Position numbers and translations under genes: made by a program. 64,000 nt of DNA, taken from Methanococcoides orientis. Its GTDB lineage: Archaea > Halobacteriota > Methanosarcinia > Methanosarcinales > Methanosarcinaceae. The notes beneath the pieces are model-generated. The model saw nothing but the letters and a program-made list of their open reading frames with translations, was not told the DNA's origin and ran no database searches. This document shows, piece after piece, positions 1 through 64,000 of the stretch (position 1 is its first letter; the number at the start of each line of letters is the position of its first letter). Location of the stretch: assembly GCF_021184045.1 (NCBI RefSeq), contig NZ_CP073710.1, forward strand, positions 682,001-746,000, in the 5' to 3' direction.

Positions 1-227
1 GCTACAAGTCCCATCTCCTGAAGCTTTTTGACCGCATTGCTTACAGCAGGTTTTGATACCCTCACACTGCTTGCCAGTTCTGACATGGTTGGGTCACCTA
101 ATGTCTTGATCTGAGTGAGATACAAGTACAATCTTGCACTCAGGTCCCTGTTATTGTCAGGTTTCCCATCATTAACGATCTTGTTGTAGTATATGCTAAC
201 ATTTTCAAAAGATAGTTGATCAGGCAT
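1..227 (-). CDS. MarR-like winged-helix regulator, 3' end outside window
   Basis: The first 75 codons are visible, starting at the ATG at 227 and running off the left edge. The protein begins MPDQLSFENVSIYYNKIV. Residues about 35-75 form a helix-turn-helix with the stretch PTMSELASSVRVSKPAVSNA, typical of MarR/TrmB-like winged helices that bind a promoter and often sense a small ligand. The gene is divergent from the marker 11 gene at 351, and the 120 bp between them must hold both promoters, so it may control itself or that operon; this is inference. The ligand cannot be read from the sequence. Confidence 0.75.
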   Translation of the reverse strand, partial: MPDQLSFENVSIYYNKIVNDGKPDNNRDLSARLYLYLTQIKTLGDPTMSELASSVRVSKPAVSNAVKKLQEMGLV

Positions 228-350
228 AATAGTTAATTAAGTTAATTAATTATATACTTATTGGGGATAACGTTTTGCCTGAGAGATCATTTCGGACAAA
301 TCGTCTATTTAACAAAACTTTTAAACCATTGCCTGTAATTATCCATTCAG

Positions 351-1259
351 ATGAAAGAAGTAGAACTCACAGACCCCTACACCATTCCTTACAGGGGCAT
401 ATATGTAGTCTGCGATGAAGAGAATAAGAGCGCAGAGATAATTGAGCATACCAATTGCTATAGTGGGGCTGCATGGTCACGTTTCCATTATGCGAGATCT
501 CCACTGATACAGCAGGCACGTGCTGTGGGGGACATGACTCGCTATCTTATGAGTACCGGGGTATGCGACCTGTCACTTCAGCCATCTGTGGCTGCTGCAG
601 GGATCGAGTCCGTTGTGGTTGAAGGCGATGAGGTCTCAATAACCTATGCAGGTCTTGGTGGCGGCGGTGTGGGTGCTACGAAATGCAGGGCATTTGCACA
701 GGGAGTATTGCGCTACGACGTTAGTGAATCCGGTGGCGGGAAAGCTGCCAAAGGCACTATTGTAGTTCCGAGACGTGAGCGTGTCCTTATCGGCATCGAT
801 GATACCGATACAAAGGAAGAGGGAGCCACGTGGTCCATGACACACAACATTGCAACGGCGCTGAACTGCAACGAATCCGTTTATCTTTCACATTCACTTG
901 TACAGCTATTCCCGGTATCAGCAAAGACGCAGAACTGTGTTTCCACTGTGCTGGAGTTCGGTTGTGTCAGCAAGGAAGCAAAGCAGGAGCTTCTGGAAAA
1001 CCTGAAGGCTGCGCTCCTTAAATACAGTGTTTCCGATGAGACCGGAATGGTCGTACTATCATCTTTTGAAGCTACCAGGATGGAGGAATACAGCACCATG
1101 TGCCGTAGCGGGGAGCTAACTAAGGATATCGCCATGGAACATGCAGAGAAGAACGGTGTTGATGTCTGGCTCGATGGGAACGGTGTCATTGGTGCTCTTG
1201 CATCACTTGCATGGTTCGCACGACCTGATGAATCGGTAGATCTGGACGCAAAGTTATGA
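351..1259 (+). CDS. methanogenesis marker protein 11
   Basis: The 302-residue protein matches my recollection of methanogenesis marker protein 11, a family found in methanogens whose function is not settled. It contains a GIDDTD motif at residues 148-153, the signature shared with the tRNA(Ile2) agmatidine synthase TiaS and its relatives. A glycine-rich stretch (GLGGGGVGAT, 101-110) and NCYSGAAWSRFHYARSP (35-51) precede it. The likely box A is a TTTTAAA about 30 bp before the ATG, which suggests a short leader. The stop codon overlaps the start of the next gene by 4 bp, so the two are probably translated together. The family call rests on the DDTD motif, the length and the methanogen context. 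Confidence 0.82.
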   Translation: MKEVELTDPYTIPYRGIYVVCDEENKSAEIIEHTNCYSGAAWSRFHYARSPLIQQARAVGDMTRYLMSTGVCDLSLQPSVAAAGIESVVVEGDEVSITYAGLGGGGVGATKCRAFAQGVLRYDVSESGGGKAAKGTIVVPRRERVLIGIDDTDTKEEGATWSMTHNIATALNCNESVYLSHSLVQLFPVSAKTQNCVSTVLEFGCVSKEAKQELLENLKAALLKYSVSDETGMVVLSSFEATRMEEYSTMCRSGELTKDIAMEHAEKNGVDVWLDGNGVIGALASLAWFARPDESVDLDAKL

Positions 1260-2809
1260 CCGGAACTGACAAGAGAATCGGAACTTCAGAGATCTCCGGA
1301 CTTGAAGCACTCTATTTTGGATTGATCGACAGCAACGTGGAGTTTGTCACAGGAGTTGCCGGCTTTCCTGTCACTGCCGTAATGAACTATTTTGAGAAGA
1401 ATCTCGGACCTGAAATTCCCACGCTCTGGATGACGAACGAGAAGGTCGCCCTGGAGGCAGCACTTGGTGCCTCAGTTTCAGGCAAACGATCTCTTGTCCT
1501 CACAAAGCATGTGGGCATGAACGTCCTTTCCGACCCCCTTGTTACATCTGTCACCCACACCATTGGTGCCGGGTTAGTGATCGTAGCAGGAGATGATCCC
1601 GGGGTCAGAGCATCCCAGAACGAGCAGGATTCACGATGGTACGGCGAGGTTGCAGAGGTTGCTGTATTCGACCCGTCGAATCCGGAGGCTACTTACAGTT
1701 CACTTATCAGGGCTTTCGAACTCTCCGAAAGTACGAAAACTCCTGTGATAGTCAGGATAACCGACCGCCTGGAAAAAACCACTGGAACTGTTACAAGATC
1801 AGATGACATTAAAACAGAGACCGAAGCAAAAGCCACATTTGACAGGTCGATCTGGAAGCTGACAATGCGTGGCAAGCACCAGCATTTTCACATAAATGTA
1901 CAGCCGTTGCTTGTGGATGAAGCAGAGAACAACCCTCTGACCCGATCTGTTAAAGCTGGTAAGTCAAACAAGATCGGAATCATATCTTCAGGCTATCCCT
2001 CTTTACTTGTGGATGAACTATTGTCCGAAAAACAGCTTGAGGTCTCGCATCTTTCACTTAATGTCGTATCCCCTCTTCCTCTCAGGAAATTAAGGGATTT
2101 CATATCCGATCATGAAAAGGTTCTCGTCGTTGAGGAAAGTGAGGCCTTTATGGAATCCCATATCGGCATCTGTGGGAACGTGCTTGGAAAGATGAGCGGA
2201 CATCTCCCCTATGGTCGTATTGAAAAAGATCAGATTGCTCTTGCCATCGAGAACATTGATAAAGATAAGGTAACTGAATATACTTTCATTGAGACCATCA
2301 AGGGACGAGGTTCCCGCTCGTTGTGCGAGGACTGTCTTTTCCTCCCGGTCTACAGAATGCTTCACGACCTGAACATTCTGATAGCAGGCGACATGGGCTG
2401 CTCCATACGCAGTGCCCCTGCACCCCTTGAAGCCGTTGATGTCGGCTTTGCACTCGGTGCCGCTATTTCCACAGCCATAGGTTTCGACAAGAAGTCCGTT
2501 GCCGTTATAGGCGATTTCGGACTTTCCCATTCCGGGATCGTAGGTCTGATAAACGCTGTTGAGACCAAACGTGACGTGCTGGTAATGGTACTGGACAACA
2601 GGACAGCAGCAATGACTGGTGGACAATCCACACCTGACCTTACTGATGCTGTAAAAGGGCTCTGTGATGATGTCACTTTGTTTGAGTTCAATGATCCGGA
2701 GCTTGCTGAGAGCAGGATAAAGGAACTTGCAGGGCTTGTGAGGGATAAGCTTTCTGTGAAGGGTGTCTCTGTTATTTATGTCAGGGCTGAATGTGTTTTG
2801 TATAAGTGA
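1256..2809 (+). CDS. IorA-like TPP-dependent 2-oxoacid oxidoreductase paralogue without ferredoxin domain
   Basis: This 517-residue protein resembles the alpha subunit of indolepyruvate:ferredoxin oxidoreductase. The N-terminal pyrimidine-binding part has MTNEKVALEAALGASVSGK and DDPGVRASQNEQDSRWYGE, and the C-terminal TPP domain has GDFGLSHSGIVGLINA followed by VLDNRTAAMTGGQS. The real IorA at 29000-30883 has the same blocks (DDPGPHSSQTEQDTR, LDNRTTAMTGHQ). Unlike that protein it stops after the TPP domain and lacks the two 4Fe-4S motifs; only an isolated CEDC (about residue 358) remains in the middle. No beta subunit is next to it. Its start overlaps the marker 11 stop by 4 bp, so it probably works with marker 11. 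The substrate cannot be assigned. Confidence 0.8.
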   Translation: MTGTDKRIGTSEISGLEALYFGLIDSNVEFVTGVAGFPVTAVMNYFEKNLGPEIPTLWMTNEKVALEAALGASVSGKRSLVLTKHVGMNVLSDPLVTSVTHTIGAGLVIVAGDDPGVRASQNEQDSRWYGEVAEVAVFDPSNPEATYSSLIRAFELSESTKTPVIVRITDRLEKTTGTVTRSDDIKTETEAKATFDRSIWKLTMRGKHQHFHINVQPLLVDEAENNPLTRSVKAGKSNKIGIISSGYPSLLVDELLSEKQLEVSHLSLNVVSPLPLRKLRDFISDHEKVLVVEESEAFMESHIGICGNVLGKMSGHLPYGRIEKDQIALAIENIDKDKVTEYTFIETIKGRGSRSLCEDCLFLPVYRMLHDLNILIAGDMGCSIRSAPAPLEAVDVGFALGAAISTAIGFDKKSVAVIGDFGLSHSGIVGLINAVETKRDVLVMVLDNRTAAMTGGQSTPDLTDAVKGLCDDVTLFEFNDPELAESRIKELAGLVRDKLSVKGVSVIYVRAECVLYK

Positions 2810-3129
2810 AGAGTAAAGGCTGGCTTTTTTGCGGTTCTTTTAATTTTAAGACTGTCTGGCAAAAACATTGGAATAAGTAATATAATGAAAACAATAGTTG
2901 CCATGAATCCACTAATAAATGTTTGTCCAGCAAGATGGAAGCCATAGACCAATGCAATTATGAAATAGATTAAATGGCATAGCTTGAAACCAAAGCCTAG
3001 ATGACCATTTATTTTTACCATATCTTCATCAATTTTTTCAAATAAAAAATAAGCAGAATCAAACTTCTGTTTATTCTCTTTTCTATGCGTATTGAAAGAA
3101 ACTCTCCCTTTTTTATGGGCAAGGTCCAC
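2776..3129 (-). CDS. small hypothetical membrane protein
   Basis: The open frame encodes 117 residues from a GTG start. Two hydrophobic stretches (about residues 47-66 and 71-90) look like membrane helices, followed by a basic tail (KIKRTAKKP). I do not recognise a family. The 3' end overlaps the convergent IorA-like gene by 34 bp, which is unusual in this window, and no clear ribosome binding site precedes the GTG; an internal ATG at 3024 would give a shorter protein. It may be a real small membrane protein or the 3' part of a decayed gene. Confidence 0.4.
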   Translation of the reverse strand: MDLAHKKGRVSFNTHRKENKQKFDSAYFLFEKIDEDMVKINGHLGFGFKLCHLIYFIIALVYGFHLAGQTFISGFMATIVFIILLIPMFLPDSLKIKRTAKKPAFTLHLYKTHSALT

Positions 3130-3156
3130 TCCATCAAGGGCACGTACCCCACACCA

Positions 3157-4443
3157 TCAGTATAAATTACTTTGGCTCTTTAACCTGATAAATACTACCA
3201 CGACACCCACAAGCAATAAAATAAAACCATAGACAATGACCTCAAGACTCAGGTGTGCAAAGAGCAAAAGGGCACATAATATACCAAAAAGCGGTGAAAG
3301 GGGAAAACGGCCTATGTTAAAGGGAATCCTGAATGGTCTTTCGATATCGGGTCTTGAGTACCTCAACCATATCAGTGAAAGATTGATCGTTATAAAGATG
3401 ATAAAGACCATGAAATTGGTCATATTCGCCACGATCTCGATATCACCTATGAAAACAAACATTATTGAGAGTGATGTGAACACTAATATAGAGACCAATG
3501 GAGTCCTTGTCTTTGGATGAACCCAGGAGATCAATGAGGGAAGTGAACCAGATTCCGCCATACCATAGAGTATCCTCGAGCCCCCGATCTGCATAAGCAG
3601 AACGGTATTGGCAGTCGAGAAAAGAGCTATCAACGAAAGGATGACAAATGCATTGCTGCCCAACGCCACGGATGCAACCTCTGCCAGAGGAGCCGAAGAC
3701 GTTGACAATACCCTCCAGTCAAGGACACTCACAGCAGCCAATGCAACAAGTATGTAAAGCAATACAGTGGTTGCAATGGCAATTATAAGGGCTCGGGGTG
3801 TCGTCCTATGAGGGTCCTTTGTCTCTTGTGATAGCTTTACTATCTCCTCAAAGCCGAGGAATGCAAAGAAAACAAGCGCTGATGCCTCAAATATGCCTGA
3901 CAGACTCTGTACCTCCAGATAGTCCACAGAACCCATATAGGGAAGACCTATGGAGATTATCACAAGCAAGCCTATCATCTCGATGACGGTCATAAGAATG
4001 GCAGCCCTTGCAGATTGCTTAATACCCACGAAAAGGATCAATGTGAAAAGCAGTATAAGAGCGATAGCTGAGGGAATAGCAGGGGTGTGAAACAGAACCC
4101 CGAAATATTCCGCAAAGCCAAGGGCAACGGTAGAGCTTGAAATAATCTCCACGAAAATGACCAGCAGGCCTATAAGAAGACCCAGGAACTCGCCGAAGGC
4201 ATTCCTGACATACTCATATTCGGCCCCTGCCTTGGGGAACATGGATGAAAGCTCCATGTAACTTATAGCGGTAAGCCCGGCAGCAATGGCAGCAAACAAA
4301 AAGGACAACCAAAGGGTATTGCCCGAAAGACCTGCTGCCTTTCCAATAAGAACATATATACCGGCTCCCAGTATGCTTCCCACACCACTGAGTGTGATCT
4401 CCAAAAGCCCAAGCTCTCTTTTAAGAGTAACCTCTTCTCCCAT
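3157..4443 (-). CDS. APC-family amino acid permease
   Basis: The 428-residue protein has about 12 hydrophobic segments and the APC hallmark near the N-terminus: a helix broken by GSILGAGIYVLIGKAAG (residues 17-33), which in this superfamily holds the backbone of the substrate. FLGFEEIVKLSQETKDPHRTTPRAL (about 195-219) is the conserved TM6 and following loop of cationic or neutral amino acid permeases. The length is normal for a 12-helix permease. Substrate specificity cannot be read. The gene stands alone between a small unknown protein and pseudogene debris. Confidence 0.88.
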   Translation of the reverse strand: MGEEVTLKRELGLLEITLSGVGSILGAGIYVLIGKAAGLSGNTLWLSFLFAAIAAGLTAISYMELSSMFPKAGAEYEYVRNAFGEFLGLLIGLLVIFVEIISSSTVALGFAEYFGVLFHTPAIPSAIALILLFTLILFVGIKQSARAAILMTVIEMIGLLVIISIGLPYMGSVDYLEVQSLSGIFEASALVFFAFLGFEEIVKLSQETKDPHRTTPRALIIAIATTVLLYILVALAAVSVLDWRVLSTSSAPLAEVASVALGSNAFVILSLIALFSTANTVLLMQIGGSRILYGMAESGSLPSLISWVHPKTRTPLVSILVFTSLSIMFVFIGDIEIVANMTNFMVFIIFITINLSLIWLRYSRPDIERPFRIPFNIGRFPLSPLFGILCALLLFAHLSLEVIVYGFILLLVGVVVVFIRLKSQSNLY

Positions 4444-4483
4444 TAAATCCCAAATAGAGTTAATCTCTGAAAATACAAATAGT

Positions 4484-4654
4484 TTGGCAGCAGTTGAAGA
4501 TTTCGATGGAGACTTGGATTTGGTGATTTACTTTAGAGTCCAAAAAACTGGAATAGAAGCAGGGGATACAGATGCAACTTTGACAGGTGAAACTTTTGAT
4601 GGGACACCCTTCGAAGGCACTGACTCAGTAAGAACTGTTCCACCTACAAAATGA
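4484..4654 (+). pseudogene. C-terminal remnant of a secreted surface protein
   Basis: The plus frame from about 4484 to the TGA at 4654 reads like the end of a large archaeal secreted protein: DFDGDLDLVIYFRVQKTGI, then GDTDATLTGETFDG and GTDSVRTVP. The DxDGDLDLV block followed by T-G-x-T-x-D-G-T-P is common at the C-termini of extracellular repeat proteins in archaea. Nothing upstream continues it, because the same frame soon runs antisense through the permease gene. Only about 57 codons survive, so it is called a remnant. Confidence 0.6.
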
Positions 4655-4710
4655 TTCTGATCCAACATCAGGATCTACTTTTTTCTTTTTCAAAAGAACT
4701 AGTGCTTTTG

Positions 4711-5040
4711 TCATGAAACAATAGAAGCCGTTGAATCCCATTTTTCCAATCTCTCCCTCACATGAACATTGAGAGTAAATGGCTTATCACTCTTTGTATT
4801 TTGCTTTATATAATGCAACGTACCTTTGGAAAATCCCATCTTCTTCCACTCAGTATAAGATATGTCAATGATCTTCTTCCTCAACAGATCAGAATCATCC
4901 CTTTCACCTACATAAACAGTCTTCATGAACTCAGCAGCTTTCCTCTTCCCAACAAGATGATGGCTAAGCTCCCTTGCCTTGAACAACAGTACAGATCCCC
5001 AGGAATTGTTCTTCTTTCTGTACTCGGCCTTACCGTTCAT
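4711..5040 (-). pseudogene. cas1: Cas1 C-terminal fragment
   Basis: The 109-residue frame matches the C-terminal third of CRISPR integrase Cas1 as I recall it from methanogens: MNGKAEYRKKNNSW, then LLFKARELSHHLVGKRKAAEF, and the near-diagnostic GFSKGTLHYIKQN followed by PFTLNVHVRERLEKWD (residues 74-101). A full Cas1 has about 320 residues; the catalytic Glu-His-Asp region would lie mostly upstream, and all frames upstream of 5040 are closed or belong to the amidase. No cas2, other cas gene or repeat array is visible. It is best read as a leftover of a lost CRISPR locus. Confidence 0.65.
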
Positions 5041-5124
5041 ATTGCATTGATTTCTTCAGTAACCTTCCTTGATCAAGTTGGTTTAAGCCTCAGTGAAAAA
5101 CTCTCAGCATCCTCTACATGCTTA

Positions 5125-6576
5125 TCAGAGCTGTGGAGGCTGCCAGCCACCCAGGACTTTCTCGATGTATTGCACCACAGCCAGAGCAACATCTTCTCGC
5201 CATGGACGAGCCACCACCTGTACACCAATGGGCAGTCCTTCCGGTGAAGTACCGGCACGGACAACTGCAGCAGGCCATCCGGTCAGGTTATAGGTCATGG
5301 TATAGCTAAAAGCAGGGAAGTTTTCGAGCCAGGTTCCATGAGGAATGGCAGGATAGGCACACACAGGACAGATCATCACATCATAGTTCTCCATGAAAGA
5401 GAGCATTTTACTGCGGAAAATGTCCAACTGGATCAGCAATTCACTGAAATCAGCAGATGATCCGGCTTCAGCATGGCACTCTTCTAAAGTAACTTTTGTC
5501 CAGGGATGTATTTCAGTTGTCCCTGCAGCCTCTAAGGACTTTTCAATCCAATATCCGGCGTCTGCTTCAAACATAGCATTCTCGAGCCAAAAAGACTGTT
5601 CAATTCCTTCAGGCATGTCTTCTGTCACATCCATGCCTGCATCTGAAAGTACCCTTAAGGTTTTCATCACTACCTTAGCTGTTTCCGGTGTGGGCGGTAT
5701 GATACCATTATCTGTGTAGACAGCAGCACGCAGTTTATTTATCTCAACTTTATCAGGATCACCCAGTGGCATAGGGGCGATCGCAGGATCGCGCCAGTCT
5801 ACACCTGCAATAATTGGAAGTGTTAATATCAGATCTTCTACGAACCTTGCCATTGGTCCGGCCTGCCATAATTGAACTATGTGTCCAAATGGAGTCGGAA
5901 AGTGGCCTGTTAATGGAACTCTTCCTGCAGTCGGCTTGATGCCGGCTATACCACAGAAATGGGACGGTAAACGAATGCTTCCCCCTGCATCATTGCCAAG
6001 GCCTAATGGGGATCCGCCCGCAGCAATAATGGATGCTTCTCCTCCACTGCTACCTCCGGATGTACGTGAAAGATCGTAAGGGTTCGATGTACGTCCATAA
6101 ACCAGATTGTCGCTCTCAAGGGCAAGAGCCAGCTCCGGGAGATTGGTCTTTCCCAATAAGATTCCTCCTGCATCCTTCATTCGGGTTACAATGGTAGCGT
6201 CCTGAGCTGGAACAAAAGATGAACGCCCTTTAGTTCCTGATGTGCAAATAATTCCTTTTATCTCTGCATTATCTTTGACCGTAAATGGTACACCGTGAAG
6301 TGGCCCTTTAATATCTCCCCGTGCAAGAGCAGCATCGGCCTTTCGGGCCTGTTCCCGAGCCTCATTGGCTTGAAGTTGTACGATCGCGTTCAATTCAGGA
6401 TTTACTTCTTCGATCTGCTGCAAGTATGCTTCAACAACTTCTTCAGAACTGATCTCTTTTGCACGAATAGATTGTGCCAGTGCCTTCGCAGATGAGTAGA
6501 TGATTTTGTCCAATAACTTTACCCCCATTGTAAATTTGTTACTTGTATTGATATAAAATCTTCGCTTATCTTGCAT
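5125..6576 (-). CDS. amidase-signature family hydrolase
   Basis: This 483-residue amidase-signature enzyme has the complete Ser-cisSer-Lys triad: Lys101 in PFTVKDNAE, cis-Ser176 in RTSGGSSGGE, and the nucleophile Ser200 in GNDAGGSIRLPS. The surrounding sequence is closer to fatty-acid-amide-hydrolase-like and general amidases than to GatA, and no gatB or gatC is near, so a catabolic or detoxifying amide hydrolase is more likely than tRNA amidation. The start may instead be the ATG at 6528 (MGVKLLDKI), since residues 1-16 do not look conserved. It is divergent from the DUF4386 cluster at 6841. Confidence 0.87.
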   Translation of the reverse strand: MQDKRRFYINTSNKFTMGVKLLDKIIYSSAKALAQSIRAKEISSEEVVEAYLQQIEEVNPELNAIVQLQANEAREQARKADAALARGDIKGPLHGVPFTVKDNAEIKGIICTSGTKGRSSFVPAQDATIVTRMKDAGGILLGKTNLPELALALESDNLVYGRTSNPYDLSRTSGGSSGGEASIIAAGGSPLGLGNDAGGSIRLPSHFCGIAGIKPTAGRVPLTGHFPTPFGHIVQLWQAGPMARFVEDLILTLPIIAGVDWRDPAIAPMPLGDPDKVEINKLRAAVYTDNGIIPPTPETAKVVMKTLRVLSDAGMDVTEDMPEGIEQSFWLENAMFEADAGYWIEKSLEAAGTTEIHPWTKVTLEECHAEAGSSADFSELLIQLDIFRSKMLSFMENYDVMICPVCAYPAIPHGTWLENFPAFSYTMTYNLTGWPAAVVRAGTSPEGLPIGVQVVARPWREDVALAVVQYIEKVLGGWQPPQL

Positions 6577-6652
6577 TCGCCCTTCAAAATAGTTTCCATA
6601 TTAATCGCTTTGTCCGAAAAATCATCTTGTTGTCCATTCAAACCAATTATTT

Positions 6653-6840
6653 GGACGTTACCTATATTCCTGCATAGCAAGTCGGGGAGATATACAACGC
6701 TAAAGAAGTGTGCAGGTTGTGGAGGAGTTACAAAACCTAATTGTTCCCGGGAAAACAATGGTAGATCTCCGCAAAAGGCAACGCATCCAAAAATATTATA
6801 TAGTTATCTCTCCCACTTTTTAAAGTGGGAGTGGTGTTAG
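6653..6840 (+). repeat. duplicated leader block, copy A
   Basis: This non-coding block upstream of the DUF4386 gene is repeated with scattered differences at 9864-10039. Shared strings include TTACCTATATTCC, GATATACAACGCTAAA, AAGTGTGC and GATCTCCGCAAA. It ends with a TATA-like AAATATTATATAG at 6791-6803 and the palindrome at 6810-6831, directly before the ATG. Open frames across it on both strands are artefacts: the two copies do not keep one frame. The block therefore marks a duplicated promoter region. Confidence 0.75.
6810..6831 (+). promoter_or_regulatory. palindromic operator upstream of DUF4386 gene
   Basis: Two perfect 10-bp arms, CTCCCACTTT and AAAGTGGGAG, are separated by TT. The palindrome lies 7 bp after the TATA-like element and 9 bp before the ATG, so it covers the expected transcription start. 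Sites of the same design occur at 10022-10037 and, on the minus strand, at 42774-42791. That position fits a repressor operator; the regulator is not identified. An RNA hairpin masking the ribosome binding site is the alternative. Confidence 0.6.
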
Positions 6841-7590
6841 ATGGAAATAATCGATAAAAAGATGGATTCTCACAGAAAGACCGCAACAATCGTGGGAATA
6901 TTGTTCATATTTGCGATCGTCATGCTTTTTGTTGGAGAAGCTCTTTACAAACCTATTCTGGATTCTCCGGATTACCTGGATAATGCTTATCCAAACAAAA
7001 CAGTTGTAATAACTGGAATACTGCTGGAATTTACAGGTGTTCCTGCAGTAGTTCTCTTATCATTGCTCTTGTTCCCCGTCTTAAAAAGACACAATGAAGT
7101 TCTGGCCCTGGGGTATGTTGTTTTCAGATTGTTTGAGGCTGCGCTTTTAAGTGTTGCTTATATCAGTAAGCTGTCACTGGTCAATCTAAGCCAGGATTAT
7201 TTGAGTAAAGGAGGGGTAGATGCTTCATATTTCCAGTACATAGGAAGCTCGATACAGTCAGTTAATCACTGGGCTGGCACACAGGGACTGATCTATCATA
7301 TCGCTTTTGCTTTAGGGTCCATGATGCTTTATTATGTATTGTATAGATCAAAACTCGTTCCACGATTCATATCAGCATGGGGTTTTATTGCTGCTATAGC
7401 TTTGCTGATCGGTTCTGTGCTGATCAATATTGGCATATTCGCTGGAGTTTCTGAAGTGGGATTGGAGCTCATCTTTGCCCTTCCAATCGCTGTGGCTGAG
7501 ATCATGCTCTCGATATGGCTCATAGTGAAAGGGTTCGATCCATCCGCGATCACTTCCGCGTATGCAAAAACAGATACAAACGAAGTTTGA
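6841..7590 (+). CDS. DUF4386 family membrane protein
   Basis: The 249-residue protein has about seven hydrophobic helices and the DUF4386 pattern: an N-terminal RKTATIVGILFIFAI helix, a central LVNLSQDYLSKGG loop and the near-terminal LSIWLIVKGFDPSAI. The biochemical role of the family is unknown. The protein is nearly identical through most of its length to the one at 42018-42761, so the two arose by recent duplication or gene conversion. The ATG follows GGGAGTGGTG; an internal ATG (MDSHRK) is a possible alternative start. An alcohol dehydrogenase follows 33 bp downstream, as in the second cluster, so the pair is probably one operon under the palindrome at 6810. Confidence 0.85.
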   Translation: MEIIDKKMDSHRKTATIVGILFIFAIVMLFVGEALYKPILDSPDYLDNAYPNKTVVITGILLEFTGVPAVVLLSLLLFPVLKRHNEVLALGYVVFRLFEAALLSVAYISKLSLVNLSQDYLSKGGVDASYFQYIGSSIQSVNHWAGTQGLIYHIAFALGSMMLYYVLYRSKLVPRFISAWGFIAAIALLIGSVLINIGIFAGVSEVGLELIFALPIAVAEIMLSIWLIVKGFDPSAITSAYAKTDTNEV

Positions 7591-7623
7591 ATTAGCACAT
7601 CTAAAATAAGGAAAGATGCACAA

Positions 7624-8610
7624 ATGAAAGCGATTGTAGCCGCAAAATATGGGTCACTGGATGTTCTTGAGTTAAAGGAAGTGGCTAAACCTATCCCAAA
7701 GGACAATGAAGTTCTTGTAAAAATTCATGCAGCAGCAGTAACAATATCAGATATAATGATGCTAAGGGGTTCCCCGGTTATAACAAGATTTTTTACTGGT
7801 CTTTTAAGGCCAAGAATGGCTATACAAGGCTCGGAGTTTGCTGGAGAGGTCGAAGCAGTAGGCAAAGATGTAAAGCGATTTAAAGAAGGTGACAAGGTAT
7901 TTGGAACGAATGGTTCCAATCTTGGTTGTTATGCCGAGCTTGTATGTATTCCTGAAGAGGGGTTTCTGGATATAATGCCAGACAACATGTCCTATGAGGA
8001 AGCTGCTCCCGTCTGTGGGGCATTAGCAGCATGGAATTTCCTTAAAGATAAGGCAAATGTTCAGAGCGGGCAGAAAGTCCTTATCAATGGCGCTTCTGGA
8101 AGTATGGGTACAGCTGCGATACAGATCGCCAGGTACTTTGGAGCAGAAGTTACCGGAGTATGCAGTACCACGAATTTAGAACTGGTAAAATCTCTGGGAG
8201 CAGATAAGGTAATTGATCACACCAAAGAGGATTTTACCAAAAGCGGTGAGACATATGACATTATCTTTGACGCGGAAAGCAAGACTTCATTTTCACGTTC
8301 TAAAGGCTCTCTAACGCAAAAAGGCATCTATCTTAAAACATTCCCTGGGATAGCAATTCTTCTTCAAATGTTGTGGACTTCAAAGATAGGCAGCAAAAAA
8401 GCCAAGTTTTCGGCCACAGGCCTTCTGCCAGTTCCAGAGCGTCTGATCTTCCTCAAAGATCTTAAAGAACTTATTGAGGCTGGGATACTAAAATCAGTCA
8501 TTGACAGAAGTTATCCGCTGGAACAAATTGTCGAGGCTTACAAGTATGTCGAAACAGAGGAAGAAGTAGGAAATATAGTCATAACTGTTGGATATAGTAA
8601 CAATATCTGA
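7624..8610 (+). CDS. zinc-independent medium-chain alcohol dehydrogenase/quinone reductase
   Basis: This 328-residue protein belongs to the MDR superfamily. The N-terminal GroES-like half has [26 protein letters not shown], and the Rossmann half has INGASGSMGTAAIQIARYFG with the nucleotide-binding glycines. The structural and catalytic zinc ligands of true alcohol dehydrogenases are absent, so an NAD(P)H-dependent quinone or enone reductase is likelier than an alcohol dehydrogenase. The glycine motif is GASGSMG where most relatives have GASGGVG. It pairs with DUF4386 here and again at 40989-42761; the blocks [14 protein letters not shown] and [15 protein letters not shown] are kept in the paralogue. 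Confidence 0.87.
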   Translation: MKAIVAAKYGSLDVLELKEVAKPIPKDNEVLVKIHAAAVTISDIMMLRGSPVITRFFTGLLRPRMAIQGSEFAGEVEAVGKDVKRFKEGDKVFGTNGSNLGCYAELVCIPEEGFLDIMPDNMSYEEAAPVCGALAAWNFLKDKANVQSGQKVLINGASGSMGTAAIQIARYFGAEVTGVCSTTNLELVKSLGADKVIDHTKEDFTKSGETYDIIFDAESKTSFSRSKGSLTQKGIYLKTFPGIAILLQMLWTSKIGSKKAKFSATGLLPVPERLIFLKDLKELIEAGILKSVIDRSYPLEQIVEAYKYVETEEEVGNIVITVGYSNNI

Positions 8611-8765
8611 AAAGAAACTGTTATTATGTGATTCCATTCTTCCCTCATCTCCCTAACGGTTCATAACAGCAAGGTCCACAATAAATCTGAACGTTTCTTG
8701 ATCTTAGGAGACTTGCCTGTAAGCATCTTTCATGCTAAAATGTTGGGGGAGGAATATTGATCATT

Positions 8766-9377
8766 TTATATTGAACAATGTTTCTTCTGTATGTCAGATA
8801 CGTCGGGGATCTTCTTTAATGCATTTTTAGATAGCAGGAACATGGATAGCATCTCAAGTTCATCGTAAGGTATCTGCATCTCTTGCAGGGACTCTCTGGA
8901 ATGAAATTCCGAGGCCTCGATTGCATAAGACTCGAGGCTTATCTCCCATTGCATCATTTTTTCAACTTTTTCAGCAGCAGGAATATCTGCTTTCGATATT
9001 GTATCCGTTGCCCAGGATGATATGTCTTTGATGATCATAAAACCCAATGGACATGGTTGTAATCCCAATGTTGTCCCTGAATTGTTCACCTTGAACGGGT
9101 ACATACCACAGACAGTTGGTCTTCTTTCATAGGTTTCACACCTGTTAATCTGGTTGAGAAAAGAACATGGATTGTTCATAATGTAAAGAGCTGGATACAG
9201 AACATCACTTCTAATACCATTCGTTCTTTCATGATCATTTTCCTTCAGAAGATTGAACTCGTCTTCGAATATATGAACCCGTCCATTCCTGCAACATTCA
9301 GCCTTACAGGTATCAGGACATTCATAGTATTGCAGAATGTTCTGTATCACATTGTAGTGAATAGCTTTTTTTACCAT
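8766..9377 (-). CDS. YkgJ-type cysteine-cluster protein
   Basis: The protein of about 203 residues carries the YkgJ (CxxCxxxCC) pattern: CPDTCKAECCRNG near the N-terminus, then CSFLNQINRCETYERRPTVCGMYPF and a later CPLGF. These cysteines are thought to hold a zinc ion or an iron-sulfur cluster; the function of the family is unknown. I chose the ATG at 9377 (MVKKAIHYN); a TTG at 9392 would add five residues. It stands alone, convergent with the ADH gene, with an AT-rich upstream region. Confidence 0.8.
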   Translation of the reverse strand: MVKKAIHYNVIQNILQYYECPDTCKAECCRNGRVHIFEDEFNLLKENDHERTNGIRSDVLYPALYIMNNPCSFLNQINRCETYERRPTVCGMYPFKVNNSGTTLGLQPCPLGFMIIKDISSWATDTISKADIPAAEKVEKMMQWEISLESYAIEASEFHSRESLQEMQIPYDELEMLSMFLLSKNALKKIPDVSDIQKKHCSI

Positions 9378-9392
9378 TATAACAGAGTTCAA

Positions 9393-9863
9393 AATCCCTA
9401 ATCTCCATTTTTAGAAAATATTTTATCGATTAAAAACTAGAATTAGTTTCAATAATGATATAACGTATATATAGGGGCTTTGCTTTATTAAAAATAGTTA
9501 AAATAAAGTTTTTAAGCTTATAATTAGTAATAATAAGTCCATTATTTTCAAAAACAAATATATTCAGAATAATAAGGATTTAAAATTCAAATTTAGCTTT
9601 TTGAATGTATAATTAGAAAATAAATCAAAATAATCGATTTTAAAATATTAATAAAAATAAGATCTTAATTTAAAGTTACTATAAGCTTTTTTTTGTTAAT
9701 TAATAGGCATAAAATTATTATTATAATAAATAAAGCGTTTAAATTTCTTAATATTATTTATAATCAAATAAAAATGACTATGCGGAATCATAAGAACGAG
9801 AGTGGATGAACTCACCGAATACAAATGTGCAAGACCTGTATATAATGATTTAATGTTCATTTG
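9393..9863. other. AT-rich intergenic region
   Basis: About 470 bp without a convincing gene. From about 9400 to 9770 it is extremely A+T rich, with many short A and T runs, and must include the promoter of the YkgJ gene. From about 9790 to 9850 the composition becomes more balanced and a plus frame reads RTRVDELTEYKCARPVYND, which could be the stub of a lost gene, but I cannot name it. Confidence 0.5.
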
Positions 9864-10039
9864 GACTTTACCTATATTCCCGCATAGCAAATAGGGGATA
9901 TATACAACGCTAAAAAAGTGTGCGGGTTGTAGGAGAGTTACAAAACTCAATTGTTCTCAGGAAAACAGCACTAGATCTCCGCAAAGGGCAACGCATCAAA
10001 AATATTATATAATTGCCGTTACCACTTTTTAAAGTGGGA
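9864..10039 (+). repeat. duplicated leader block, copy B
   Basis: This is the second copy of the block at 6653-6840. It keeps TTACCTATATTCC, GATATACAACGCTAAA, AAGTGTGC and GATCTCCGCAAA, and the TATA-like AATATTATATAA at 10001-10012. The differences are mostly single bases plus small indels. It leads into the truncated DUF4386 frame at 10040 and probably still drives the genes behind it. Confidence 0.75.
10022..10037 (+). promoter_or_regulatory. palindromic operator, second copy
   Basis: Arms CCACTTT and AAAGTGG are separated by TT. It corresponds to 6810-6831 but the outer bases are lost. It sits after a TATA-like element and directly before the ATG at 10040. Confidence 0.55.
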
Positions 10040-10171
10040 ATGGAGCTTATTTTTGCTCTTCCTATCGCTGTGGCTGAGATCATGCTCTCGATATGGCTAA
10101 TAGTGAAAGGTTTCGAGCCATCTGTGATTGCTTCCGCCTCTATCAAAACAGATACGAGCGAAGTTAAATAA
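10040..10171 (+). pseudogene. C-terminal DUF4386 remnant fused to its operator
   Basis: The frame encodes only 43 residues, MELIFALPIAVAEIMLSIW followed by LIVKGFEPSVIASASIKTD and a short tail, which is the last helix and tail of the DUF4386 protein encoded at 6841. The sequence before the ATG is the operator (AAAGTGGGAATGGAGCT). In the intact gene the same spot reads GAAGTGGGATTGGAGCT. A deletion between the operator and this internal look-alike would give exactly this structure. It may still be translated, since an ATG and upstream signals exist, but it cannot fold as the full protein. Confidence 0.75.
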
Positions 10172-10199
10172 TCATATTGGAATAATGGGGGATAAACAA

Positions 10200-10775
10200 A
10201 TGAAATTAGGATTAACTCTATTTCTGATCGGTGTGATCCTTGCTGTAGCAATTGGAGGGATTGCAAGTCACAGTGTAACTTCTACTTTTAAGGAAGCTTC
10301 TACAATGGATGAAGTAAATGAGACCATGTGGAAGGTTCCTGGTTTTTGGTTCTTCTTATGGGCATTTGGTGTTCCAATTGCTGCTATTATAGCAGGAACT
10401 GGCATTATCCTTTATGGCAATGGGGATAAAAGTGTTCTTTTTGGTGGTGGAACTCTTCTTGTTTTTGCTTTAATTACCCTTATTAACGGTCCGCTTCCAC
10501 ATATTCCTGTTTTGTTTGGTATCGGTGGAAACTTGATATTACTGTTCTTTTTTGGGATCTTGTGGCTCTATTCCAGGAAACTTAAAGAAAAGAGTTCCTA
10601 TTTTAAACTGACAGGATATACTTTTTTGCTTACTGGGATCTGGTTCTCATGCGAGAAGATGGCCAGGCCTTATTTGACTGCAGCTGAAGGGTTGGGTGAA
10701 AGCCCGGCAAATATAATGATCTTTTTTGTTCTGGCTTTTCTGTTCTTTTACCTTGGCGAGAGGGATAATAAATGA
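10200..10775 (+). CDS. hypothetical polytopic membrane protein
   Basis: From the ATG at 10200, preceded by GGGGGA, the protein has 191 residues and about six hydrophobic segments, beginning MKLGLTLFLIGVILAVAIGG. A polar loop after helix 1 contains STMDEVNETMWKVPG. I do not recognise the family. Its TGA overlaps the ATG of the next DUF4386 gene (ATGA), so the two are translationally coupled. A longer frame from 10128 exists, but its extra residues run through the DUF4386 remnant in another frame and are not credible. Confidence 0.7.
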   Translation: MKLGLTLFLIGVILAVAIGGIASHSVTSTFKEASTMDEVNETMWKVPGFWFFLWAFGVPIAAIIAGTGIILYGNGDKSVLFGGGTLLVFALITLINGPLPHIPVLFGIGGNLILLFFFGILWLYSRKLKEKSSYFKLTGYTFLLTGIWFSCEKMARPYLTAAEGLGESPANIMIFFVLAFLFFYLGERDNK

Positions 10776-11476
10776 ATTCAAACATAAAGACCGCAAGAAT
10801 TGTAGGAATATTGTTTATAATTGCGACAGTTGCATACTCACTTGGTGTTATTTTATTAGACCCAATTCTGGGGGCTTCAGATTATCTTACTATTGTTTCT
10901 GGAAATGAGAACCAGATGATGATAGGTTCGTTCCTTGTATTGATCGATGCCGTTGCAGTTGCTGGTATTGGAATAATGATATATCCGATTCTTAAAAAGC
11001 ATAGTGAATCTTTAGCTCTTGGGTACGCTGGTGCCAGGATCGCGGAGGGCGTACTTTTTACTATTAATGTGATTGCCATACTGACATTACTGGCATTAAG
11101 TCAGGACTTTGTGAAGGCGGGATCTCCGGATGCTTCCTATTATCAAACCTTTGGGACTATATTGCTGGCAGCAGGAGATCTGGCTTTTTTGTTTGGGTTC
11201 GCAGTTGCTTTTACTATATCTGCTCTGATCTTGAATTATTTATTGTATCGATCAAACCTTGTTCCCCGATGGCTATCAGGCTGGGGCTTTGCTGGAGCTG
11301 CATTGTTGTGGGTATACTATCTATTACAATCTTTCAACATCGATCTGCTTGGTATCCTATTTATTCCGATAGCCGTGCAGGAAATGGTTTTTGCAGTATG
11401 GCTTATCGTTAAAGGATTTGATCCACATGCCATCGATTATGGGGATGTCAATACAGATACAAATGAGATAAAATGA
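10772..11476 (+). CDS. DUF4386 family membrane protein
   Basis: The 234-residue DUF4386 protein starts MNSNIKTARIVGILFI and has about seven membrane helices ending in EMVFAVWLIVKGFDPHAID. It is almost identical to the protein at 40246-40950 except for the last 20 residues, so the two copies separated recently or exchange sequence. It overlaps the preceding unknown membrane gene by 4 bp and is followed after 31 bp by another DUF4386 gene. Function is unknown. Confidence 0.83.
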   Translation: MNSNIKTARIVGILFIIATVAYSLGVILLDPILGASDYLTIVSGNENQMMIGSFLVLIDAVAVAGIGIMIYPILKKHSESLALGYAGARIAEGVLFTINVIAILTLLALSQDFVKAGSPDASYYQTFGTILLAAGDLAFLFGFAVAFTISALILNYLLYRSNLVPRWLSGWGFAGAALLWVYYLLQSFNIDLLGILFIPIAVQEMVFAVWLIVKGFDPHAIDYGDVNTDTNEIK

Positions 11477-11507
11477 TCAAATTAAACTTAAATTAGGGGG
11501 AATTGAA

Positions 11508-12218
11508 ATGATAAACCGTATCGCCGACATATCACAACGCAAAGCTGCAAGAGTTGCAGGGTTACTATATTTAATGATCTTTGTATTCGGTATCTTCGCA
11601 GAAGCTTTTGTTCGGCAGAGTCTTATTGTGCCCGGAGATGCCGCAACAACAGTCAATAATATCATGGCTTCTGAATCGCTGTTCCGTCTCGGTTTTGTGA
11701 GCGATCTGATTATGATCACGTCTTTTTTATTGTTACCTATGGCTTTATACGTAGTACTTAATGTAATTAACAAAAACCATGCTTTGCTTATGGTGATATT
11801 CGCTTTGATCAGTGTCCCGATAATGTTCGTCAATATGATCTTGCATTATGCTCCACTGCTACTTTTAAGCGGTGCTGACTACCTGACAGTATTCGAAGCA
11901 GATCAGTTGCATGCTCTGGTGATGTTCTTTTTCGATTTGTACACAGCTGGAGTTTGGATCGCTACGATATTTCATGGACTTTGGCTCCTTCCTTTTGGTT
12001 ATTTAGTTTACAAGTCGGGTTACATTCCCAGAATTCTTGGTGTCTTGTTGATAATTGGATGTTTTGGCTATATGATAGAGAGTTTTACATTCTTTCTTCT
12101 CCCCCCAAGCTACGTAGTGATAACTTACCCGGGTCTCGCGGTTGCCACTATTGCGGAATTGTCAATTACATTCTGGCTTTTGTTGAAAGGTGGTAAAATA
12201 CCCGAAATGGAATCCTGA
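11508..12218 (+). CDS. DUF4386 family membrane protein, divergent paralogue
   Basis: This 236-residue protein keeps the DUF4386 layout (QRKAARVAGLLYLMIFVFG at the start, TFWLLLKGGKIPEM at the end) but is clearly different from its neighbours and nearer to the wider bacterial and archaeal family: LFRLGFVSDLIMITSFLLLP in the first half and YKSGYIPRILGVLLIIGCF in the second. Six to seven helices are expected. A GGGGG ribosome binding site precedes the ATG. It is third in a run of same-strand membrane genes. Confidence 0.83.
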   Translation: MINRIADISQRKAARVAGLLYLMIFVFGIFAEAFVRQSLIVPGDAATTVNNIMASESLFRLGFVSDLIMITSFLLLPMALYVVLNVINKNHALLMVIFALISVPIMFVNMILHYAPLLLLSGADYLTVFEADQLHALVMFFFDLYTAGVWIATIFHGLWLLPFGYLVYKSGYIPRILGVLLIIGCFGYMIESFTFFLLPPSYVVITYPGLAVATIAELSITFWLLLKGGKIPEMES

Positions 12219-12260
12219 AATTAATTCATTGCGGCATTTGACAAAAAAGAGGTGAACAAA

Positions 12261-12842
12261 ATGGACTCAAATAGAAAGAACGCAATAATTGTAGGACTAT
12301 TAATTTTATTTGCATATGCTGTTTTAGCTAGTAGTGTTATAGAATCAAAAATAGTAGTAATGTTCTCTGAGGCACTTAGTGGCGTTGCAGTTATTGCTAT
12401 TTCAGTTATAATGTTCCCACTCTTTAAACCATACAGCAAACAAGCATCTCTCTGGTACATTGTTCTTAGAGGTATTGAAGGCGGACTTATGATCATTGCC
12501 GGGATCTTATTTTTATCTCATAGCACTTTGTTGCTGGGAATACGTGATGGGATCTATGTGGTCCATGCTTACATTTTTAGCATTGCTGCTTTGTTTTTCT
12601 ACTATCTGTTGTATCGATCAGAACTTATTCCCAGATGGTTATCATTATGGGGCTTCATTGCAGCAATATTGTTAATTCTAGTAAACTTATTAGAAATGAC
12701 TGCCCTCATTCCAACTTCGATGTTATGGTATGCTCCAATAATATCAAACGAAATAGTTCTGGCGATATGGCTTATTTTTAAAGGATTCAATCCATCTGCA
12801 ATCGGTTCCGGGGCTGCCAACACAGATACAATCGAAGTTTAA
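12261..12842 (+). CDS. short DUF4386-like membrane protein
   Basis: From the ATG at 12261 (after GAGGTGA) the protein has 193 residues. It begins MDSNRKNAIIVGLLILFAY and ends LAIWLIFKGFNPSAIGSGAANTD, the same ends as the other DUF4386 proteins here, but the middle is about 40-50 residues shorter: the extracytoplasmic segment after helix 1 is missing. A GTG at 12252 in frame is less likely because it overlaps the ribosome binding site. It may be a natural short form or the product of an internal deletion. Confidence 0.78.
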   Translation: MDSNRKNAIIVGLLILFAYAVLASSVIESKIVVMFSEALSGVAVIAISVIMFPLFKPYSKQASLWYIVLRGIEGGLMIIAGILFLSHSTLLLGIRDGIYVVHAYIFSIAALFFYYLLYRSELIPRWLSLWGFIAAILLILVNLLEMTALIPTSMLWYAPIISNEIVLAIWLIFKGFNPSAIGSGAANTDTIEV

Positions 12843-12935
12843 ATGGGCACAGCCAAAACTAAGAACCTATATATTAATTTTGAGTGCCAACTTGATTTGA
12901 ACAAATAATTAGGGTAAAAAATGGAGTAAGAAAAT

Positions 12936-13301
12936 ATGAATAATAAAATCCTTTGGTTAAGAGTAAGTTATTGGGCGGGAGCTATAGCTGACGTACTTTT
13001 TGCTATTCTTTGTTTAATTCCGGAAAGGATGGGTGAAATAGAGTACATATATCCTATGGGACTTGCATTTTCTGCTATATTCTCTTGGACATTTATTTTA
13101 ATCTGGGCAGATAGAAAGCCAATCGAACGAAAAGGAATTCTGTTGCCCACTATACTTGTCGCTTCCTTAATAATAATTACAGGATTGCATGCTGTATACT
13201 CTAACATAATTCCATTAGGTATTCCCAACTTGTTATTAGGAGTTGTATTAATCATTCTCTGGAGTTTCAGTTATTACAATGCTAGAGATATTGAACAATA
13301 A
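12936..13301 (+). CDS. hypothetical four-helix membrane protein
   Basis: The 121-residue protein, MNNKILWLRVSYWAGAIADV at the start, has four hydrophobic segments, an internal RKPIERKG loop and the tail FSYYNARDIEQ. Small proteins of this design (LRVSYWxGAIxD, then PxRM) occur in archaea and bacteria without a known role. GGAG lies 10 bp before the ATG. It ends the membrane-gene run that began at 10200 and could be cotranscribed with it. Confidence 0.7.
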   Translation: MNNKILWLRVSYWAGAIADVLFAILCLIPERMGEIEYIYPMGLAFSAIFSWTFILIWADRKPIERKGILLPTILVASLIIITGLHAVYSNIIPLGIPNLLLGVVLIILWSFSYYNARDIEQ

Positions 13302-13645
13302 GAGATGATAAAATAGTTCGAAATAAAATTGATTCAGAAAATTCCATTTAATTCCATCATACAATAATTGTATGAGGTAATATATGTGCTTTTGAAACCA
13401 GTTCACTGTCAAACTTGGGGGATGCATCGCATTATTGCATTTTTAATGCTGACAACGGTAAAATATTTATGCAGTTACTTGTAAAGATTATGTATAGTTG
13501 GGGCTGGTGTTAATTGAGTGCTTACCACTCTGGAAAAGAGTAGGTTTGAATATTTGAAAATGATGCAATAAAGATGGTCATTTGCTTTCATCCGGGAGTG
13601 AGCTTGTACCCTGAGAGTCCTGGCAGATCAAAGGAGGTCTAGAGG
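13302..13645. other. intergenic region
   Basis: About 340 bp without a gene. It contains the palindrome at 13358-13374 and ends with a strong AAAGGAGGT site before the ATG at 13646. Between 13440 and 13500 it is A+T rich and may hold the promoter. Confidence 0.5.
13358..13374. promoter_or_regulatory. 17-bp palindrome
   Basis: The arms CATACAAT and ATTGTATG flank a central A. It lies 57 bp after the small membrane gene and about 270 bp before the lactonase-like gene. There is no T tract behind it, so an operator is more likely than a terminator. Confidence 0.35.
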
Positions 13646-14614
13646 ATGTCTGAACATACAACGCACTCAAAATCAGGAACAGCATTTCATGAAAGTGTAA
13701 GCCCCATCAAGTCTGTCTCCGTTATCAGCACAGGTACGGGTGAAGCACACTGGGAACATATCTATGGGTCACGGAAGTCCGCTCTCTGGTGGATTTTCTT
13801 CGGGCGACGGTGGGTTACCATACCTATCAATGTCTATGTCATCGAGCACTCCGACGGACTGGTCCTCTTCGATACAGGGCAGGACAGGGCTGTGGTGAAT
13901 GATTCGGATTATTGGCCTGGCGGGATTACCGGTTTATTCTTACGTCACCTTTTCAGATTCCATATTGGTCCGGACGACACACTAACCCGGCAGCTCGAAA
14001 TATCGGGATACTCTGTGGCTGACGTGCGCAAAGCTGTCATCTCCCACCTGCATTGTGACCACATCGGAGGTATCCGTGAGATCCCACAGGCGGATCTGAT
14101 AGTGAGCAATGAGGCATGGGAGCACATGTTGGGACCGGAACATCCCGAACGGCACGCCGTCTTCCGTAGAGATATCGACCTTCCTGATGCAAAATGGCAA
14201 CGAATCACTTTCCAGCCGACAGACGATCCCTCGATCGCACCATTCACACATGCCTTCGATCTGATGGGTGACGGTTCGATGATCCTGCTGCCAACTCCGG
14301 GACACTTGCCGGGTTCTCTGTCCATGCTGGTGAGACGTAACGGTGCTCCGCCCCTGCTACTGATCAGTGATCTGGCTTACCGAACGGAGTTGATAGAGCG
14401 TGGTCAGTTTCCCGGTACAGGTGACATAGAAGAACTCCAGGCATCGTACGCAAAAGTGCTCGCGCTAAAGGAAAAAATACCGGATCTGATCATCCTGGCT
14501 ACCCACGACCCGGGAGCCGCCGAAGCGCTTGGCAAAGTCATTCCCACGGACATAGGTGCGGGTTCAGCCAAAGGCAACATCGCGGAGGATAATCCTGATG
14601 ACTCTTCGCAATGA
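13646..14614 (+). CDS. metallo-beta-lactamase-fold hydrolase, N-acyl-homoserine-lactonase-like
   Basis: This 322-residue protein has the MBL metal site HLHCDHIGG (His134, His136, Asp138, His139), a later TPGHLPGS and ISDLAYRTE with the bridging Asp, and FDTGQD before the metal site, the arrangement of AiiA-like lactonases. The family hydrolyses lactones or related esters with two metal ions; the true substrate here is unknown. There is no signal peptide. The ATG follows AAAGGAGGT. The gene and the next one look richer in G+C than the DUF4386 genes upstream, which suggests a separate origin. Confidence 0.83.
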   Translation: MSEHTTHSKSGTAFHESVSPIKSVSVISTGTGEAHWEHIYGSRKSALWWIFFGRRWVTIPINVYVIEHSDGLVLFDTGQDRAVVNDSDYWPGGITGLFLRHLFRFHIGPDDTLTRQLEISGYSVADVRKAVISHLHCDHIGGIREIPQADLIVSNEAWEHMLGPEHPERHAVFRRDIDLPDAKWQRITFQPTDDPSIAPFTHAFDLMGDGSMILLPTPGHLPGSLSMLVRRNGAPPLLLISDLAYRTELIERGQFPGTGDIEELQASYAKVLALKEKIPDLIILATHDPGAAEALGKVIPTDIGAGSAKGNIAEDNPDDSSQ

Positions 14615-14657
14615 CAACGTTCACCAGTAATCTAAAATCTCCGAAAGAGGAAACACT

Positions 14658-15500
14658 ATGAAGATCAGGCCCCTGATGCAACGCTATCCTGTTACCAGCT
14701 ACTTCGTCTTGGCCTACTTAATATCCTGGGGTGGTAGTTTTGCGATTGGAGGACCAAAGTTTCTCCGCGGAGAGCTGCTGGACTTCGAGGATGCGATGCT
14801 CATGGGACTGCCGATGCTGGCTGGACCCTTGATTGCAGGAATCGCAATGACCTATCTTGTCGATGGCAAGACAGGGCTTCAGAATATCTTTTCGCGGATG
14901 TTTAAATGGCGGGTTGGCCTACGCTGGTACGCGGCGGCGCTCCTTATCTTTCCCACACTCATCCTGGGGGTGCTATGGACGCTTACTGCCTTTGTTTCCC
15001 CGGATTTTGCTCCTACCTTCATGGCGTTTGGCATCCTCGGTGGTCTGCTTGCAGGTTTCATTGAGGAAATAGGATGGATGGGATTCGCTTACCCGAGGAT
15101 GGAAACGAAATTCGGTACTTGGCGCGCCACGATCTACCTGGCACTTTTGCACGGATTGTGGCACGCGATGGCTGGCTACTTGTGGGAGGCTAGTACATAC
15201 GGCGTATATTGGTTGCCCCGCTTTATCGCCATGTGGTTTGTTGCCATGATGGCCATGAGGATTCTCTTGGTCTGGATCTATTCCAACACCGGGAGCCTAT
15301 TGCTCGCCCAGCTCACACATGCAAGCTCATCCGGATTCTTGATTATCCTTAGTCCCTCAATGATCTCGCCTGCGAACGAGACGCTGTGGTTTGCGGTCTA
15401 CGCCGTCATCTTGTGGATTCCTGCCGCTATCGTGATCATGAGGTTTGGAAAAACTTTCGTGCGACAACCGCTCCAGAGGCAGGTGGAGCGGATGAGATGA
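14658..15500 (+). CDS. CPBP/CAAX-like intramembrane protease homologue
   Basis: The 280-residue protein has seven to eight hydrophobic segments and the type II CAAX protease (CPBP) arrangement: EEIGWMGFAYPRM at residues 136-148, ALLHGLWHA at 162-170, and a final QLTHASSS. The first motif of active enzymes is EExxxR; here the arginine position is Met141, while the glutamates and the histidines are kept. It may be a variant with altered activity. It lies 43 bp after the lactonase-like gene and shares its composition, so the two probably form one operon. Candidate roles in the family are prenyl-protein processing and peptide immunity. Confidence 0.82.
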   Translation: MKIRPLMQRYPVTSYFVLAYLISWGGSFAIGGPKFLRGELLDFEDAMLMGLPMLAGPLIAGIAMTYLVDGKTGLQNIFSRMFKWRVGLRWYAAALLIFPTLILGVLWTLTAFVSPDFAPTFMAFGILGGLLAGFIEEIGWMGFAYPRMETKFGTWRATIYLALLHGLWHAMAGYLWEASTYGVYWLPRFIAMWFVAMMAMRILLVWIYSNTGSLLLAQLTHASSSGFLIILSPSMISPANETLWFAVYAVILWIPAAIVIMRFGKTFVRQPLQRQVERMR

Positions 15501-15547
15501 GCATCTTGGGAAAACGTAGGCGAAAGAGGAAATAGGAGAATTGAAGA

Positions 15548-16222
15548 ATGGATGAGGCGCTGGATCCGAAGTCGTACTCACCTGAGTTCCTGAGGGGCAT
15601 ACAGGCCAGAATAGCAACTTCGGTGAGCACAGAGGATGAATTCGGGAAACTGGAAACAATAGCAGGATCAGACTGTGCCTTCCTCGGGGATCGGATCATT
15701 TGTGGCGTGGTCCTTCTTGATTACGACACAATGGATATTATTGAAAAGGCACATGTGGTCCGAAAGATCAATTTCCCCTACATACCAACATATCTCACGT
15801 TCAGGGAGGGAAAACCGATTGTAGATGCCGTTTCAGGACTCCAGGAAATGCCCGATCTCCTGATGGTTGACGGTTGTGGGATCAACCACCCAAGAAAAGC
15901 AGGCCTTGCCACTCACACTGGCGTTGTGATGGACATTCCCACTATAGGGATCGCAAAGAAGATTCTTTGTGGTGTGGCTGACAGGCCGGAGACCGGAGAA
16001 GCAAATCCTCTTTTATTCCAGGATCAACAGATTGGCTGGCTCCTGAAAACAAACAAGCGAAGCAATCCAATTGTGGTTGCACCCGGTCACAGGATATCCA
16101 TGAACACCTGTCTTGAAGTTACCAGAAAATGCCTTAGGGGTTACAAACTACCAGAACCCACAAGGCTCGCCCACATGTATGTCAATAAGATCAAAAGGGA
16201 AATGCTAAAGGATGAGCATTGA
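15548..16222 (+). CDS. nfi: endonuclease V
   Basis: Endonuclease V cleaves the second phosphodiester bond 3' of deoxyinosine and starts repair of deaminated adenine. The 224-residue protein has the family motifs in order: ETIAGSDCAF with catalytic Asp42, NFPYIPTYLTFREG (75-88) with the PYIP wedge that reads the base, and MVDGCGINHPRKAGLATHTG (106-125) with Asp108 and His114. The length is normal. It follows the CPBP gene by 47 bp on the same strand with its own GGAG site and is convergent with phoU. Confidence 0.93.
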   Translation: MDEALDPKSYSPEFLRGIQARIATSVSTEDEFGKLETIAGSDCAFLGDRIICGVVLLDYDTMDIIEKAHVVRKINFPYIPTYLTFREGKPIVDAVSGLQEMPDLLMVDGCGINHPRKAGLATHTGVVMDIPTIGIAKKILCGVADRPETGEANPLLFQDQQIGWLLKTNKRSNPIVVAPGHRISMNTCLEVTRKCLRGYKLPEPTRLAHMYVNKIKREMLKDEH

Positions 16223-16270
16223 AGTCGTGAGATTCTGCTGTGTTCAGTTATGAGATTCCAGCAAATATCA

Positions 16271-16293
16271 GAAAAAGAAAAGAAAAGAAAAAA
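16271..16293 (-). terminator. T-tract terminator of the pst operon
   Basis: On the minus strand this is a run of T interrupted by single C residues, about 40 bp after the phoU stop at 16330. Intrinsic termination in archaea relies mainly on such T-rich tracts. Confidence 0.5.
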
Positions 16294-16329
16294 TGATATT
16301 TAATAAGGTTCAAAGAACCCTGTCATTTT

Positions 16330-16980
16330 TCAATTGAGATTTGGTCTTTGGTTCGTTACCATATAAACGACACTTTCACAGATATTACATGCGTGGTCTG
16401 CAATGCGTTCCAGATACCTGAGAACGAATATCAGGTCAACTGCATTTGGAATAAGGATCGCATCATCTATCATCATTTTGACCAGTTTTTCCCATGTGGA
16501 ATAGAACAGCTTATCAACCTTCTCATCCTCTGCTGCAGTCACTTTTGCAAGCTCGGCATCTGCTTCTGAATATGCTTTGATAGAATTGCTGAGCATATTC
16601 TGGGTGATGGATGCAATGGTGTTTATTTCGGACAATGGGATGGCATGTTCTCCTTCGATCTTCTTGACAAGCTCTGCAATATTGACTGCAAAATCGCTCA
16701 TCCTCTCAAGGTCGATGGCGATCTTGTAAGAGGCTGTTATCAGGCGGAGGTCGCCGGCCATTGGCTGCTGAAGGGCCAGTAAGTGGGCTGTGGCTTTTTC
16801 GACATCATATTCATAATTATCGACGGCTGTGTCCATTTCAATGACCTTTTCTGAGAGTTCTATATCAAGGGTTTCCAGGGCCTTTATTGAACTGGCCAGC
16901 ATTTCTCCGGATACCTTTCCCATCTCTTCTATCTCTGATTTTAAGTAATCAAGTCTCTCAATGTATCTTTCTCTCACCAT
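16330..16980 (-). CDS. phoU: phosphate-signalling protein PhoU
   Basis: The 216-residue PhoU has two three-helix repeats. Each carries an acidic motif of the metal-binding type (EMDTAVDNYEYDVEK near residue 48 and a second KLFYSTWEKL/RYLERIADHACNI region near 190). PhoU restrains the Pst transporter and passes the phosphate status to regulators. The length is normal and the start ATG at 16980 lies 4 bp after the pstB stop. It is the last gene of pstSCAB-phoU. Confidence 0.94.
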   Translation of the reverse strand: MVRERYIERLDYLKSEIEEMGKVSGEMLASSIKALETLDIELSEKVIEMDTAVDNYEYDVEKATAHLLALQQPMAGDLRLITASYKIAIDLERMSDFAVNIAELVKKIEGEHAIPLSEINTIASITQNMLSNSIKAYSEADAELAKVTAAEDEKVDKLFYSTWEKLVKMMIDDAILIPNAVDLIFVLRYLERIADHACNICESVVYMVTNQRPNLN

Positions 16981-16984
16981 ATGA

Positions 16985-17752
16985 TCACCCGAACCTTCCT
17001 GTAATATAGTCCTCAGTACTTTTTACCTGTGGATTCTCAAATATGTTCTTTGTCTTTCCGAACTCTACCAGTTCCCCGAGTAGGAAAAAGGCAGTATAGT
17101 CAGAAATACGTGCTGCCTGTTGCATATTATGTGTTACTATCACAATAGTATAGTCCTTCTTAAGCTCAAGGATCAGGTCCTCGATCTTGGAAGTGGAAAT
17201 AGGATCAAGAGCACTGCATGGTTCGTCGAACAGGATTATTTCCGGCTTGACTGCAAGTGTTCGTGCAATGCACAACCTTTGCTGCTGTCCGCCACTAAGT
17301 GCAAATGCCTGGTCGCCAAGTCTTTCCTGAACCTCCCCCATAAGGGCAGCATCATCGAGTGCTTTGTGTACCCTTTCATTTGTCTCGGATTTTGAACAAC
17401 CATGGATCTTCGGACCATAGGCGATGTTATCATAGATCGACATGGGGAAAGGGTTTGGCTTCTGGAAGACCATTCCAACCTTTTTCCTCAGGTCGACGAC
17501 ATCAACGTTCTTTTCATAGATGTTCTCATCATCAACAAGTACCTCTCCTTCTATCCTGCATGATTTTACCAGGTCGTTCATGCGGTTCAGGCACCTAAGG
17601 AATGTTGATTTTCCACAGCCTGAGGGGCCTATTAACGCAGTAACGCTTTTCTCCGGTATGTCAAGTGAAATATCTTTAAGTGCGTGTTTTTCACCGTACC
17701 AGAGATTAAGATCTTTAATATTGATATTCGTATTAATTTCATTTTTAGACAT
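16985..17752 (-). CDS. pstB: phosphate ABC transporter ATP-binding protein
   Basis: This 255-residue ATPase powers phosphate uptake. It has the Walker [10 protein letters not shown] (residues 42-50), the ABC signature LSGGQQQR (about 152-159), the Walker [13 protein letters not shown] and the switch His in [10 protein letters not shown]. PstB-specific blocks are CLNRMNDL and [22 protein letters not shown]. The protein is cytoplasmic and pairs with PstC and PstA. Confidence 0.96.
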
Positions 17753-17774
17753 AGGATCATCCTTGAATTCTCTT

Positions 17775-18632
17775 TTACCTGTTCAGTTTGTTCCGGTAAT
17801 GTCTTCTTATCACTACTGCGATGCTGTTCATGAAAACAACTATCAAGAGCAGTATCAGTGCTGTTCCATACTGTATCGGTCTTGTCTGTGTGATGTTCGT
17901 ACCTGAGGTCGCCAGTACGAAAAGGTGATATGGCAATGCCATGAACTGGGAGAACACCGAATCCGGTATTCTTGGTAAGAAGTATGCTGCTCCTGTAAGC
18001 AGGATTGGTGCTGTTTCACCTGCAACCCTGCCGATACTCAGGATGATACCTGTCATCATTCCGGGGATCGCTGCAGGAAGTATGACCTTTCTTGTGGTCT
18101 GCCATTTGGTAACACCAAGTGCAAGGGAAGCTTCCCTGTATTCCTGTGGTACTGTCATCAGTGCTTCCTTGCTCGCACGGATTATCACGGGCAGTATGAG
18201 CAGAGCTAAAGTCAGGGATGCTGACAGGATGGACGCTCCGAAGCCGAAGTACTTGACGAACAATGCCAGTCCGAAAAGACCGAACACTACTGATGGTGTA
18301 CCTGCAAGATTGTTGATCGCCATCTCAATTGCCCAGGAAGTACGTCCCGGAGTTGAATATTCATTAAGGTAAACTGCCGAGAGTATGCCAAGTGGAATTG
18401 CAAATGCCATTGAAAGTCCGATAAGCATGAGACTTCCCACAATTGCCGGGAAAATACCTCCCTCGGTCATTCTTTTCATTGGCATCTGGGTTATGAAATC
18501 AAGGCTGAGCACGCTGTAGCCGTTGACAGTAATGTAGACCACAAGGATCGATACAAAAGCGAGTACAAGTGCCATGGAGAGCTTCAGCGTGGCAAATGCC
18601 AGTTTCTCGGATGTCTTTGCTCCAAAGAACAT
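17775..18632 (-). CDS. pstA: phosphate ABC transporter permease PstA
   Basis: The 285-residue permease has six membrane helices and the EAA-type coupling loop [20 protein letters not shown] near residue 165. It forms the channel together with PstC. Its ATG overlaps the pstC stop by one base (TAATG), the usual coupling of these subunits. Confidence 0.94.
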
Positions 18633-19525
18633 TATGCTGCCTCCTTGAGTCTGTATTTCTTCTTAACGCTGTCAGCGATAAGATTGATTATGAATGTTAT
18701 TAGGAAAAGTACTGCACCAACTGCGAACAGGGCATGGAAATGATCACTTCCCTGTGGAACTTCTCCCATTTCAAGTGCAATGGTCGCGGTCATTGTCCTT
18801 ACCGGATCAAAGAGACCTTCGGGAATTCCGGGTATGATAGCAGTATTTCCTGTTACCATCATGACGGTCATGGTCTCGCCGATAGCCCTTCCGATACCAA
18901 GCATAACGGCTGCGGATATTCCTGACAGTGCTGCTGGTAAGACTACCCTGTAAATGGTCTGCCACTTGGTACTTCCAAGTGCAAGGGAACCTTCCTTTAG
19001 TGCAGTGGGAACTGAATTAATAGCATCCTCTGATACTGATATAATTGTAGGTAGTGCCATCATTCCAAGCATGATAGAACCTGCAAGTGCTGTCTGTCCT
19101 GTGGGGAGGTCTAAAAGGTCCTGTAGCAATGGGACCACTATAATAAGTCCGAAGAAACCGTAAACGACTGAAGGTATGCCTGCGAGGATCTCTACAAATG
19201 GTTTGATAATTTGTGCTACCTTTGGGTCTGCAAGTTCTGATATATAGATCGCAGAAGCAATTCCAAGAGGCACTGAGAGAATAATAGCACCGGCTGTTAC
19301 GATCAATGATCCTGTCAATAACGGCAACAAACCGAATTTTGCCGGTGATGATGATGGGTACCAGGAAGTTTCGGTTAGGAAAGATATGATGGAATAGTCG
19401 CCGAACAAAAGGTAACCTTCCCTGAAAAGGAAAAAACAAAGAAGGAATAGAGCTACAACTGTAATTCCACTTACCATTAAGAGCGTGGATTCAATTGCCT
19501 TTTCCTTCTTTTTTCTATGCATCAT
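18632..19525 (-). CDS. pstC: phosphate ABC transporter permease PstC
   Basis: This 297-residue permease has six helices, the coupling loop ALKEGSLALGSTKWQTIYRV near residue 175, and the PstC-typical GIPSVVYGFFGL and GRAIGETMTVMMVTGN. It starts MMHRKKKEKAIE. The pstS stop lies 35 bp upstream. PstC pairs with PstA in the membrane. Confidence 0.94.
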   Translation of the reverse strand: MMHRKKKEKAIESTLLMVSGITVVALFLLCFFLFREGYLLFGDYSIISFLTETSWYPSSSPAKFGLLPLLTGSLIVTAGAIILSVPLGIASAIYISELADPKVAQIIKPFVEILAGIPSVVYGFFGLIIVVPLLQDLLDLPTGQTALAGSIMLGMMALPTIISVSEDAINSVPTALKEGSLALGSTKWQTIYRVVLPAALSGISAAVMLGIGRAIGETMTVMMVTGNTAIIPGIPEGLFDPVRTMTATIALEMGEVPQGSDHFHALFAVGAVLFLITFIINLIADSVKKKYRLKEAA

Positions 19526-19560
19526 AATTTATCCCTGATCCTTTAGGAGATTTTAAAAAA

Positions 19561-20430
19561 TTAAGCAGGGAAGTACCCTACTTCAAATACTGTTTCTTCT
19601 CCGGTCTCGCTGGATACGAATTCAATGAATTCCAGTGCAAGGCCTGTTGGTTCACCGTCAGTGTAGAAGTAAAGTGGTCTTGAAAGCGGGTATGCACCTG
19701 AGAGGATGTTCTCGGAGGTTGGTTCCTCAGCACCTTCGCCCTTGTCTACTGCAAGTGGCTTTACGGTCCCGTCAAGGTAAGCGACACCGACATATCCGAT
19801 AGCGTTAGGGTTCTGTGAAACGGTCTGGATGATCGCTCCGGTTGATGGATTGATAAGTGCATCAGGTCTGTATTCGTTTCCTTCCATCACTTCGTCCTTG
19901 AAGTACTCGTAGGTACCGGAACTGCTGTCACGTGAGAGAACCACGATCTCAAGGTCTTCGCCACCGACTTCATTCCAGTTGGAGATGTCCCCTACATAGA
20001 TCGCTTCGAGCTGTTCGTAGGTAAGATCAGATACAGGGTTCTCAGGATTTACAACAACTGAGATACCATCCCATGCAATTGTCTGCTGCAGTGGGTTGAT
20101 ACCATTTGCCTGTGCATTCTCGATCTCTGATTCTTTCATTGCTCTTGATGTCATTGCGATATCTACTTCACCATCAATGAGTGCTGCGATACCGACACCG
20201 GATCCACCACCGATGATAGATACAATGCTATCATGGTTCTCCATCATGAAAACTTCAGCTTCTGCCTGTGCAAGTGGAAGTACTGTGTCAGATCCCTTGA
20301 TCATAATTGACTGCATTTCTTCTTCACTACCGGAATCTGTAGAGTCATTACCAACACATCCTGCTCCGAAAAGAGCAAGTGAAGTGACCAGCAAAAGCGT
20401 GATCATATATGAGATTGATTTCTTGGACAT
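19561..20430 (-). CDS. pstS: phosphate-binding lipoprotein PstS
   Basis: The extracellular phosphate receptor of the Pst system has about 289 residues. The N-terminus has a lysine pair, a hydrophobic stretch and the lipobox ALFGAGC, so it should be lipid-anchored. Mature blocks IKGSDTVLPLAQAEAEVFM, GGGSGVGIAALIDGEVDIA and LSRDSSSGTYEYFKDEV are those that line the phosphate pocket of PstS. I chose the ATG at 20430 because AAGGTGA lies in front of it; a GTG at 20442 overlaps that site. It is the first gene of the operon, so the AT-rich region upstream is the likely place of phosphate control. Confidence 0.93.
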   Translation of the reverse strand: MSKKSISYMITLLLVTSLALFGAGCVGNDSTDSGSEEEMQSIMIKGSDTVLPLAQAEAEVFMMENHDSIVSIIGGGSGVGIAALIDGEVDIAMTSRAMKESEIENAQANGINPLQQTIAWDGISVVVNPENPVSDLTYEQLEAIYVGDISNWNEVGGEDLEIVVLSRDSSSGTYEYFKDEVMEGNEYRPDALINPSTGAIIQTVSQNPNAIGYVGVAYLDGTVKPLAVDKGEGAEEPTSENILSGAYPLSRPLYFYTDGEPTGLALEFIEFVSSETGEETVFEVGYFPA

Positions 20431-20770
20431 TGGTTCTTTCACCTTATTGAACTAAATTATTTTTTGGATTTCAGATCGGAAGTGTAATTTATCGACCTGC
20501 AAGGAATGAAATAAGGTGAAACGTATATATTCTTTCTTGATATATTCTATATTTCACTATATAATGCTAAATATGCAATATAGTAATATATATTCTATAT
20601 ATCTTAATGCCTAATATGATCGTACAGTGAGTATTGCAGCAGATTAGGGAAGTGAGAAATGCTAAAACGATAAAGAACAGTTTTATAATACATAAAAAAG
20701 TAAATCCCAGTGTTGACTTCAGTATACATCTAAATAGAAATCTACATTTTTCAAAAAGGGGCTCCTATCC
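20431..20770. other. divergent pstS/pyrC intergenic region
   Basis: About 340 bp that must contain the promoters of both pstS (minus) and pyrC (plus). The middle, 20521-20602, is rich in repeated TATATTCTATAT-like strings; nothing else was recognised. Confidence 0.6.
20521..20602 (-). promoter_or_regulatory. repeated TATATTCT motifs upstream of pstS
   Basis: The motif TATATTCT occurs at about 20526, 20541 and 20579, twice extended to TATTCTATAT. The first two copies are about 15 bp apart. The cluster lies 90-170 bp upstream of the pstS start and could be a phosphate-response operator or simply several AT-rich promoter elements; comparison with other pst operons is needed to decide. Confidence 0.4.
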
Positions 20771-22141
20771 ATGACTGATATCCTAATTAAGAACACAAAG
20801 GTCTTCTACAACAACTTTTTGCAACCAGGAGAAGTATCGATCAACAATGGAAAGATCGAGCGTATTGCAAAGGATATCAGCGGTGCTGATCCCGATCTCC
20901 TGATCGATGCTAAAGGTGCACTGACCATACCTGCAGGCATAGATGCACATGTACATTTCAGGGAACCTGGTATGATCAAGAAAGAGGACTGGTATACAGG
21001 TTCATGTTCAGCAGCAGCAGGCGGTATCACAACTGTAATCGAGCACCCGAATACCATACCACCTACTGTTGATAAGTCATCTTTCAAGGAAAAACTTAAA
21101 CTGGCAAAGCGTAAATCGGTGATCGATTTCGGTATTAATGGCGGAGTGACGCAGAACCTTGAATCCCTCTCATTGCTCTGGGAGCTTGGAGTAACATCAT
21201 TTGGTGAGATCTTCATGGCAGAATCCACTGGCGGACTGAACATAAATGAAGAGGACTTCGCACAGTCACTCGAGATCATTAAAGACCTTGATGCCGTAGC
21301 CTGTATTCATGCCGAAGATGAGAACATCCGCCTGGAAAACGAAAAGCTGCTTAAGAAGGACTTTTCCCCGTCATCACATTCACGAATACGCTCAAATCTC
21401 TGTGAAGGATATGCTGTCGAAAAAGCACTTGAAGTAATTGCAAAAAAAGGCACTAGATCACACTTCTGTCATATCAGCACACTTGAGGCACTGGGGCTTA
21501 TCCGTAAGGAAAAATATGTTGCAGCAGCAGAGAATCGTGAGCATACTGTTACCTGTGAGGTTGCCCCTCATCATCTGTTCTTATCTACAAGGGACTGGGA
21601 CAAGCTGGGAACTTTCGGAAAGATGAACCCTCCACTGCGTGACCGAAGGAACGTGAAAGCGCTTATGAATGCGGTAAATGATGGAACTGTGAGTGCTATA
21701 GCTTCAGACCATGCGCCACATTCAGAGTTCGATAAGGACCTTGATATCAGGAGTGCACCATCAGGTGTTCCGGGGGTCGAGACCCTTATGCCGCTTATGC
21801 TAATGGCTGTAAAAAAGAACATTCTTCCGATTGGTAGGATGATTGAGGTCACAAGCAGGAATCCTGCGCATATATTTGGCCTTGATACACGCCACTCAAA
21901 GGGAGTTTTTGCTGAAGGGTATGATGCGGACCTGATCATTGTGGATACACGCAATGCCACCCCTATCAAAGCTGACAAGCTTCACAGCAAAGCCGGTTGG
22001 TCTCCGTTTGAAGGTATGGATGCAATCTTCCCGATGACCACTATCGCCAGGGGTGAAGTTGTCTGGGAGAATGAGGTTATTGCTGAAAAGGGACGAGGAA
22101 AGTTCCTTGAAGGGCATGGATACCCTGAAGAAGAGCAATGA
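20771..22141 (+). CDS. pyrC: dihydroorotase
   Basis: Dihydroorotase closes the ring in pyrimidine synthesis, N-carbamoyl-aspartate to dihydroorotate. The 456-residue protein has the metal-binding DAHVHFREPG at residues 58-67, CIHAEDE, SHFCHISTLEAL, the substrate loop APHHLFLS and ASDHAPH with the catalytic Asp. This pattern and the length are those of class I dihydroorotases and related cyclic amidohydrolases. GGGG lies before the ATG. It stands alone, 69 bp before the RAD55-like gene. Confidence 0.9.
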   Translation: MTDILIKNTKVFYNNFLQPGEVSINNGKIERIAKDISGADPDLLIDAKGALTIPAGIDAHVHFREPGMIKKEDWYTGSCSAAAGGITTVIEHPNTIPPTVDKSSFKEKLKLAKRKSVIDFGINGGVTQNLESLSLLWELGVTSFGEIFMAESTGGLNINEEDFAQSLEIIKDLDAVACIHAEDENIRLENEKLLKKDFSPSSHSRIRSNLCEGYAVEKALEVIAKKGTRSHFCHISTLEALGLIRKEKYVAAAENREHTVTCEVAPHHLFLSTRDWDKLGTFGKMNPPLRDRRNVKALMNAVNDGTVSAIASDHAPHSEFDKDLDIRSAPSGVPGVETLMPLMLMAVKKNILPIGRMIEVTSRNPAHIFGLDTRHSKGVFAEGYDADLIIVDTRNATPIKADKLHSKAGWSPFEGMDAIFPMTTIARGEVVWENEVIAEKGRGKFLEGHGYPEEEQ

Positions 22142-22209
22142 TGGACATATCATTCATATATGTGAACACATGAAGTAAGTCTTAAATATATAGTATTCAA
22201 TCTACATTT

Positions 22210-23112
22210 ATGGCAAGAAACAAGTTCCCTGTTCACACAACATTAAGTTCTGATGCTGTTAAGATACTTGAAAGGTATGAGAAGGAACTTGGAGCCAAGA
22301 ATCTTGTACTTGAAAAGGCGCTAATGTCACTTGATAGCAGCAAGTTCAAATCCAAGATCGATACAAAAAATATAGATAAGGCTATCAAAAGGGTCAATAC
22401 TGGTGTTGTCGGGCTTGATGACATGCTTGAAGGCGGTATTCCGGAAGGATTTACAGTTGTTGTTACAGGTCCTCCGGGAACAGGTAAAACTACCCTTTGC
22501 ATGCAGTTTTTGATGGAAGGGATCAAGAATGATGAGAAATGCCTCTTTTTCTCCTTTGAAGAAAGGATCCAGCAATTAATTCAGCATTTCATGCGGTTTG
22601 GCTGGGATATTGGTAAGCATATCGACGATGGATACCTTGAAGTGTTCGGTATGTCCATGCTGTCATTTGAAGAGATCGGTGAGATCATAGAGTCGTATAA
22701 ACCACGACGGGTCGTTTTCGATTCTCTTAACATGTTCACTGATCCTGCTGAGTTCAGGAAATCCCTGGAATGGCGTACATTGCATAAGATGCTAAAATCA
22801 AAAAATATTACTTCTTTCTTTGTAACTGAGAAAGAGTTTGGAATTGAGACAAAGTCATATGATACATATGATTTCCTTGGAGATGGAATAATCTTCCTTG
22901 ATAAAATGCAAGCAAATGAGGTCGACGCAAATCTGACCCCTGTTATGGCTGTACAGAAAATGCGAGCTACTCGCGTGGATACTTCCCCACAACCTTTCAG
23001 GTTCACGGATAAGGGTATTTCAAAGTACCGGACCGTTAACCTGACAGCCAGCAAACTTCAGGAGAGGATGAACATGCGCCAGAACTCTTCTTCAAACGAA
23101 CCAGGATATTAA
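22210..23112 (+). CDS. RAD55/KaiC-like ATPase with N-terminal DNA-binding-like segment
   Basis: The 300-residue protein has a RecA-type core: GPPGTGKTT Walker A (residues 87-95), FFSFEERIQQLI, and the Walker B RRVVFDSLNMF near 165. This is the single-domain KaiC/RAD55 architecture common in methanogens, where such proteins appear in signalling or surface-structure clusters. The first 45 residues (HTTLSSDAVKILERYEKELG) resemble a ribbon-helix-helix, which would let it bind DNA; that is inference. The C-terminus overlaps the convergent DUF1614 gene by 21 bp. Its partner is unknown. Confidence 0.83.
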   Translation: MARNKFPVHTTLSSDAVKILERYEKELGAKNLVLEKALMSLDSSKFKSKIDTKNIDKAIKRVNTGVVGLDDMLEGGIPEGFTVVVTGPPGTGKTTLCMQFLMEGIKNDEKCLFFSFEERIQQLIQHFMRFGWDIGKHIDDGYLEVFGMSMLSFEEIGEIIESYKPRRVVFDSLNMFTDPAEFRKSLEWRTLHKMLKSKNITSFFVTEKEFGIETKSYDTYDFLGDGIIFLDKMQANEVDANLTPVMAVQKMRATRVDTSPQPFRFTDKGISKYRTVNLTASKLQERMNMRQNSSSNEPGY

Positions 23113-23805
23113 TGCTGCAACCAGTGCTGTAACATATACTGCTTTAAAGCTTCCAACTCCGCCAAGGTTGATAAAAGCACTTCCTTTATTCTCTTTATCA
23201 AACATCAGTAGTCCTGTGATATTTCCCAGAAGGATACCACCAATACCTGATACGAATATCACGGAAGCTGCATTTTCCGGTGCGAAGATAAGTGCTAAAG
23301 GCACTGCTATCAAACCAATGTAATCAGGCATCACGATGCCGATACCATTGACAAAATCGGAGAGAAGTGTTGCAGCTACTATCATGATCAGCATGATCTC
23401 AAGCCCTACAAAGTCAGGCTGGAAGACTATCAGGAACAGCATTACAGCAAAAGGAATTATGAATCCCCCAACGTTGAGGGTAATGACCGTGTCGAATGCC
23501 AGCTTCATACTGGATGAGATATCTTTTACCAAAGGAACTGAATAGACCTCTTCAAGTGTCGCTGCATCCCTTTGTAGGTCCTGTGTTTTCTTTGTTCTGA
23601 TGGTACTGACAGGTAGTTCAATATTAGCACCAAGAATCATGAGGACCAGTATTATGAAAAGTGGATACGAAGATATTATCCCTAACGAAAGTTCCTGCTG
23701 AAAACACAGGAACGCCATAGGCAATAGTATGGCTCCAAAGATCAAAAACATCCGCATCTCTGATTTATTGATATATCCTCTCATTGTTCTCTTTAATAAG
23801 AGCAC
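23092..23805 (-). CDS. DUF1614 family membrane protein
   Basis: The 237-residue protein has six to seven hydrophobic segments and the DUF1614 pattern LILGANIELPVST (here VLMILGANIELPVSTI), FVNGIGIVMPDYIGLIAVP, and GGILLGNITGLLMFD. The function of the family is unknown. The true start may be the ATG of MRGYINKSEM at 23781, since residues 1-8 look weak. It is convergent with the RAD55-like gene and overlaps its end. Confidence 0.8.
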   Translation of the reverse strand: MLLLKRTMRGYINKSEMRMFLIFGAILLPMAFLCFQQELSLGIISSYPLFIILVLMILGANIELPVSTIRTKKTQDLQRDAATLEEVYSVPLVKDISSSMKLAFDTVITLNVGGFIIPFAVMLFLIVFQPDFVGLEIMLIMIVAATLLSDFVNGIGIVMPDYIGLIAVPLALIFAPENAASVIFVSGIGGILLGNITGLLMFDKENKGSAFINLGGVGSFKAVYVTALVAALISWFV

Positions 23806-24134
23806 GTTTTTAGTTATTAAATATTTCTAATGCGAATTCAATTCAAAAGCTGAGTTTTGTCAGTTCAGCTTAAACTTCAGTCCTTTACATATCAATTAGA
23901 TTGTTCATGAGAAGTCAATAAAGCATCTTTTTTGATGAAAGGATGAGATCATATTTGCTGGACCTTACCCTCTCTGCCTGAATAAGAAAAGATTCTTAGA
24001 TATAAATTATCTATATATTTTATTGAGTTATCTATAAAATAGGTACGAATAATATATATGCTTCAAATGTATATTCTTATATATAACACGAGATCAGAGA
24101 TAAATAGAGTCTAAATTCAAAAAGAGGAAAGCTA
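23806..24134. other. intergenic region
   Basis: About 330 bp without a gene. The right part (24000-24080) is very A+T rich with TATATA runs and should hold the promoter of the small gene at 24135; the left part serves DUF1614. I see no repeats or RNA structure. Confidence 0.5.
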
Positions 24135-24293
24135 ATGATCAAAGTTCAAATCAAAAATGACATCATCCTGAAAAAGAACTCTCAGTTAAATAATGACCAG
24201 CATTCAGTGATCGGGGGGTACGTTGGCAATGATCTGGATGCTGAAGAACTTGACCTTTACAGGTTCATGCTCGGGGGTCTTCTGTCTAAATGA
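24135..24293 (+). CDS. small hypothetical protein, 52 residues
   Basis: The frame starts MIKVQIKNDIILKKNSQ and ends DLYRFMLGGLLSK. AGAGGA lies 7 bp before the ATG and an AT-rich promoter region lies further upstream. The acidic C-terminal half (GNDLDAEELDLYRFML) looks like a folded helix. I do not recognise it. It comes 24 bp before another very small gene on the same strand. Confidence 0.6.
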   Translation: MIKVQIKNDIILKKNSQLNNDQHSVIGGYVGNDLDAEELDLYRFMLGGLLSK

Positions 24294-24317
24294 TAGATAG
24301 AAGTTCGATATCTTCAA

Positions 24318-24533
24318 ATGGTGCATGGAGCAGAAACTAACGGAGGGGGAATTATAACAAACGAAGAAAAACTATTATGTCGAAATTGCAAAACAGAGCT
24401 TGAAATACAAATGATAGGTCTGAACACATTCTATTGTTGCAGAGAATGTCTGAGTATGACATCTTTCAGGGAAATAGTCAATCTCAAGCTAGACATGATG
24501 AGATCGATCGACGTGATGAAAGCAAGTTCCTGA
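24318..24533 (+). CDS. small zinc-ribbon-like protein
   Basis: The frame encodes 71 residues. CRNCKTELEIQMIG and FYCCRECLSM place two CxxC pairs about 15 residues apart, the layout of a zinc ribbon, followed by a helical tail (REIVNLKLDMMRSIDVM). The start is uncertain: the ATG at 24318 has no clear ribosome site, whereas a perfect GGAGGGGGA at 24342-24350 stands directly before ATT and ATA codons in the same frame. Translation from an unusual start codon there is possible. Confidence 0.6.
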   Translation: MVHGAETNGGGIITNEEKLLCRNCKTELEIQMIGLNTFYCCRECLSMTSFREIVNLKLDMMRSIDVMKASS

Positions 24534-24539
24534 AGTGAG

Positions 24540-24877
24540 AAGTTCAGGCTAACGTATCTAATTTATTCATTTATTCATAAACTGAACAAAAGTGCATGTT
24601 GTCCTTGACATCGATATGATCAGGGCAATCATTCTGCTTTTTTAGATCTAATAATGCTTTTATTTTTGATATCAAAAAGTCTGATGTTATGTGTAATTCC
24701 ATTACAGCCATGGGTACTGTGATCAATAAAAAAACTTTATGCACTCAACGGGCATAATCAGCAACAATAAGTTACTTTTAGTATAATAATACAAAAATGA
24801 ATTGTGCGATGGTGATAGGGATTTTCTATCTAATCGCACATTTAATTTTCATCTTTAAAGTTATTGGTCACATCCAC
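24540..24877. other. intergenic region with a decayed gene copy
   Basis: The only recognisable content is the DUF2227 remnant on the minus strand at 24650-24777. The rest shows no open frame or repeat that I can support. Confidence 0.5.
24650..24777 (-). pseudogene. decayed C-terminus of a DUF2227 protein
   Basis: Read on the minus strand, the frame MAVMELHITSDFLISKIKAL matches the end of the intact DUF2227 protein at 25845 (MCLSMEVHIISDSLISKAKS). Further upstream bases also match (ATCAG-AACAATAA) but in a shifted frame with stops. The copy lies 1.1 kb from the intact gene, in the same orientation, so it is a broken tandem duplicate. Confidence 0.6.
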
Positions 24878-25036
24878 TTAGAATTTTTTAGGTGGTCTGT
24901 GGCTCTGGAAGCATTCCCTGCAGTATACCGGTCTGTTTGGGTCCGGTACGAAAGGTACTTCTGTTTCCTGACCGCAGTCAGCACATTTTGCTTTGTGCAT
25001 ATCCCTCGGTCCGTTGTTGAAACCTCTATTTTCCAT
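24878..25036 (-). CDS. small zinc-ribbon protein
   Basis: From the ATG at 25036, with GGGAGG in front, the protein has 52 residues. It carries CADCGQETEVPFVPDP and PVYCRECFQSHRPPK, a CxxC pair on each side of the PFxPDPxRPVYC pattern. This is a widespread small zinc-ribbon type in archaea and bacteria, often present in several copies; a nucleic-acid or protein contact role is assumed. A longer frame to 25066 exists but lacks a ribosome site. Confidence 0.8.
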   Translation of the reverse strand: MENRGFNNGPRDMHKAKCADCGQETEVPFVPDPNRPVYCRECFQSHRPPKKF

Positions 25037-25527
25037 TTGTTTTCCTCCCTTTATATTGTATACCAATTCGATCCAAAAAGCCGCACTTGGGAATCTATTA
25101 TTCTTGGGAGGTCTTGATGAACTAGTTGACTATGTCCACTCATGGTCTGACCGGATATATCACTGTTGGTTTTCAGGTGGCTGAAAATGCTGGTAAGGCA
25201 GTAAAAAGTTGAGCTGCTTTTTGATTTGTCTCCAAAATATTTATGGGTCATTTATTGATCATGGAGCTGCTGGATCAAGGAAAAATACAGTTATTTCAAA
25301 CAATTGAGCAGGCTCAGGCATTTATTGATATGGTAATAATCACTTAATTTGAGAGAATTTACTTAATTTGCTTTATGTGACTGGATACAAACCTTATTAA
25401 AGATAGAGGACATTATAAGAAATACGTTTTTTTAAAGGTTTTTGATAATTGGTAATGATTTATTTTTCATTTTGTGAATGAATGGCAAATGTTCATTCGT
25501 TTTATTATATTTGTTATAGGAGCTATA
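25037..25527. other. intergenic region
   Basis: About 490 bp. A 34-residue frame at 25243-25347 (MGHLLIMELLDQGKIQLFQ and on) has no ribosome site and may be the stub of a lost gene. The stretch 25380-25520 is A+T rich and should contain the promoter of the gene at 25528. Nothing else was recognised. Confidence 0.4.
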
Positions 25528-25731
25528 ATGTCCGATAAACCAAAATGTGCTTTTTACGGTGAAACTAATGATGTTCATGCTTTGATCGGTTGTGTTATCA
25601 GAGCATTGGATAAGGCTGATATGTATAAAGAGAAACTTGAATACATCAGGAAGATCAACCGTGATGGGAACATGTTCGATTCAGCTATTAAAACTTCAAG
25701 TGATTATGTGGAATTTGTCGAAATTGAATAA
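25528..25731 (+). CDS. small hypothetical protein, 67 residues
   Basis: I start it at the ATG at 25528 because AGGAG lies 5 bp in front; a longer frame from 25474 has no such site. The protein begins MSDKPKCAFYGETNDVHALI and is mainly helical and charged (YKEKLEYIRKINRDGNMFD). It has two cysteines but no zinc pattern. I do not recognise it. The gene is convergent with DUF2227. Confidence 0.6.
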   Translation: MSDKPKCAFYGETNDVHALIGCVIRALDKADMYKEKLEYIRKINRDGNMFDSAIKTSSDYVEFVEIE

Positions 25732-25844
25732 GATCAATAATTCATTTTCAAGTTGCAGATTGCCTGATCGGTATACAAGATCCACAAATAATCCTTAAAA
25801 ATCCCTTTTCCGGAATCTAATAGAACGAAACTTCTCAGAACTTC

Positions 25845-26315
25845 TCAAAAATAACTTTTTGCTTTTGATATCAGGGAGTCTGATATTATATGGACTTCCA
25901 TTGACAGACACATCCCTGCTGTGGCTACTATAATATACCTCAAAGGTACTTTGTGCAGATCAACACCTATAATCAGAAACAATAAGGCTACTATCAATGC
26001 AAGATTGATTATAATGGACAGGGGTCCGATGATAGGATTATGCGAGAATCCTCTGTGTTTGAATATAACCTTGTAGGGCCACCAGAGGAACTTGAAGATC
26101 TTCCATCTTTTATATGGCTTACTTTCAATATCGAGATCCGGGCTAAGGAAGAATGTTGCGAACAGATAGGATATGGAAAAGATCGTTATCATGTAAATGT
26201 CCAGATACCTGATAGCCATCTCATTTTCCTTCCACATCGTAAGATAGGAAAGGCTTGCCAGTATAACTAACATCACTGCAATATTTATCGTATCATGTGT
26301 TTTTGCGTCTGGCAT
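25845..26315 (-). CDS. DUF2227 family putative metal-binding membrane protein
   Basis: From the ATG at 26315 the protein has 156 residues. DUF2227-type conserved parts are MPDAKTHDTI at the start, FATFFLSPDLDIESKPYKRW in the middle, and FKHRGFSHNPIIGP followed by the final VHIISDSLISK. The His and Asp residues in these blocks resemble those of membrane-bound YdjM-like hydrolases and are presumed to bind metal. Four helices are expected. A frame extending to 26384 adds 23 residues of poor quality. A broken second copy lies at 24650. Confidence 0.78.
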   Translation of the reverse strand: MPDAKTHDTINIAVMLVILASLSYLTMWKENEMAIRYLDIYMITIFSISYLFATFFLSPDLDIESKPYKRWKIFKFLWWPYKVIFKHRGFSHNPIIGPLSIIINLALIVALLFLIIGVDLHKVPLRYIIVATAGMCLSMEVHIISDSLISKAKSYF

Positions 26316-26475
26316 TGTTAATTCGTTTCCTTGGTCTGAATTCTGGCCTTTAATGGTGTGAATGATTTTATATCTTCGCATCATGGTGCTTTTTCATATC
26401 AGGGAACAAATATATGATTCGGGAAAAATGACTTCCGTTCAGGTCAAAGCTTGATATAAAACAGTTTTTCTGTGT

Positions 26476-26889
26476 TTACAATAACTCCATCCAAAGTAAA
26501 ATAGCAGCAAATAATCCGATCAGGATCAAGAAAACCAAAATAAAAAGAATATAGTCTGAAAAATTTGCCTTTTTGAAGGCTATCTCAGCTGAATTCATTT
26601 TCTTTGAGGTGGTGTAAGCATCATAAACCCCATATACACATATTATTATTCCTGGAATAAGGAAAGTAACCCATCCAACAACGACACCTACTAATATCCC
26701 AATTCCTTTTTTAAGTTCACCGTTGTAAACTTGTCCTAATCCACTTAATAAAAGGGATAAGACAGCTGCTAGTCCAGGATCCTTTGGAGATTGTGAAGCT
26801 GGATATTGTGTGCCAGTAGGAACTCCACATTTTGGACATATTACAGCTTTTTCATCGATCTCTGCCCCACAGTTTGAACAAGACTTCAT
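26476..26889 (-). CDS. zinc-ribbon plus TM2-like membrane protein
   Basis: The 137-residue protein has an N-terminal zinc ribbon, CSNCGAEIDEKAVICPKCG (residues 4-22), a short linker, and a membrane part with LSLLLSGLGQVYNGELKKGI, the TM2-type helix pair in which a G-x-x-x-x-Y-x-G turn links two helices, plus a further C-terminal helix. Such proteins are widespread and of unknown function; the ribbon probably faces the cytoplasm. The gene stands alone. Confidence 0.82.
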   Translation of the reverse strand: MKSCSNCGAEIDEKAVICPKCGVPTGTQYPASQSPKDPGLAAVLSLLLSGLGQVYNGELKKGIGILVGVVVGWVTFLIPGIIICVYGVYDAYTTSKKMNSAEIAFKKANFSDYILFILVFLILIGLFAAILLWMELL

Positions 26890-27020
26890 TGTTTTTCCTA
26901 TTAGTAAATCTTAAACAGTTTAATAACTTCTACTATAAAATAGAAACTATTTATAATGTTTGTTTTTAAGAATTACACTATAGCGATCTTACTCAATGAA
27001 TAGACTTGAATAGGGATTCT

Positions 27021-27051
27021 GAAAAAAGAAAGGGATATCTCACATATCCCT
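27021..27051 (-). terminator. hairpin terminator of the ior-paaK operon
   Basis: On the minus strand the arms AGGGATAT and ATATCCCT close a 5-base loop and are followed by TTCTTTTTTC. The hairpin overlaps the paaK stop codon. Confidence 0.65.
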
Positions 27052-28356
27052 GTTATCAATGACTCTCTTGCTCTTCTTCTCACTGCGAGGAAGTTCTCCT
27101 AATCCGACGCATTCCACATCTACACTGATACCAATGAAGTCCTTGAAGGCTTTATTCAGTGCTTTTGCAGTCCTTGATTTCATTTCGGGATCATCTGCAT
27201 CAGCGGTCTCGACCCTGAAGAGCATTGAATCTCTGCCTTGATATCTTTCAAGAATGATCTGGTATTCGCTGCTGACGCCTTCGACCCTCTGTATGACATC
27301 CTCGATCTGACCTGGATAGACGTTTACAGCTTTGATCTTTATCCTGTCATCGGTACGTCCCAGCAGGCGGTCTATGCGAGGGAATGGGCAACCACACTTG
27401 CAGACTTCAGGAATGATGCGTGTAAGGTCCCTTGTCCTGTAGCGTATCAGGGGTGCTCCTTCCTTTGTAAGGGTTGTTATGACTAGTTCCCCGAGGGTGC
27501 CATCGGGCAGCTTTTCTTCAGTTACCGGGTCGATGATCTCAAAGAGAAGGTGGTCGGACCAGTAGTGAAGCCCGTCATGCATGAAACAATCGAGGGCAAT
27601 GCCGGGTCCGTAGATCTCGGTGAGGCCGAAGATGTCAAAGCTCTCGATTCCGAGCTCATTCTCTATGCGGGACCTCATCTTTGGGCTCCAGCGTTCGGAA
27701 CCGATGATTCCGACCTTCAGGTTGATATTGTCCCTCAGGCCCCGCTTGTTGATCTCCTCTGCAAGGAGGAGGGCGTAGGATGAGGTGCTTGCAAGTGCTG
27801 TGGATTTGAGGTCGAGGAGCATCTGCAATTGTTTTTCCGTGTTTCCCGGGCCCGTGGGGACTGCCATTGCTCCGAGACGTTCCGCACCTGCCTGGAAACC
27901 GATCCCTGCGGTCCAGAGACCGTATCCGGGTGTTATCTGTATCCTGTCAGTTTCAGTAAGGCCTGCCATCTGGTAGCAGCGCATCATCATTTCTGCCCAG
28001 ACATCAACATCTTTCTGCGTATATGGGATGATGACAGGACTGCCGGTGGTGCCTGATGATGAATGTATCCTGATTATCTTTTCATCCGGGACCGCCTGGA
28101 GGCCCAGGGGGTAAGCATCCCGTAATTCCTCTTTGGTGGTGAATGGAAGCTTTGCGATATCTTCTATCGTCCTTATTGAATCGATGTCAAGTCCAGCTTC
28201 TTCGAACTTCTTTTGATAGAAAGGACTTCCCGATACAACCCTTTTGAGAAGATCCTTGAGCTTTAGCAATTGATCTTCTTCGGAAGATCCGGCGTCTTCA
28301 TACCCATTGCAGGACATGTTCTGCTTTGTTTCAGTATCTTCACAAACATTGCACAT
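27040..28356 (-). CDS. paaK: phenylacetate-CoA ligase
   Basis: This adenylate-forming enzyme activates arylacetates with ATP and CoA. It has about 438 residues. Motifs are HSSSGTTGSPVIIPYTQKD (ATP loop), FGLTEIYGPGIALDC, YRTRDLTRI and GRTDDRIKIKAVNVYPGQIE, as in PaaK and AMP-binding relatives. In methanogens the enzyme with IorAB is thought to make aromatic amino acids from arylacetates: the CoA ester is reductively carboxylated by Ior. The ATG at 28356 follows GAGGTGA; a GTG at 28365 and an ATG at 28362 are alternatives. It follows iorB by under 20 bp. Confidence 0.92.
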   Translation of the reverse strand: MCNVCEDTETKQNMSCNGYEDAGSSEEDQLLKLKDLLKRVVSGSPFYQKKFEEAGLDIDSIRTIEDIAKLPFTTKEELRDAYPLGLQAVPDEKIIRIHSSSGTTGSPVIIPYTQKDVDVWAEMMMRCYQMAGLTETDRIQITPGYGLWTAGIGFQAGAERLGAMAVPTGPGNTEKQLQMLLDLKSTALASTSSYALLLAEEINKRGLRDNINLKVGIIGSERWSPKMRSRIENELGIESFDIFGLTEIYGPGIALDCFMHDGLHYWSDHLLFEIIDPVTEEKLPDGTLGELVITTLTKEGAPLIRYRTRDLTRIIPEVCKCGCPFPRIDRLLGRTDDRIKIKAVNVYPGQIEDVIQRVEGVSSEYQIILERYQGRDSMLFRVETADADDPEMKSRTAKALNKAFKDFIGISVDVECVGLGELPRSEKKSKRVIDNRDM

Positions 28357-28373
28357 CTTCATCACCTCGGATA

Positions 28374-29003
28374 TCAGATATCCATTACCTGCACTTGCTC
28401 CTGTTGCTCAGGATCCTTTATGCATGCAACCTTTTCGAGGGACATGTCGAATGCCTTTCTGTTCAGTTCCCTGTACTTCTCCGGTACCATCTTCTCAAGC
28501 ACGCTCCACAATTCGTCTGGATTGAAAGGAAGCAGGTCTGCACCTGCAGCAGCGGCCAGCATGGCAACGTTCGCTGCCCTGTAGGTCCCTGCTTCTTTTG
28601 CAAGCTGCGTGAAATCCACGTTTATGGTTTCCTGACAGTTCTTTTTCAGGAATTCGATTACCTGTTCTGGAATGTATTCAGCATTGTTAGCTGAAGCCGA
28701 AGGGATCACAGCATGTTCATTTACAACAATGCTGCCGTCCTTTTTCAAAAAGTGGATGTTCCTTGCAGCTTCAGCAGGCTCCAGACCTATAATGAGGTCA
28801 GCATTCCCGGCAGGGATGAGTGAACCACAAACCTCGTCCCCGATCCTGACGTGGCTGGTGACCGATCCTTCTCTCTGGGCCATACCGATCGTCTCGGCGG
28901 TTGCTACGTGGTAACCGGCATCTATGGCAGCCGTTGCCAGCAGGCGGGATGCAAGTACAACGCCCTGTCCTCCCACACCTGCAATAAGAATATCGAATTT
29001 CAT
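28374..29003 (-). CDS. iorB: indolepyruvate ferredoxin oxidoreductase subunit beta
   Basis: From the ATG at 29003 the protein has 209 residues and begins MKFDILIAGVGGQGVVLASR, the dinucleotide-like fold of the gamma-type domain of 2-oxoacid oxidoreductases. GMAQREGSVTSHVRIGDEV follows, as in other IorB proteins. It forms the heterodimer with IorA. Its ATG overlaps the iorA stop by 4 bp (ATGA) and GGAGG is 10 bp upstream, which decides the start; a longer frame to 29159 runs antisense to no signal and is not used. Confidence 0.93.
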   Translation of the reverse strand: MKFDILIAGVGGQGVVLASRLLATAAIDAGYHVATAETIGMAQREGSVTSHVRIGDEVCGSLIPAGNADLIIGLEPAEAARNIHFLKKDGSIVVNEHAVIPSASANNAEYIPEQVIEFLKKNCQETINVDFTQLAKEAGTYRAANVAMLAAAAGADLLPFNPDELWSVLEKMVPEKYRELNRKAFDMSLEKVACIKDPEQQEQVQVMDI

Positions 29004-30883
29004 TGTAGTACCTCCCTGAGGGTAATAGCATCCGACGGACAGACCTGTGCACAGAGACTGCAACCGGTGCAGTTGTCCTGTATTTGCGGTACTCCTGATG
29101 ACATCGAGAAGATGGCAGGACAGCCAAGCTGTGAGACACAGAAGTTGCAACCTGTACATTTCTCTTCATCGATCACGTATTGTCCTGTTGCTTTTGTGAT
29201 ACCCACGCATTTTCCTTTGAATACCACAGCAGAGGGACCTTCGTACTCTATGGCCATTTTAGCTGTCTCTATGCATTCGCCAAGGTCATCTGCTTCGATG
29301 GTCTCAACAAGGTCCACTCCACAGCTTCGTAGCACTTCGGCAATATCAATGGCCTTTGTAGGATTACCCATTGCTGTCAGGCCGATTCCCGGATGTGGCT
29401 GATGTCCTGTCATAGCAGTGGTTCGGTTGTCAAGGACAGCCAGCGTGATATCAGCATTGTTGTAAACTGCGCTGATCATTGCAGCGATTCCGGAATGGAA
29501 GAAAGTGGAGTCCCCGATGAAGGCCACCTGTTTAGCATAGTTTCCATCCTGGTATTGTTGTGTGTGGGAAAGGCCTGCTGCCATACTGATGCCTGCTCCC
29601 ATGCAGAGGCAGGTGTCCACCATGTTGAGCGGCTGGGCGTTTCCGAGGGTGTAGCAACCGATGTCACCTGAGAATACGGTTCCTTTTCCGTTCTCTTTCT
29701 TCAGCTTCGCTGCTGCTTTCTTGAAAGCATAGAAGACAGTTCGGTGCATGCATCCTGCACAGAACGTGGGTGGCCTTACAGGAAGTGCAGGTATGTTCTC
29801 CCTGGCGACCACAGGTGTTGAATGTGTTAGGAGGGGAATTTCTGCATTCATGGCCTGAAGTGAGCTATTCACTCCTTCGATCACGACATCCACATCATAT
29901 TCTCCGCTTACAGGGAAGTGGCCGTTCTTCTTTCCATATACGTTCACATCGAGATGATATCTGCCTATCAGTTGCAGGAACTGCTCCTCGAGGTATGGGT
30001 CAAGCTCTTCGATGACTATAAGGTCCGTGATGTCGTTGAGGAACTCAAGAGCTGCTTTTTCAGGGAAGGGGTGGACGGTTGCGAGTTTGAAATGCGAGAA
30101 GGTTCCTGATTGCTTATTAGTGGCCTCGTTAGTGTACAGGGAGGAAACACCAGAGGATGCAATGCCTATTTTGCTGTTCCCTTTTGATATTGAGTTGAAT
30201 GTATTTTCACTGAAAAGATCTGAGAAACGGTCAGATATCCTGATCTGAAGATCTTCAAGCCAGGGGTGTCTTTGTGCTGTCAGTTTTGGGAATATGGTCC
30301 AGCGTGGTTCCTTTACATAGCCTTCGATGTCACGACCTGCCTGCTCGATATCTTCGGTCACCACGTCAGCACAGCCATGGGAGACACGGGTGGTGGTCCT
30401 GAGTATCACAGGGATCTCCATCTCATGTGACAGTTTGAAGGCCAGTTTAGCCATATCATAGGCTTCCTGGGGTGTGGACGGGTCAAGGACCGGAATATTC
30501 GAGAAGTGACCAAAGGCTCTTGTGTCCTGTTCGGTCTGGGATGAGTGTGGTCCGGGGTCGTCGGAGACAAGGATCACAAGGGAGCCTTTTACTCCTATGT
30601 AGGAGAGGCTCATGAGGGGATCAGAGGCTACGTTGAGTCCGACCTGCTTCATGGTGACCAGGGTATTGGCACCTGAATAGGCGGCTCCGACCGCTGTTTC
30701 AAGGGCTACCTTCTCATTGGTTGCCCATTCGGCATATATGCCATATTTGCTCGCATGAGAGGCGATGGTCTCCATAACTTCGGTAGAAGGTGTCCCCGGA
30801 TAGCCACTCGCTACCTGAAGACCGGCCTTCATCGCCCCAAAGGCGATCGCTTCGTTTCCCATTAATATACGTTTAGCGGTCAA
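29000..30883 (-). CDS. iorA: indolepyruvate ferredoxin oxidoreductase subunit alpha
   Basis: The 627-residue TPP enzyme oxidises arylpyruvates with CoA to aryl-acetyl-CoA and reduced ferredoxin, or runs in reverse for biosynthesis. GYPGTPSTEVMETIA (28-42), DDPGPHSSQTEQD, CAGCMHRTVFYAF, GDIGCYTLG and LDNRTTAMTGHQPHPG carry the TPP site. The C-terminus holds two 4Fe-4S motifs, CTGCNFCVSQLGCP and CTGCSLCAQVCP, for electron transfer. The length is normal. It is the first gene of iorA-iorB-paaK. Confidence 0.95.
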   Translation of the reverse strand: MTAKRILMGNEAIAFGAMKAGLQVASGYPGTPSTEVMETIASHASKYGIYAEWATNEKVALETAVGAAYSGANTLVTMKQVGLNVASDPLMSLSYIGVKGSLVILVSDDPGPHSSQTEQDTRAFGHFSNIPVLDPSTPQEAYDMAKLAFKLSHEMEIPVILRTTTRVSHGCADVVTEDIEQAGRDIEGYVKEPRWTIFPKLTAQRHPWLEDLQIRISDRFSDLFSENTFNSISKGNSKIGIASSGVSSLYTNEATNKQSGTFSHFKLATVHPFPEKAALEFLNDITDLIVIEELDPYLEEQFLQLIGRYHLDVNVYGKKNGHFPVSGEYDVDVVIEGVNSSLQAMNAEIPLLTHSTPVVARENIPALPVRPPTFCAGCMHRTVFYAFKKAAAKLKKENGKGTVFSGDIGCYTLGNAQPLNMVDTCLCMGAGISMAAGLSHTQQYQDGNYAKQVAFIGDSTFFHSGIAAMISAVYNNADITLAVLDNRTTAMTGHQPHPGIGLTAMGNPTKAIDIAEVLRSCGVDLVETIEADDLGECIETAKMAIEYEGPSAVVFKGKCVGITKATGQYVIDEEKCTGCNFCVSQLGCPAIFSMSSGVPQIQDNCTGCSLCAQVCPSDAITLREVLQ

Positions 30884-31308
30884 TATCGTTCCTCTTGTAT
30901 TTGGTAAGTGAAAATAGGTAATGTGAATTACTTCTACAGACGTTTCAGTAGTAATTCAGATAGGTCCATCATTGTTGCTTAAGCAGATGTTCGGCAGGTC
31001 TGCACATTTTAGCCATTAGGATTTTAGAGCTATTGAATTCAGTAGAGCTGAAACATTGCATGTATTTATACATTAATGTGGACATATGCACTTATTTAAT
31101 GAAATATAAACGTTTTGTTGTTACTTTTTTGGATTTGCCGGAAAAGTCGATAACAGATGCCAGATTGCTATGCTTTTTTTTAATGTGAGAGGGATGAGGG
31201 TCCTTTAGAAAGGATCTGTCAGTGGGAACAAACAAAAATGTTTTAATCTATAATGTACTACTCCGCGCATCATAGTACATAGTAGCCCAACGAAGAGGAG
31301 GATAGGAA
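30884..31308. other. divergent intergenic region
   Basis: About 425 bp that holds the iorA promoter (minus) and the promoter of the symporter unit (plus). It contains the inverted repeat at 31253-31280. The stretch 31060-31110 is A+T rich. I saw no gene. Confidence 0.5.
31253..31280 (+). promoter_or_regulatory. inverted repeat upstream of symporter unit
   Basis: The arms ATGTACTA (31253-31260) and TAGTACAT (31273-31280) are separated by 12 bases. A TTTTAATCTATAA box-A-like stretch ends just before it, so it would cover the transcription start. It could be an operator or a leader hairpin. Confidence 0.45.
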
Positions 31309-31383
31309 TTGGTATTGAAACACAACACATCAAAAATGACCATTACTAAAAATGCAAACCAGAATGGGGAGATGAGCTCCTGA
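31309..31383 (+). CDS. possible 24-residue leader peptide
   Basis: A strong GAGGAGG lies 8 bp before a TTG at 31309. The frame reads MVLKHNTSKMTITKNANQ and six more residues, then ends with TGA. That TGA overlaps by one base the ATG of the next tiny gene. Either it is a leader peptide translated to bring ribosomes to the downstream frames, or the two are one gene split by a frameshift. Confidence 0.3.
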   Translation: MVLKHNTSKMTITKNANQNGEMSS

Positions 31384-31472
31384 TGCCTCTGCCCTACATT
31401 TACCTGATGATCGCCGTCATCATAATGCTTGCCACAACATTCTTTTTCGTATTGAGGCAAGACCATGATTAA
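31383..31472 (+). CDS. tiny membrane protein before the symporter
   Basis: The 29-residue product is a single membrane helix, MPLPYIYLMIAVIIMLATTF followed by FFVLRQDHD. It overlaps the start of the symporter gene by 8 bp, an arrangement seen for small accessory proteins of sodium/solute symporters. GGGGAG lies 11 bp upstream. I infer that it joins or stabilises the symporter. Confidence 0.55.
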   Translation: MPLPYIYLMIAVIIMLATTFFFVLRQDHD

Positions 31473-32877
31473 TCAGGTTCTTCTGGTACTATATATAGTT
31501 GGGATACTTTTGCTTTCCCTGAAGCTCAGGCAGGGAACTTTTTCAGGATTTGTGGTCTCGGACAGGAATGTGATGCATCCTGCGGTAATAGGCATTGCCT
31601 ATATGGCTGCTTACTTTAGCGCTGCCTCTTTCCTCGGGGGTGGAGGCTACGGGCTCATTGCCGGACTTCCATGGGTCATCTGGGGAGTATTCTTCCACGT
31701 AGCTTTTGCCTGCCTGGCATTCATCATTGCACCGAAGATATGGATGTTCTCCCAGAAGTACGATGCCAAGACCATACCTCAGCTACTGGAACGCAGGTAC
31801 GATTCACAGAGAGGCAAGATATTGCTTGCAGGGATCATGCTGTTGATGTATACAGTATACCTGGTTGCCATTTTCAAGGGATGTGCCAACCTTTTCCAGG
31901 GACTGCTGGGAGTAACATATGTCCAGGCTCTCCTCATAGCTGTTGCCATTGTGGCACTCTACTACGTGATAGGAGGACTGCCGGCCATCATCTGGATAAG
32001 TTTCTTGCAAGGTTTGATCATGCTTGTGGGCGCAGTGCTTCTTTACACAGGTCTTATTTCAAGTGGAGGAGGCATGGCAATATGGGATATGGTCCCGGCC
32101 GACATACTGAGTATGACAGGTGCAGCAGTACCATGGCAAAAGACTTTTGGAATGGCGTTTGCTATCAGTCTCGGACTTCTGGCATTGCCCGATCTGCTGA
32201 TCATGCTGTTCTCTGCAAAGGATAAGAGAGTAGTACGTTTTGCAGGTATCTATGGTCCAATATCCATTACCATTTATGCACTATGCATTTTCTCCCTGGG
32301 CGTCATGGTTCACGGGGTATTCAGCCCGGAGCAACTGGCTCCTTTCATGACAAACCCGGATGGTCTGATACCGTTCCTGGCAACATCACTGCTTCCCCGT
32401 GGATTTGATAGTATCGTCCTGCTGGCCGCCATCTCCGCTGCTATGTCAACCATGAGTGCCATTGTGCTGGTCACAACAACAGCCCTTACTTCAGATATCC
32501 TCAGGTATCTGCGTCCGGCCACTCCCGATGATAAGGTGCTTCGCATGACAAGAATAGTGGGGGTAATCATCATCATAGTTTCGGCATTCTTCGCAATGGA
32601 TGTGCCACAGATGATAGTACCTCTGGTGTCTGTAAGCATGGGCGTGATCGCTTGCTGTGTCTTCATACCACTTATTTTTGGACTTTACTGGGACCGTGGC
32701 ACTTCAACCGGATTTGTTGCCAGCCTTGTGGCAAGCTTCGGTTCTGTGGTGCTTTGGCAGTTCCTTGGCAATCCCCTCATCCATCCTGTGTTCATTGGTT
32801 TGATATGTGGTACCGTGGCATACCTGGGAGGAAGCCTGGCAAGTCCCCGTCCGACCCCTATGGTGGAAATGAAATAA
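31465..32877 (+). CDS. sodium:solute symporter family protein
   Basis: The 470-residue SSS transporter has about 12-13 helices. The N-terminal part has AAYFSAASFLGGGGYGLIAG (residues 49-68), the family motif around the unwound helix 1, followed by WVIWGVFFH, and AAISAAMSTMSAIVLVTTTAL near 315, which holds the Na+-coordinating serines and threonines of helix 8. Related transporters take up carboxylates, proline or acetate; the substrate here is unknown. It overlaps the tiny membrane gene and ends before a clear terminator. Confidence 0.9.
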   Translation: MINQVLLVLYIVGILLLSLKLRQGTFSGFVVSDRNVMHPAVIGIAYMAAYFSAASFLGGGGYGLIAGLPWVIWGVFFHVAFACLAFIIAPKIWMFSQKYDAKTIPQLLERRYDSQRGKILLAGIMLLMYTVYLVAIFKGCANLFQGLLGVTYVQALLIAVAIVALYYVIGGLPAIIWISFLQGLIMLVGAVLLYTGLISSGGGMAIWDMVPADILSMTGAAVPWQKTFGMAFAISLGLLALPDLLIMLFSAKDKRVVRFAGIYGPISITIYALCIFSLGVMVHGVFSPEQLAPFMTNPDGLIPFLATSLLPRGFDSIVLLAAISAAMSTMSAIVLVTTTALTSDILRYLRPATPDDKVLRMTRIVGVIIIIVSAFFAMDVPQMIVPLVSVSMGVIACCVFIPLIFGLYWDRGTSTGFVASLVASFGSVVLWQFLGNPLIHPVFIGLICGTVAYLGGSLASPRPTPMVEMK

Positions 32878-32903
32878 TGGATAAAGGTGTTTGATCCTTG
32901 ACC

Positions 32904-32942
32904 TGGTGCTGAAAAATAATCCTTCAGCACCATTTCTTTTCC
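32904..32942 (+). terminator. hairpin terminator after the symporter
   Basis: The arms TGGTGCTGAA (32904-32913) and TTCAGCACCA (32923-32932) form a perfect 10-bp stem with a 9-base loop, followed by TTTCTTTTCC. It begins 27 bp after the stop. Confidence 0.75.
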
Positions 32943-33114
32943 AGTTATGTATTTATTCTGGCTTGCAAGCAGTCATCTTTGATAGGGATTCCTGGGCAGG
33001 TTCATTGTCATATGTTCTTCAGGCAGTAGCACCTTTTGATGAATCTCTATTCAGGACCACTTCATGAAAACTGATTTATTGCATAGGTCTTAATTAAAGA
33101 AAAGGTGTTCAAAA

Positions 33115-33471
33115 TTGAAGAATGTGATCAACAAGAGCTTCGAAATTAAGGATTACGCCATCGATGATTCACAGATCAACGGGTTCTGGATGACATTGCT
33201 GGACAAGGAAACTCTAACAACTGAAATAATCTATAGTCCGGATAAGGCTGGGACCTTCAATTCAGCCGAAACAAAAAGGATGATACAGGAGATCACCAGA
33301 AAATGTGATGGTTTCAGCTCATTGCTTCCGGAGAACATTAATTGTGAAGTCATTTTCAAAGACCTTGATGACCTGACATATATTGCAGATGAAGGTAAAA
33401 TTGAAGTCGAATACACGGAAATGGATGAGATAAGGGTTGTTTATAAGTTGCATGTTCAATATCATATTTGA
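33115..33471 (+). CDS. hypothetical soluble protein, 118 residues
   Basis: The frame starts at a TTG (33115) with GGTG about 8 bp before, and begins MKNVINKSFEIKDYAIDDSQ. It has no membrane segment or cysteine motif; it seems to be an alpha/beta protein with acidic parts (LDDLTYIADEGKIEVEYTE). I do not recognise a family. Its codon use looks like that of neighbouring genes, and a long run of charged and hydrophobic residues in order supports a real gene. It stands alone. Confidence 0.6.
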   Translation: MKNVINKSFEIKDYAIDDSQINGFWMTLLDKETLTTEIIYSPDKAGTFNSAETKRMIQEITRKCDGFSSLLPENINCEVIFKDLDDLTYIADEGKIEVEYTEMDEIRVVYKLHVQYHI

Positions 33472-33661
33472 TCTTTTCAAGATTTGCTTTTTTTAAAAAA
33501 TGAGATGTTAGATCCCGCAGGGGTCTAATAGATTCTTAAGATTTGTCTTCAAATTCCACCCTATTCCCCTAAAGCAATTTTATGGGAGCGATGCAGACTT
33601 TTAAAATGGCTTTTGATAAAAAAACTGTTTATATAATGGCTGTACAATTATTTATGGGGGT

Positions 33662-34828
33662 ATAAGTACGGATAGTAATAAACCTGAGAGACGTTATGAT
33701 CTGGACTGGCTGAGGGTTATAGCCATAATTACAGTCTTGATCTTTCATTCTATGAGATTTTTTGATCCCATGGACTGGGATGTAAAGAACAACGTCCTGA
33801 GTGAAAATATCATGGTACTTGTTTTGTTTATAGTCCAGTGGCTGATGCCTTTGTTCTTCGTGATCTCGGGTATGAGCATATATTTTGTGCTGAGCTTCAG
33901 GACAAAGGGACAGTTCATCAAGTCGCGATTTCTGCGCATCATGATCCCCTATCTTTTAGTGGGCATATTTGTCATACTTCCTCCCCAGAATTACCTGAGG
34001 TTTTTAAGCGGTGGAGGATCAGGGCTTACATTTCTGGAGTTCTATCCTGAGTATCTGACATACACTTTTGTTGGCGTATTCTCATATTTCGGCCTGCCAC
34101 CTATGGGTCATCTGTGGTATCTTCTCTTCCTTTTCATATTCTCCTTAGTAATGCTCCCGCTTTTTGTTTATCTTAGAACTGAATCAGGAAGGTCGATAAT
34201 TTCGCACACCGAACCCATTTTTGAAAAACCAGGTGCTATCTTCATGTTAGCATTGCCAATTGGAGTTCTTACTGCAATCCTTGACCCAACATCATTTGCA
34301 GGCAACCCGAATTATTTTGGTGGCTGGAGCATACTGGTATATCCTATCATTCTGTTCTATGGATTTCTTATAGCTTGCAATAATAAATTAGAGGAAACCA
34401 TCCATAGGCATGGAAAAGTCGCATTGGTGCTGGCAATAACAACTTTCCCGTTTATTTTATGGTTCATACAGTCTGTACTTGATGGGACATTCCAATTTGG
34501 AAGCTATGGATATGCAGGAGTTATGCTGCTTCGTTCATTCAATCTCTGGTGCTGGATGATCGCCTTCCTGGGATATGGCAGGAAATACCTGAGCTTTAAC
34601 AACAGCACATTGAAATACGCCAATGAAGGACTCATAGCCTTCTATATACTTCATCAAACGGTCATCCAGATCGTGGGGTTCTTCATTGCAGACTGGGATA
34701 TGGGCATAGTTCCAAAGTACGTAATACTCCTCACCACATCGTTCATAGTGATCGTGACGATATATGAAATTGCGATCAGGCGTATCAATGTTGTCAGATT
34801 CCTTTTCGGCATGAAAGCAAAGAAATAA
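33662..34828 (+). CDS. acyltransferase-3 family membrane protein, start uncertain
   Basis: The protein has about 388 residues and ten hydrophobic helices. RRYDLDWLRVIAIITVLIFH is the N-terminal signature of acyltransferase 3 proteins, which move acyl groups to sugars or lipids; the His after the first helix is the presumed catalytic residue. MGHLWYLLFLFIFSL follows near residue 143. This signature lies upstream of the first ordinary start codon in frame (TTG at 33737). The frame is open from 33620 but has only ATA, ATT or CTG there; an ATG at 33654 in another frame is stopped after three codons. A rare start codon or a frameshift must be assumed, so 33662 (ATA) is provisional. Confidence 0.78.
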   Translation: MSTDSNKPERRYDLDWLRVIAIITVLIFHSMRFFDPMDWDVKNNVLSENIMVLVLFIVQWLMPLFFVISGMSIYFVLSFRTKGQFIKSRFLRIMIPYLLVGIFVILPPQNYLRFLSGGGSGLTFLEFYPEYLTYTFVGVFSYFGLPPMGHLWYLLFLFIFSLVMLPLFVYLRTESGRSIISHTEPIFEKPGAIFMLALPIGVLTAILDPTSFAGNPNYFGGWSILVYPIILFYGFLIACNNKLEETIHRHGKVALVLAITTFPFILWFIQSVLDGTFQFGSYGYAGVMLLRSFNLWCWMIAFLGYGRKYLSFNNSTLKYANEGLIAFYILHQTVIQIVGFFIADWDMGIVPKYVILLTTSFIVIVTIYEIAIRRINVVRFLFGMKAKK

Positions 34829-34840
34829 GGCGATGGCAAA

Positions 34841-35839
34841 ATGAGATTCCCACCGATCAGGCAAATGATCTACCAAAGACCCGCAGTGCTTGGTCTGAGC
34901 ATCAGCATTACCCTCCTTTTCGGTTTTCTGATGCAAGAGTACTTACTGGGTCGCTTTACGCTGATCTTTGAAGAGGAGCATTTTCTACAGGACTTCTGGA
35001 TCGCTGTTGTTCATTGTCTTCTGGCAGGCTACCTCCCGAGTGCGTATTTTTTACTGCTGCGTGGTACAAGGAATACCTTTGAAGAACTTGAACATATCCT
35101 AAGACCAGCAACTGACCCCTCGTATGTGGAATCTGCTGTACATATTGAGAAGAGAAAGCTGATCGTTTGGGGAGTGATAGGAGTGCTGGTTGCGGTGTCT
35201 CTGCCTTACCAGACGGCCATATCGCCCTGGGATACGTCTACATGGCATCCTGAGGTTGCCTGGCATCGTGTTCTCGAGCCGTTTATAGGTTTGTGGGCTG
35301 GTTGGTTCTTTGGTGCAGTTTGGTTTACCTCGGCGCGAACTTCCCAGCTGGCGACCAGAATCGATTCTGTGGACCTGCTGGATCTGAGTCCATTGTTCCC
35401 TTTTGTTAAACAGGGTCTATTGACCACCTTGCTAACTATTGGTATGGTGTCCATCTTCAGTTTGCTTCTGCTCGATCCGGGAGAATGGCCTGTTGTTGCC
35501 CGAGCTTACTTAGGATCTCTGGCAATTGCATTGATCGGCTTCTGGTTGCCAATGAGAGGGGTGCACCAGAGAATTCATGAGGTCAAAGAAGCAGAGCTCA
35601 AATGGACACGCGAAAAGATACACCAATCTGAAACCCTCCTGCATAGCGGTTCACCGGACATGTCACCCGGACAGATGGCGGATCTGGTTGCAAATCTTAA
35701 ACTCATTGAGGATGTGCCGGAGTGGCCCTTTGAAAGCTTGACCATTGTACATGTGATTGCCTATTTGCTGATCCCGCTGGCGTCCTGGTTAGGTGGTTTG
35801 CTTATCGAAAGCCTGCTGGAGATCGTTTTTATTATGTGA
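34841..35839 (+). CDS. hypothetical polytopic membrane protein, 332 residues
   Basis: Six to seven hydrophobic segments surround two soluble parts: a loop with RGTRNTFEELEHILRPATD (about 75-93) and a charged region with EVKEAELKWTREKIHQSET near 245-265 that looks helical. I do not recognise a family. The start MRFPPIRQMIYQRPAV lies 12 bp after the acyltransferase stop, so the two probably form one unit; a GNAT gene follows 18 bp later. Confidence 0.72.
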   Translation: MRFPPIRQMIYQRPAVLGLSISITLLFGFLMQEYLLGRFTLIFEEEHFLQDFWIAVVHCLLAGYLPSAYFLLLRGTRNTFEELEHILRPATDPSYVESAVHIEKRKLIVWGVIGVLVAVSLPYQTAISPWDTSTWHPEVAWHRVLEPFIGLWAGWFFGAVWFTSARTSQLATRIDSVDLLDLSPLFPFVKQGLLTTLLTIGMVSIFSLLLLDPGEWPVVARAYLGSLAIALIGFWLPMRGVHQRIHEVKEAELKWTREKIHQSETLLHSGSPDMSPGQMADLVANLKLIEDVPEWPFESLTIVHVIAYLLIPLASWLGGLLIESLLEIVFIM

Positions 35840-35857
35840 TAATTACAGGGCCTAAAT

Positions 35858-36313
35858 ATGAACCAAAAAAGCTGGAGAATACGGAAAGCTATTGTTGACG
35901 ATGCAAAGGATCTCAAAAATTGTATGGATCTGGCTTATACGAAGTATTTGGACAGGCTCAAAGGGGAACGACTACCACCCATGAACGTTGATTATGAAGA
36001 TGAGATCACCTATTTTCCGGTCTGGGTCGCAGAATCTGACAAAGAGATAGTTGGTGGCTTGATCTTAATGTTCGAAGATGATTATACTACGATAGCAAAT
36101 GTGGCAGTACGTCCTGATTTCCAGGGAACAGGCATAGGCCGGGGGCTAATGGATCTTGCCGAATCAGAAGCTAAACGCAGAGGCTATCTGGAATTACGTT
36201 TAGCAACTCATGTATTATTGACAGAAACTATTTCTTTTTATCATCATTTAGGCTGGTCAGAGATCGGTCGTGATGATACCCGTGTCTACATGAGAAAAAC
36301 TATTGATGTTTAA
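35858..36313 (+). CDS. GNAT family N-acetyltransferase
   Basis: This 151-residue acetyltransferase has the acetyl-CoA loop VRPDFQGTGIGRGLMDLAE (residues 87-105), with Q-x-x-G-x-G, then EAKRRGYLELRLATHVLLTE and the C-terminal FYHHLGWSEIGRDD, the usual end of GNAT enzymes. The substrate is unknown. It lies 18 bp after the membrane protein at 34841 and may be cotranscribed with it. Confidence 0.88.
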   Translation: MNQKSWRIRKAIVDDAKDLKNCMDLAYTKYLDRLKGERLPPMNVDYEDEITYFPVWVAESDKEIVGGLILMFEDDYTTIANVAVRPDFQGTGIGRGLMDLAESEAKRRGYLELRLATHVLLTETISFYHHLGWSEIGRDDTRVYMRKTIDV

Positions 36314-36358
36314 TGATCTAGTTAGTGGCCGTTTTTCATTATTCTTGCCTCTGTCATC

Positions 36359-36742
36359 TCACCAGTTTATCATTAGATGGATAGTGAGTACTGCCTGAGT
36401 CAGGGACACGATCAGGGTTGACACAAGAATGAACAATGAGATGGGCATTTTGAATTCATCTCTTCCTTTCCTGATAAAATACATGTGGGCTGTAAAGGCA
36501 AAAATACCAGCAAAACTCAGGACAAGTGAAAATAACAGTCCCGTGATGGATTGCTGAAAGACCAAAACCAGTCCATATAATACAAAAAATATCAAGGGAA
36601 TGTGTATCAGAAGAAATCCAGTGATACCACCTGGTAATTTGAATAGCTCCCACTCTTTCCAGTAGGCAGAGTCAATCTCATGGTTGATCAATAGAACGGA
36701 ATTGACCAGATAGATCCAGAATAATATTTCAGACGCAATCAT
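36359..36742 (-). CDS. small four-helix membrane protein, DUF6713-like
   Basis: From the ATG at 36742, after GGGGTGGTG, the protein has 127 residues and four membrane helices. The first loop contains NHEIDSAYWKEWELFKLPGG, a well-conserved acidic and aromatic block that I associate with DUF6713; the name is from memory and less certain than the block itself. The function is unknown. The gene is convergent with the GNAT gene. Confidence 0.7.
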   Translation of the reverse strand: MIASEILFWIYLVNSVLLINHEIDSAYWKEWELFKLPGGITGFLLIHIPLIFFVLYGLVLVFQQSITGLLFSLVLSFAGIFAFTAHMYFIRKGRDEFKMPISLFILVSTLIVSLTQAVLTIHLMINW

Positions 36743-36791
36743 TACACCACCCCTGTTAGGTAAGTACATATTTATTTTAATCTTTGTTAAT

Positions 36792-36902
36792 AGCTCCTGT
36801 CAGATCTCTCCTGAACAAATAAGGGATGTGATCGCTACAGTTATTCTCGCTATCAGTTTTGTTCCTACTGTTATTCAGGCCATTAAAGGATATTTGAAAT
36901 GA
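36792..36902 (+). pseudogene. possible C-terminal gene stub
   Basis: The plus frame reads SSCQISPEQIRDVIATVILA and continues ISFVPTVIQAIKGYLK before a stop. A cysteine followed by one amphipathic and one hydrophobic helix looks like the end of a small lipoprotein or membrane protein. It lacks a start codon and is only 36 codons long. Confidence 0.25.
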
Positions 36903-36990
36903 TGCCTGTTAGACTTTCGTACTTTGGCTACTATGGGAATTCTGCTTCGTGCAATGGGACATACCCTTCGAGAACACTATCTTCTTCCAT

Positions 36991-38025
36991 TTAGAGTAAG
37001 ACATCTTCAAGGCCTGCTTCTTTCACTATCTTTATTGCACGTATCTTCTCATCAGATGTGAGGAAACGATCAATTTCCGGATATTTTGAAGCTCTATAAT
37101 AAGGCATGTACTGGAACATTAGATTAAATCTAACCTCTGGAATATTATTTGCGATCCATTCTACGATTGGTTTTGTGCAGCAATCCAGATGATCAGGCAA
37201 AACAAGGTGGCGGACTATTATCTCTGCATTCTGATAAGCGATCTCATGATCTCTTTTTACTACAGCAAGATAATTTTGTACTTTGGAATACTTTCTTGCG
37301 CATTTATCATCACTATATTTGAAGTCGGCAAGATATACATCGATCACGCCCTCTAGCAGTTTTGCTATTTCTTTAGAATGGTACATATTTGAGTTCCAGA
37401 CCACAGGGATGTTCGCAGAAACATTGTTAATGATCTTCAAAATGGAATGTGTATGTGGTGTAGGAGTTACAAAATTTACATTCCTTGCCCCTTCATATCG
37501 ACGCCTTTTTATGGTCCTGGCCAAATTTTCAGGATCTACCTCAGTCCCACTTTCGGGGCGTGTGGATATGTCCCAGTTCTGACAATAAACGCAGGCAAAG
37601 ACACACCCTGTGAAGAAGATCGTATGTGAAGGTACAAGTTCCGGTTCTTCTCCCATATGTAAAAATTCAGAAGCGTATCGGGAGGATTCAAGTAATCTGC
37701 AGAATCCCTTTTCACCATGTCTGCGATCTACACCGCATCTTCGTTCGCACATATGACAATTTTCAAGTATCTTTTCGGCTATCACGATCTTCAGATCAAG
37801 AAGTGAGGGAGTTGCTTCAGTCAGTTCAATGTTCTTTTCTTTTGAATCGATACTTTCCAATAACTCCCGATACTTTTCAATTTTGCTATCATGGATTTTC
37901 CATAGATCATCAACAGAAGCCGATGGAACGAAGTCTGCCGGAATGCTTTTAGTTATCCGGAAACGAGCTGGAAGCTCATCCTTTTCGACTTTTAAATAGC
38001 GGCTTAAAAACTTTGGATCCCCCAT
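36991..38025 (-). CDS. radical SAM protein, PflA-like
   Basis: The 344-residue protein has the radical SAM motif CVFACVYCQNW (Cys141, Cys145, Cys148) and an upstream four-cysteine cluster (Cys90, Cys93, Cys97, Cys109) in CHMCERRCGVDRRHGEKGFC. This is the arrangement of PflX/PflA-like activating enzymes in archaea. GVIDVYLADFKYSDDKCARKYS and QYMPYYRA belong to the same family. The substrate protein is not visible here; the next genes are unrelated. Length and start (MGDPKFLSRY) fit the family. Confidence 0.88.
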   Translation of the reverse strand: MGDPKFLSRYLKVEKDELPARFRITKSIPADFVPSASVDDLWKIHDSKIEKYRELLESIDSKEKNIELTEATPSLLDLKIVIAEKILENCHMCERRCGVDRRHGEKGFCRLLESSRYASEFLHMGEEPELVPSHTIFFTGCVFACVYCQNWDISTRPESGTEVDPENLARTIKRRRYEGARNVNFVTPTPHTHSILKIINNVSANIPVVWNSNMYHSKEIAKLLEGVIDVYLADFKYSDDKCARKYSKVQNYLAVVKRDHEIAYQNAEIIVRHLVLPDHLDCCTKPIVEWIANNIPEVRFNLMFQYMPYYRASKYPEIDRFLTSDEKIRAIKIVKEAGLEDVLL

Positions 38026-38242
38026 ATAGGTAGATTCGCTAGCTTCAATTGAATATTTTACGGTTCCATAATTTCAGACTTTTTGTGTAATGGTGTAAGA
38101 AGATGAAGTTCTCTAAGGGTACGTTGCATTGCATGAAGTACAACGATAAACTTGATAACACGCTATCGTTTCAAAGAATAGCTATAGATATATAGGAGAA
38201 TATCTTCTGATCAGATATATCTGTCAAACCAAATAGAACAGA

Positions 38243-39886
38243 TCAACAGGACGTGTTTTCAGGATCGTTTGGTATGCTAAATCCAAATGTACTTCCTTTT
38301 CCAAGTTCACTCTCGACCCAGACCTCACCACCATGCATTTCAACAAATTTCTTAACAAGAGCAAGGCCAAGCCCTGTGCCGCCATATTCTCTTGAGTTTG
38401 AAGAATCCACCTGGAAGAAAGGCTTGAACAGTTTTTCCTGATCCTCTGGTGAAATACCTATGCCAATATCCTTTACGAAGATATTAACAGAACTATCAGA
38501 TATTTTACCACCAATGGTCACTGCCCCTCCCTGATCTGTGAACTTAATGGAGTTGTTCACCAGGTTGTAAAGAACCTGCTTGAATTTGATCATGTCTGCT
38601 TTTATGGTAGGCATTTCAATGTCGATGTTAAATGTTAGATCTATCCCTTTCTTTTTTGAAAGAGGTATCATCAATGCTCCTACTTCATCAATAGCATCGG
38701 ATACGGTGAACTCATTAACACGAAGTTCCATTTCGCCGGTTTCAATGTTTGAGAAATCCAAAAGATCATTGATCAGTTCTAGAAGATGATTTCCATTTCT
38801 AAGAACCTTAGATATGTATTTTTTCTGCTCTTCATTCAAAGAACCGTAATCTTCACTGCAAAGTAGATCGGAGAATCCGATGATCATAGTAAGAGGAGTT
38901 CTTAGCTCATGGCTCATATTAGAGATGAATTCGGTCTTGGCCATGTTGGCAGCTTCCGCAGCAACTTTTGCACGGAGCATTGCTTCCTCTGCTTGCTTGC
39001 GCTCGTTTATATCCTGAACAATTCCCTGAAAGTGAGTTGCTTTTCCTTTCTCGTTCCTCAGAATAAAAGTCTTCTCATTTACCCACAATAAATTTCCATC
39101 TTTTGTTATCAAACGATATTCCGAGTTATAGTTGTCACTGCCATCTTTACACTTCCCTGTAAGTGTATCTTTTACCATTTGATAATCATCGGGATGGACC
39201 AGATCTCCATAATTAATTCGCCCAAGTACGAAATCCTCAGCTGAATAACCAAGCTTTAAAACATTCTCTGAAGCATAATCTGCAGGCCAGAAATCTTCTG
39301 CCCTCCATAAGAATGCCATTGTAGAGCTATTGTTTATGATGCCTTCCAGAGCCTTCTGTTTCTGAATTGCTTTCTCAAAAGCAAGACAATTGTTCTTCTG
39401 CTCAGTAATATCATCCACAGTCAGCAATACAAGTGGTCCATTATTTTGTCGTATCAGGGTAGTTGAAATCAAAAAATGAAGCGTTGCCGATTTATCATTG
39501 GTTACGATCTCCAATTCGCCTTCCTTTTTGTAAATGCTTTCACCGGTCTCAAAAGTGTGCATAACAGAGTTTCTTACAGTACATTCTGAGCATTCTCTGT
39601 TCTTCCCACAACTTTCTAATTTGATCGAATTTACACATCCGAAGAGTTCACCACCAAGAAGACCAATACTATTCTTTTTTTCGTTTCCTAATGCAATAGT
39701 AGCAGTCCGATTGATGTATTCAACTTTCCCTTCCTGATTGACAAGGATCATGATCATAGGAATATCATCAAAAATAGGACTTAATATATCAGGATCTACA
39801 AATGATCCAGTGGAACTTTTACAAAATTCGTCGCCGCTAAACTCACGCTGAATTATGTTATTTCCATCCAGATCAGATCCCTCCAT
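38243..39886 (-). CDS. PAS-domain sensor histidine kinase
   Basis: The 547-residue cytoplasmic kinase has an N-terminal PAS domain (about 35-165) with an internal cysteine set (CVNSIKLESCGKNRECSECT), a second PAS with PAC motif (190-295, ending FQGIVQDINERKQAEEA), the phospho-acceptor block [16 protein letters not shown] near 320, and a HATPase with DIGIGISPEDQEKLFKPFF and GGTGLGLALVKKFVEMHGG. No membrane segment is seen. The cysteines in the first PAS domain resemble a metal or redox sensor site. The partner regulator is not nearby, as is common in methanogens. Confidence 0.92.
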   Translation of the reverse strand: MEGSDLDGNNIIQREFSGDEFCKSSTGSFVDPDILSPIFDDIPMIMILVNQEGKVEYINRTATIALGNEKKNSIGLLGGELFGCVNSIKLESCGKNRECSECTVRNSVMHTFETGESIYKKEGELEIVTNDKSATLHFLISTTLIRQNNGPLVLLTVDDITEQKNNCLAFEKAIQKQKALEGIINNSSTMAFLWRAEDFWPADYASENVLKLGYSAEDFVLGRINYGDLVHPDDYQMVKDTLTGKCKDGSDNYNSEYRLITKDGNLLWVNEKTFILRNEKGKATHFQGIVQDINERKQAEEAMLRAKVAAEAANMAKTEFISNMSHELRTPLTMIIGFSDLLCSEDYGSLNEEQKKYISKVLRNGNHLLELINDLLDFSNIETGEMELRVNEFTVSDAIDEVGALMIPLSKKKGIDLTFNIDIEMPTIKADMIKFKQVLYNLVNNSIKFTDQGGAVTIGGKISDSSVNIFVKDIGIGISPEDQEKLFKPFFQVDSSNSREYGGTGLGLALVKKFVEMHGGEVWVESELGKGSTFGFSIPNDPENTSC

Positions 39887-40121
39887 ATCACTTGTGTATG
39901 GTGTTGACTATGTTGTAGTATATAATATGTTCGATTGTTACATATATAAGAGTTCGAAAATGTAACAAATAATGTCTAAAATATACAAATACATTAGATC
40001 ATATTGTAGCATGGAGAAGTTTTTTAAAATTTCAGGATCCTTTGGAAAGGTAACATTCAATTGAATGCGATTGCTGTCAAGAAATTGGCAAATAAATAAG
40101 AAAGAGGGGTTTATCCCTTTC

Positions 40122-40214
40122 TCAAGTTAGCCTATAGCAAAAAGTAGGTTTTTCTACCTCTTTTAATTCAAGAACTTCAGTTGATCCGTATTTTGTGGCT
40201 ACAATTGCTTTCAT
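40122..40214 (-). pseudogene. truncated alcohol dehydrogenase, 5' end only
   Basis: A perfect AGGAGG site precedes the ATG. The first 23 codons, MKAIVATKYGSTEVLELKEV and EKP, match the start of the ADH genes at 7624 and 41987. After codon 23 the sequence leaves the family and stops eight codons later. It follows a DUF4386 gene in the same order as the intact cluster, so it is the remains of a second DUF4386-ADH pair. Confidence 0.8.
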
Positions 40215-40245
40215 TTGGTTATCCTCCTATATTGCTTAGATGTGC

Positions 40246-40950
40246 TCATTTTATCTCGTTTACATCTGTTTTTGCAGTCGAGGGATCGATCGCAGATGGA
40301 TTGAATCCTTTAACAATAAGCCATACCGCAAAAACCATTTCCTGCACGGCTATTGGAATAAATAGGATACCAAGCAGATCAATGTTGAAAGGTTGTAATA
40401 GATAGTATACCCACAACAATGCAGCTCCAGCAAAGCCCCAGCCTGATAGCCATCGGGGAACAAGGTTTGATCGATACAATAAATAATTCAAGATCAGAGC
40501 AGATATAGTAAAAGCAACTGCGAACCCAAACAAAAAGGCCAGATCGCCTGCTGCCAGCAATATAGTCCCAAAGGTTTGATAATAGGAAGCATCCGGAGAT
40601 CCCGCCTTCACAAAGTCCTGACTTAATGCCAATAGTGTCAGTATGGCAATCACATTAACAATAAAAAGTACGCCCTCCGCGATCCTGGCACCAGCGTACC
40701 CAAGAGCTAAAGATTCACTATGCTTTTTAAGAATCGGATATATCATTATTCCAATACCAGCAACTGCAACGGCATCGATCAATACAAGTAACGACCCTAT
40801 CATCATCTGGTTCTCATTTCCAGAAGCAATAGTAAGATAATCTGAAGCACCAAGAATTGGGTCCAGTAAAATAACACCAAGTGAGTATGCAACTGTCGCA
40901 GTTATAAACAATATTCCTACAATTCTTGCGGTCTTTATGTTTTCGTCCAT
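40246..40950 (-). CDS. DUF4386 family membrane protein
   Basis: From the ATG at 40950, with GGTGGGGG before it, the protein has 234 residues and starts MDENIKTARIVGILFI. It is nearly identical to the protein at 10772-11476 apart from its ends (here FNPSAIDPSTAKTDVNEIK). A frame from 40992 would add 14 residues but overlaps the ADH stop and has no better ribosome site. Seven helices are expected. It is third in the minus-strand order DUF4386-ADH-DUF4386-ADH remnant. Confidence 0.84.
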   Translation of the reverse strand: MDENIKTARIVGILFITATVAYSLGVILLDPILGASDYLTIASGNENQMMIGSLLVLIDAVAVAGIGIMIYPILKKHSESLALGYAGARIAEGVLFIVNVIAILTLLALSQDFVKAGSPDASYYQTFGTILLAAGDLAFLFGFAVAFTISALILNYLLYRSNLVPRWLSGWGFAGAALLWVYYLLQPFNIDLLGILFIPIAVQEMVFAVWLIVKGFNPSAIDPSTAKTDVNEIK

Positions 40951-40988
40951 TTTCTTCCCCCACCATTTCATTATTAAAATAGTCCTTT

Positions 40989-41987
40989 TCATTTACCTTG
41001 CCAGGCATTGTTGTTATGTTCCACAGTTAGGACAACATGTCCCTTTTTGTGCCCTGTTTCGACATACTTGTGAGCCTCAACAGCCTGTTCCAGCGGATAA
41101 CGTCGATCTATGACTACTTTCAGCTTCCCATCCTCAATAAGCTCTCTGAGGAAAATTAGGTCTTCAGCCCTCTCTTTTAAAAGTCCAGATATTGCCTTCT
41201 TACTATTTGTCAGATTAAGCCATATTATTCGAAAAAGCCGTACCAACCCATAGGTAGTAAAAAGATAGATTCCTTCATTCTTTAACGATTTTGTACTACC
41301 TGAAAAAGGACTCTTGCCGACGGTGTCAAAAATAATGTCGTAGGTTTCACCGCTTTTGGTAAAATCCTCTTGAGTGTAATCAATTACCTTATCGGCTCCC
41401 AGAGATTTCACTAATTCTAATTTCCTGGTACTGCACACTCCGGTAACTTCTGCCCCAAAGTGATTGGCAATCTGTACCGCAGCTGAACCTACCCCTCCAG
41501 AAGCGCCAAAGATAAGAACTTTTTGTCCGCTCTGAATATTTCCTTTTCTTAGGAAAAACAGCGCAGTCAATGCCCCTTGCTGGACTGCAGCGGCTTCCTC
41601 ATAGGTCATATTGGCCGGTTTTATTGCCAGAGCCCCGTCTTCAGGCAGACAGATGTACTCGGCATAAGCACCTAAATTCATCCCTGTGTATCCAAAAACC
41701 GGATTCCCTTTACTGAAGAGTTTTACATCTTTGCCAACGGCTTCAATTTCCCCGGCTAATTCAGTCCCTAGTATAGGTTTCTTCGGCTTTCTGATACCTG
41801 ATGCTATTCGCATTAGAAGCCCGAATCCTGGTGGGGCTGTGCAACTTCGCATCCAACAGTCATATTTTGTCACTGTTGTCGCATAAATTCTGATCAATAC
41901 TTCATTGTCCTTTGGAGTAGGTTTATCCACTTCTTTGAGATGAAGGACTTCAGGTGGTCCGTATTTTTCATACACAATTGCTTTCAT
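40989..41987 (-). CDS. zinc-independent medium-chain dehydrogenase/quinone reductase
   Basis: The 332-residue MDR protein has [22 protein letters not shown] in the first half and [20 protein letters not shown] in the nucleotide-binding half. As in the paralogue at 7624 there are no zinc ligands. The two are clearly related: the block [26 protein letters not shown] is nearly identical, whereas residues 25-120 are much more different, suggesting gene conversion of the Rossmann part. It follows DUF4386 by about 30 bp. Confidence 0.87.
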
Positions 41988-42017
41988 CAGTATTCCTCCA
42001 AATTTACTTTGATTTTG

Positions 42018-42761
42018 TCATGTTATCTCGTCTATATCTGTTTTTACAGTCGTGGAATCGATTGCAGATGGATTGAATCCTTTAAAGATTAGCCATATCG
42101 AGAGCATGATCTCAGCCACAGCGATAGGAAGGGCAAAGATGAGCTCCAATCCCACTTCTGAAATTCCAGTAAACATGTCAATATTGATCAGTACAGAACC
42201 GGTCAACAAAGCTATGGCAGCAATAAATCCCCAGGCCGATATGAATCGTGGAACAAGTTTTGACTTATATAATGCATAATAAAGAATCAGGGACCCTAAA
42301 GCAAAAGCAATATGATAGATCAGTCCCTGTGTGCCAGCCCAGTGATTTACTGACTGTATCGAACTGCCTATGTATTGAAAATATGAAGCATCCACTCCTC
42401 CTTTGCTCAGATAATCCTGGCTTAGATTGACCAGTGACAGCTTACTGATATAAGCAACACTTAAAAGTGCAGCCTCAAACAATCTGAAAACAACATACCC
42501 CAGAGCCAGGACTTCATTGTGTCTTTTTAAGACGGGGAACAAGAGCAATGATAAGAGAACTACTGCAGGAACACCTGTAAACTCCAGTAGTATTCCAGTT
42601 ATCACAACTGTTTTGTTTGGATAAGCATTATCCAGGTAATCCGGAGAATCTAGAATAGGTTTGTAAAGAGCTTCTCCAACAAAAAGCATGACGATAGCAA
42701 ATATGAACAATACTCCCACAATTATTGCAGTCTTTCTGCTTGAATCCATTCTTTCTTGCAT
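42018..42761 (-). CDS. DUF4386 family membrane protein
   Basis: The 247-residue protein is nearly identical to that at 6841-7590 over about 200 residues and differs mostly at both ends (MQERMDSSRKTAIIVG at the start, FNPSAIDSTTVKTDIDEIT at the end). It has about seven helices and is the first gene of the minus-strand cluster. The ATG at 42761 lies behind GGGGGAAGTGG; an ATG at 42749 is possible. The palindrome at 42774-42791 precedes it. Confidence 0.85.
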   Translation of the reverse strand: MQERMDSSRKTAIIVGVLFIFAIVMLFVGEALYKPILDSPDYLDNAYPNKTVVITGILLEFTGVPAVVLLSLLLFPVLKRHNEVLALGYVVFRLFEAALLSVAYISKLSLVNLSQDYLSKGGVDASYFQYIGSSIQSVNHWAGTQGLIYHIAFALGSLILYYALYKSKLVPRFISAWGFIAAIALLTGSVLINIDMFTGISEVGLELIFALPIAVAEIMLSIWLIFKGFNPSAIDSTTVKTDIDEIT

Positions 42762-42773
42762 CTAATACCACTT

Positions 42774-42791
42774 CCCCCTTATAAAAGGGGG
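42774..42791 (-). promoter_or_regulatory. palindromic operator, third copy
   Basis: Read on the minus strand, the arms CCCCCTT and AAGGGGG are separated by four bases and followed by AGTGGTATTAG before the ATG; at 6810 the same place reads AGTGGTGTTAG. A TATA-like ATTTTAAATA lies at 42801-42810, just upstream. The centre sequence differs from the two other sites but the design and position are kept. Confidence 0.55.
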
Positions 42792-43271
42792 TTGGGCAAC
42801 TATTTAAAATTTTGGATGTGTTCTATTTTCCGAAATCGAGTTGTCCTTCCAGGCAGTAAGGAGGTTGTATAAATACCCTAAGAATCTCCAAGAGATCCAA
42901 TGCAGGCAAAAAATGGGGGAAGATGTTTTTCTCGAAAGGTATTTTGCATTAAATGAAGCAGAATATTAGGAGTTATAAACCGTTTACTCTCAATGCTTAT
43001 GTAAAGGGGAGGTTGGATATGATCAAAAAGGAATCCAATAGAAGATATACTTAAATTTAGAACTAAATAAATAAGAAAATTGGTTTAAATATATTGAATA
43101 AACTTTTATGAAAATATTAAATCAATATGATATCGATACCAGATATGGAATTTGTATCTAATACAAAAAAAACATTTATATTGGAACTTATGTATGCCAT
43201 ATAATATATTTATTGAAGTATGCTTCAATAAGTGAAAAAATTTTATTAATATACTTCAAAAAAAAGGTGTT
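42792..43271. other. divergent intergenic region
   Basis: About 480 bp with the DUF4386 promoter at its left end and the kinase promoter at its right end. The right half (43060-43270) is very A+T rich and contains the inverted repeat at 43211-43230. I found no gene. Confidence 0.55.
43211..43230 (+). promoter_or_regulatory. inverted repeat upstream of the PAS kinase gene
   Basis: The arms TATTGAAG and CTTCAATA enclose TATG. A third related string, ATACTTCAA, occurs 20 bp before the kinase start. The repeat is 41 bp upstream of the ATG, a plausible operator position. Confidence 0.4.
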
Positions 43272-45527
43272 ATGGTGGATTTTGGAATTGAAGATAGAAA
43301 TGATAATGATCTTTTTTTCAAAGATGATGCTATAGCATTAAATCTTTTTGAACAAAGTCCCATAGGAATGGCTTTTATAAGTCCAAGGGGAAAATGGCTC
43401 AAAGTTAATCCATTTTTATGTAACTTGCTTGGCTACTCAGAATCAGAGCTACTTCAATTAGATTTTCAAAAAATCATACATCCGGATGACCTCAAAGAGA
43501 ATATAACTCATTTGAATAGGATGCTGGATGGAGATATTGATATTTACAAAACTGATAACAGGTACGTCCATAAGGATGGCAACTTGATATGGACAAAGCT
43601 AATTGTCTATCCCTTCAGGGATCAGGAGAATGAACAACTGTATTTCGTGGCTCAGATAGAAGATATAACTGAATACAAATTAGCCGAAAAAGCTCTTGAA
43701 GAGTCTGAAAGAAAGTTCAAAGATCTATTCAATTATTCTCGTGATGCTATAATCATACATGATATGGATTTCAACATTCTGGAAGTTAATGAAAGAGCAT
43801 CTTATTATCTGGGTTATAGCAAGGATGAACTGCTTCAGATGTCAATTTCCAATTTAACCAGTGACGATTGTAGATCACGAATTGCCAGCATCAGTGAGGA
43901 TCTGATCGAGGGGAGATATTCGCATTTTGATTCGATTGCCACCAGAAAGGATGGTTCTGAATTTCTGTATGAAGCAAGTCTACGCTTAATAGATTATCAG
44001 AATAACCCAGCGATTCTGGTGATTGCTCGTGACATCACTGAACGCAAAGAATATGATAATTTATTAAAAGAATCAGAACAAAAGTTCAGGAACCTGTTCG
44101 AGAGTGCTAATGATAGCATATTCATCAATGATCTTGAAGGCAATTTCCTTGAGGTCAATGAGGTAATATGCAAAAATTTGGGTTATACTCGAGAAGAAAT
44201 GATGAGCTTGAATCCCCGGGACTTGATCTCCAAAGAGGATATAGGAAAACTTGCAGGAAGAATAGATGAGCTGAAGAAGAAAGAAAATTCCATATTCGAG
44301 ATAGTACATGTTCGAAAGGATGGATCAACTATCCCAACCGAGACCAGTGCAAAGATCATCGAATATTCAGGCAAAAAGGCCATACTCAGTACAGCCCGGG
44401 ACATTACAAAAAGAAAACGAGCAGAGGAGATGCTCCAGATAAGTGAAGGAAGATATCGCGCCCTGTTCCAGTATAACCACGCTGTGATGCTCATGATCGA
44501 CCCGGATACCAGCGACATCGTGGACGCAAACCCTTCTGCATGCTCATATTATGGCTACAACAGAAAAGAGCTCACACACATGAAGATAACCGATATCAAC
44601 ATGTCTTCAAAAGAGCAAGTCTTCGAAGAGATAAAAAATGCAAGATATGAAAAAAGAAAACAATTTTTCTTCACCCACAGACTGTCCAGCGGGGAAATGC
44701 GCAATGTGGAGGTCTACAGTTGCCCAGTAATGATCAATGAAAAAGAGGTTCTTTACTCGATAATTCACGATATCACTGACCGCAAAAAAGCAGAGGGTGA
44801 GCTTCTCAATGCTAAAATAGAAGCAGAGTCAGCCAATAGGGCCAAGAGTGGGTTCCTTGCCAATATGAGCCATGAGCTGAGAACTCCTTTAAATTCAGTA
44901 ATAGGGTTTTCAGATATACTGTTGACAGAGTCTTTCGGGCCGCTTAATAAAAAGCAATTAAGATATGCAAACAATATCTCTAAAAGCGGCAGACTTCTCC
45001 TGGAACTTATTAATGATATTCTTGATCTCTCAAAAGTAGAATCTGGAAAAATGGAGCTTTACATTGAAGAGTTCCGTATCTCTGATGTAATATATGAGGT
45101 AAAAATGGTTTTGACTCCTCAGGCTTCAGATAAAAACATCGGTATTGTGTATGATATCGCTACAGAACTGAAAACCATAAAAGCTGATAGAACAAAGTTC
45201 AAGCAGATCCTTTTCAACCTTGTGAACAATGCTATAAAGTTCACACCTGAAAATGGTTTTGTCTATGTTAATGTTCAACCTGTAAGAGACAAATTGCAAA
45301 TTAGTGTTAGAGACACGGGCATAGGAATACCAAAAGAAGACCAGGATAAACTATTCCAACCTTTTATACAACTTAGCAATTTCGAATCCAGAGAACAATC
45401 CGGAACCGGTCTGGGACTTTCCATTGTAAAACGATTCGTGGAAATGCACGGAGGTAAAATTTGGGTTGAAAGCGAACCTGGAATTGGTAGTACATTTATC
45501 TTTACAATTCCTCCAAATAATGAGTAA
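43272..45527 (+). CDS. multi-PAS sensor histidine kinase
   Basis: The 751-residue protein has four PAS domains in a row (about 22-142, 145-265, 270-390, 400-510), each ended by a PAC motif such as [39 protein letters not shown] and [13 protein letters not shown]. They are followed by the phospho-acceptor [20 protein letters not shown] and a HATPase with [18 protein letters not shown] and [18 protein letters not shown]. There is no membrane segment. GGTG precedes the ATG. The substrate-binding lipoprotein 228 bp downstream may be linked functionally. Confidence 0.93.
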
Positions 45528-45754
45528 GTCATATTTTTCTAATTTTTTCGAGTTATATACATCCACTACTTATTTTGCAAACAGTACGATTCTACCTCCG
45601 ATAATTACCAAATCTCTCCTCAACTTTGATGATTTATACAAAGACTAAAAAGAGGTTATTTAAAAAACAAAATCCTGATCACTGATCCAAAAGCTAATAA
45701 ATAAAAATCGAAATATATAAATATAGACATTGTGTATTAACTGAATGTGATTTT

Positions 45755-47020
45755 ATGAAAAGAACGGCGCTTTTTTTAATAAGTATACTACTGATGGCAA
45801 CTTTTCTGTCAGGTTGTGTTGAATCGACCGGCGGAGCTACCAGTGAATCTGAGGATATAACAATTGGAGCTCTTTTACCGCTTACAGGAGACCTTTACTC
45901 TATCGGAGAAGCGAGCCAGACAGCACTTGAAGTATCAGCAGATGATATCAACAACTACTTCTCAGGACTTGGTTCCGGAAAGAACGTGAATGTAATTGTA
46001 AAGGATACCGAAAGTGATCCTGAGATGGCTTTAGAGCAGCTCAAGGAACTTGATGAAATGGGGATAACGCTAGTTATCGGTCCACAGTCAAGCAATGAAG
46101 CAGAAGCTGTTCTGGAATATGCAAACGAGAATGGGATAACTCTTCTGAGTACCGCATCAACAGCTTCATCTTTAGCTATTCCTGATGATAATCTTTTCAG
46201 GCTTGTACCTGATGACACTAACCAGGGATTGTCATTGGCTAAATTCATGCAGGAAGATGGCATCAATACTGTGATCCCTATGTACAGGAATGATGTGTGG
46301 GGTAATGGAATCTCTGATGAGGTTCGAAAAAGCTTTGAGGGCCTTGATGGCACAGTGCTTGAGGGAGTTACGTATGAAACAGAAAATGCGGATTTTTCCG
46401 CAGAAGTAGAGTCACTCAATGAAAAGGTAGTAGCGGCCACTTCAGAATACGATGCAGGATCCATAGCTGTGGTCTTGTGTTCCTATGGCGAAGTAACAGA
46501 GATCTTTGCTTTAGCCCGGAACTATCCTGCACTATCAGATGTCAATTGGTATGGAACTGACGGCATAGCGCTGAACAAGAACTTGATCAACGATAATGAT
46601 GCAGCCAGTTTTGCTGCAACAACCAATATCAAGGCATCAATGTACGGTTACATAAGGGAAAATGACAGGTATAAGGAGATAGCACCCAGGATCGAAGAAC
46701 AACTTGGAAGACTTCCTGAGTCTTACGCATTAACAACATATGACGCTCTCTGGATAGCTACATTTGTTGATCTGGATTCAATTCCAAATGACGATGAAAG
46801 TGTAAAAAGGGCAATGAAAACCCTTACAGATTCGCACTTTGGAATAAGCGGATGGACAATACTCGATGAGAACGGAGATCGGAAATACTGGAACTATGAC
46901 ATCTGGACGGTCACTGAAGAAGATGGAAGTTACCAGTGGGAGCTATGCGGCAAGATTATTCTGCCATATGAGGACAATATGCTCATTATGCAGGGTGAAG
47001 AACTTGGCTTTGCTCAATGA
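45755..47020 (+). CDS. substrate-binding lipoprotein, Leu/Ile/Val receptor type
   Basis: The 421-residue protein has a signal peptide with lipobox (LLMATFLSGC) and then the type I periplasmic-binding fold: ITIGALLPLTGDLYSIGEAS, IGPQSSNEAEAVLEYANENG, STASTASSLAIPDDNLFR and later WYGTDGIALNK. These match the family of amino acid and amide receptors of ABC transporters. No permease or ATPase gene follows, so it may act as a sensor partner, perhaps of the kinase upstream, or serve a transporter encoded elsewhere. A terminator follows directly. Confidence 0.9.
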   Translation: MKRTALFLISILLMATFLSGCVESTGGATSESEDITIGALLPLTGDLYSIGEASQTALEVSADDINNYFSGLGSGKNVNVIVKDTESDPEMALEQLKELDEMGITLVIGPQSSNEAEAVLEYANENGITLLSTASTASSLAIPDDNLFRLVPDDTNQGLSLAKFMQEDGINTVIPMYRNDVWGNGISDEVRKSFEGLDGTVLEGVTYETENADFSAEVESLNEKVVAATSEYDAGSIAVVLCSYGEVTEIFALARNYPALSDVNWYGTDGIALNKNLINDNDAASFAATTNIKASMYGYIRENDRYKEIAPRIEEQLGRLPESYALTTYDALWIATFVDLDSIPNDDESVKRAMKTLTDSHFGISGWTILDENGDRKYWNYDIWTVTEEDGSYQWELCGKIILPYEDNMLIMQGEELGFAQ

Positions 47021-47022
47021 AT

Positions 47023-47050
47023 GATGGTGTGTTTCCACCATCTTTTTTTA
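47023..47050 (+). terminator. hairpin and T tract after the binding protein
   Basis: The arms GATGGTG and CACCATC form a 7-bp stem, followed by seven T. It starts 3 bp after the stop codon at 47020. Confidence 0.75.
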
Positions 47051-47217
47051 TTTTTAGTTTATTCCACATATTTGTCAGGCGAAAGGAGTTCTGGCATATG
47101 GAAGCTGAAAAGGCTTATTGTGGGTGATGTTTCGGAGTATAGTAATCTGTGGGGAATGGTCCACACGTATTTTTGATGCTATGCAGTTAAGAGAGTACAA
47201 TCCTGAAACTATGATCA

Positions 47218-47505
47218 TCAATTAAATAATTGGGTTTCCGTAACATGCTTTTCTTTATGAGTAAACTCCTTTTCGAAATCTTCAACCTCTTCTTCCGTGA
47301 CCTCAAAAGAGTCTGATGCGAAAAATTTCCCGGATACCGGCCCTAGGCTTCCTTTGTGGAGTTCCAGTGCCATGAAAGCATCGAAGTTCTCACCGGTAGG
47401 GGTTTGAACGTTATACTCACCGGCATTTGTGAAACCAAACCTCTTATAGTAATCAGGATCGCCAAAGATAAAAAGCCGTTTAGTCTGAATGCTGATGTTA
47501 GAAGA
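47218..47505 (-). pseudogene. GNAT acetyltransferase C-terminal remnant
   Basis: Read on the minus strand from about 47505 to the TGA at 47218, the frame gives RLFIFGDPDYYKRFGFTNAG, then ALELHKGSLGPVSG and a tail ending KHVTETQLFN. The G-D-P-x-Y-Y-x-R-F-G-F block is the C-terminal half of YhbS-like GNAT enzymes. The acetyl-CoA loop that should come before it is absent, since the sequence upstream is the end of msrA. About 90 codons remain. Confidence 0.7.
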
Positions 47506-47529
47506 GGGCAGACGTCTTCTGATCAGAGA

Positions 47530-48036
47530 TCATTTTATGATCTCTCCGCCGGAGGCAGTTTTTTCGAAATATTGCTGGTGGTATTCCTTTGCCCTAAAAA
47601 ATCTTGCAGCAGGACGTATCTCGGTGATTATGTCCTTCTTGAATTTCCCGGATCTCTCTATATCTCTTTTTGAAAGTGTTGCAAGGGACTTCTGCTCATC
47701 GTTATGATAAAAAATAACAGAACCATATTGACCTGTTATTTTTTCCCCTTTCTCATCGGGAACCGTTGGGTTATGCAGTTCCCAGAACAATTCCAGAAGC
47801 TTTTCATAAGGCACAACCTTCGGATCATAAACGATCTGGACAACTTCGAAGTGTCCGGTATCTCCCACACTTACTTCTTCATAGGTGGGATAATCAAGTT
47901 CTCCTCCCATGTAGCCGACTGCAGTCCCGACAACACCCCGAACCCTACGAAAAATGTCTTCTGCTATCCAGAAACTCCCCGCAGCAAAAGTGGCTACCTC
48001 ATATCCTTCGTTCCTTAGCTTCTCAAAAAGCTCCAT
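47530..48036 (-). CDS. msrA: MsrA-like protein without catalytic cysteine
   Basis: The 168-residue protein follows MsrA (peptide methionine-S-sulfoxide reductase) through its whole length: ATFAAGSFWIAEDIFRRVRG, VGYMGGELDYPTYEEVSVGDTGHFEVVQI, ELFWELHNPT and AKEYHQQYFEK. The invariant motif is GCFW; here it is GSFW, so the nucleophilic Cys is Ser21 (codon AGT). The protein has no cysteine at all, so it also lacks resolving cysteines. The Tyr, Glu and Asp that bind the substrate are kept. It either cannot reduce sulfoxide or has another job such as binding oxidised Met. Confidence 0.85.
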   Translation of the reverse strand: MELFEKLRNEGYEVATFAAGSFWIAEDIFRRVRGVVGTAVGYMGGELDYPTYEEVSVGDTGHFEVVQIVYDPKVVPYEKLLELFWELHNPTVPDEKGEKITGQYGSVIFYHNDEQKSLATLSKRDIERSGKFKKDIITEIRPAARFFRAKEYHQQYFEKTASGGEIIK

Positions 48037-48356
48037 TGTACCATCGGTAAATGTAATTCCCCCATTGTCACGTTGGTGAATTCTTTAAGGTCTATTTTGA
48101 GTCCTTAGTTTATAATTGAGTTCTTGGAAGCAATAAATATTGGGTTTGCAGGGAGTTAAAAAAGATTAAAGAAAGGGATATTGTCCCCAGCTAACCTATT
48201 TTTGTCCTTTATACTCTTCATAGTACCTCTATAAGCAATGCTTATCTTCCTGGGCGTGAGCAGCTCCATGTTCCTTGACCATGGCTTCAGCCAGACCCCG
48301 AGTTAACACATATAATATAAATGAAGACAGAGCAATAAATAAGATAGGTGAGTTGT
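48037..48356. other. intergenic region
   Basis: About 320 bp divergent between msrA and the surface protein gene. A TATA-like TATAATATAA lies at 48311-48320. On the minus strand, 48195-48310 has short frames that look weakly protein-like (GLAEAMVKEHGAAHAQEDKH), interrupted by a TAG; this may be a decayed gene end, but I cannot name it. Confidence 0.45.
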
Positions 48357-50333
48357 ATGAAAAGAAATATAATCTTAGTTCTGCTCATTTCCATAACTCT
48401 TTTGACCGGAATGATGGGTACAGGTCTTGCTCTTTCCAATGCGGGAGGGGGAGAATGGAATTTCTCAGAAGAAATGACGATAAAAGAGAACTCTGGCAAG
48501 GATCTAACCAATTACCAGATACAGGTTCTGCTGGATCCTTCAAATTTCGATTTCTCAAAAGCAAACCCGGATGGGTCAGATATCAGATTTTTCATAAATG
48601 ACAGGCAATTGTATCATTGGATCGAAGAGTGGGATGCTGGATCAGAGAGTGCTATAGTATGGATCAAGGTTCCTTCAATTCCCGCTAATGGAATGACAGA
48701 TGTGACAATGCATTATGGAAATCCGGCTGCAACTGGTATTAGCAATGGTGCTTCCACGTTCGATTTCTTTGATGATTTTGTCGAATCGCGCCTAGGCATT
48801 GCGAACTGGAGATCACATACAAATGCCGGAGGAGATATTGAAATTGGCAATGGGATCCTCAGATTGGTAAACCCAGTAAAACACCCCACGGATTTTGCAA
48901 AAATAACTTCCAAGGATGCATTTGGGATAAACTCAATGTTCGTTGTCAAGAGAATGAAGGTTACTACAGGATCCGAACCAATAGGTCCGTTGCTGGAGCA
49001 GGGACTTCTTGATCCGCAAGACGAAAGCGAAAATAGGATAATCCTTCGTACGGAACTCGCCAATGAGAGTAAGGTTTCATGGACTCTTACCAGTGATGAC
49101 GATAAGTTCAAGTCAAGAGACCTGACAAACCTTGGTATTGCGGAGGGGACATGGTATACATCAGGTATTGCATGGTATCAGGACGGTGATTTCAAAAACG
49201 TTTCATGGTTCAAGAACGGAGTAAGAGATACAAGGATGGATTATTCCTATTACATTGAAAATGAAGATGAAACTATAATTGACCACATTCCGGATACTGA
49301 ATTGAAATTATACCTGTATTCAACTACAGCCAGCACCATAAATAATATGGGCTATATGGCTGTGGATTATGCAATTGTACGTAAATATACGCCACAGGAG
49401 CCAACCGTTTTCCTGCCCGGAGAGGTCATTGCGCAAGAGCCTGAGCCCTTGCCGGAAAGTGATGTACAGGTCCCTCAGCCCATTTTAAAAGATATTAATA
49501 TGCCTGCCTCTGAAGCTGGAAAACAAGCAATATTTATCTTTGAGCCTTATTCTGACGACAGATCGATTTCTGTTATAAACGATCTGAAGGACAGTGGCAT
49601 AAACACAGTTTTCCTGAGAACGGACATCAACAATATCTGGAGCTCTGAGAGATTCATAAAATCGGCTCATGAAAATGCCATCACTGTCCATGCAATGATC
49701 CTTGATGAAAAGAAGGACTTCGTGGATGGAAGTGGCGAAAGTTCAATTGAGGCGGTCGAGGCAGTCCTTGATTACAACACGAAATCACTTGCAGGATTTG
49801 ATGGCATATACATAAGCCTGAAAACCTGCGATCCTGCTGAACTGGAACAGGTGTGTCAGGAAAATGAACAGCTTCTGGAAGCCATCCATGAAAGAACAGC
49901 TGGAAATGTATTATTAGTTGCAGGAATTCCGGCATCTTATGACAGATCAGCTATAGAGAACATTACGCCAAATGTTGATCTCTTTGTTCTAATGGCCCAT
50001 GACATGGATGAGCTCGAGCTAACAGCTGAAGAAATAGAGGACTCTGTTGCTTCAAAAATGGGAGAGATCCGAGGAGCTGAAGAATATGCCCTGATCACAG
50101 TTGTCGTAAGCGAAGGATCCGATGATGCAGAAGTCAATGAACTGTTGAACAGTCTATACGCCTACTACTCTGATGATCCCGCATTCCTGGGTGTTTCTCT
50201 TCTAATGCATGAAGACCTTCAAGAAGTCATAGAGGCTTCAGCCCCTGCCGAAGATAAGGGAACACCAGGATTTGAAGCTATATTTGCGATCATTGGTTTG
50301 CTATCGATCGCATATAGACTGAGAAAGCAATGA
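48357..50333 (+). CDS. PGF-CTERM surface protein with DUF2341-like domain
   Basis: From the ATG at 48357, after AGGTGAG, the protein has 658 residues. An N-terminal signal (KRNIILVLLISITLLTGMM) leads to a DUF2341-like domain (about 30-130, with TNYQIQVLLDPSNFDFSKA and MHYGNPAATG), a concanavalin-like region, and a second half (about 390-590) with a TIM-barrel-like series (GINTVFLRTDINNIW, GFDGIYISLKTCDPAELE). The C-terminus is TPGFEAIFAIIGLLSIAYRLRK, the PGF motif, a helix and basic tail recognised by an archaeosortase, which would attach it to lipid at the cell surface. The function is unknown. Confidence 0.87.
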   Translation: MKRNIILVLLISITLLTGMMGTGLALSNAGGGEWNFSEEMTIKENSGKDLTNYQIQVLLDPSNFDFSKANPDGSDIRFFINDRQLYHWIEEWDAGSESAIVWIKVPSIPANGMTDVTMHYGNPAATGISNGASTFDFFDDFVESRLGIANWRSHTNAGGDIEIGNGILRLVNPVKHPTDFAKITSKDAFGINSMFVVKRMKVTTGSEPIGPLLEQGLLDPQDESENRIILRTELANESKVSWTLTSDDDKFKSRDLTNLGIAEGTWYTSGIAWYQDGDFKNVSWFKNGVRDTRMDYSYYIENEDETIIDHIPDTELKLYLYSTTASTINNMGYMAVDYAIVRKYTPQEPTVFLPGEVIAQEPEPLPESDVQVPQPILKDINMPASEAGKQAIFIFEPYSDDRSISVINDLKDSGINTVFLRTDINNIWSSERFIKSAHENAITVHAMILDEKKDFVDGSGESSIEAVEAVLDYNTKSLAGFDGIYISLKTCDPAELEQVCQENEQLLEAIHERTAGNVLLVAGIPASYDRSAIENITPNVDLFVLMAHDMDELELTAEEIEDSVASKMGEIRGAEEYALITVVVSEGSDDAEVNELLNSLYAYYSDDPAFLGVSLLMHEDLQEVIEASAPAEDKGTPGFEAIFAIIGLLSIAYRLRKQ

Positions 50334-50445
50334 GGTCGTTGGGATAATAGGAATAGCTGAAAATGTGGATGGGATGGATATTTGGGGGAGAATCTTCCAA
50401 TTATCCATTCCTTAAGCTTTATTGGAGCAAGAAAGATTAATTACA

Positions 50446-51231
50446 TTACTTCTTTTTATTTGCTCTGCTGTCTCTAACATAAATTTGGATATTGTTTCCA
50501 GAATCATGTAGATCTTGCTTGTTTATCTCGAATAGGTCAATTGCTGTGATAAGATCACTTAGTTTCTTATATCCATAGTTTCTAGAATCAAAATCTGATT
50601 CTCTTTTCATTGCATTTTGGCCAACATTACCCAAATCAGCCCATCCTTCCTCATTGGCAGAGTCTTCAATTGCACTTCTCAACAAATTCACAAGTTTTGT
50701 ATTGCCTTTTAGTTTGTTTTTACTCCACTTTTTACTGCTAGTTGAATTTGTTGTTGCTACTTTCTCTCCTCCACCCTCATCATCTTCCTTTCGAAGGTTT
50801 TCAATATATATGAACTTATTACAGGCGGCTCTAAATGCTTCAGGGGTTTTCTTTTCTCCAAACCCATATACAAAGGAACCGGATTCGCGCAACCGTTGAC
50901 ATAGTTTAGTGTAGTCACTATCACTCGATACAATGCAAAAGCCATCTATGTCTTTAGTATAAAGCAGGTCCATTGCATCGATGATCAATGCACTGTCGGT
51001 TGCATTCTTTTTTGCTGTATAGCAAAATTGCTGTATTGGTTGTATTGAATATGTATGAAGTGTTTCTTTCCAGGGAACAAGCTGGGGACCGGTCCAATCT
51101 CCATAAAGTCGTTTGACATTTGCAACACCATACTTTGCAATTTCATCAAATAACCCTTTTACAATTGATGCCTGAGCATTATCTGCATCTATCAGCACAG
51201 CGAGTTTATTTTGTGATTCATTCTTTTCCAT
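50446..51231 (-). CDS. NYN-domain putative RNase with C-terminal OST-HTH domain
   Basis: The 261-residue protein has a NYN (LabA/DUF88, PIN-like) domain at about 8-145 with the acidic residues Asp15, Asp17 and Asn18 in VLIDADNAQ, Asp79, and Asp104/Asp106 in VSSDSDYTKL; these bind the metal that cuts RNA in relatives. A low-complexity linker (150-175) leads to an OST-HTH/LOTUS domain (178-240, LVNLLRSAIEDSANEEGWAD), which binds RNA or guides protein contacts. The start follows GGGGGAG. Its 5' end lies 14 bp after the unknown gene at 51246, so the two form an operon. Confidence 0.88.
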   Translation of the reverse strand: MEKNESQNKLAVLIDADNAQASIVKGLFDEIAKYGVANVKRLYGDWTGPQLVPWKETLHTYSIQPIQQFCYTAKKNATDSALIIDAMDLLYTKDIDGFCIVSSDSDYTKLCQRLRESGSFVYGFGEKKTPEAFRAACNKFIYIENLRKEDDEGGGEKVATTNSTSSKKWSKNKLKGNTKLVNLLRSAIEDSANEEGWADLGNVGQNAMKRESDFDSRNYGYKKLSDLITAIDLFEINKQDLHDSGNNIQIYVRDSRANKKK

Positions 51232-51245
51232 GTACTCCCCCCAGT

Positions 51246-52895
51246 TTAATATTCGTATGAAAGTGCTTCTCCAAATACATCTTTCAAAATATGCTTGGCC
51301 AACTCAATTCTAAAGAATAAAATAAAATGATCACTTCTATTTGCTCTATCTCTTTTAAGAATATCCAAATAGTCTTTAAATTTTTCTTTAGATATTTCGG
51401 AAAGTTCGTCAAAACCAATGTACAACAATTCAGACCAATTTTCTTTAAGTAGCACGTTTCTAAGATCGTTTTTTAACGTAATTTCTAGATATTTTGGTAT
51501 TTCTGATTCGGTATCAATATATTTGACCAGATTCTTTGTTTCCGGACTAAAGTGATTGTGCAGGATCTTACAAACCGGTTTTTCTGTATCTTTCAGATAT
51601 TCCAGCATTTTTGGAAAGTCTGTGATGCTTTCTAATATCTCTAAAAGCTGTTTCAGAATATCAAACTGGTATGTTATTCCTTGATCATAGAAACTGAACG
51701 AACTTCTTTTAGGAGCATTGTCATCACCAAATAATGATTCAACTGAAAAACTTCTAGTAAAATACATTTCTTTATATTTGTTGAATATTACTGACATGAG
51801 TTCATTTTTTTCAGTTCCATCTACTTTGGTAACGTTTGAAAAGATAATAGTTTCATCAATTAGTTCGTTTTTAGGATATGATCCGGAACTTGCCAGGTCA
51901 CCAATTGTTAAGAACAAAAGCTTTTCCATAACTGGATCGAATGTTCCCGTGAGAATATGTTCATATGGTTTACTATCCCCTAGTTCCCATTTTTCACAAA
52001 GAAATTCTCCGAGGGCTGATGGGGAGCTTTTTATAAGTAATAGGATTGGTGTAATTAGGCAATTCTGTTGCCATTTATTATAGTAGGTTTTTAAGGCACT
52101 ATGGCAGGTCTTCAAACTCGGATATTTCTTAAAAACATCTTCGTTCAGTGATTCTATTTTTGTTATAGATTCGTTGATATTATTGTTATCGAAATCCAGG
52201 ACAGGCATTTTTAACATTATCTGTACTGGATAGAATTGATTTATTTTCAATCCTTTTTCAGAATCAATTCTTTCAATTTTTCTTTGCACATAGATGCTAA
52301 AAGAATCAATGTCCCCATCTGTCATTTCTGCTACAATTTCCGGATATGTTTTACCAGCTTTTATTAGTTTTTCTATAGAGAAATCGGTATAAATTGTTCT
52401 GCTATTAAGATAATCTTTGAATAGGAGAGATGCTTCTGATTCTTCCCAGGAAAAAAGATCAAAGACCTTTTCCGGAATCGCATCTTTCTCATTAAGTGTT
52501 TTTCTTATAAGGTCTTCATTTATTCTTGATTGAATGTAATCGTATCCGAAGATTCGAACTGTATTTTTGATGTCTGAATTATCAAGAACAATTCTTATGA
52601 TCTTCTTAAATGATTTCAGATCAGAGTTCAGATAAAAATACTTGGTTTCATTTTTCTGTCGAGGTGGTTTCCTCATCTCAAAAGAAAATATACCCATCTT
52701 CTCATATTTGTTACATACTTCCTTGGCATGAACTCGGGAAATGGTACCTTCAAGATCCTTTTCAATTTTTGCAGGATATGAATAAAAGTGAGATTCGGTC
52801 GCATTTTCGCTTCCAAGCACATCACTTTCTTTCATAATGAAATAATCAATTACTAACAAATCCTTCTCTGTAATATTATATCTTTTAGACTCCAT
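51246..52895 (-). CDS. unrecognised 549-residue protein with winged-helix-like N-terminus
   Basis: The ATG at 52895 follows GTGGAGGT, which decides the start. The first 110 residues (MESKRYNITEKDLLVIDYFI, then EGTISRVHAKEVCNKYEKMG and KPPRQKNETKYFYL) look like a winged helix with a basic hairpin. The rest (120-549) is mostly helical, charged, without membrane segments, Walker or nuclease motifs that I can see. The base composition is A+T rich like the Hachiman genes. It is the first gene of a two-gene operon with the NYN-OST-HTH protein, and its promoter holds palindromic repeats. I infer a regulatory or sensor role for the NYN partner. Confidence 0.72.
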   Translation of the reverse strand: MESKRYNITEKDLLVIDYFIMKESDVLGSENATESHFYSYPAKIEKDLEGTISRVHAKEVCNKYEKMGIFSFEMRKPPRQKNETKYFYLNSDLKSFKKIIRIVLDNSDIKNTVRIFGYDYIQSRINEDLIRKTLNEKDAIPEKVFDLFSWEESEASLLFKDYLNSRTIYTDFSIEKLIKAGKTYPEIVAEMTDGDIDSFSIYVQRKIERIDSEKGLKINQFYPVQIMLKMPVLDFDNNNINESITKIESLNEDVFKKYPSLKTCHSALKTYYNKWQQNCLITPILLLIKSSPSALGEFLCEKWELGDSKPYEHILTGTFDPVMEKLLFLTIGDLASSGSYPKNELIDETIIFSNVTKVDGTEKNELMSVIFNKYKEMYFTRSFSVESLFGDDNAPKRSSFSFYDQGITYQFDILKQLLEILESITDFPKMLEYLKDTEKPVCKILHNHFSPETKNLVKYIDTESEIPKYLEITLKNDLRNVLLKENWSELLYIGFDELSEISKEKFKDYLDILKRDRANRSDHFILFFRIELAKHILKDVFGEALSYEY

Positions 52896-52942
52896 GTTTG
52901 ACCTCCACTTTGATGAGTTAAGCATCGACACTGGTAAGTAGA

Positions 52943-52973
52943 CTTTACTAGTATATATGCTTTACTAGTAAAG
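52943..52973 (-). promoter_or_regulatory. palindromic operator around a TATA box
   Basis: The string CTTTACTAGTA occurs at 52943-52953 and again at 52960-52970; the second copy extends to the perfect palindrome CTTTACTAGTAAAG. Between them lies a TATATATG, which on the minus strand is a TATA box about 60 bp before the ATG at 52895. Outer CTGGTAA and TTACCA strings add a third layer. A protein bound here would block the promoter of the 549-residue gene; that protein's own winged-helix part is the obvious candidate. Confidence 0.55.
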
Positions 52974-53133
52974 TTAGTTTACCACTAGCATGATATGGGG
53001 ACTGATTGGAGAAATTTGTATTCGTATAGTTGGAGCAGGAACTTGAATTAATTATTTATATCAAAATTTATATTCTAAGTTACAAAGTAATACATATTAT
53101 CTTTATTCTGATACCATTATTGGAAGCTGGAAA

Positions 53134-55422
53134 ATGGATGAAATTAACAAAAATGAACTGAGTGAAAGGGATATTTGCACCAAATTCATCACTCCGGCTA
53201 TCGATAAAGCAGGATGGAACCTTCATACACAGGTACGTGAGGAAGTACCACTTACCAACGGGAGAATAATTGTCAGTGGTCAGACAGTTTCCCGTGGCAA
53301 GAACAAGCGTGCTGATTACATTCTATATCATAAACCCAATATTCCAATTGCTGTTGTTGAAGCGAAGAATAACAAATTTGAAGTGGGTGAAGGCATGCAG
53401 CAGGCCCTTGGCTATGCTGATATGGTGGATGTTCCTTTTGCTTTCAGCTCCAATGGTGATGCTTTCCTGTTCCATGATCGTTCAGGAAACTCCGATAAGA
53501 TCGAACAGGAACTTTCTCTTGATCAATTTCCGTCACCGGAGGAACTCTGGGAATCCTACTGCAGGTGGAAAGGGATTGATAATGCTGATAATAAGTTGGT
53601 TGAACAGGATTATTATCCCAGTTTCGCAGGCAAGAGTCCACGATATTATCAGATAAATGCCATTAACAGAACTATTGATGCTATCTCAAAGGGTCAGGAC
53701 CGCATTCTACTGGTTATGGCAACCGGAACCGGTAAGACATACACAGCTTTTCAGATCATCTGGAGGTTGTGGAAATCAAAGACGAAGAAACGTATTCTTT
53801 TCCTTGCAGACAGGAACATTTTGGTTGATCAGGCCAAGACCAATGACTTCAAGCCGTTTGGTTCTGCAATGACTAAAATAAGTAAGAGACAGGTTGACAA
53901 GTCCTATGAGATCTATCTCTCACTATATCAGGCTGTAACCGGCAATGAAGAAGAGAAGAACATCTACAAGCAGTTCTCAAGGGATTTCTTTGATCTTGTA
54001 GTTGTGGATGAATGTCACCGTGGAAGTGCTGACGAGAATTCTGCGTGGAGAGAGATCTTGGAATACTTTGATTCCGCTACGCAGATCGGTATGACAGCCA
54101 CTCCAAAGGAAACGGAGACTGTATCCAATATTCACTATTTCGGTGAGCCGATCTATACCTATTCGCTTAAGCAGGGGATTGAAGACGGTTTCCTTGCTCC
54201 TTACAAGGTCATTCGTATCGACCTTGACAAGGATATTCAGGGATGGAGACCTCAAAAAGGGAAGCGGGACAAATATGGCAGAGAAATAATCGACCGTATC
54301 TATAATCAACAGGATTTCGACCGTGAGATCGTTCTCGAGCAGAGGACTGAAGTGGTCGCTAAAAAGGTAACTGAGCTTCTCAAAGCAACAGACAGGTACG
54401 GTAAAACCATTGTCTTCTGTGAGAACATTGATCACGCTGAGAGAATGCGACAGGCTCTTGTTAATGAGAATCCTGATCTTTCACAGAACAGCAAATATGT
54501 GATGAGAATTACCGGCGATGAAAAGGAAGGAAAGGCTGAACTGGACAATTTCATCATACCTGAGAACCGCTACCCCGTCATTGCTACCACATCCAAGCTT
54601 CTGAGTACTGGTGTGGATGTGCAGACGTGCAAACTTATTGTTCTTGATAAACAGATCAAGTCCATGACCGAGTTCAAGCAGATCATAGGGCGTGGAACTC
54701 GTATAAATGAAGATTATAATAAATTCTATTTCACGATCATGGATTTCAGAAATGCGACAGAAAGGTTTGCAGATCCTGGTTTTGATGGTGAACCGGTCGA
54801 GGTTTACAAAGGATCAGGAACTAAACCACTTCGCCCAAACATGCCAACCCAGAAGATCAAGCCCTATAAGGTCGATGATGTGGGCGTTTCCGTCATTGCG
54901 GAGAGAGTACAGTACTACGGTTCTGACGGGAAGCTGGTGACGGAATCCATCAAGGATTACACTAAAAATACTATGCTTAAGGAGTTCTCATCTCTTGACC
55001 TATTCTTAAAGCACTGGTCAGATACCGGAAAGAAGACCGCCATACTTGAAGAGCTTGAGGACAAAGGCCTGTTGCTGGATGCACTTGCAGAGGAGGTCGG
55101 CAGAAATTATGACCCATTCGACATGATCTGCCATGTGGTTTTCGATCAGCCGCCATTGAGCCGCAAGCAGAGGGCGAACAATGTTCGCAGGACTGGCTAT
55201 TTTGAAAAATACGGAGATCGAGCACGTGATGTTCTTGATGCTCTTCTGGACAAGTATGCAGATGAAGGTATCAAAAACCTTGAGGACCTCGATATTCTCA
55301 GAGTGAAACCATTGAGTGATATTGGAACACCTATTGAGATCATTAAGCTCTTCGGGAACAAAGAGAATTTCCTTGAAGCTGTCGAGGAAATGGAAACACA
55401 ATTATACCTTGCTGAAGCTTAA
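53134..55422 (+). CDS. hsdR: type I restriction enzyme, endonuclease/translocase subunit
   Basis: The 762-residue HsdR is of the shorter EcoEI-like type. The N-terminal nuclease domain has the PD-(D/E)xK residues Asp61 and Glu76-x-Lys78 in [20 protein letters not shown]. The helicase motor has Walker A MATGTGKT (195-202), DECH (293-296), [10 protein letters not shown], and later [13 protein letters not shown]. The C-terminus (about 620-755) contacts HsdM. HsdR translocates DNA past unmethylated sites and cuts. It starts the hsdRMS operon and is divergent from the gene at 51246. Confidence 0.94.
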
Positions 55423-55453
55423 TTGCTGAGCAACGCAGGAAGAGGAAAAAACG

Positions 55454-56902
55454 ATGTCAATTAGTACTACTATCAAGACTATACAGGATATCATGAGGAA
55501 GGACGCTGGTGTGGATGGGGATGCACAGCGTATTAGTCAGCTTGTATGGATGCTTTTCCTGAAGATATACGATGACAGGGAAGAAGAATACGAGGCGATG
55601 GAAGACAACTATGTGTCTCCTCTCCCTGAGCGGTTGAGGTGGAGGAACTGGGCAAAGAATGCAGAAGGCATAACCGGTGAAGAACTGCTGGATTTCGTGA
55701 ACAACGATCTTTTCAAGACCCTGAAAGACCTTTCGTTTACTGAGAACTCAGACCCACGTGGCTTTGTGGTGCGTGATGTTTTCGAAGATTCCTACAATTA
55801 TATGAAAAACGGCACCCTGATCCGTCAGATGGCCAACAAGATCAATGAGATCGACTTTAACGCTTCTAATGACCGCCACCTTTTCGGAGATGTATATGAG
55901 AAGATCCTGAAAGACCTCCAGAGTGCCGGAAATGCCGGCGAGTTCTATACTCCAAGGGCTGTTACTGAGTTCATGGTGCAGATGGTGAACCCGAAGATCG
56001 GGGAAAAGCTACTGGACCCTGCCTGTGGTACCGGCGGTTTCCTGAAATCCTCTATTGAACACCTGAGAGACAAGGTGGAAAACGTTGAGGATGAACAAAT
56101 TTTGCAAAATTCCATTCACGGCGTTGAAAAGAAGCCACTCCCACACCTGCTATGCATAACCAATATGCTGTTGCATGGCATCGAGAACCCCGCACAGATC
56201 CACAGGGACAACTCACTTGCAAGACCTCTGAGGGATTATAATCCATCCGATAAAGTAGATGTGATCATAACCAATCCTCCATTTGGAGGAACCGAGGAGG
56301 ACGGAATCGAGTCCGGTTTCCCTACCAACTACCAGACAAGAGAAACAGCCGACCTTTTCCTCGTCCTTATCACCCACCTGCTAAGGGATAATGGACGTGG
56401 TGCGATAGTCCTCCCTGACGGAACACTGTTCGGAGAAGGTGTCAAAACTCGCATAAAAGAGAAGTTGCTCAATGAGTGTAACCTTCACACCATTGTACGC
56501 CTTCCAAACGGCGTGTTCAATCCTTACACAGGCATCAAGACCAATCTCCTGTTCTTCACCAAAGGAGAGCCTACAAAAGAGATCTGGTACTACGAACACC
56601 CCTACCCCGAAGGCTACAAGTCCTACTCCAAGACCAAACCCATGCGAATTCAGGAGTTCGAACCCGAAAAGGCCTGGTGGAATAACCGCGAGGAAACCGA
56701 ACTCGCCTGGAAGGTCAACATAGACGATATCAAGGCAAACAACTACAACCTCGACATCAAGAACCCCCACGAAGAAGCCATAGACCACGGCGACCCCGAA
56801 GAACTCCTTGAGGACTACAAAGCCCTCCTCTCCGAGATCTCCGAAACCCGCAACGCCCTGAAAGCAGAACTCATGGCAGCCCTCGAAGGTAAAAACGCAT
56901 GA
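55454..56902 (+). CDS. hsdM: type I restriction enzyme, DNA methyltransferase subunit
   Basis: This N6-adenine methyltransferase has 482 residues. The N-terminal HsdM domain is followed by FYTPR (164-168), the SAM-binding DPACGTGGF (188-196) and the catalytic NPPF (274-277). It methylates host sites together with HsdS and forms part of the restriction complex. It lies 31 bp after hsdR; its stop overlaps the hsdS start by 4 bp. Confidence 0.95.
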   Translation: MSISTTIKTIQDIMRKDAGVDGDAQRISQLVWMLFLKIYDDREEEYEAMEDNYVSPLPERLRWRNWAKNAEGITGEELLDFVNNDLFKTLKDLSFTENSDPRGFVVRDVFEDSYNYMKNGTLIRQMANKINEIDFNASNDRHLFGDVYEKILKDLQSAGNAGEFYTPRAVTEFMVQMVNPKIGEKLLDPACGTGGFLKSSIEHLRDKVENVEDEQILQNSIHGVEKKPLPHLLCITNMLLHGIENPAQIHRDNSLARPLRDYNPSDKVDVIITNPPFGGTEEDGIESGFPTNYQTRETADLFLVLITHLLRDNGRGAIVLPDGTLFGEGVKTRIKEKLLNECNLHTIVRLPNGVFNPYTGIKTNLLFFTKGEPTKEIWYYEHPYPEGYKSYSKTKPMRIQEFEPEKAWWNNREETELAWKVNIDDIKANNYNLDIKNPHEEAIDHGDPEELLEDYKALLSEISETRNALKAELMAALEGKNA

Positions 56903-58602
56903 ACCCCGAACTCTTTTTCGAGAACTTCGACCTGCTCGCTGAATCCCCAAACGGCATCCAGAAGCTCCGCGAGATGATCCTGCAGATGGCTGTGCAGGGT
57001 AAGCTTGTGGAGCAGAATCCTGATGATGAGCCGGCAGGGGTGTTGTTGGGGAAGATAACTGCTGAGAAGGAGAGGTTGGTTAAGGAGAAGAAGATTAGAA
57101 AATCTCAGCCGTTATCTGCAATTGAAGAAACAGAGCATCTATTCGAAATTCCAAAAACATGGAAATGGGTAAGATTGGGTAATCTTGGAGATTGGGGGGC
57201 CGGAGCAACACCAAATAGGAAAAAAATGGAGTATTATGATGGATCAATTAATTGGTTTAAGTCAGGAGAACTAAATGATGGATACATTACTGATTCAGAT
57301 GAAAAAATCAACACTCTGGCACTAAAAGAATGTTCCTTAAGGCTTAATAGTCCCGATGATGTTCTTATTGCGATGTATGGTGCAACAATTGGAAAAGTTG
57401 CCATACTCAAAACAGAAGGAACAACAAACCAAGCAGTTTGTGCATGTACGTGTTATGATGGATATTACAATGAATACTTATTCTTGCTTTTAAAAGCATA
57501 TAGAAAACATTTTACTAATCAAGGTTCTGGTGGAGCACAACCAAATATTTCAAGACAAAAGATAATTCACACTGTTTCCCCATTACCACCACTAGAAGAA
57601 CAAAAACGCATCGTAACTAAAGTAGATCAACTCATGGCACTATGCGACCAGCTCGAATCACTCAAGCAAAAGAAAAACGAAAGCCGCATCCAACTAAACA
57701 CTTCAGCACTCAACAAAATGCTCGATGCCGGCAGCCCTGAAGAATTTGCAGAACACTGGCAGCTTGTTTGTGAGAACTTCGATCTGCTATATGACGATCT
57801 GGATAATGTGGAGAAGCTCAGGCAGGCGATATTGCAGCTTGCAGTGCAGGGTAAGCTTGTGGAGCAGGATGTTAGTGATGAGCCGGCAGGGGTGTTGTTG
57901 GGGAAGATTAAGGCTGAGAAGGAGAGGTTGGTGAAGGAGAAGGTAATTAGAAAATCCAAGCCTTTGCCAGAAATCGATGATGAAGATGTCCCATTTAAGA
58001 TACCAACTAATTGGGAATGGACCATGCTTGGTACCTTATGTTTTAGTGTTGCGGATGGTCCACACTTTTCCCCAAAATATGTAACAAAGGAAGAAGGAAT
58101 ACCTTTCCTTTCTGCTCGGAACGTTAAATTAGGTGGATTTGAACTTGATTCTGTTAAGTACGTATCTCCTGAAGACCACAAAAAGTTTTGTGAACGCATT
58201 AAACCAGATAAAGGAGATATACTCTATACAAAAGGAGGCACTACAGGAGTAGCACTTGTTAATGATTTGGATTTTGAATTTAGTGTATGGGTTCATCTTT
58301 CCGTTCTTCAAATTGCTAGAAAATATGTAGATTCATATTATCTTGCTTATGCACTCAATTGCCCACTTTGCTATGAGCAATCTCAAAAATTTACTCATGG
58401 AAGTTCAAATAGAGATTTAGGTTTAACAAGAATGGTAAAAATACTCCTTCCACTACCGCCACTCAAAGAACAAAAACGCATAGTCGCCAAAGTCGATCAA
58501 CTCATGGCAATTTGCGACCAGCTTGAAGCAAAAATAAAGCAGGCACAATCGGATAGTGAAAAGTTGGTGGAAGTGGCTGTGAGAGATACTTTGAATGTGT
58601 AA
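56899..58602 (+). CDS. hsdS: type I restriction enzyme, specificity subunit
   Basis: HsdS reads the two halves of the target site. The 567-residue protein has two similar halves, each with a leading block (LRxxILQxAVQGKLVEQ, then DEPAGVLLGKI and EKERLVKEK), a target-recognition domain (about 90-215 and 365-530), and a coiled-coil end starting PPLxEQKRIVxKVDQLMAxC. The two recognition domains differ, as expected for a bipartite asymmetric site. The site cannot be deduced. Confidence 0.94.
   Translation: MNPELFFENFDLLAESPNGIQKLREMILQMAVQGKLVEQNPDDEPAGVLLGKITAEKERLVKEKKIRKSQPLSAIEETEHLFEIPKTWKWVRLGNLGDWGAGATPNRKKMEYYDGSINWFKSGELNDGYITDSDEKINTLALKECSLRLNSPDDVLIAMYGATIGKVAILKTEGTTNQAVCACTCYDGYYNEYLFLLLKAYRKHFTNQGSGGAQPNISRQKIIHTVSPLPPLEEQKRIVTKVDQLMALCDQLESLKQKKNESRIQLNTSALNKMLDAGSPEEFAEHWQLVCENFDLLYDDLDNVEKLRQAILQLAVQGKLVEQDVSDEPAGVLLGKIKAEKERLVKEKVIRKSKPLPEIDDEDVPFKIPTNWEWTMLGTLCFSVADGPHFSPKYVTKEEGIPFLSARNVKLGGFELDSVKYVSPEDHKKFCERIKPDKGDILYTKGGTTGVALVNDLDFEFSVWVHLSVLQIARKYVDSYYLAYALNCPLCYEQSQKFTHGSSNRDLGLTRMVKILLPLPPLKEQKRIVAKVDQLMAICDQLEAKIKQAQSDSEKLVEVAVRDTLNV
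56961..57107 (+). repeat. hsdS: hsdS direct repeat 1a
   Basis: This stretch is repeated with few changes at 57811-57956. Long identical parts include GTGCAGGGTAAGCTTGTGGA and GATGAGCCGGCAGGGGTG. It encodes the conserved leading block of each HsdS half and could allow recombination that exchanges recognition domains. Confidence 0.75.
57590..57657 (+). repeat. hsdS: hsdS direct repeat 2a
   Basis: This part, encoding EEQKRIVTKVDQLMALCDQLE, is repeated at 58461-58527. It flanks the recognition domains on the other side. Confidence 0.7.
57811..57956 (+). repeat. hsdS: hsdS direct repeat 1b
   Basis: Second copy of 56961-57107, located before the second recognition domain. Confidence 0.75.
58461..58527 (+). 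repeat. hsdS: hsdS direct repeat 2b
   Basis: Second copy of 57590-57657, located after the second recognition domain. Confidence 0.7.
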
Positions 58603-58616
58603 TCTAATACAAAACG

Positions 58617-58646
58617 TTGACATGTATGTCAAAGTTGTGTTTTTAG
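58617..58646 (+). terminator. hairpin terminator after hsdS
   Basis: The arms TTGACAT (58617-58623) and ATGTCAA (58626-58632) are followed by GTTGTGTTTTTAG. It begins 15 bp after the hsdS stop and separates the restriction operon from the Hachiman pair, which has its own TATA-like ATTATATAC near 58688. Confidence 0.55.
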
Positions 58647-58721
58647 TTTGGTTTAGGTCTCCCACAAAAACACAATAAGTTTAGAAATTATTATATACTA
58701 CTACTAATTATTTGCATACGG

Positions 58722-59618
58722 ATGCTACCAAAGAAAGAAATTGGACAAGATTTCTTGGATCTTTTTTATCATGAGATCGTTGATTTTGATTTGGAAAATC
58801 AAAACAAATTGAATCTCTTTATCCTAAGAATAGATAGCAACAGGTTTGCTTATGATGATTTATTGTATGAACTATATGATAACATTATTACCTTTTCTCT
58901 TTCAAGACAGGAACTAGATAACTTTAAAAATAGTCAGGGTGGCAAAAAATATGTTACTGCTCGCGATAAATTTAGAGATTATACTAGTAATGAAGGAGAA
59001 TTGGGTGAAGTATTACTCTATTGTTTTCTTGAGTCACACCTTAATGCTCCAAAAATAATAACAAAACTTGAAATAAAAACGGCTAATAACGATTATGTAA
59101 AAGGGGCAGATGGGGTACATTTGTTAAAGTTAAACTCTAGTGATTTTCAGTTAATTTTTGGAGAATCAAAACTGGATTCTGACTTAAAAAGTGGGATATA
59201 TGATGCATTTGGCTCAATAATGAAATTTTTAGATGATAAAAAGAATAAAGTTAGATTTGAAACGAATTTGATAAATAGTCAACTAATTAAGGAGTCAGTT
59301 GATGATTCAACATATGACTTTTTGAAAAAGATAATAATCCCGTCTGCAAATGAAGATGAGTACAACATAGACAAATCTTTTGGAATCTTTTTAGGTTTTG
59401 ATATTAAAGTTGATGATGATAAAAAAAAGCTTAGTAACGCAGAATTTCGCCAATATTTAAGAGAAAATACTAAAGATTCAGTTCTCAGTTCTGTTAAAAC
59501 CATAAAAAAGCAAATAGAAAAAAAAGATCTATGGGGTTACACTTTTTATCTGTATATCGTCCCATTTACAGATTTGAAAGAAATAAGAAAAGACATCATT
59601 GAAAAATTGACCACTTAA
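58722..59618 (+). CDS. hamA: Hachiman nuclease subunit HamA (DUF1837)
   Basis: The 298-residue protein fits the DUF1837 family, the HamA effector of the Hachiman anti-phage system. The nuclease residues are visible in order: GELGEVLLYCFLE (92-104) with Glu93/Glu96, VKGADGVHLL (126-135) with Asp130, and GESKL (147-151) with Glu148-x-Lys150. HamA is held inactive by HamB until infection and then degrades DNA. The following gene is a helicase, 1 bp downstream. A TATA-like element lies about 30 bp before the ATG. The gene is clearly richer in A+T than hsdM. Confidence 0.83.
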   Translation: MLPKKEIGQDFLDLFYHEIVDFDLENQNKLNLFILRIDSNRFAYDDLLYELYDNIITFSLSRQELDNFKNSQGGKKYVTARDKFRDYTSNEGELGEVLLYCFLESHLNAPKIITKLEIKTANNDYVKGADGVHLLKLNSSDFQLIFGESKLDSDLKSGIYDAFGSIMKFLDDKKNKVRFETNLINSQLIKESVDDSTYDFLKKIIIPSANEDEYNIDKSFGIFLGFDIKVDDDKKKLSNAEFRQYLRENTKDSVLSSVKTIKKQIEKKDLWGYTFYLYIVPFTDLKEIRKDIIEKLTT

Positions 59619-59619
59619 C

Positions 59620-62190
59620 ATGAATGCTACTCTAATTGATAAATTAACCGAAGACGTTCTTGGAGATCAATATTTTAAAGAATTATTCATAAAAGCTTCA
59701 AGTTCGTTATCAGCAGAGCTATTTCAGTTGCCAACAAGAGACGTAGAACTTACAGAAAAAGAGTATGTTCATTTGTTGAGATTTGCTGATATTCTTTCAA
59801 ATTCGTCTGATTCTAAAGCTCGTAATAAATCATATCAAATTATTAGCATATTGAATCATGCGTATAAAGAGGATCCCACTTATCGAACTTATTCAAAAGC
59901 TGTTTTTGCTAAGCTAGGAAATTTTCCAGCGATTGAATATCTGGAAAAAAAAGATAGAAACCCTGCAAAATTACCTTTTGATAGAAATTTGGAAAAAACA
60001 GCTAAAGAGATTATTCAATCTGTGCCAGATTCAGAAGGATTAGTATTTACAGATGTACAATACGAATTATTCACAAAGCTCAAGAATTCAAAATTATTCA
60101 GTTTCTCTGGTCCAACTTCAATGGGAAAGTCGTTCATTATAAAGTCATTTATCAGAGAAGTACTTGGAAATACGCCCAAAGAAAATTTGGTTATAATGGT
60201 ACCCACGAGAGCATTGATAAACCAATTTACTCTTGATTTAAAAAGTGAGCTTGGTAACTATATTGAAGAATATGGGTATAAAATTGTAACAAATTCTAAC
60301 GTAAGTGAATTATTAGAAGATAATTCTAATTATGTTTTTATTCTAACACCTGAAAGACTATTAAGCTATTTGTCTAAAAAAGATAATCCTTCATTGGGTT
60401 TTATTTTTGTCGATGAAGCACATAAAATAGCATCACAGAAAGATTTGAGAAGTGTAACTGCCTATAAAGCTATTGAAAAAACATTGCAGACATTCACTAA
60501 TATCAATTTATATTTTGCATCTCCAAATGTATCGAACCCAGAAATTTTTCTAAAAGTATTTAACAAGAATCCCAGCAAAAATTTCCACACAATCGAATCA
60601 CCAGTATCTCAAAATTTATTTTTCATAAATATGTTAGAATTCTCAGTATCTCATTATATTGATGATTCGATCAAGACATTTCATCCAAAATTACTTACTG
60701 ACCTTTATGAGACAAATAATCTCATTAAACACTTGGGTAAAAATGATTACAACATCGTTTATTGTAATTCAAAAAATACAACTATAGAAAAATCATTCAG
60801 CTTTGCAAATATTATAAGCAAAGAAAATTTTGTAATTTCTCAAGAGACAAAGAAAGCAATTAAACAGATTCAGGATTACATCCATGAAGATTTCTACTTA
60901 GCCTCTTTTTTGGAAGTAGGAATTGCATACCATTTTGGAAGTCTTCCTCAATTGGTCCGAAATATTGTAGAGAATCTTTATCGAGATGGTCACATAAAAT
61001 ACCTTTTTTGCACATCTACCTTATTAGAAGGTGTAAACCTTCCGACTAAAAATGTGTTCATACTTGTCAATAAAAATGGTAGATCACAATTTACAGACAT
61101 TGATTTTTGGAATCTTGCAGGTAGAGCTGGAAGGTTGAAAAAAGAATTATCTGGGAATATATATTGTATTAGAGATGATATTAAAAATTGGAAAAATACA
61201 GAAGTATTAGAACAAAAAAATGATATTAAACTCAAACCTACTATCGAGGAAAAAACTGATACTGAAAAAGAGTTAATGAAAATAGAAAAAACACTTCTAA
61301 ATGAAGATATTAAAGGAACTCTAACAGAAAAAGAAATATTAGAGTACATTGCAAATATTATTTGTATTGATACGCTAAAAATAGATAGTGGATATCAAAG
61401 CCCTGTTATACAAAAATTAATTGAAATGAATAAGTCTGAAATAATTTCAATTGCTCATAAAAAAGCAGGAAAATTAAAAGTTCCTCTGGAAGTTTTGAAT
61501 TCTAATCAATCAATTGATATTGAAATACAAAACAAAGTATACAACTTTATTCTTAAAAGGAAAAATACTTCTTCAGTACTATTACCTCAAAAAGTGGACT
61601 ATTCTAATTGCTTGAAGGTATTGTCAAAATTTTATGATAATTATGAATGGGATAAGAAGGAGAAAAATCTAAAGAACAAAAATTCGTTGAGCTATTTTGC
61701 TTTGCTTATGAACCAATGGATTAATGGGACTTCTCTTAACCAAATAATAAAGGATTCAATAGACTATCATGTAACCAATAAAAAACACATATACATTGCA
61801 CATAAAGATGCTGGAGAATTTAATAAAAATAATAAAGAACATATTAACGCGCTTATTGGTAGTATTATTGAGGACATTGAAGGGACATTAAGATATTCAT
61901 TTGAAAAGTATTTCACTCATTATTATATGAGTCTAGTTGAAGTTTTTGGAGAAGAGAACGCTGGGGTAAATTGGTCACAGTTTTTAGAGTATGGTACACA
62001 AAACCGTTTATCTATCGCCCTTCAAAATTTAGGAGTTTCTAGACATACTGCAAATTATATTCTACAAAAACATAAAAATGTGCTCATAATTGAGGATAAT
62101 AAATTGAAGGGGATCAATAAAAATAAACTATTTGCAGATATGAAGAAGACAAATATTGAATATGAGGAGATTAAATCAATTTTTGGTTAA
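59620..62190 (+). CDS. hamB: Hachiman helicase subunit HamB
   Basis: The 856-residue superfamily 2 helicase has Walker A SGPTSMGKSF (163-172), motif Ia MVPTRALINQ, the DEAH box (265-268), STLLEGVNLPTKNV and the arginine finger block FWNLAGRAGRLKKE (about 494-507). The long C-terminal part (550-856) has no motif that I can name, as in HamB. It senses DNA ends or damage and controls HamA. The start lies 1 bp after the hamA stop, so both are translated together. It is A+T rich, a sign of transfer. Confidence 0.84.
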   Translation: MNATLIDKLTEDVLGDQYFKELFIKASSSLSAELFQLPTRDVELTEKEYVHLLRFADILSNSSDSKARNKSYQIISILNHAYKEDPTYRTYSKAVFAKLGNFPAIEYLEKKDRNPAKLPFDRNLEKTAKEIIQSVPDSEGLVFTDVQYELFTKLKNSKLFSFSGPTSMGKSFIIKSFIREVLGNTPKENLVIMVPTRALINQFTLDLKSELGNYIEEYGYKIVTNSNVSELLEDNSNYVFILTPERLLSYLSKKDNPSLGFIFVDEAHKIASQKDLRSVTAYKAIEKTLQTFTNINLYFASPNVSNPEIFLKVFNKNPSKNFHTIESPVSQNLFFINMLEFSVSHYIDDSIKTFHPKLLTDLYETNNLIKHLGKNDYNIVYCNSKNTTIEKSFSFANIISKENFVISQETKKAIKQIQDYIHEDFYLASFLEVGIAYHFGSLPQLVRNIVENLYRDGHIKYLFCTSTLLEGVNLPTKNVFILVNKNGRSQFTDIDFWNLAGRAGRLKKELSGNIYCIRDDIKNWKNTEVLEQKNDIKLKPTIEEKTDTEKELMKIEKTLLNEDIKGTLTEKEILEYIANIICIDTLKIDSGYQSPVIQKLIEMNKSEIISIAHKKAGKLKVPLEVLNSNQSIDIEIQNKVYNFILKRKNTSSVLLPQKVDYSNCLKVLSKFYDNYEWDKKEKNLKNKNSLSYFALLMNQWINGTSLNQIIKDSIDYHVTNKKHIYIAHKDAGEFNKNNKEHINALIGSIIEDIEGTLRYSFEKYFTHYYMSLVEVFGEENAGVNWSQFLEYGTQNRLSIALQNLGVSRHTANYILQKHKNVLIIEDNKLKGINKNKLFADMKKTNIEYEEIKSIFG

Positions 62191-62299
62191 ATCATAACTT
62201 TGGCTTTTTGAGCTGGTTCACCAAAATTCTTAATCTCCCTCCTCCTAACCTCCCAACCTCTCACAAATCATTTAATACTAATAGTACAAATACCCCAAC

Positions 62300-62920
62300 A
62301 TGTCTTACAGCTCCCACGCTGAAGAGGACGACGATGTTGAGATCGAGGAAGAATACCTGGGAGATTATGCCAGTATTCGGTCTATTGTGAAAGAGGCATT
62401 GCCGTTCCAGATCCTTGCGACGTTAGGAGGAGCTGTGGCTGGTCTTATTCTTGTGGGGATGACTGATGAGCTTGAGCTGATTCCGGGTTTGATCGTCATT
62501 TATCCGGCAGTTCTTGGTATGCGTGGGAACATTTCATGCACCCTTGGGTCTCGTCTTGGCAGTGCTATACACATGGGTCTTATTACTAAGATCGAGAACA
62601 ATCCGGAGCTTACTAATAATATTTTAGGGTCGCTTACGCTTGGTTTTATTCTTTCTGTGGTTCTCGGGATATTAGGGCATGGTATGACAGCCCTGCTGGG
62701 GCTTGAAAGTGCGGGAGTTGTATCCCTTACGCTGATCGCTGTGCTTGCAGGGGTGTCCTCAGGGCTCATTCTTGCGGTTATTGCTGTGCTCCTTGCAATA
62801 GGCATGTTCAGGTTCGGTTTTGATCCTGACAACGTTGTGACGCCTGCAATTGCGACCATTGGGGACATCGTATCCATGTTCATGCTGTTAATGGCTGCAA
62901 AGGTGGTGCTGATGTTATGA
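62300..62920 (+). CDS. MgtE-like divalent cation transporter, half 1
   Basis: The 206-residue protein corresponds to the membrane domain of MgtE/SLC41 Mg2+ transporters, with five helices and no cytoplasmic N and CBS domains. The key block is LIPGLIVIYPAVLGMRGNIS and TLGSRLGSAIHMG, with a later FGFDPDNVVTPAIATIGDI that holds the acidic ion-binding Asp. The acidic N-terminus (HAEEDDDVEIEEEY) is unusual. The stop overlaps the next gene by 4 bp; the two halves presumably form one transporter. Confidence 0.86.
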   Translation: MSYSSHAEEDDDVEIEEEYLGDYASIRSIVKEALPFQILATLGGAVAGLILVGMTDELELIPGLIVIYPAVLGMRGNISCTLGSRLGSAIHMGLITKIENNPELTNNILGSLTLGFILSVVLGILGHGMTALLGLESAGVVSLTLIAVLAGVSSGLILAVIAVLLAIGMFRFGFDPDNVVTPAIATIGDIVSMFMLLMAAKVVLML

Positions 62921-63477
62921 CCTACTATACCATCGAGAGCATTGTCCGCAGGGGATTGCCTATCCTTTTGCTCACATCACTGCTCGGGCTTACTGCAGGT
63001 CAGCTGATGAACTCCCAGATCGAGAATCTGGTAGCCATACCCACCATACTGTTGCTGATACCCGCGCTGATCAAGATCGGCGGCGATACCGGAAGTATGC
63101 TGGGTGCAAGGCTGGCTTCGGCGTTCCATATGGGTATCGGTACCACGCACATCCAGAAGAACCCGGTCGTTAAGAACAGCGTCATTGCAGCATTTATCGT
63201 CGGGATGTCAGCTTCGGTGTTCCTGAGCGTTATTGCCTGGATGATATGCTGTCTTGGAGAAAATACCTTCAGTTTCTTCACAATATTTACCATATGCATC
63301 ATTTCCAGCATTTTTGAACTGGTCGCTGTGTTCTCAGCTACCATCGCAATAGCATTCGCATCACACAGATTCGGTATCGATCCCGATGATACTGTAATTC
63401 CTATCATCGCAACACTGGGAGATATCGTTGGCATCATTGCTATTTTCACAACGTTACATCTGATGCAGATAATCTAA
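62917..63477 (+). CDS. MgtE-like divalent cation transporter, half 2
   Basis: This 186-residue protein is a second MgtE membrane domain: IPTILLLIPALIKIGGDTGS and MLGARLASAFHMG near the N-terminus and FGIDPDDTVIPIIATLGDI near the C-terminus. The two halves are related to each other and overlap by 4 bp, so they probably form a heterodimer where bacteria use a homodimer. It is followed by a PhoU-domain protein, a common archaeal arrangement. Confidence 0.86.
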   Translation: MTYYTIESIVRRGLPILLLTSLLGLTAGQLMNSQIENLVAIPTILLLIPALIKIGGDTGSMLGARLASAFHMGIGTTHIQKNPVVKNSVIAAFIVGMSASVFLSVIAWMICCLGENTFSFFTIFTICIISSIFELVAVFSATIAIAFASHRFGIDPDDTVIPIIATLGDIVGIIAIFTTLHLMQII

Positions 63478-63545
63478 AAATGATCATGAAAAACGATTAT
63501 ATATAAATAATTAAAAAATCATACCTAATAACTGGTATCAATAAT

Positions 63546-64000
63546 ATGAGTCACAAAGAAATCAAGTATATTCCGAGGAATCTAAAAGACCTTCTTATTG
63601 AGATGAAGGATACTTCGGAACTGATGGTAGATCTTGCTTATTCTGCAATGGTATATGATGACGAGGATATTTCTGAAGAAGTACTTCATCTTGAAGAACG
63701 GATGGACACTCTTCATTACCATATGAAAATGGCCGCAATGTTAAGCACACGCCGTATCGATGAAGCAGAAGATATGGTAGGTGTTCTTCAGGTGGCAGCA
63801 TCCGCCGAGACCATTGCCAACGCAGCCGGTGATATCGCAAAGATCGTAGAGATGGATCTCGGTATCCCTCTTGAGCTTAAACTTGGTCTCAGGGAAGCCG
63901 AAGAGACAATTGTAAAGGCGACTGTCAATGAGAATTCCGATATGTGTGGACGTACCCTTGAAGACCTTGAACTTGAGGTCGAGACTGGTATGTGGGTAAT
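63546..64000 (+). CDS. PhoU-domain protein, possibly with TrkA-C domain, 3' end outside window
   Basis: The first 151 codons are visible. The protein begins MSHKEIKYIPRNLKDLLIEM and has a PhoU-like helical bundle: DTSELMVDLAYSAMVYDDED, EERMDTLHYHMKMAAML and SAETIANAAGDIAKIVEMD, up to about residue 100. After that, GRTLEDLELEVETGMWV is the start of a TrkA-C/RCK-C-like domain. Such PhoU-TrkA-C proteins accompany ion transporters in archaea and probably gate them. The end is cut by the window. Confidence 0.82.
   Translation, partial: MSHKEIKYIPRNLKDLLIEMKDTSELMVDLAYSAMVYDDEDISEEVLHLEERMDTLHYHMKMAAMLSTRRIDEAEDMVGVLQVAASAETIANAAGDIAKIVEMDLGIPLELKLGLREAEETIVKATVNENSDMCGRTLEDLELEVETGMWV

Follow-up and report, generated by a model that had tools for sequence, protein, structure and literature searches.

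A probable new archaeal DNA-binding control protein encoded beside interchangeable antiviral genes

A 549-residue protein encoded in a defence island of Methanococcoides orientis, here called X, probably represents a new kind of DNA-binding control protein in archaea, and its gene stands beside interchangeable antiviral genes. We analyzed a window of 64,000 nucleotides, meaning the whole stretch of DNA that holds the gene, and compared the X locus with those of other archaea; G numbers denote genomes and L numbers the loci compared, G000 being the genome of the window. On balance, and with moderate confidence, we favour a reading in which X, a sensor-repressor with a winged helix, regulates its own gene and, once released, would let an exchangeable antiviral effector be made.

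A sequence-only reading of the window had described two intact, coupled genes on the minus strand, and both proved complete, with X exactly where it had been placed and the second gene, encoding a 261-aa protein, starting exactly 14 bp past the end of X (Table 1). The gap holds GGGGGGAG ahead of the second start. For X itself, the start at 52895 (549 aa) was favoured over an upstream GTG (561 aa), because a GGAGGT lies at 52901-52906. The NYN and LOTUS domains proposed for the second product were borne out by Pfam, which returned NYN (PF01936) at 129 bits against a cut-off of 24.2 (E=2.6e-37) and OST-HTH/LOTUS (PF12872) at 59.4 bits against 23.8 (E=3.2e-16). The NYN aspartates D15, D79, D104 and D106 were all kept, here as well as in the X-linked NYN partners of G081 and G137.

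Table 1. Features of the X locus and its surroundings, in window coordinates.
Feature	Position	Strand	Remarks
NYN-OST-HTH (LOTUS) putative ribonuclease, second gene	50446..51231	-	261 aa; Pfam NYN and OST-HTH; aspartates
Gene X	51246..52895	-	549-aa product outside named families; N-terminal winged helix, then a long C-terminal part, helical for the most part
Winged-helix domain of X (residues 7-111)	52563..52877	-	pLDDT mostly >90; structure matches
Shine-Dalgarno GGAGGT of X	52901..52906	-	just ahead of X start 52895
Operator array (candidate)	52930..52986	.	ACYRGT at 52930, 52947 and 52964; degenerate ACCACT (one mismatch) at 52981; pitch exactly 17 bp
TATA box of X promoter (at 52952)	52947..52958	-	array site abuts it (GCATATATACTAGTAAAG on minus strand)
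Perfect palindrome CTTTACTAGTAAAG	52960..52973	.	part of array; holds the genome's only exact TTTACYRGTAAA
Type I restriction-modification hsdR, hsdM, hsdS	53134..58602	+	PADLOC; divergent from X
Hachiman HamA and HamB	58722..62190	+	PADLOC

In agreement with the earlier failure to place the 549-residue protein, searches of Pfam, NCBIfam and PADLOC gave no family match above cut-off. When 14 members of the X family were scanned singly against Pfam, scattered weak matches and nothing more were obtained, and a profile of 14 X sequences matched no solved structure. An AlphaFold2 model of X, made with six sequences, reached a pLDDT of 77.4 and a pTM of 0.73, the first 110 residues scoring mostly above 90. 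The structure that best matched this predicted winged helix was Archaeoglobus AF1382 (83 residues aligned at 2.7 A, Z 8.7), followed by many archaeal and bacterial winged-helix regulators. Since many winged-helix families tie at Z 7.6-8.7, the fold of the X N-terminus is established but not its family, be it of the MarR/ArsR/PadR type or another; Z-DNA/Z-RNA-binding winged helices also match, at a non-specific Z of about 8. Residues 216-549 modelled alone gave a poor model (pLDDT 64.5) with no structure match of Z 5 or more, and structure comparison recognised no ligand-binding fold in the C-terminal part; a viral library likewise had no match to the C-terminal part at E<=0.001. Because the C-terminal model is poor, these absent matches are no sign of a new fold.

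Palindromes on both sides of the TATA box of the X promoter had been noted before, a description that understated the arrangement, in that CTTTACTAGTAAAG sits in a row of sites with a 17-bp pitch around the TATA box. The genome (2.49 Mb) has a single exact TTTACYRGTAAA, at the X promoter. Three consecutive ACYRGT sites at a 17/18-bp pitch were present in 6 of the 238 genomes of the class; tandem repeats aside, they were confined to the promoters of X in G000 and in G081, the latter with four ACYRGT sites at an 18-bp pitch. The viperin-linked X promoters of G071 and G098 each hold a TATA-abutting site and a second site 18 bp downstream (with one mismatch in G071), together with a AGTNGTAAAC variant, read by eye, 18 bp upstream of the TATA-abutting site. 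At least two ACYRGT sites lay within 150 bp upstream of 4 of the 16 X genes, compared with 0.4% of 528 other upstream regions at the same loci, and TATACYRGTA occurred in all four array-bearing X promoters (this genome and three others) against one of the 528 background regions; these counts are descriptive, because the X promoters counted are also those from which the consensus was derived. The genome-wide scans agree with them, since they returned a single exact TTTACYRGTAAA and phased sites at X promoters.

Each of the two main X clades and each of the two effector types is represented among the four ACYRGT promoters, whose spacers have diverged. They are 4 of the 16 X promoters, and 2 more carry a different array: in a third X clade (G479 and G487) the palindromic GTCGACGCGT recurs at an exact 28-bp pitch, again with diverged spacers. 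A tandem-periodicity test across all X promoters was uninformative outside G000. As arrays stand before X in separate clades, tandem operators appear to be a recurrent feature of this gene, with a specificity that shifts between clades. DNA binding by X is supported by its predicted fold and by the candidate operators, and X would be the protein that binds the array.

The type I restriction and Hachiman neighbours reported earlier were also called by PADLOC, and the A+T richness held, with 33% GC over 51001-53000, near the 29-32% of HamAB and compared with 35-50% over most of the window. Several X loci in other genomes likewise sit among other defence genes. Seven relatives have the same transporter genes as a flank but lack the NYN-X pair next to them. 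Thus, G094 and G092 have a homologue of 48348-50333 followed within about 2 kb by the transporter pair (at 62300 here), G093 has restriction genes at this site and lacks both NYN-X and Hachiman, and G098 has an hsdR fragment only. Absence of the pair from this site in relatives indicates that it is an independently gained or lost cassette. The hsdR of G093 (L149:8534-10822) is 95% identical to that of the window, is split in two reading frames and adjoins a different hsdS.

We searched for X at the level of the order (186 genomes), the class (238) and the phylum (393). At the thresholds used, 8, 11 and 15 genomes, respectively, were positive, numbers that still include a few weak matches which we discount. 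With L039, which a scan across public species genomes added, we count 16 X loci, sporadic and all within one archaeal phylum; the G096 locus is split over two contigs. Left out were L038, a 3.1-kb contig of a Brocadia MAG that resembles Methanoperedens X and is possibly mis-binned, and weak profile matches to ParA-like (G139), baseplate-like (G009) and KAP NTPase (G096 C71) proteins and in G168. Searches of plasmids, phages and viral contigs brought up no X homologue, the viral-contig scan being made with a few peptide patterns and giving no strong negative.

An antiviral-type gene lies directly beside X at 9 of the 16 loci. The recurrent pairing with NYN-OST-HTH that the sequence-only reading had proposed as a check was found at three (the window; L012 of G081, where the genes overlap; and L018 of G137, where they are divergent), and viperin is the more telling partner, adjoining X at six loci, or about five independent cases since G306 and G459 are near-copies. 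At L015 and L017 (G071 and G098) viperin is encoded on the strand of X and overlaps the X gene at its end; at L039, L083, L084 and L086 (the last three in G306, G459 and G365) it is divergent from X. The first two scored 246 and 264 bits with NF038283 (cut-off 180) and were called pVip by PADLOC; the other four were assigned only by a profile made from L015, L017, L018 and L039 (E 1e-122 to 1e-147). X homologues did not occur mostly alone or in housekeeping contexts, though 6 of the 16 loci have no recognised adjoining effector. In G096, X is followed after 256 bp by an RNase III-like gene in the same orientation (L040:2219-2917), a possible third effector type.

These neighbourhoods could in principle reflect chance, defence-island shuffling having put X beside NYN while the function of X is unrelated. 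The island is indeed variable among close relatives, and NYN relatives stand in varied, mostly unrelated surroundings. However, viperin is present in only 17 of the 238 genomes of the class, which makes its adjacency to 6 of the 16 X genes, with overlaps and a repeated divergent layout, very unlikely to be accidental even when defence islands are allowed for, and NYN stands beside X three times, in separate X clades. We therefore regard chance neighbourhood as improbable. In the X tree, rows linked to viperin are interspersed with rows linked to NYN, and each of the two labels must have changed at least twice on branches with good support. Between G000 and G081, moreover, X is 42-43% identical while the paired NYN proteins share only 25%. 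Both findings indicate that the effector was exchanged while X stayed.

Relatives of the NYN-OST-HTH protein were found in 40 of the 238 genomes of the class, mostly with 45-79% identity, and in most of these genomes they occur without X, showing that the NYN nuclease does not generally depend on X. Related proteins are also encoded by phages (MT835593, CP101896, CP101890 and others), with 40-46% identity and a match to phrog_37744. The distribution bears on the suggestion that the pair might be a toxin-antitoxin module, with NYN as the toxic RNase and X as both antitoxin and autorepressor. Like type II modules, the pair is a two-gene operon with predicted autoregulation, its upstream partner being predicted to bind DNA and its promoter carrying palindromic sites. 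Usual type II antitoxins are nevertheless far smaller than 549 aa, the putative toxin occurs mostly without the putative antitoxin, and the partner is exchangeable for viperin, which is not an RNase, at six loci. The stand-alone NYN relatives in particular weaken the toxin-antitoxin reading, which we judge very improbable. What survives of the regulated unit first proposed is a defence unit in which X would control and NYN would act.

Viperin loci without X provided a second comparison. A divergent CARF-like gene is found at 14 of 17 such loci and at none of the six with X, a contrast for which Fisher's test gives p of about 8e-4 (hand calculation), a value that overstates independence because the rows are related to each other. 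The CARF-like product has about 250 residues and matches PF19810 (HFX_2341-like) and, weakly, CARF families. Most of these loci also encode a nucleotide kinase and a TPR protein of about 1000 residues, and they resemble the viperin-TPR type of archaea that PMC12988326 mentions. In the X-linked loci the slot for a regulator-like gene divergent from viperin is the same but is filled by X instead; CARF-like, kinase and TPR genes are absent from all six. Judged by gene content, then, X takes the place of another regulator at viperin loci. Two loci are organized differently. At L018:7015-18001 of G137, X and NYN-OST-HTH are followed about 4 kb away by a full CARF-viperin-kinase-viperin-TPR cluster, and at L090:2350-4885 of G139 a 473-residue HTH protein, a 40-residue protein and viperin stand in a row without X or CARF, the HTH protein being possibly a third kind of viperin regulator.

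Small companion proteins recur at these loci. One of about 40 residues (MxKKxMTxKAASRIQSHADKTGxNQxFKARAQSAAxKNxK; encoded at L017:10470-10592, L085:8568-8696, L125:8165-8287 and other places), for which a Pfam search gave no match, adjoins 12 of the 16 X loci. It also occurs beside NYN without X (G098 and G091) and beside viperin without X or CARF (G139), and this SRIQS...RAQSAA protein stands as a C-terminal fusion on a zinc-ribbon protein (G124) and on an HTH protein (G051). The association with X is strong but not exclusive, since a class-wide search found six further companion loci elsewhere (G051, G113, G086, G076, G130 and G107). Given these loci and the absence of a companion gene from the genome of the window, the idea that the companion is an obligate part of the unit was dropped. 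Another tiny protein, acidic or Asn-rich (NQCNPNNDAYWQSRG), lies beside some loci (L018:~9540-9710, L041:~3280-3400 and L088:~11562).

We infer that X senses and represses. It would be the founding member of a family of one-component sensor-regulators in archaea, with a winged helix and with a plug-in antiviral effector under their control, and would bind through that winged helix to the tandem ACYRGT-centred sites that cover the TATA box of the X promoter. Bound X would block promoter access, and would do so as a repressor rather than an activator, keeping its own transcript and the downstream or divergent effector gene low. Upon infection, the long C-terminal part would receive a signal and X would let go. 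The effector thus released would be, in this genome, the NYN-OST-HTH protein, a putative ribonuclease that would cut RNA, and, in the corresponding slot of other species, viperin, a maker of chain-terminating nucleotides, with an antiviral effect expected in either case.

It may instead be that X is a physical partner, which holds the nuclease or viperin inactive or brings the effector to viral nucleic acid, its winged helix binding nucleic acid as part of sensing and the array serving for secondary autoregulation. X and effector genes that overlap or lie 14 bp apart at several loci, as for co-made proteins, a length well beyond that of a simple repressor, and the non-specific matches to Z-DNA/Z-RNA-binding folds are in keeping with this idea. 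Yet the same protein would need to bind two unrelated effector enzymes, close NYN relatives stand alone elsewhere, and the divergence of X from viperin at four loci is a regulator layout. We consider physical partnership unlikely, although less so than chance neighbourhood or a toxin-antitoxin module.

Under the sensor-repressor reading, a regulator family with a likely operator at the base-pair level, conserved across two effector types, offers a direct handle on the control of such genes, and X could serve as bait for finding more archaeal antiviral effectors. In the papers searched, the induction of viperin and similar antiviral enzymes in archaea is not described. More tentatively, X might be a general archaeal infection switch to which lineages attach a ribonuclease, viperin or perhaps RNase III, often with the 40-residue companion, in a logic comparable to interferon-type induction; we regard this extension as possible rather than probable. 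The literature consulted on viperins, archaeal immunity and NYN/LOTUS proteins mentions no X-like partner, and an earlier description is possible.

NYN-OST-HTH (LOTUS) proteins are represented by MARF1 in animals and by stand-alone genes in bacteria and archaea (PMC2848206, PMC6294520). The NYN protein described here has the same domain pair and conserved aspartates, but its gene is coupled to X, and its function in archaea is putative. On the regulatory side, BrxR/CapW proteins are winged-helix WYL-domain regulators common to many different defence systems, and BrxR is a repressor whose binding sites are inverted repeats within its island (PMC9122601). A WYL domain was sought in 14 X proteins by sequence profile and gave no match at E up to 5, so X is not a member of this family. 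Both have an N-terminal winged helix, predicted in the case of X, whereas X is archaeal, carries a long C-terminal part for which no related fold was recognised, and has viperin or NYN as its immediate partner. By analogy in how they would act, BrxR is the closest functional parallel of X.
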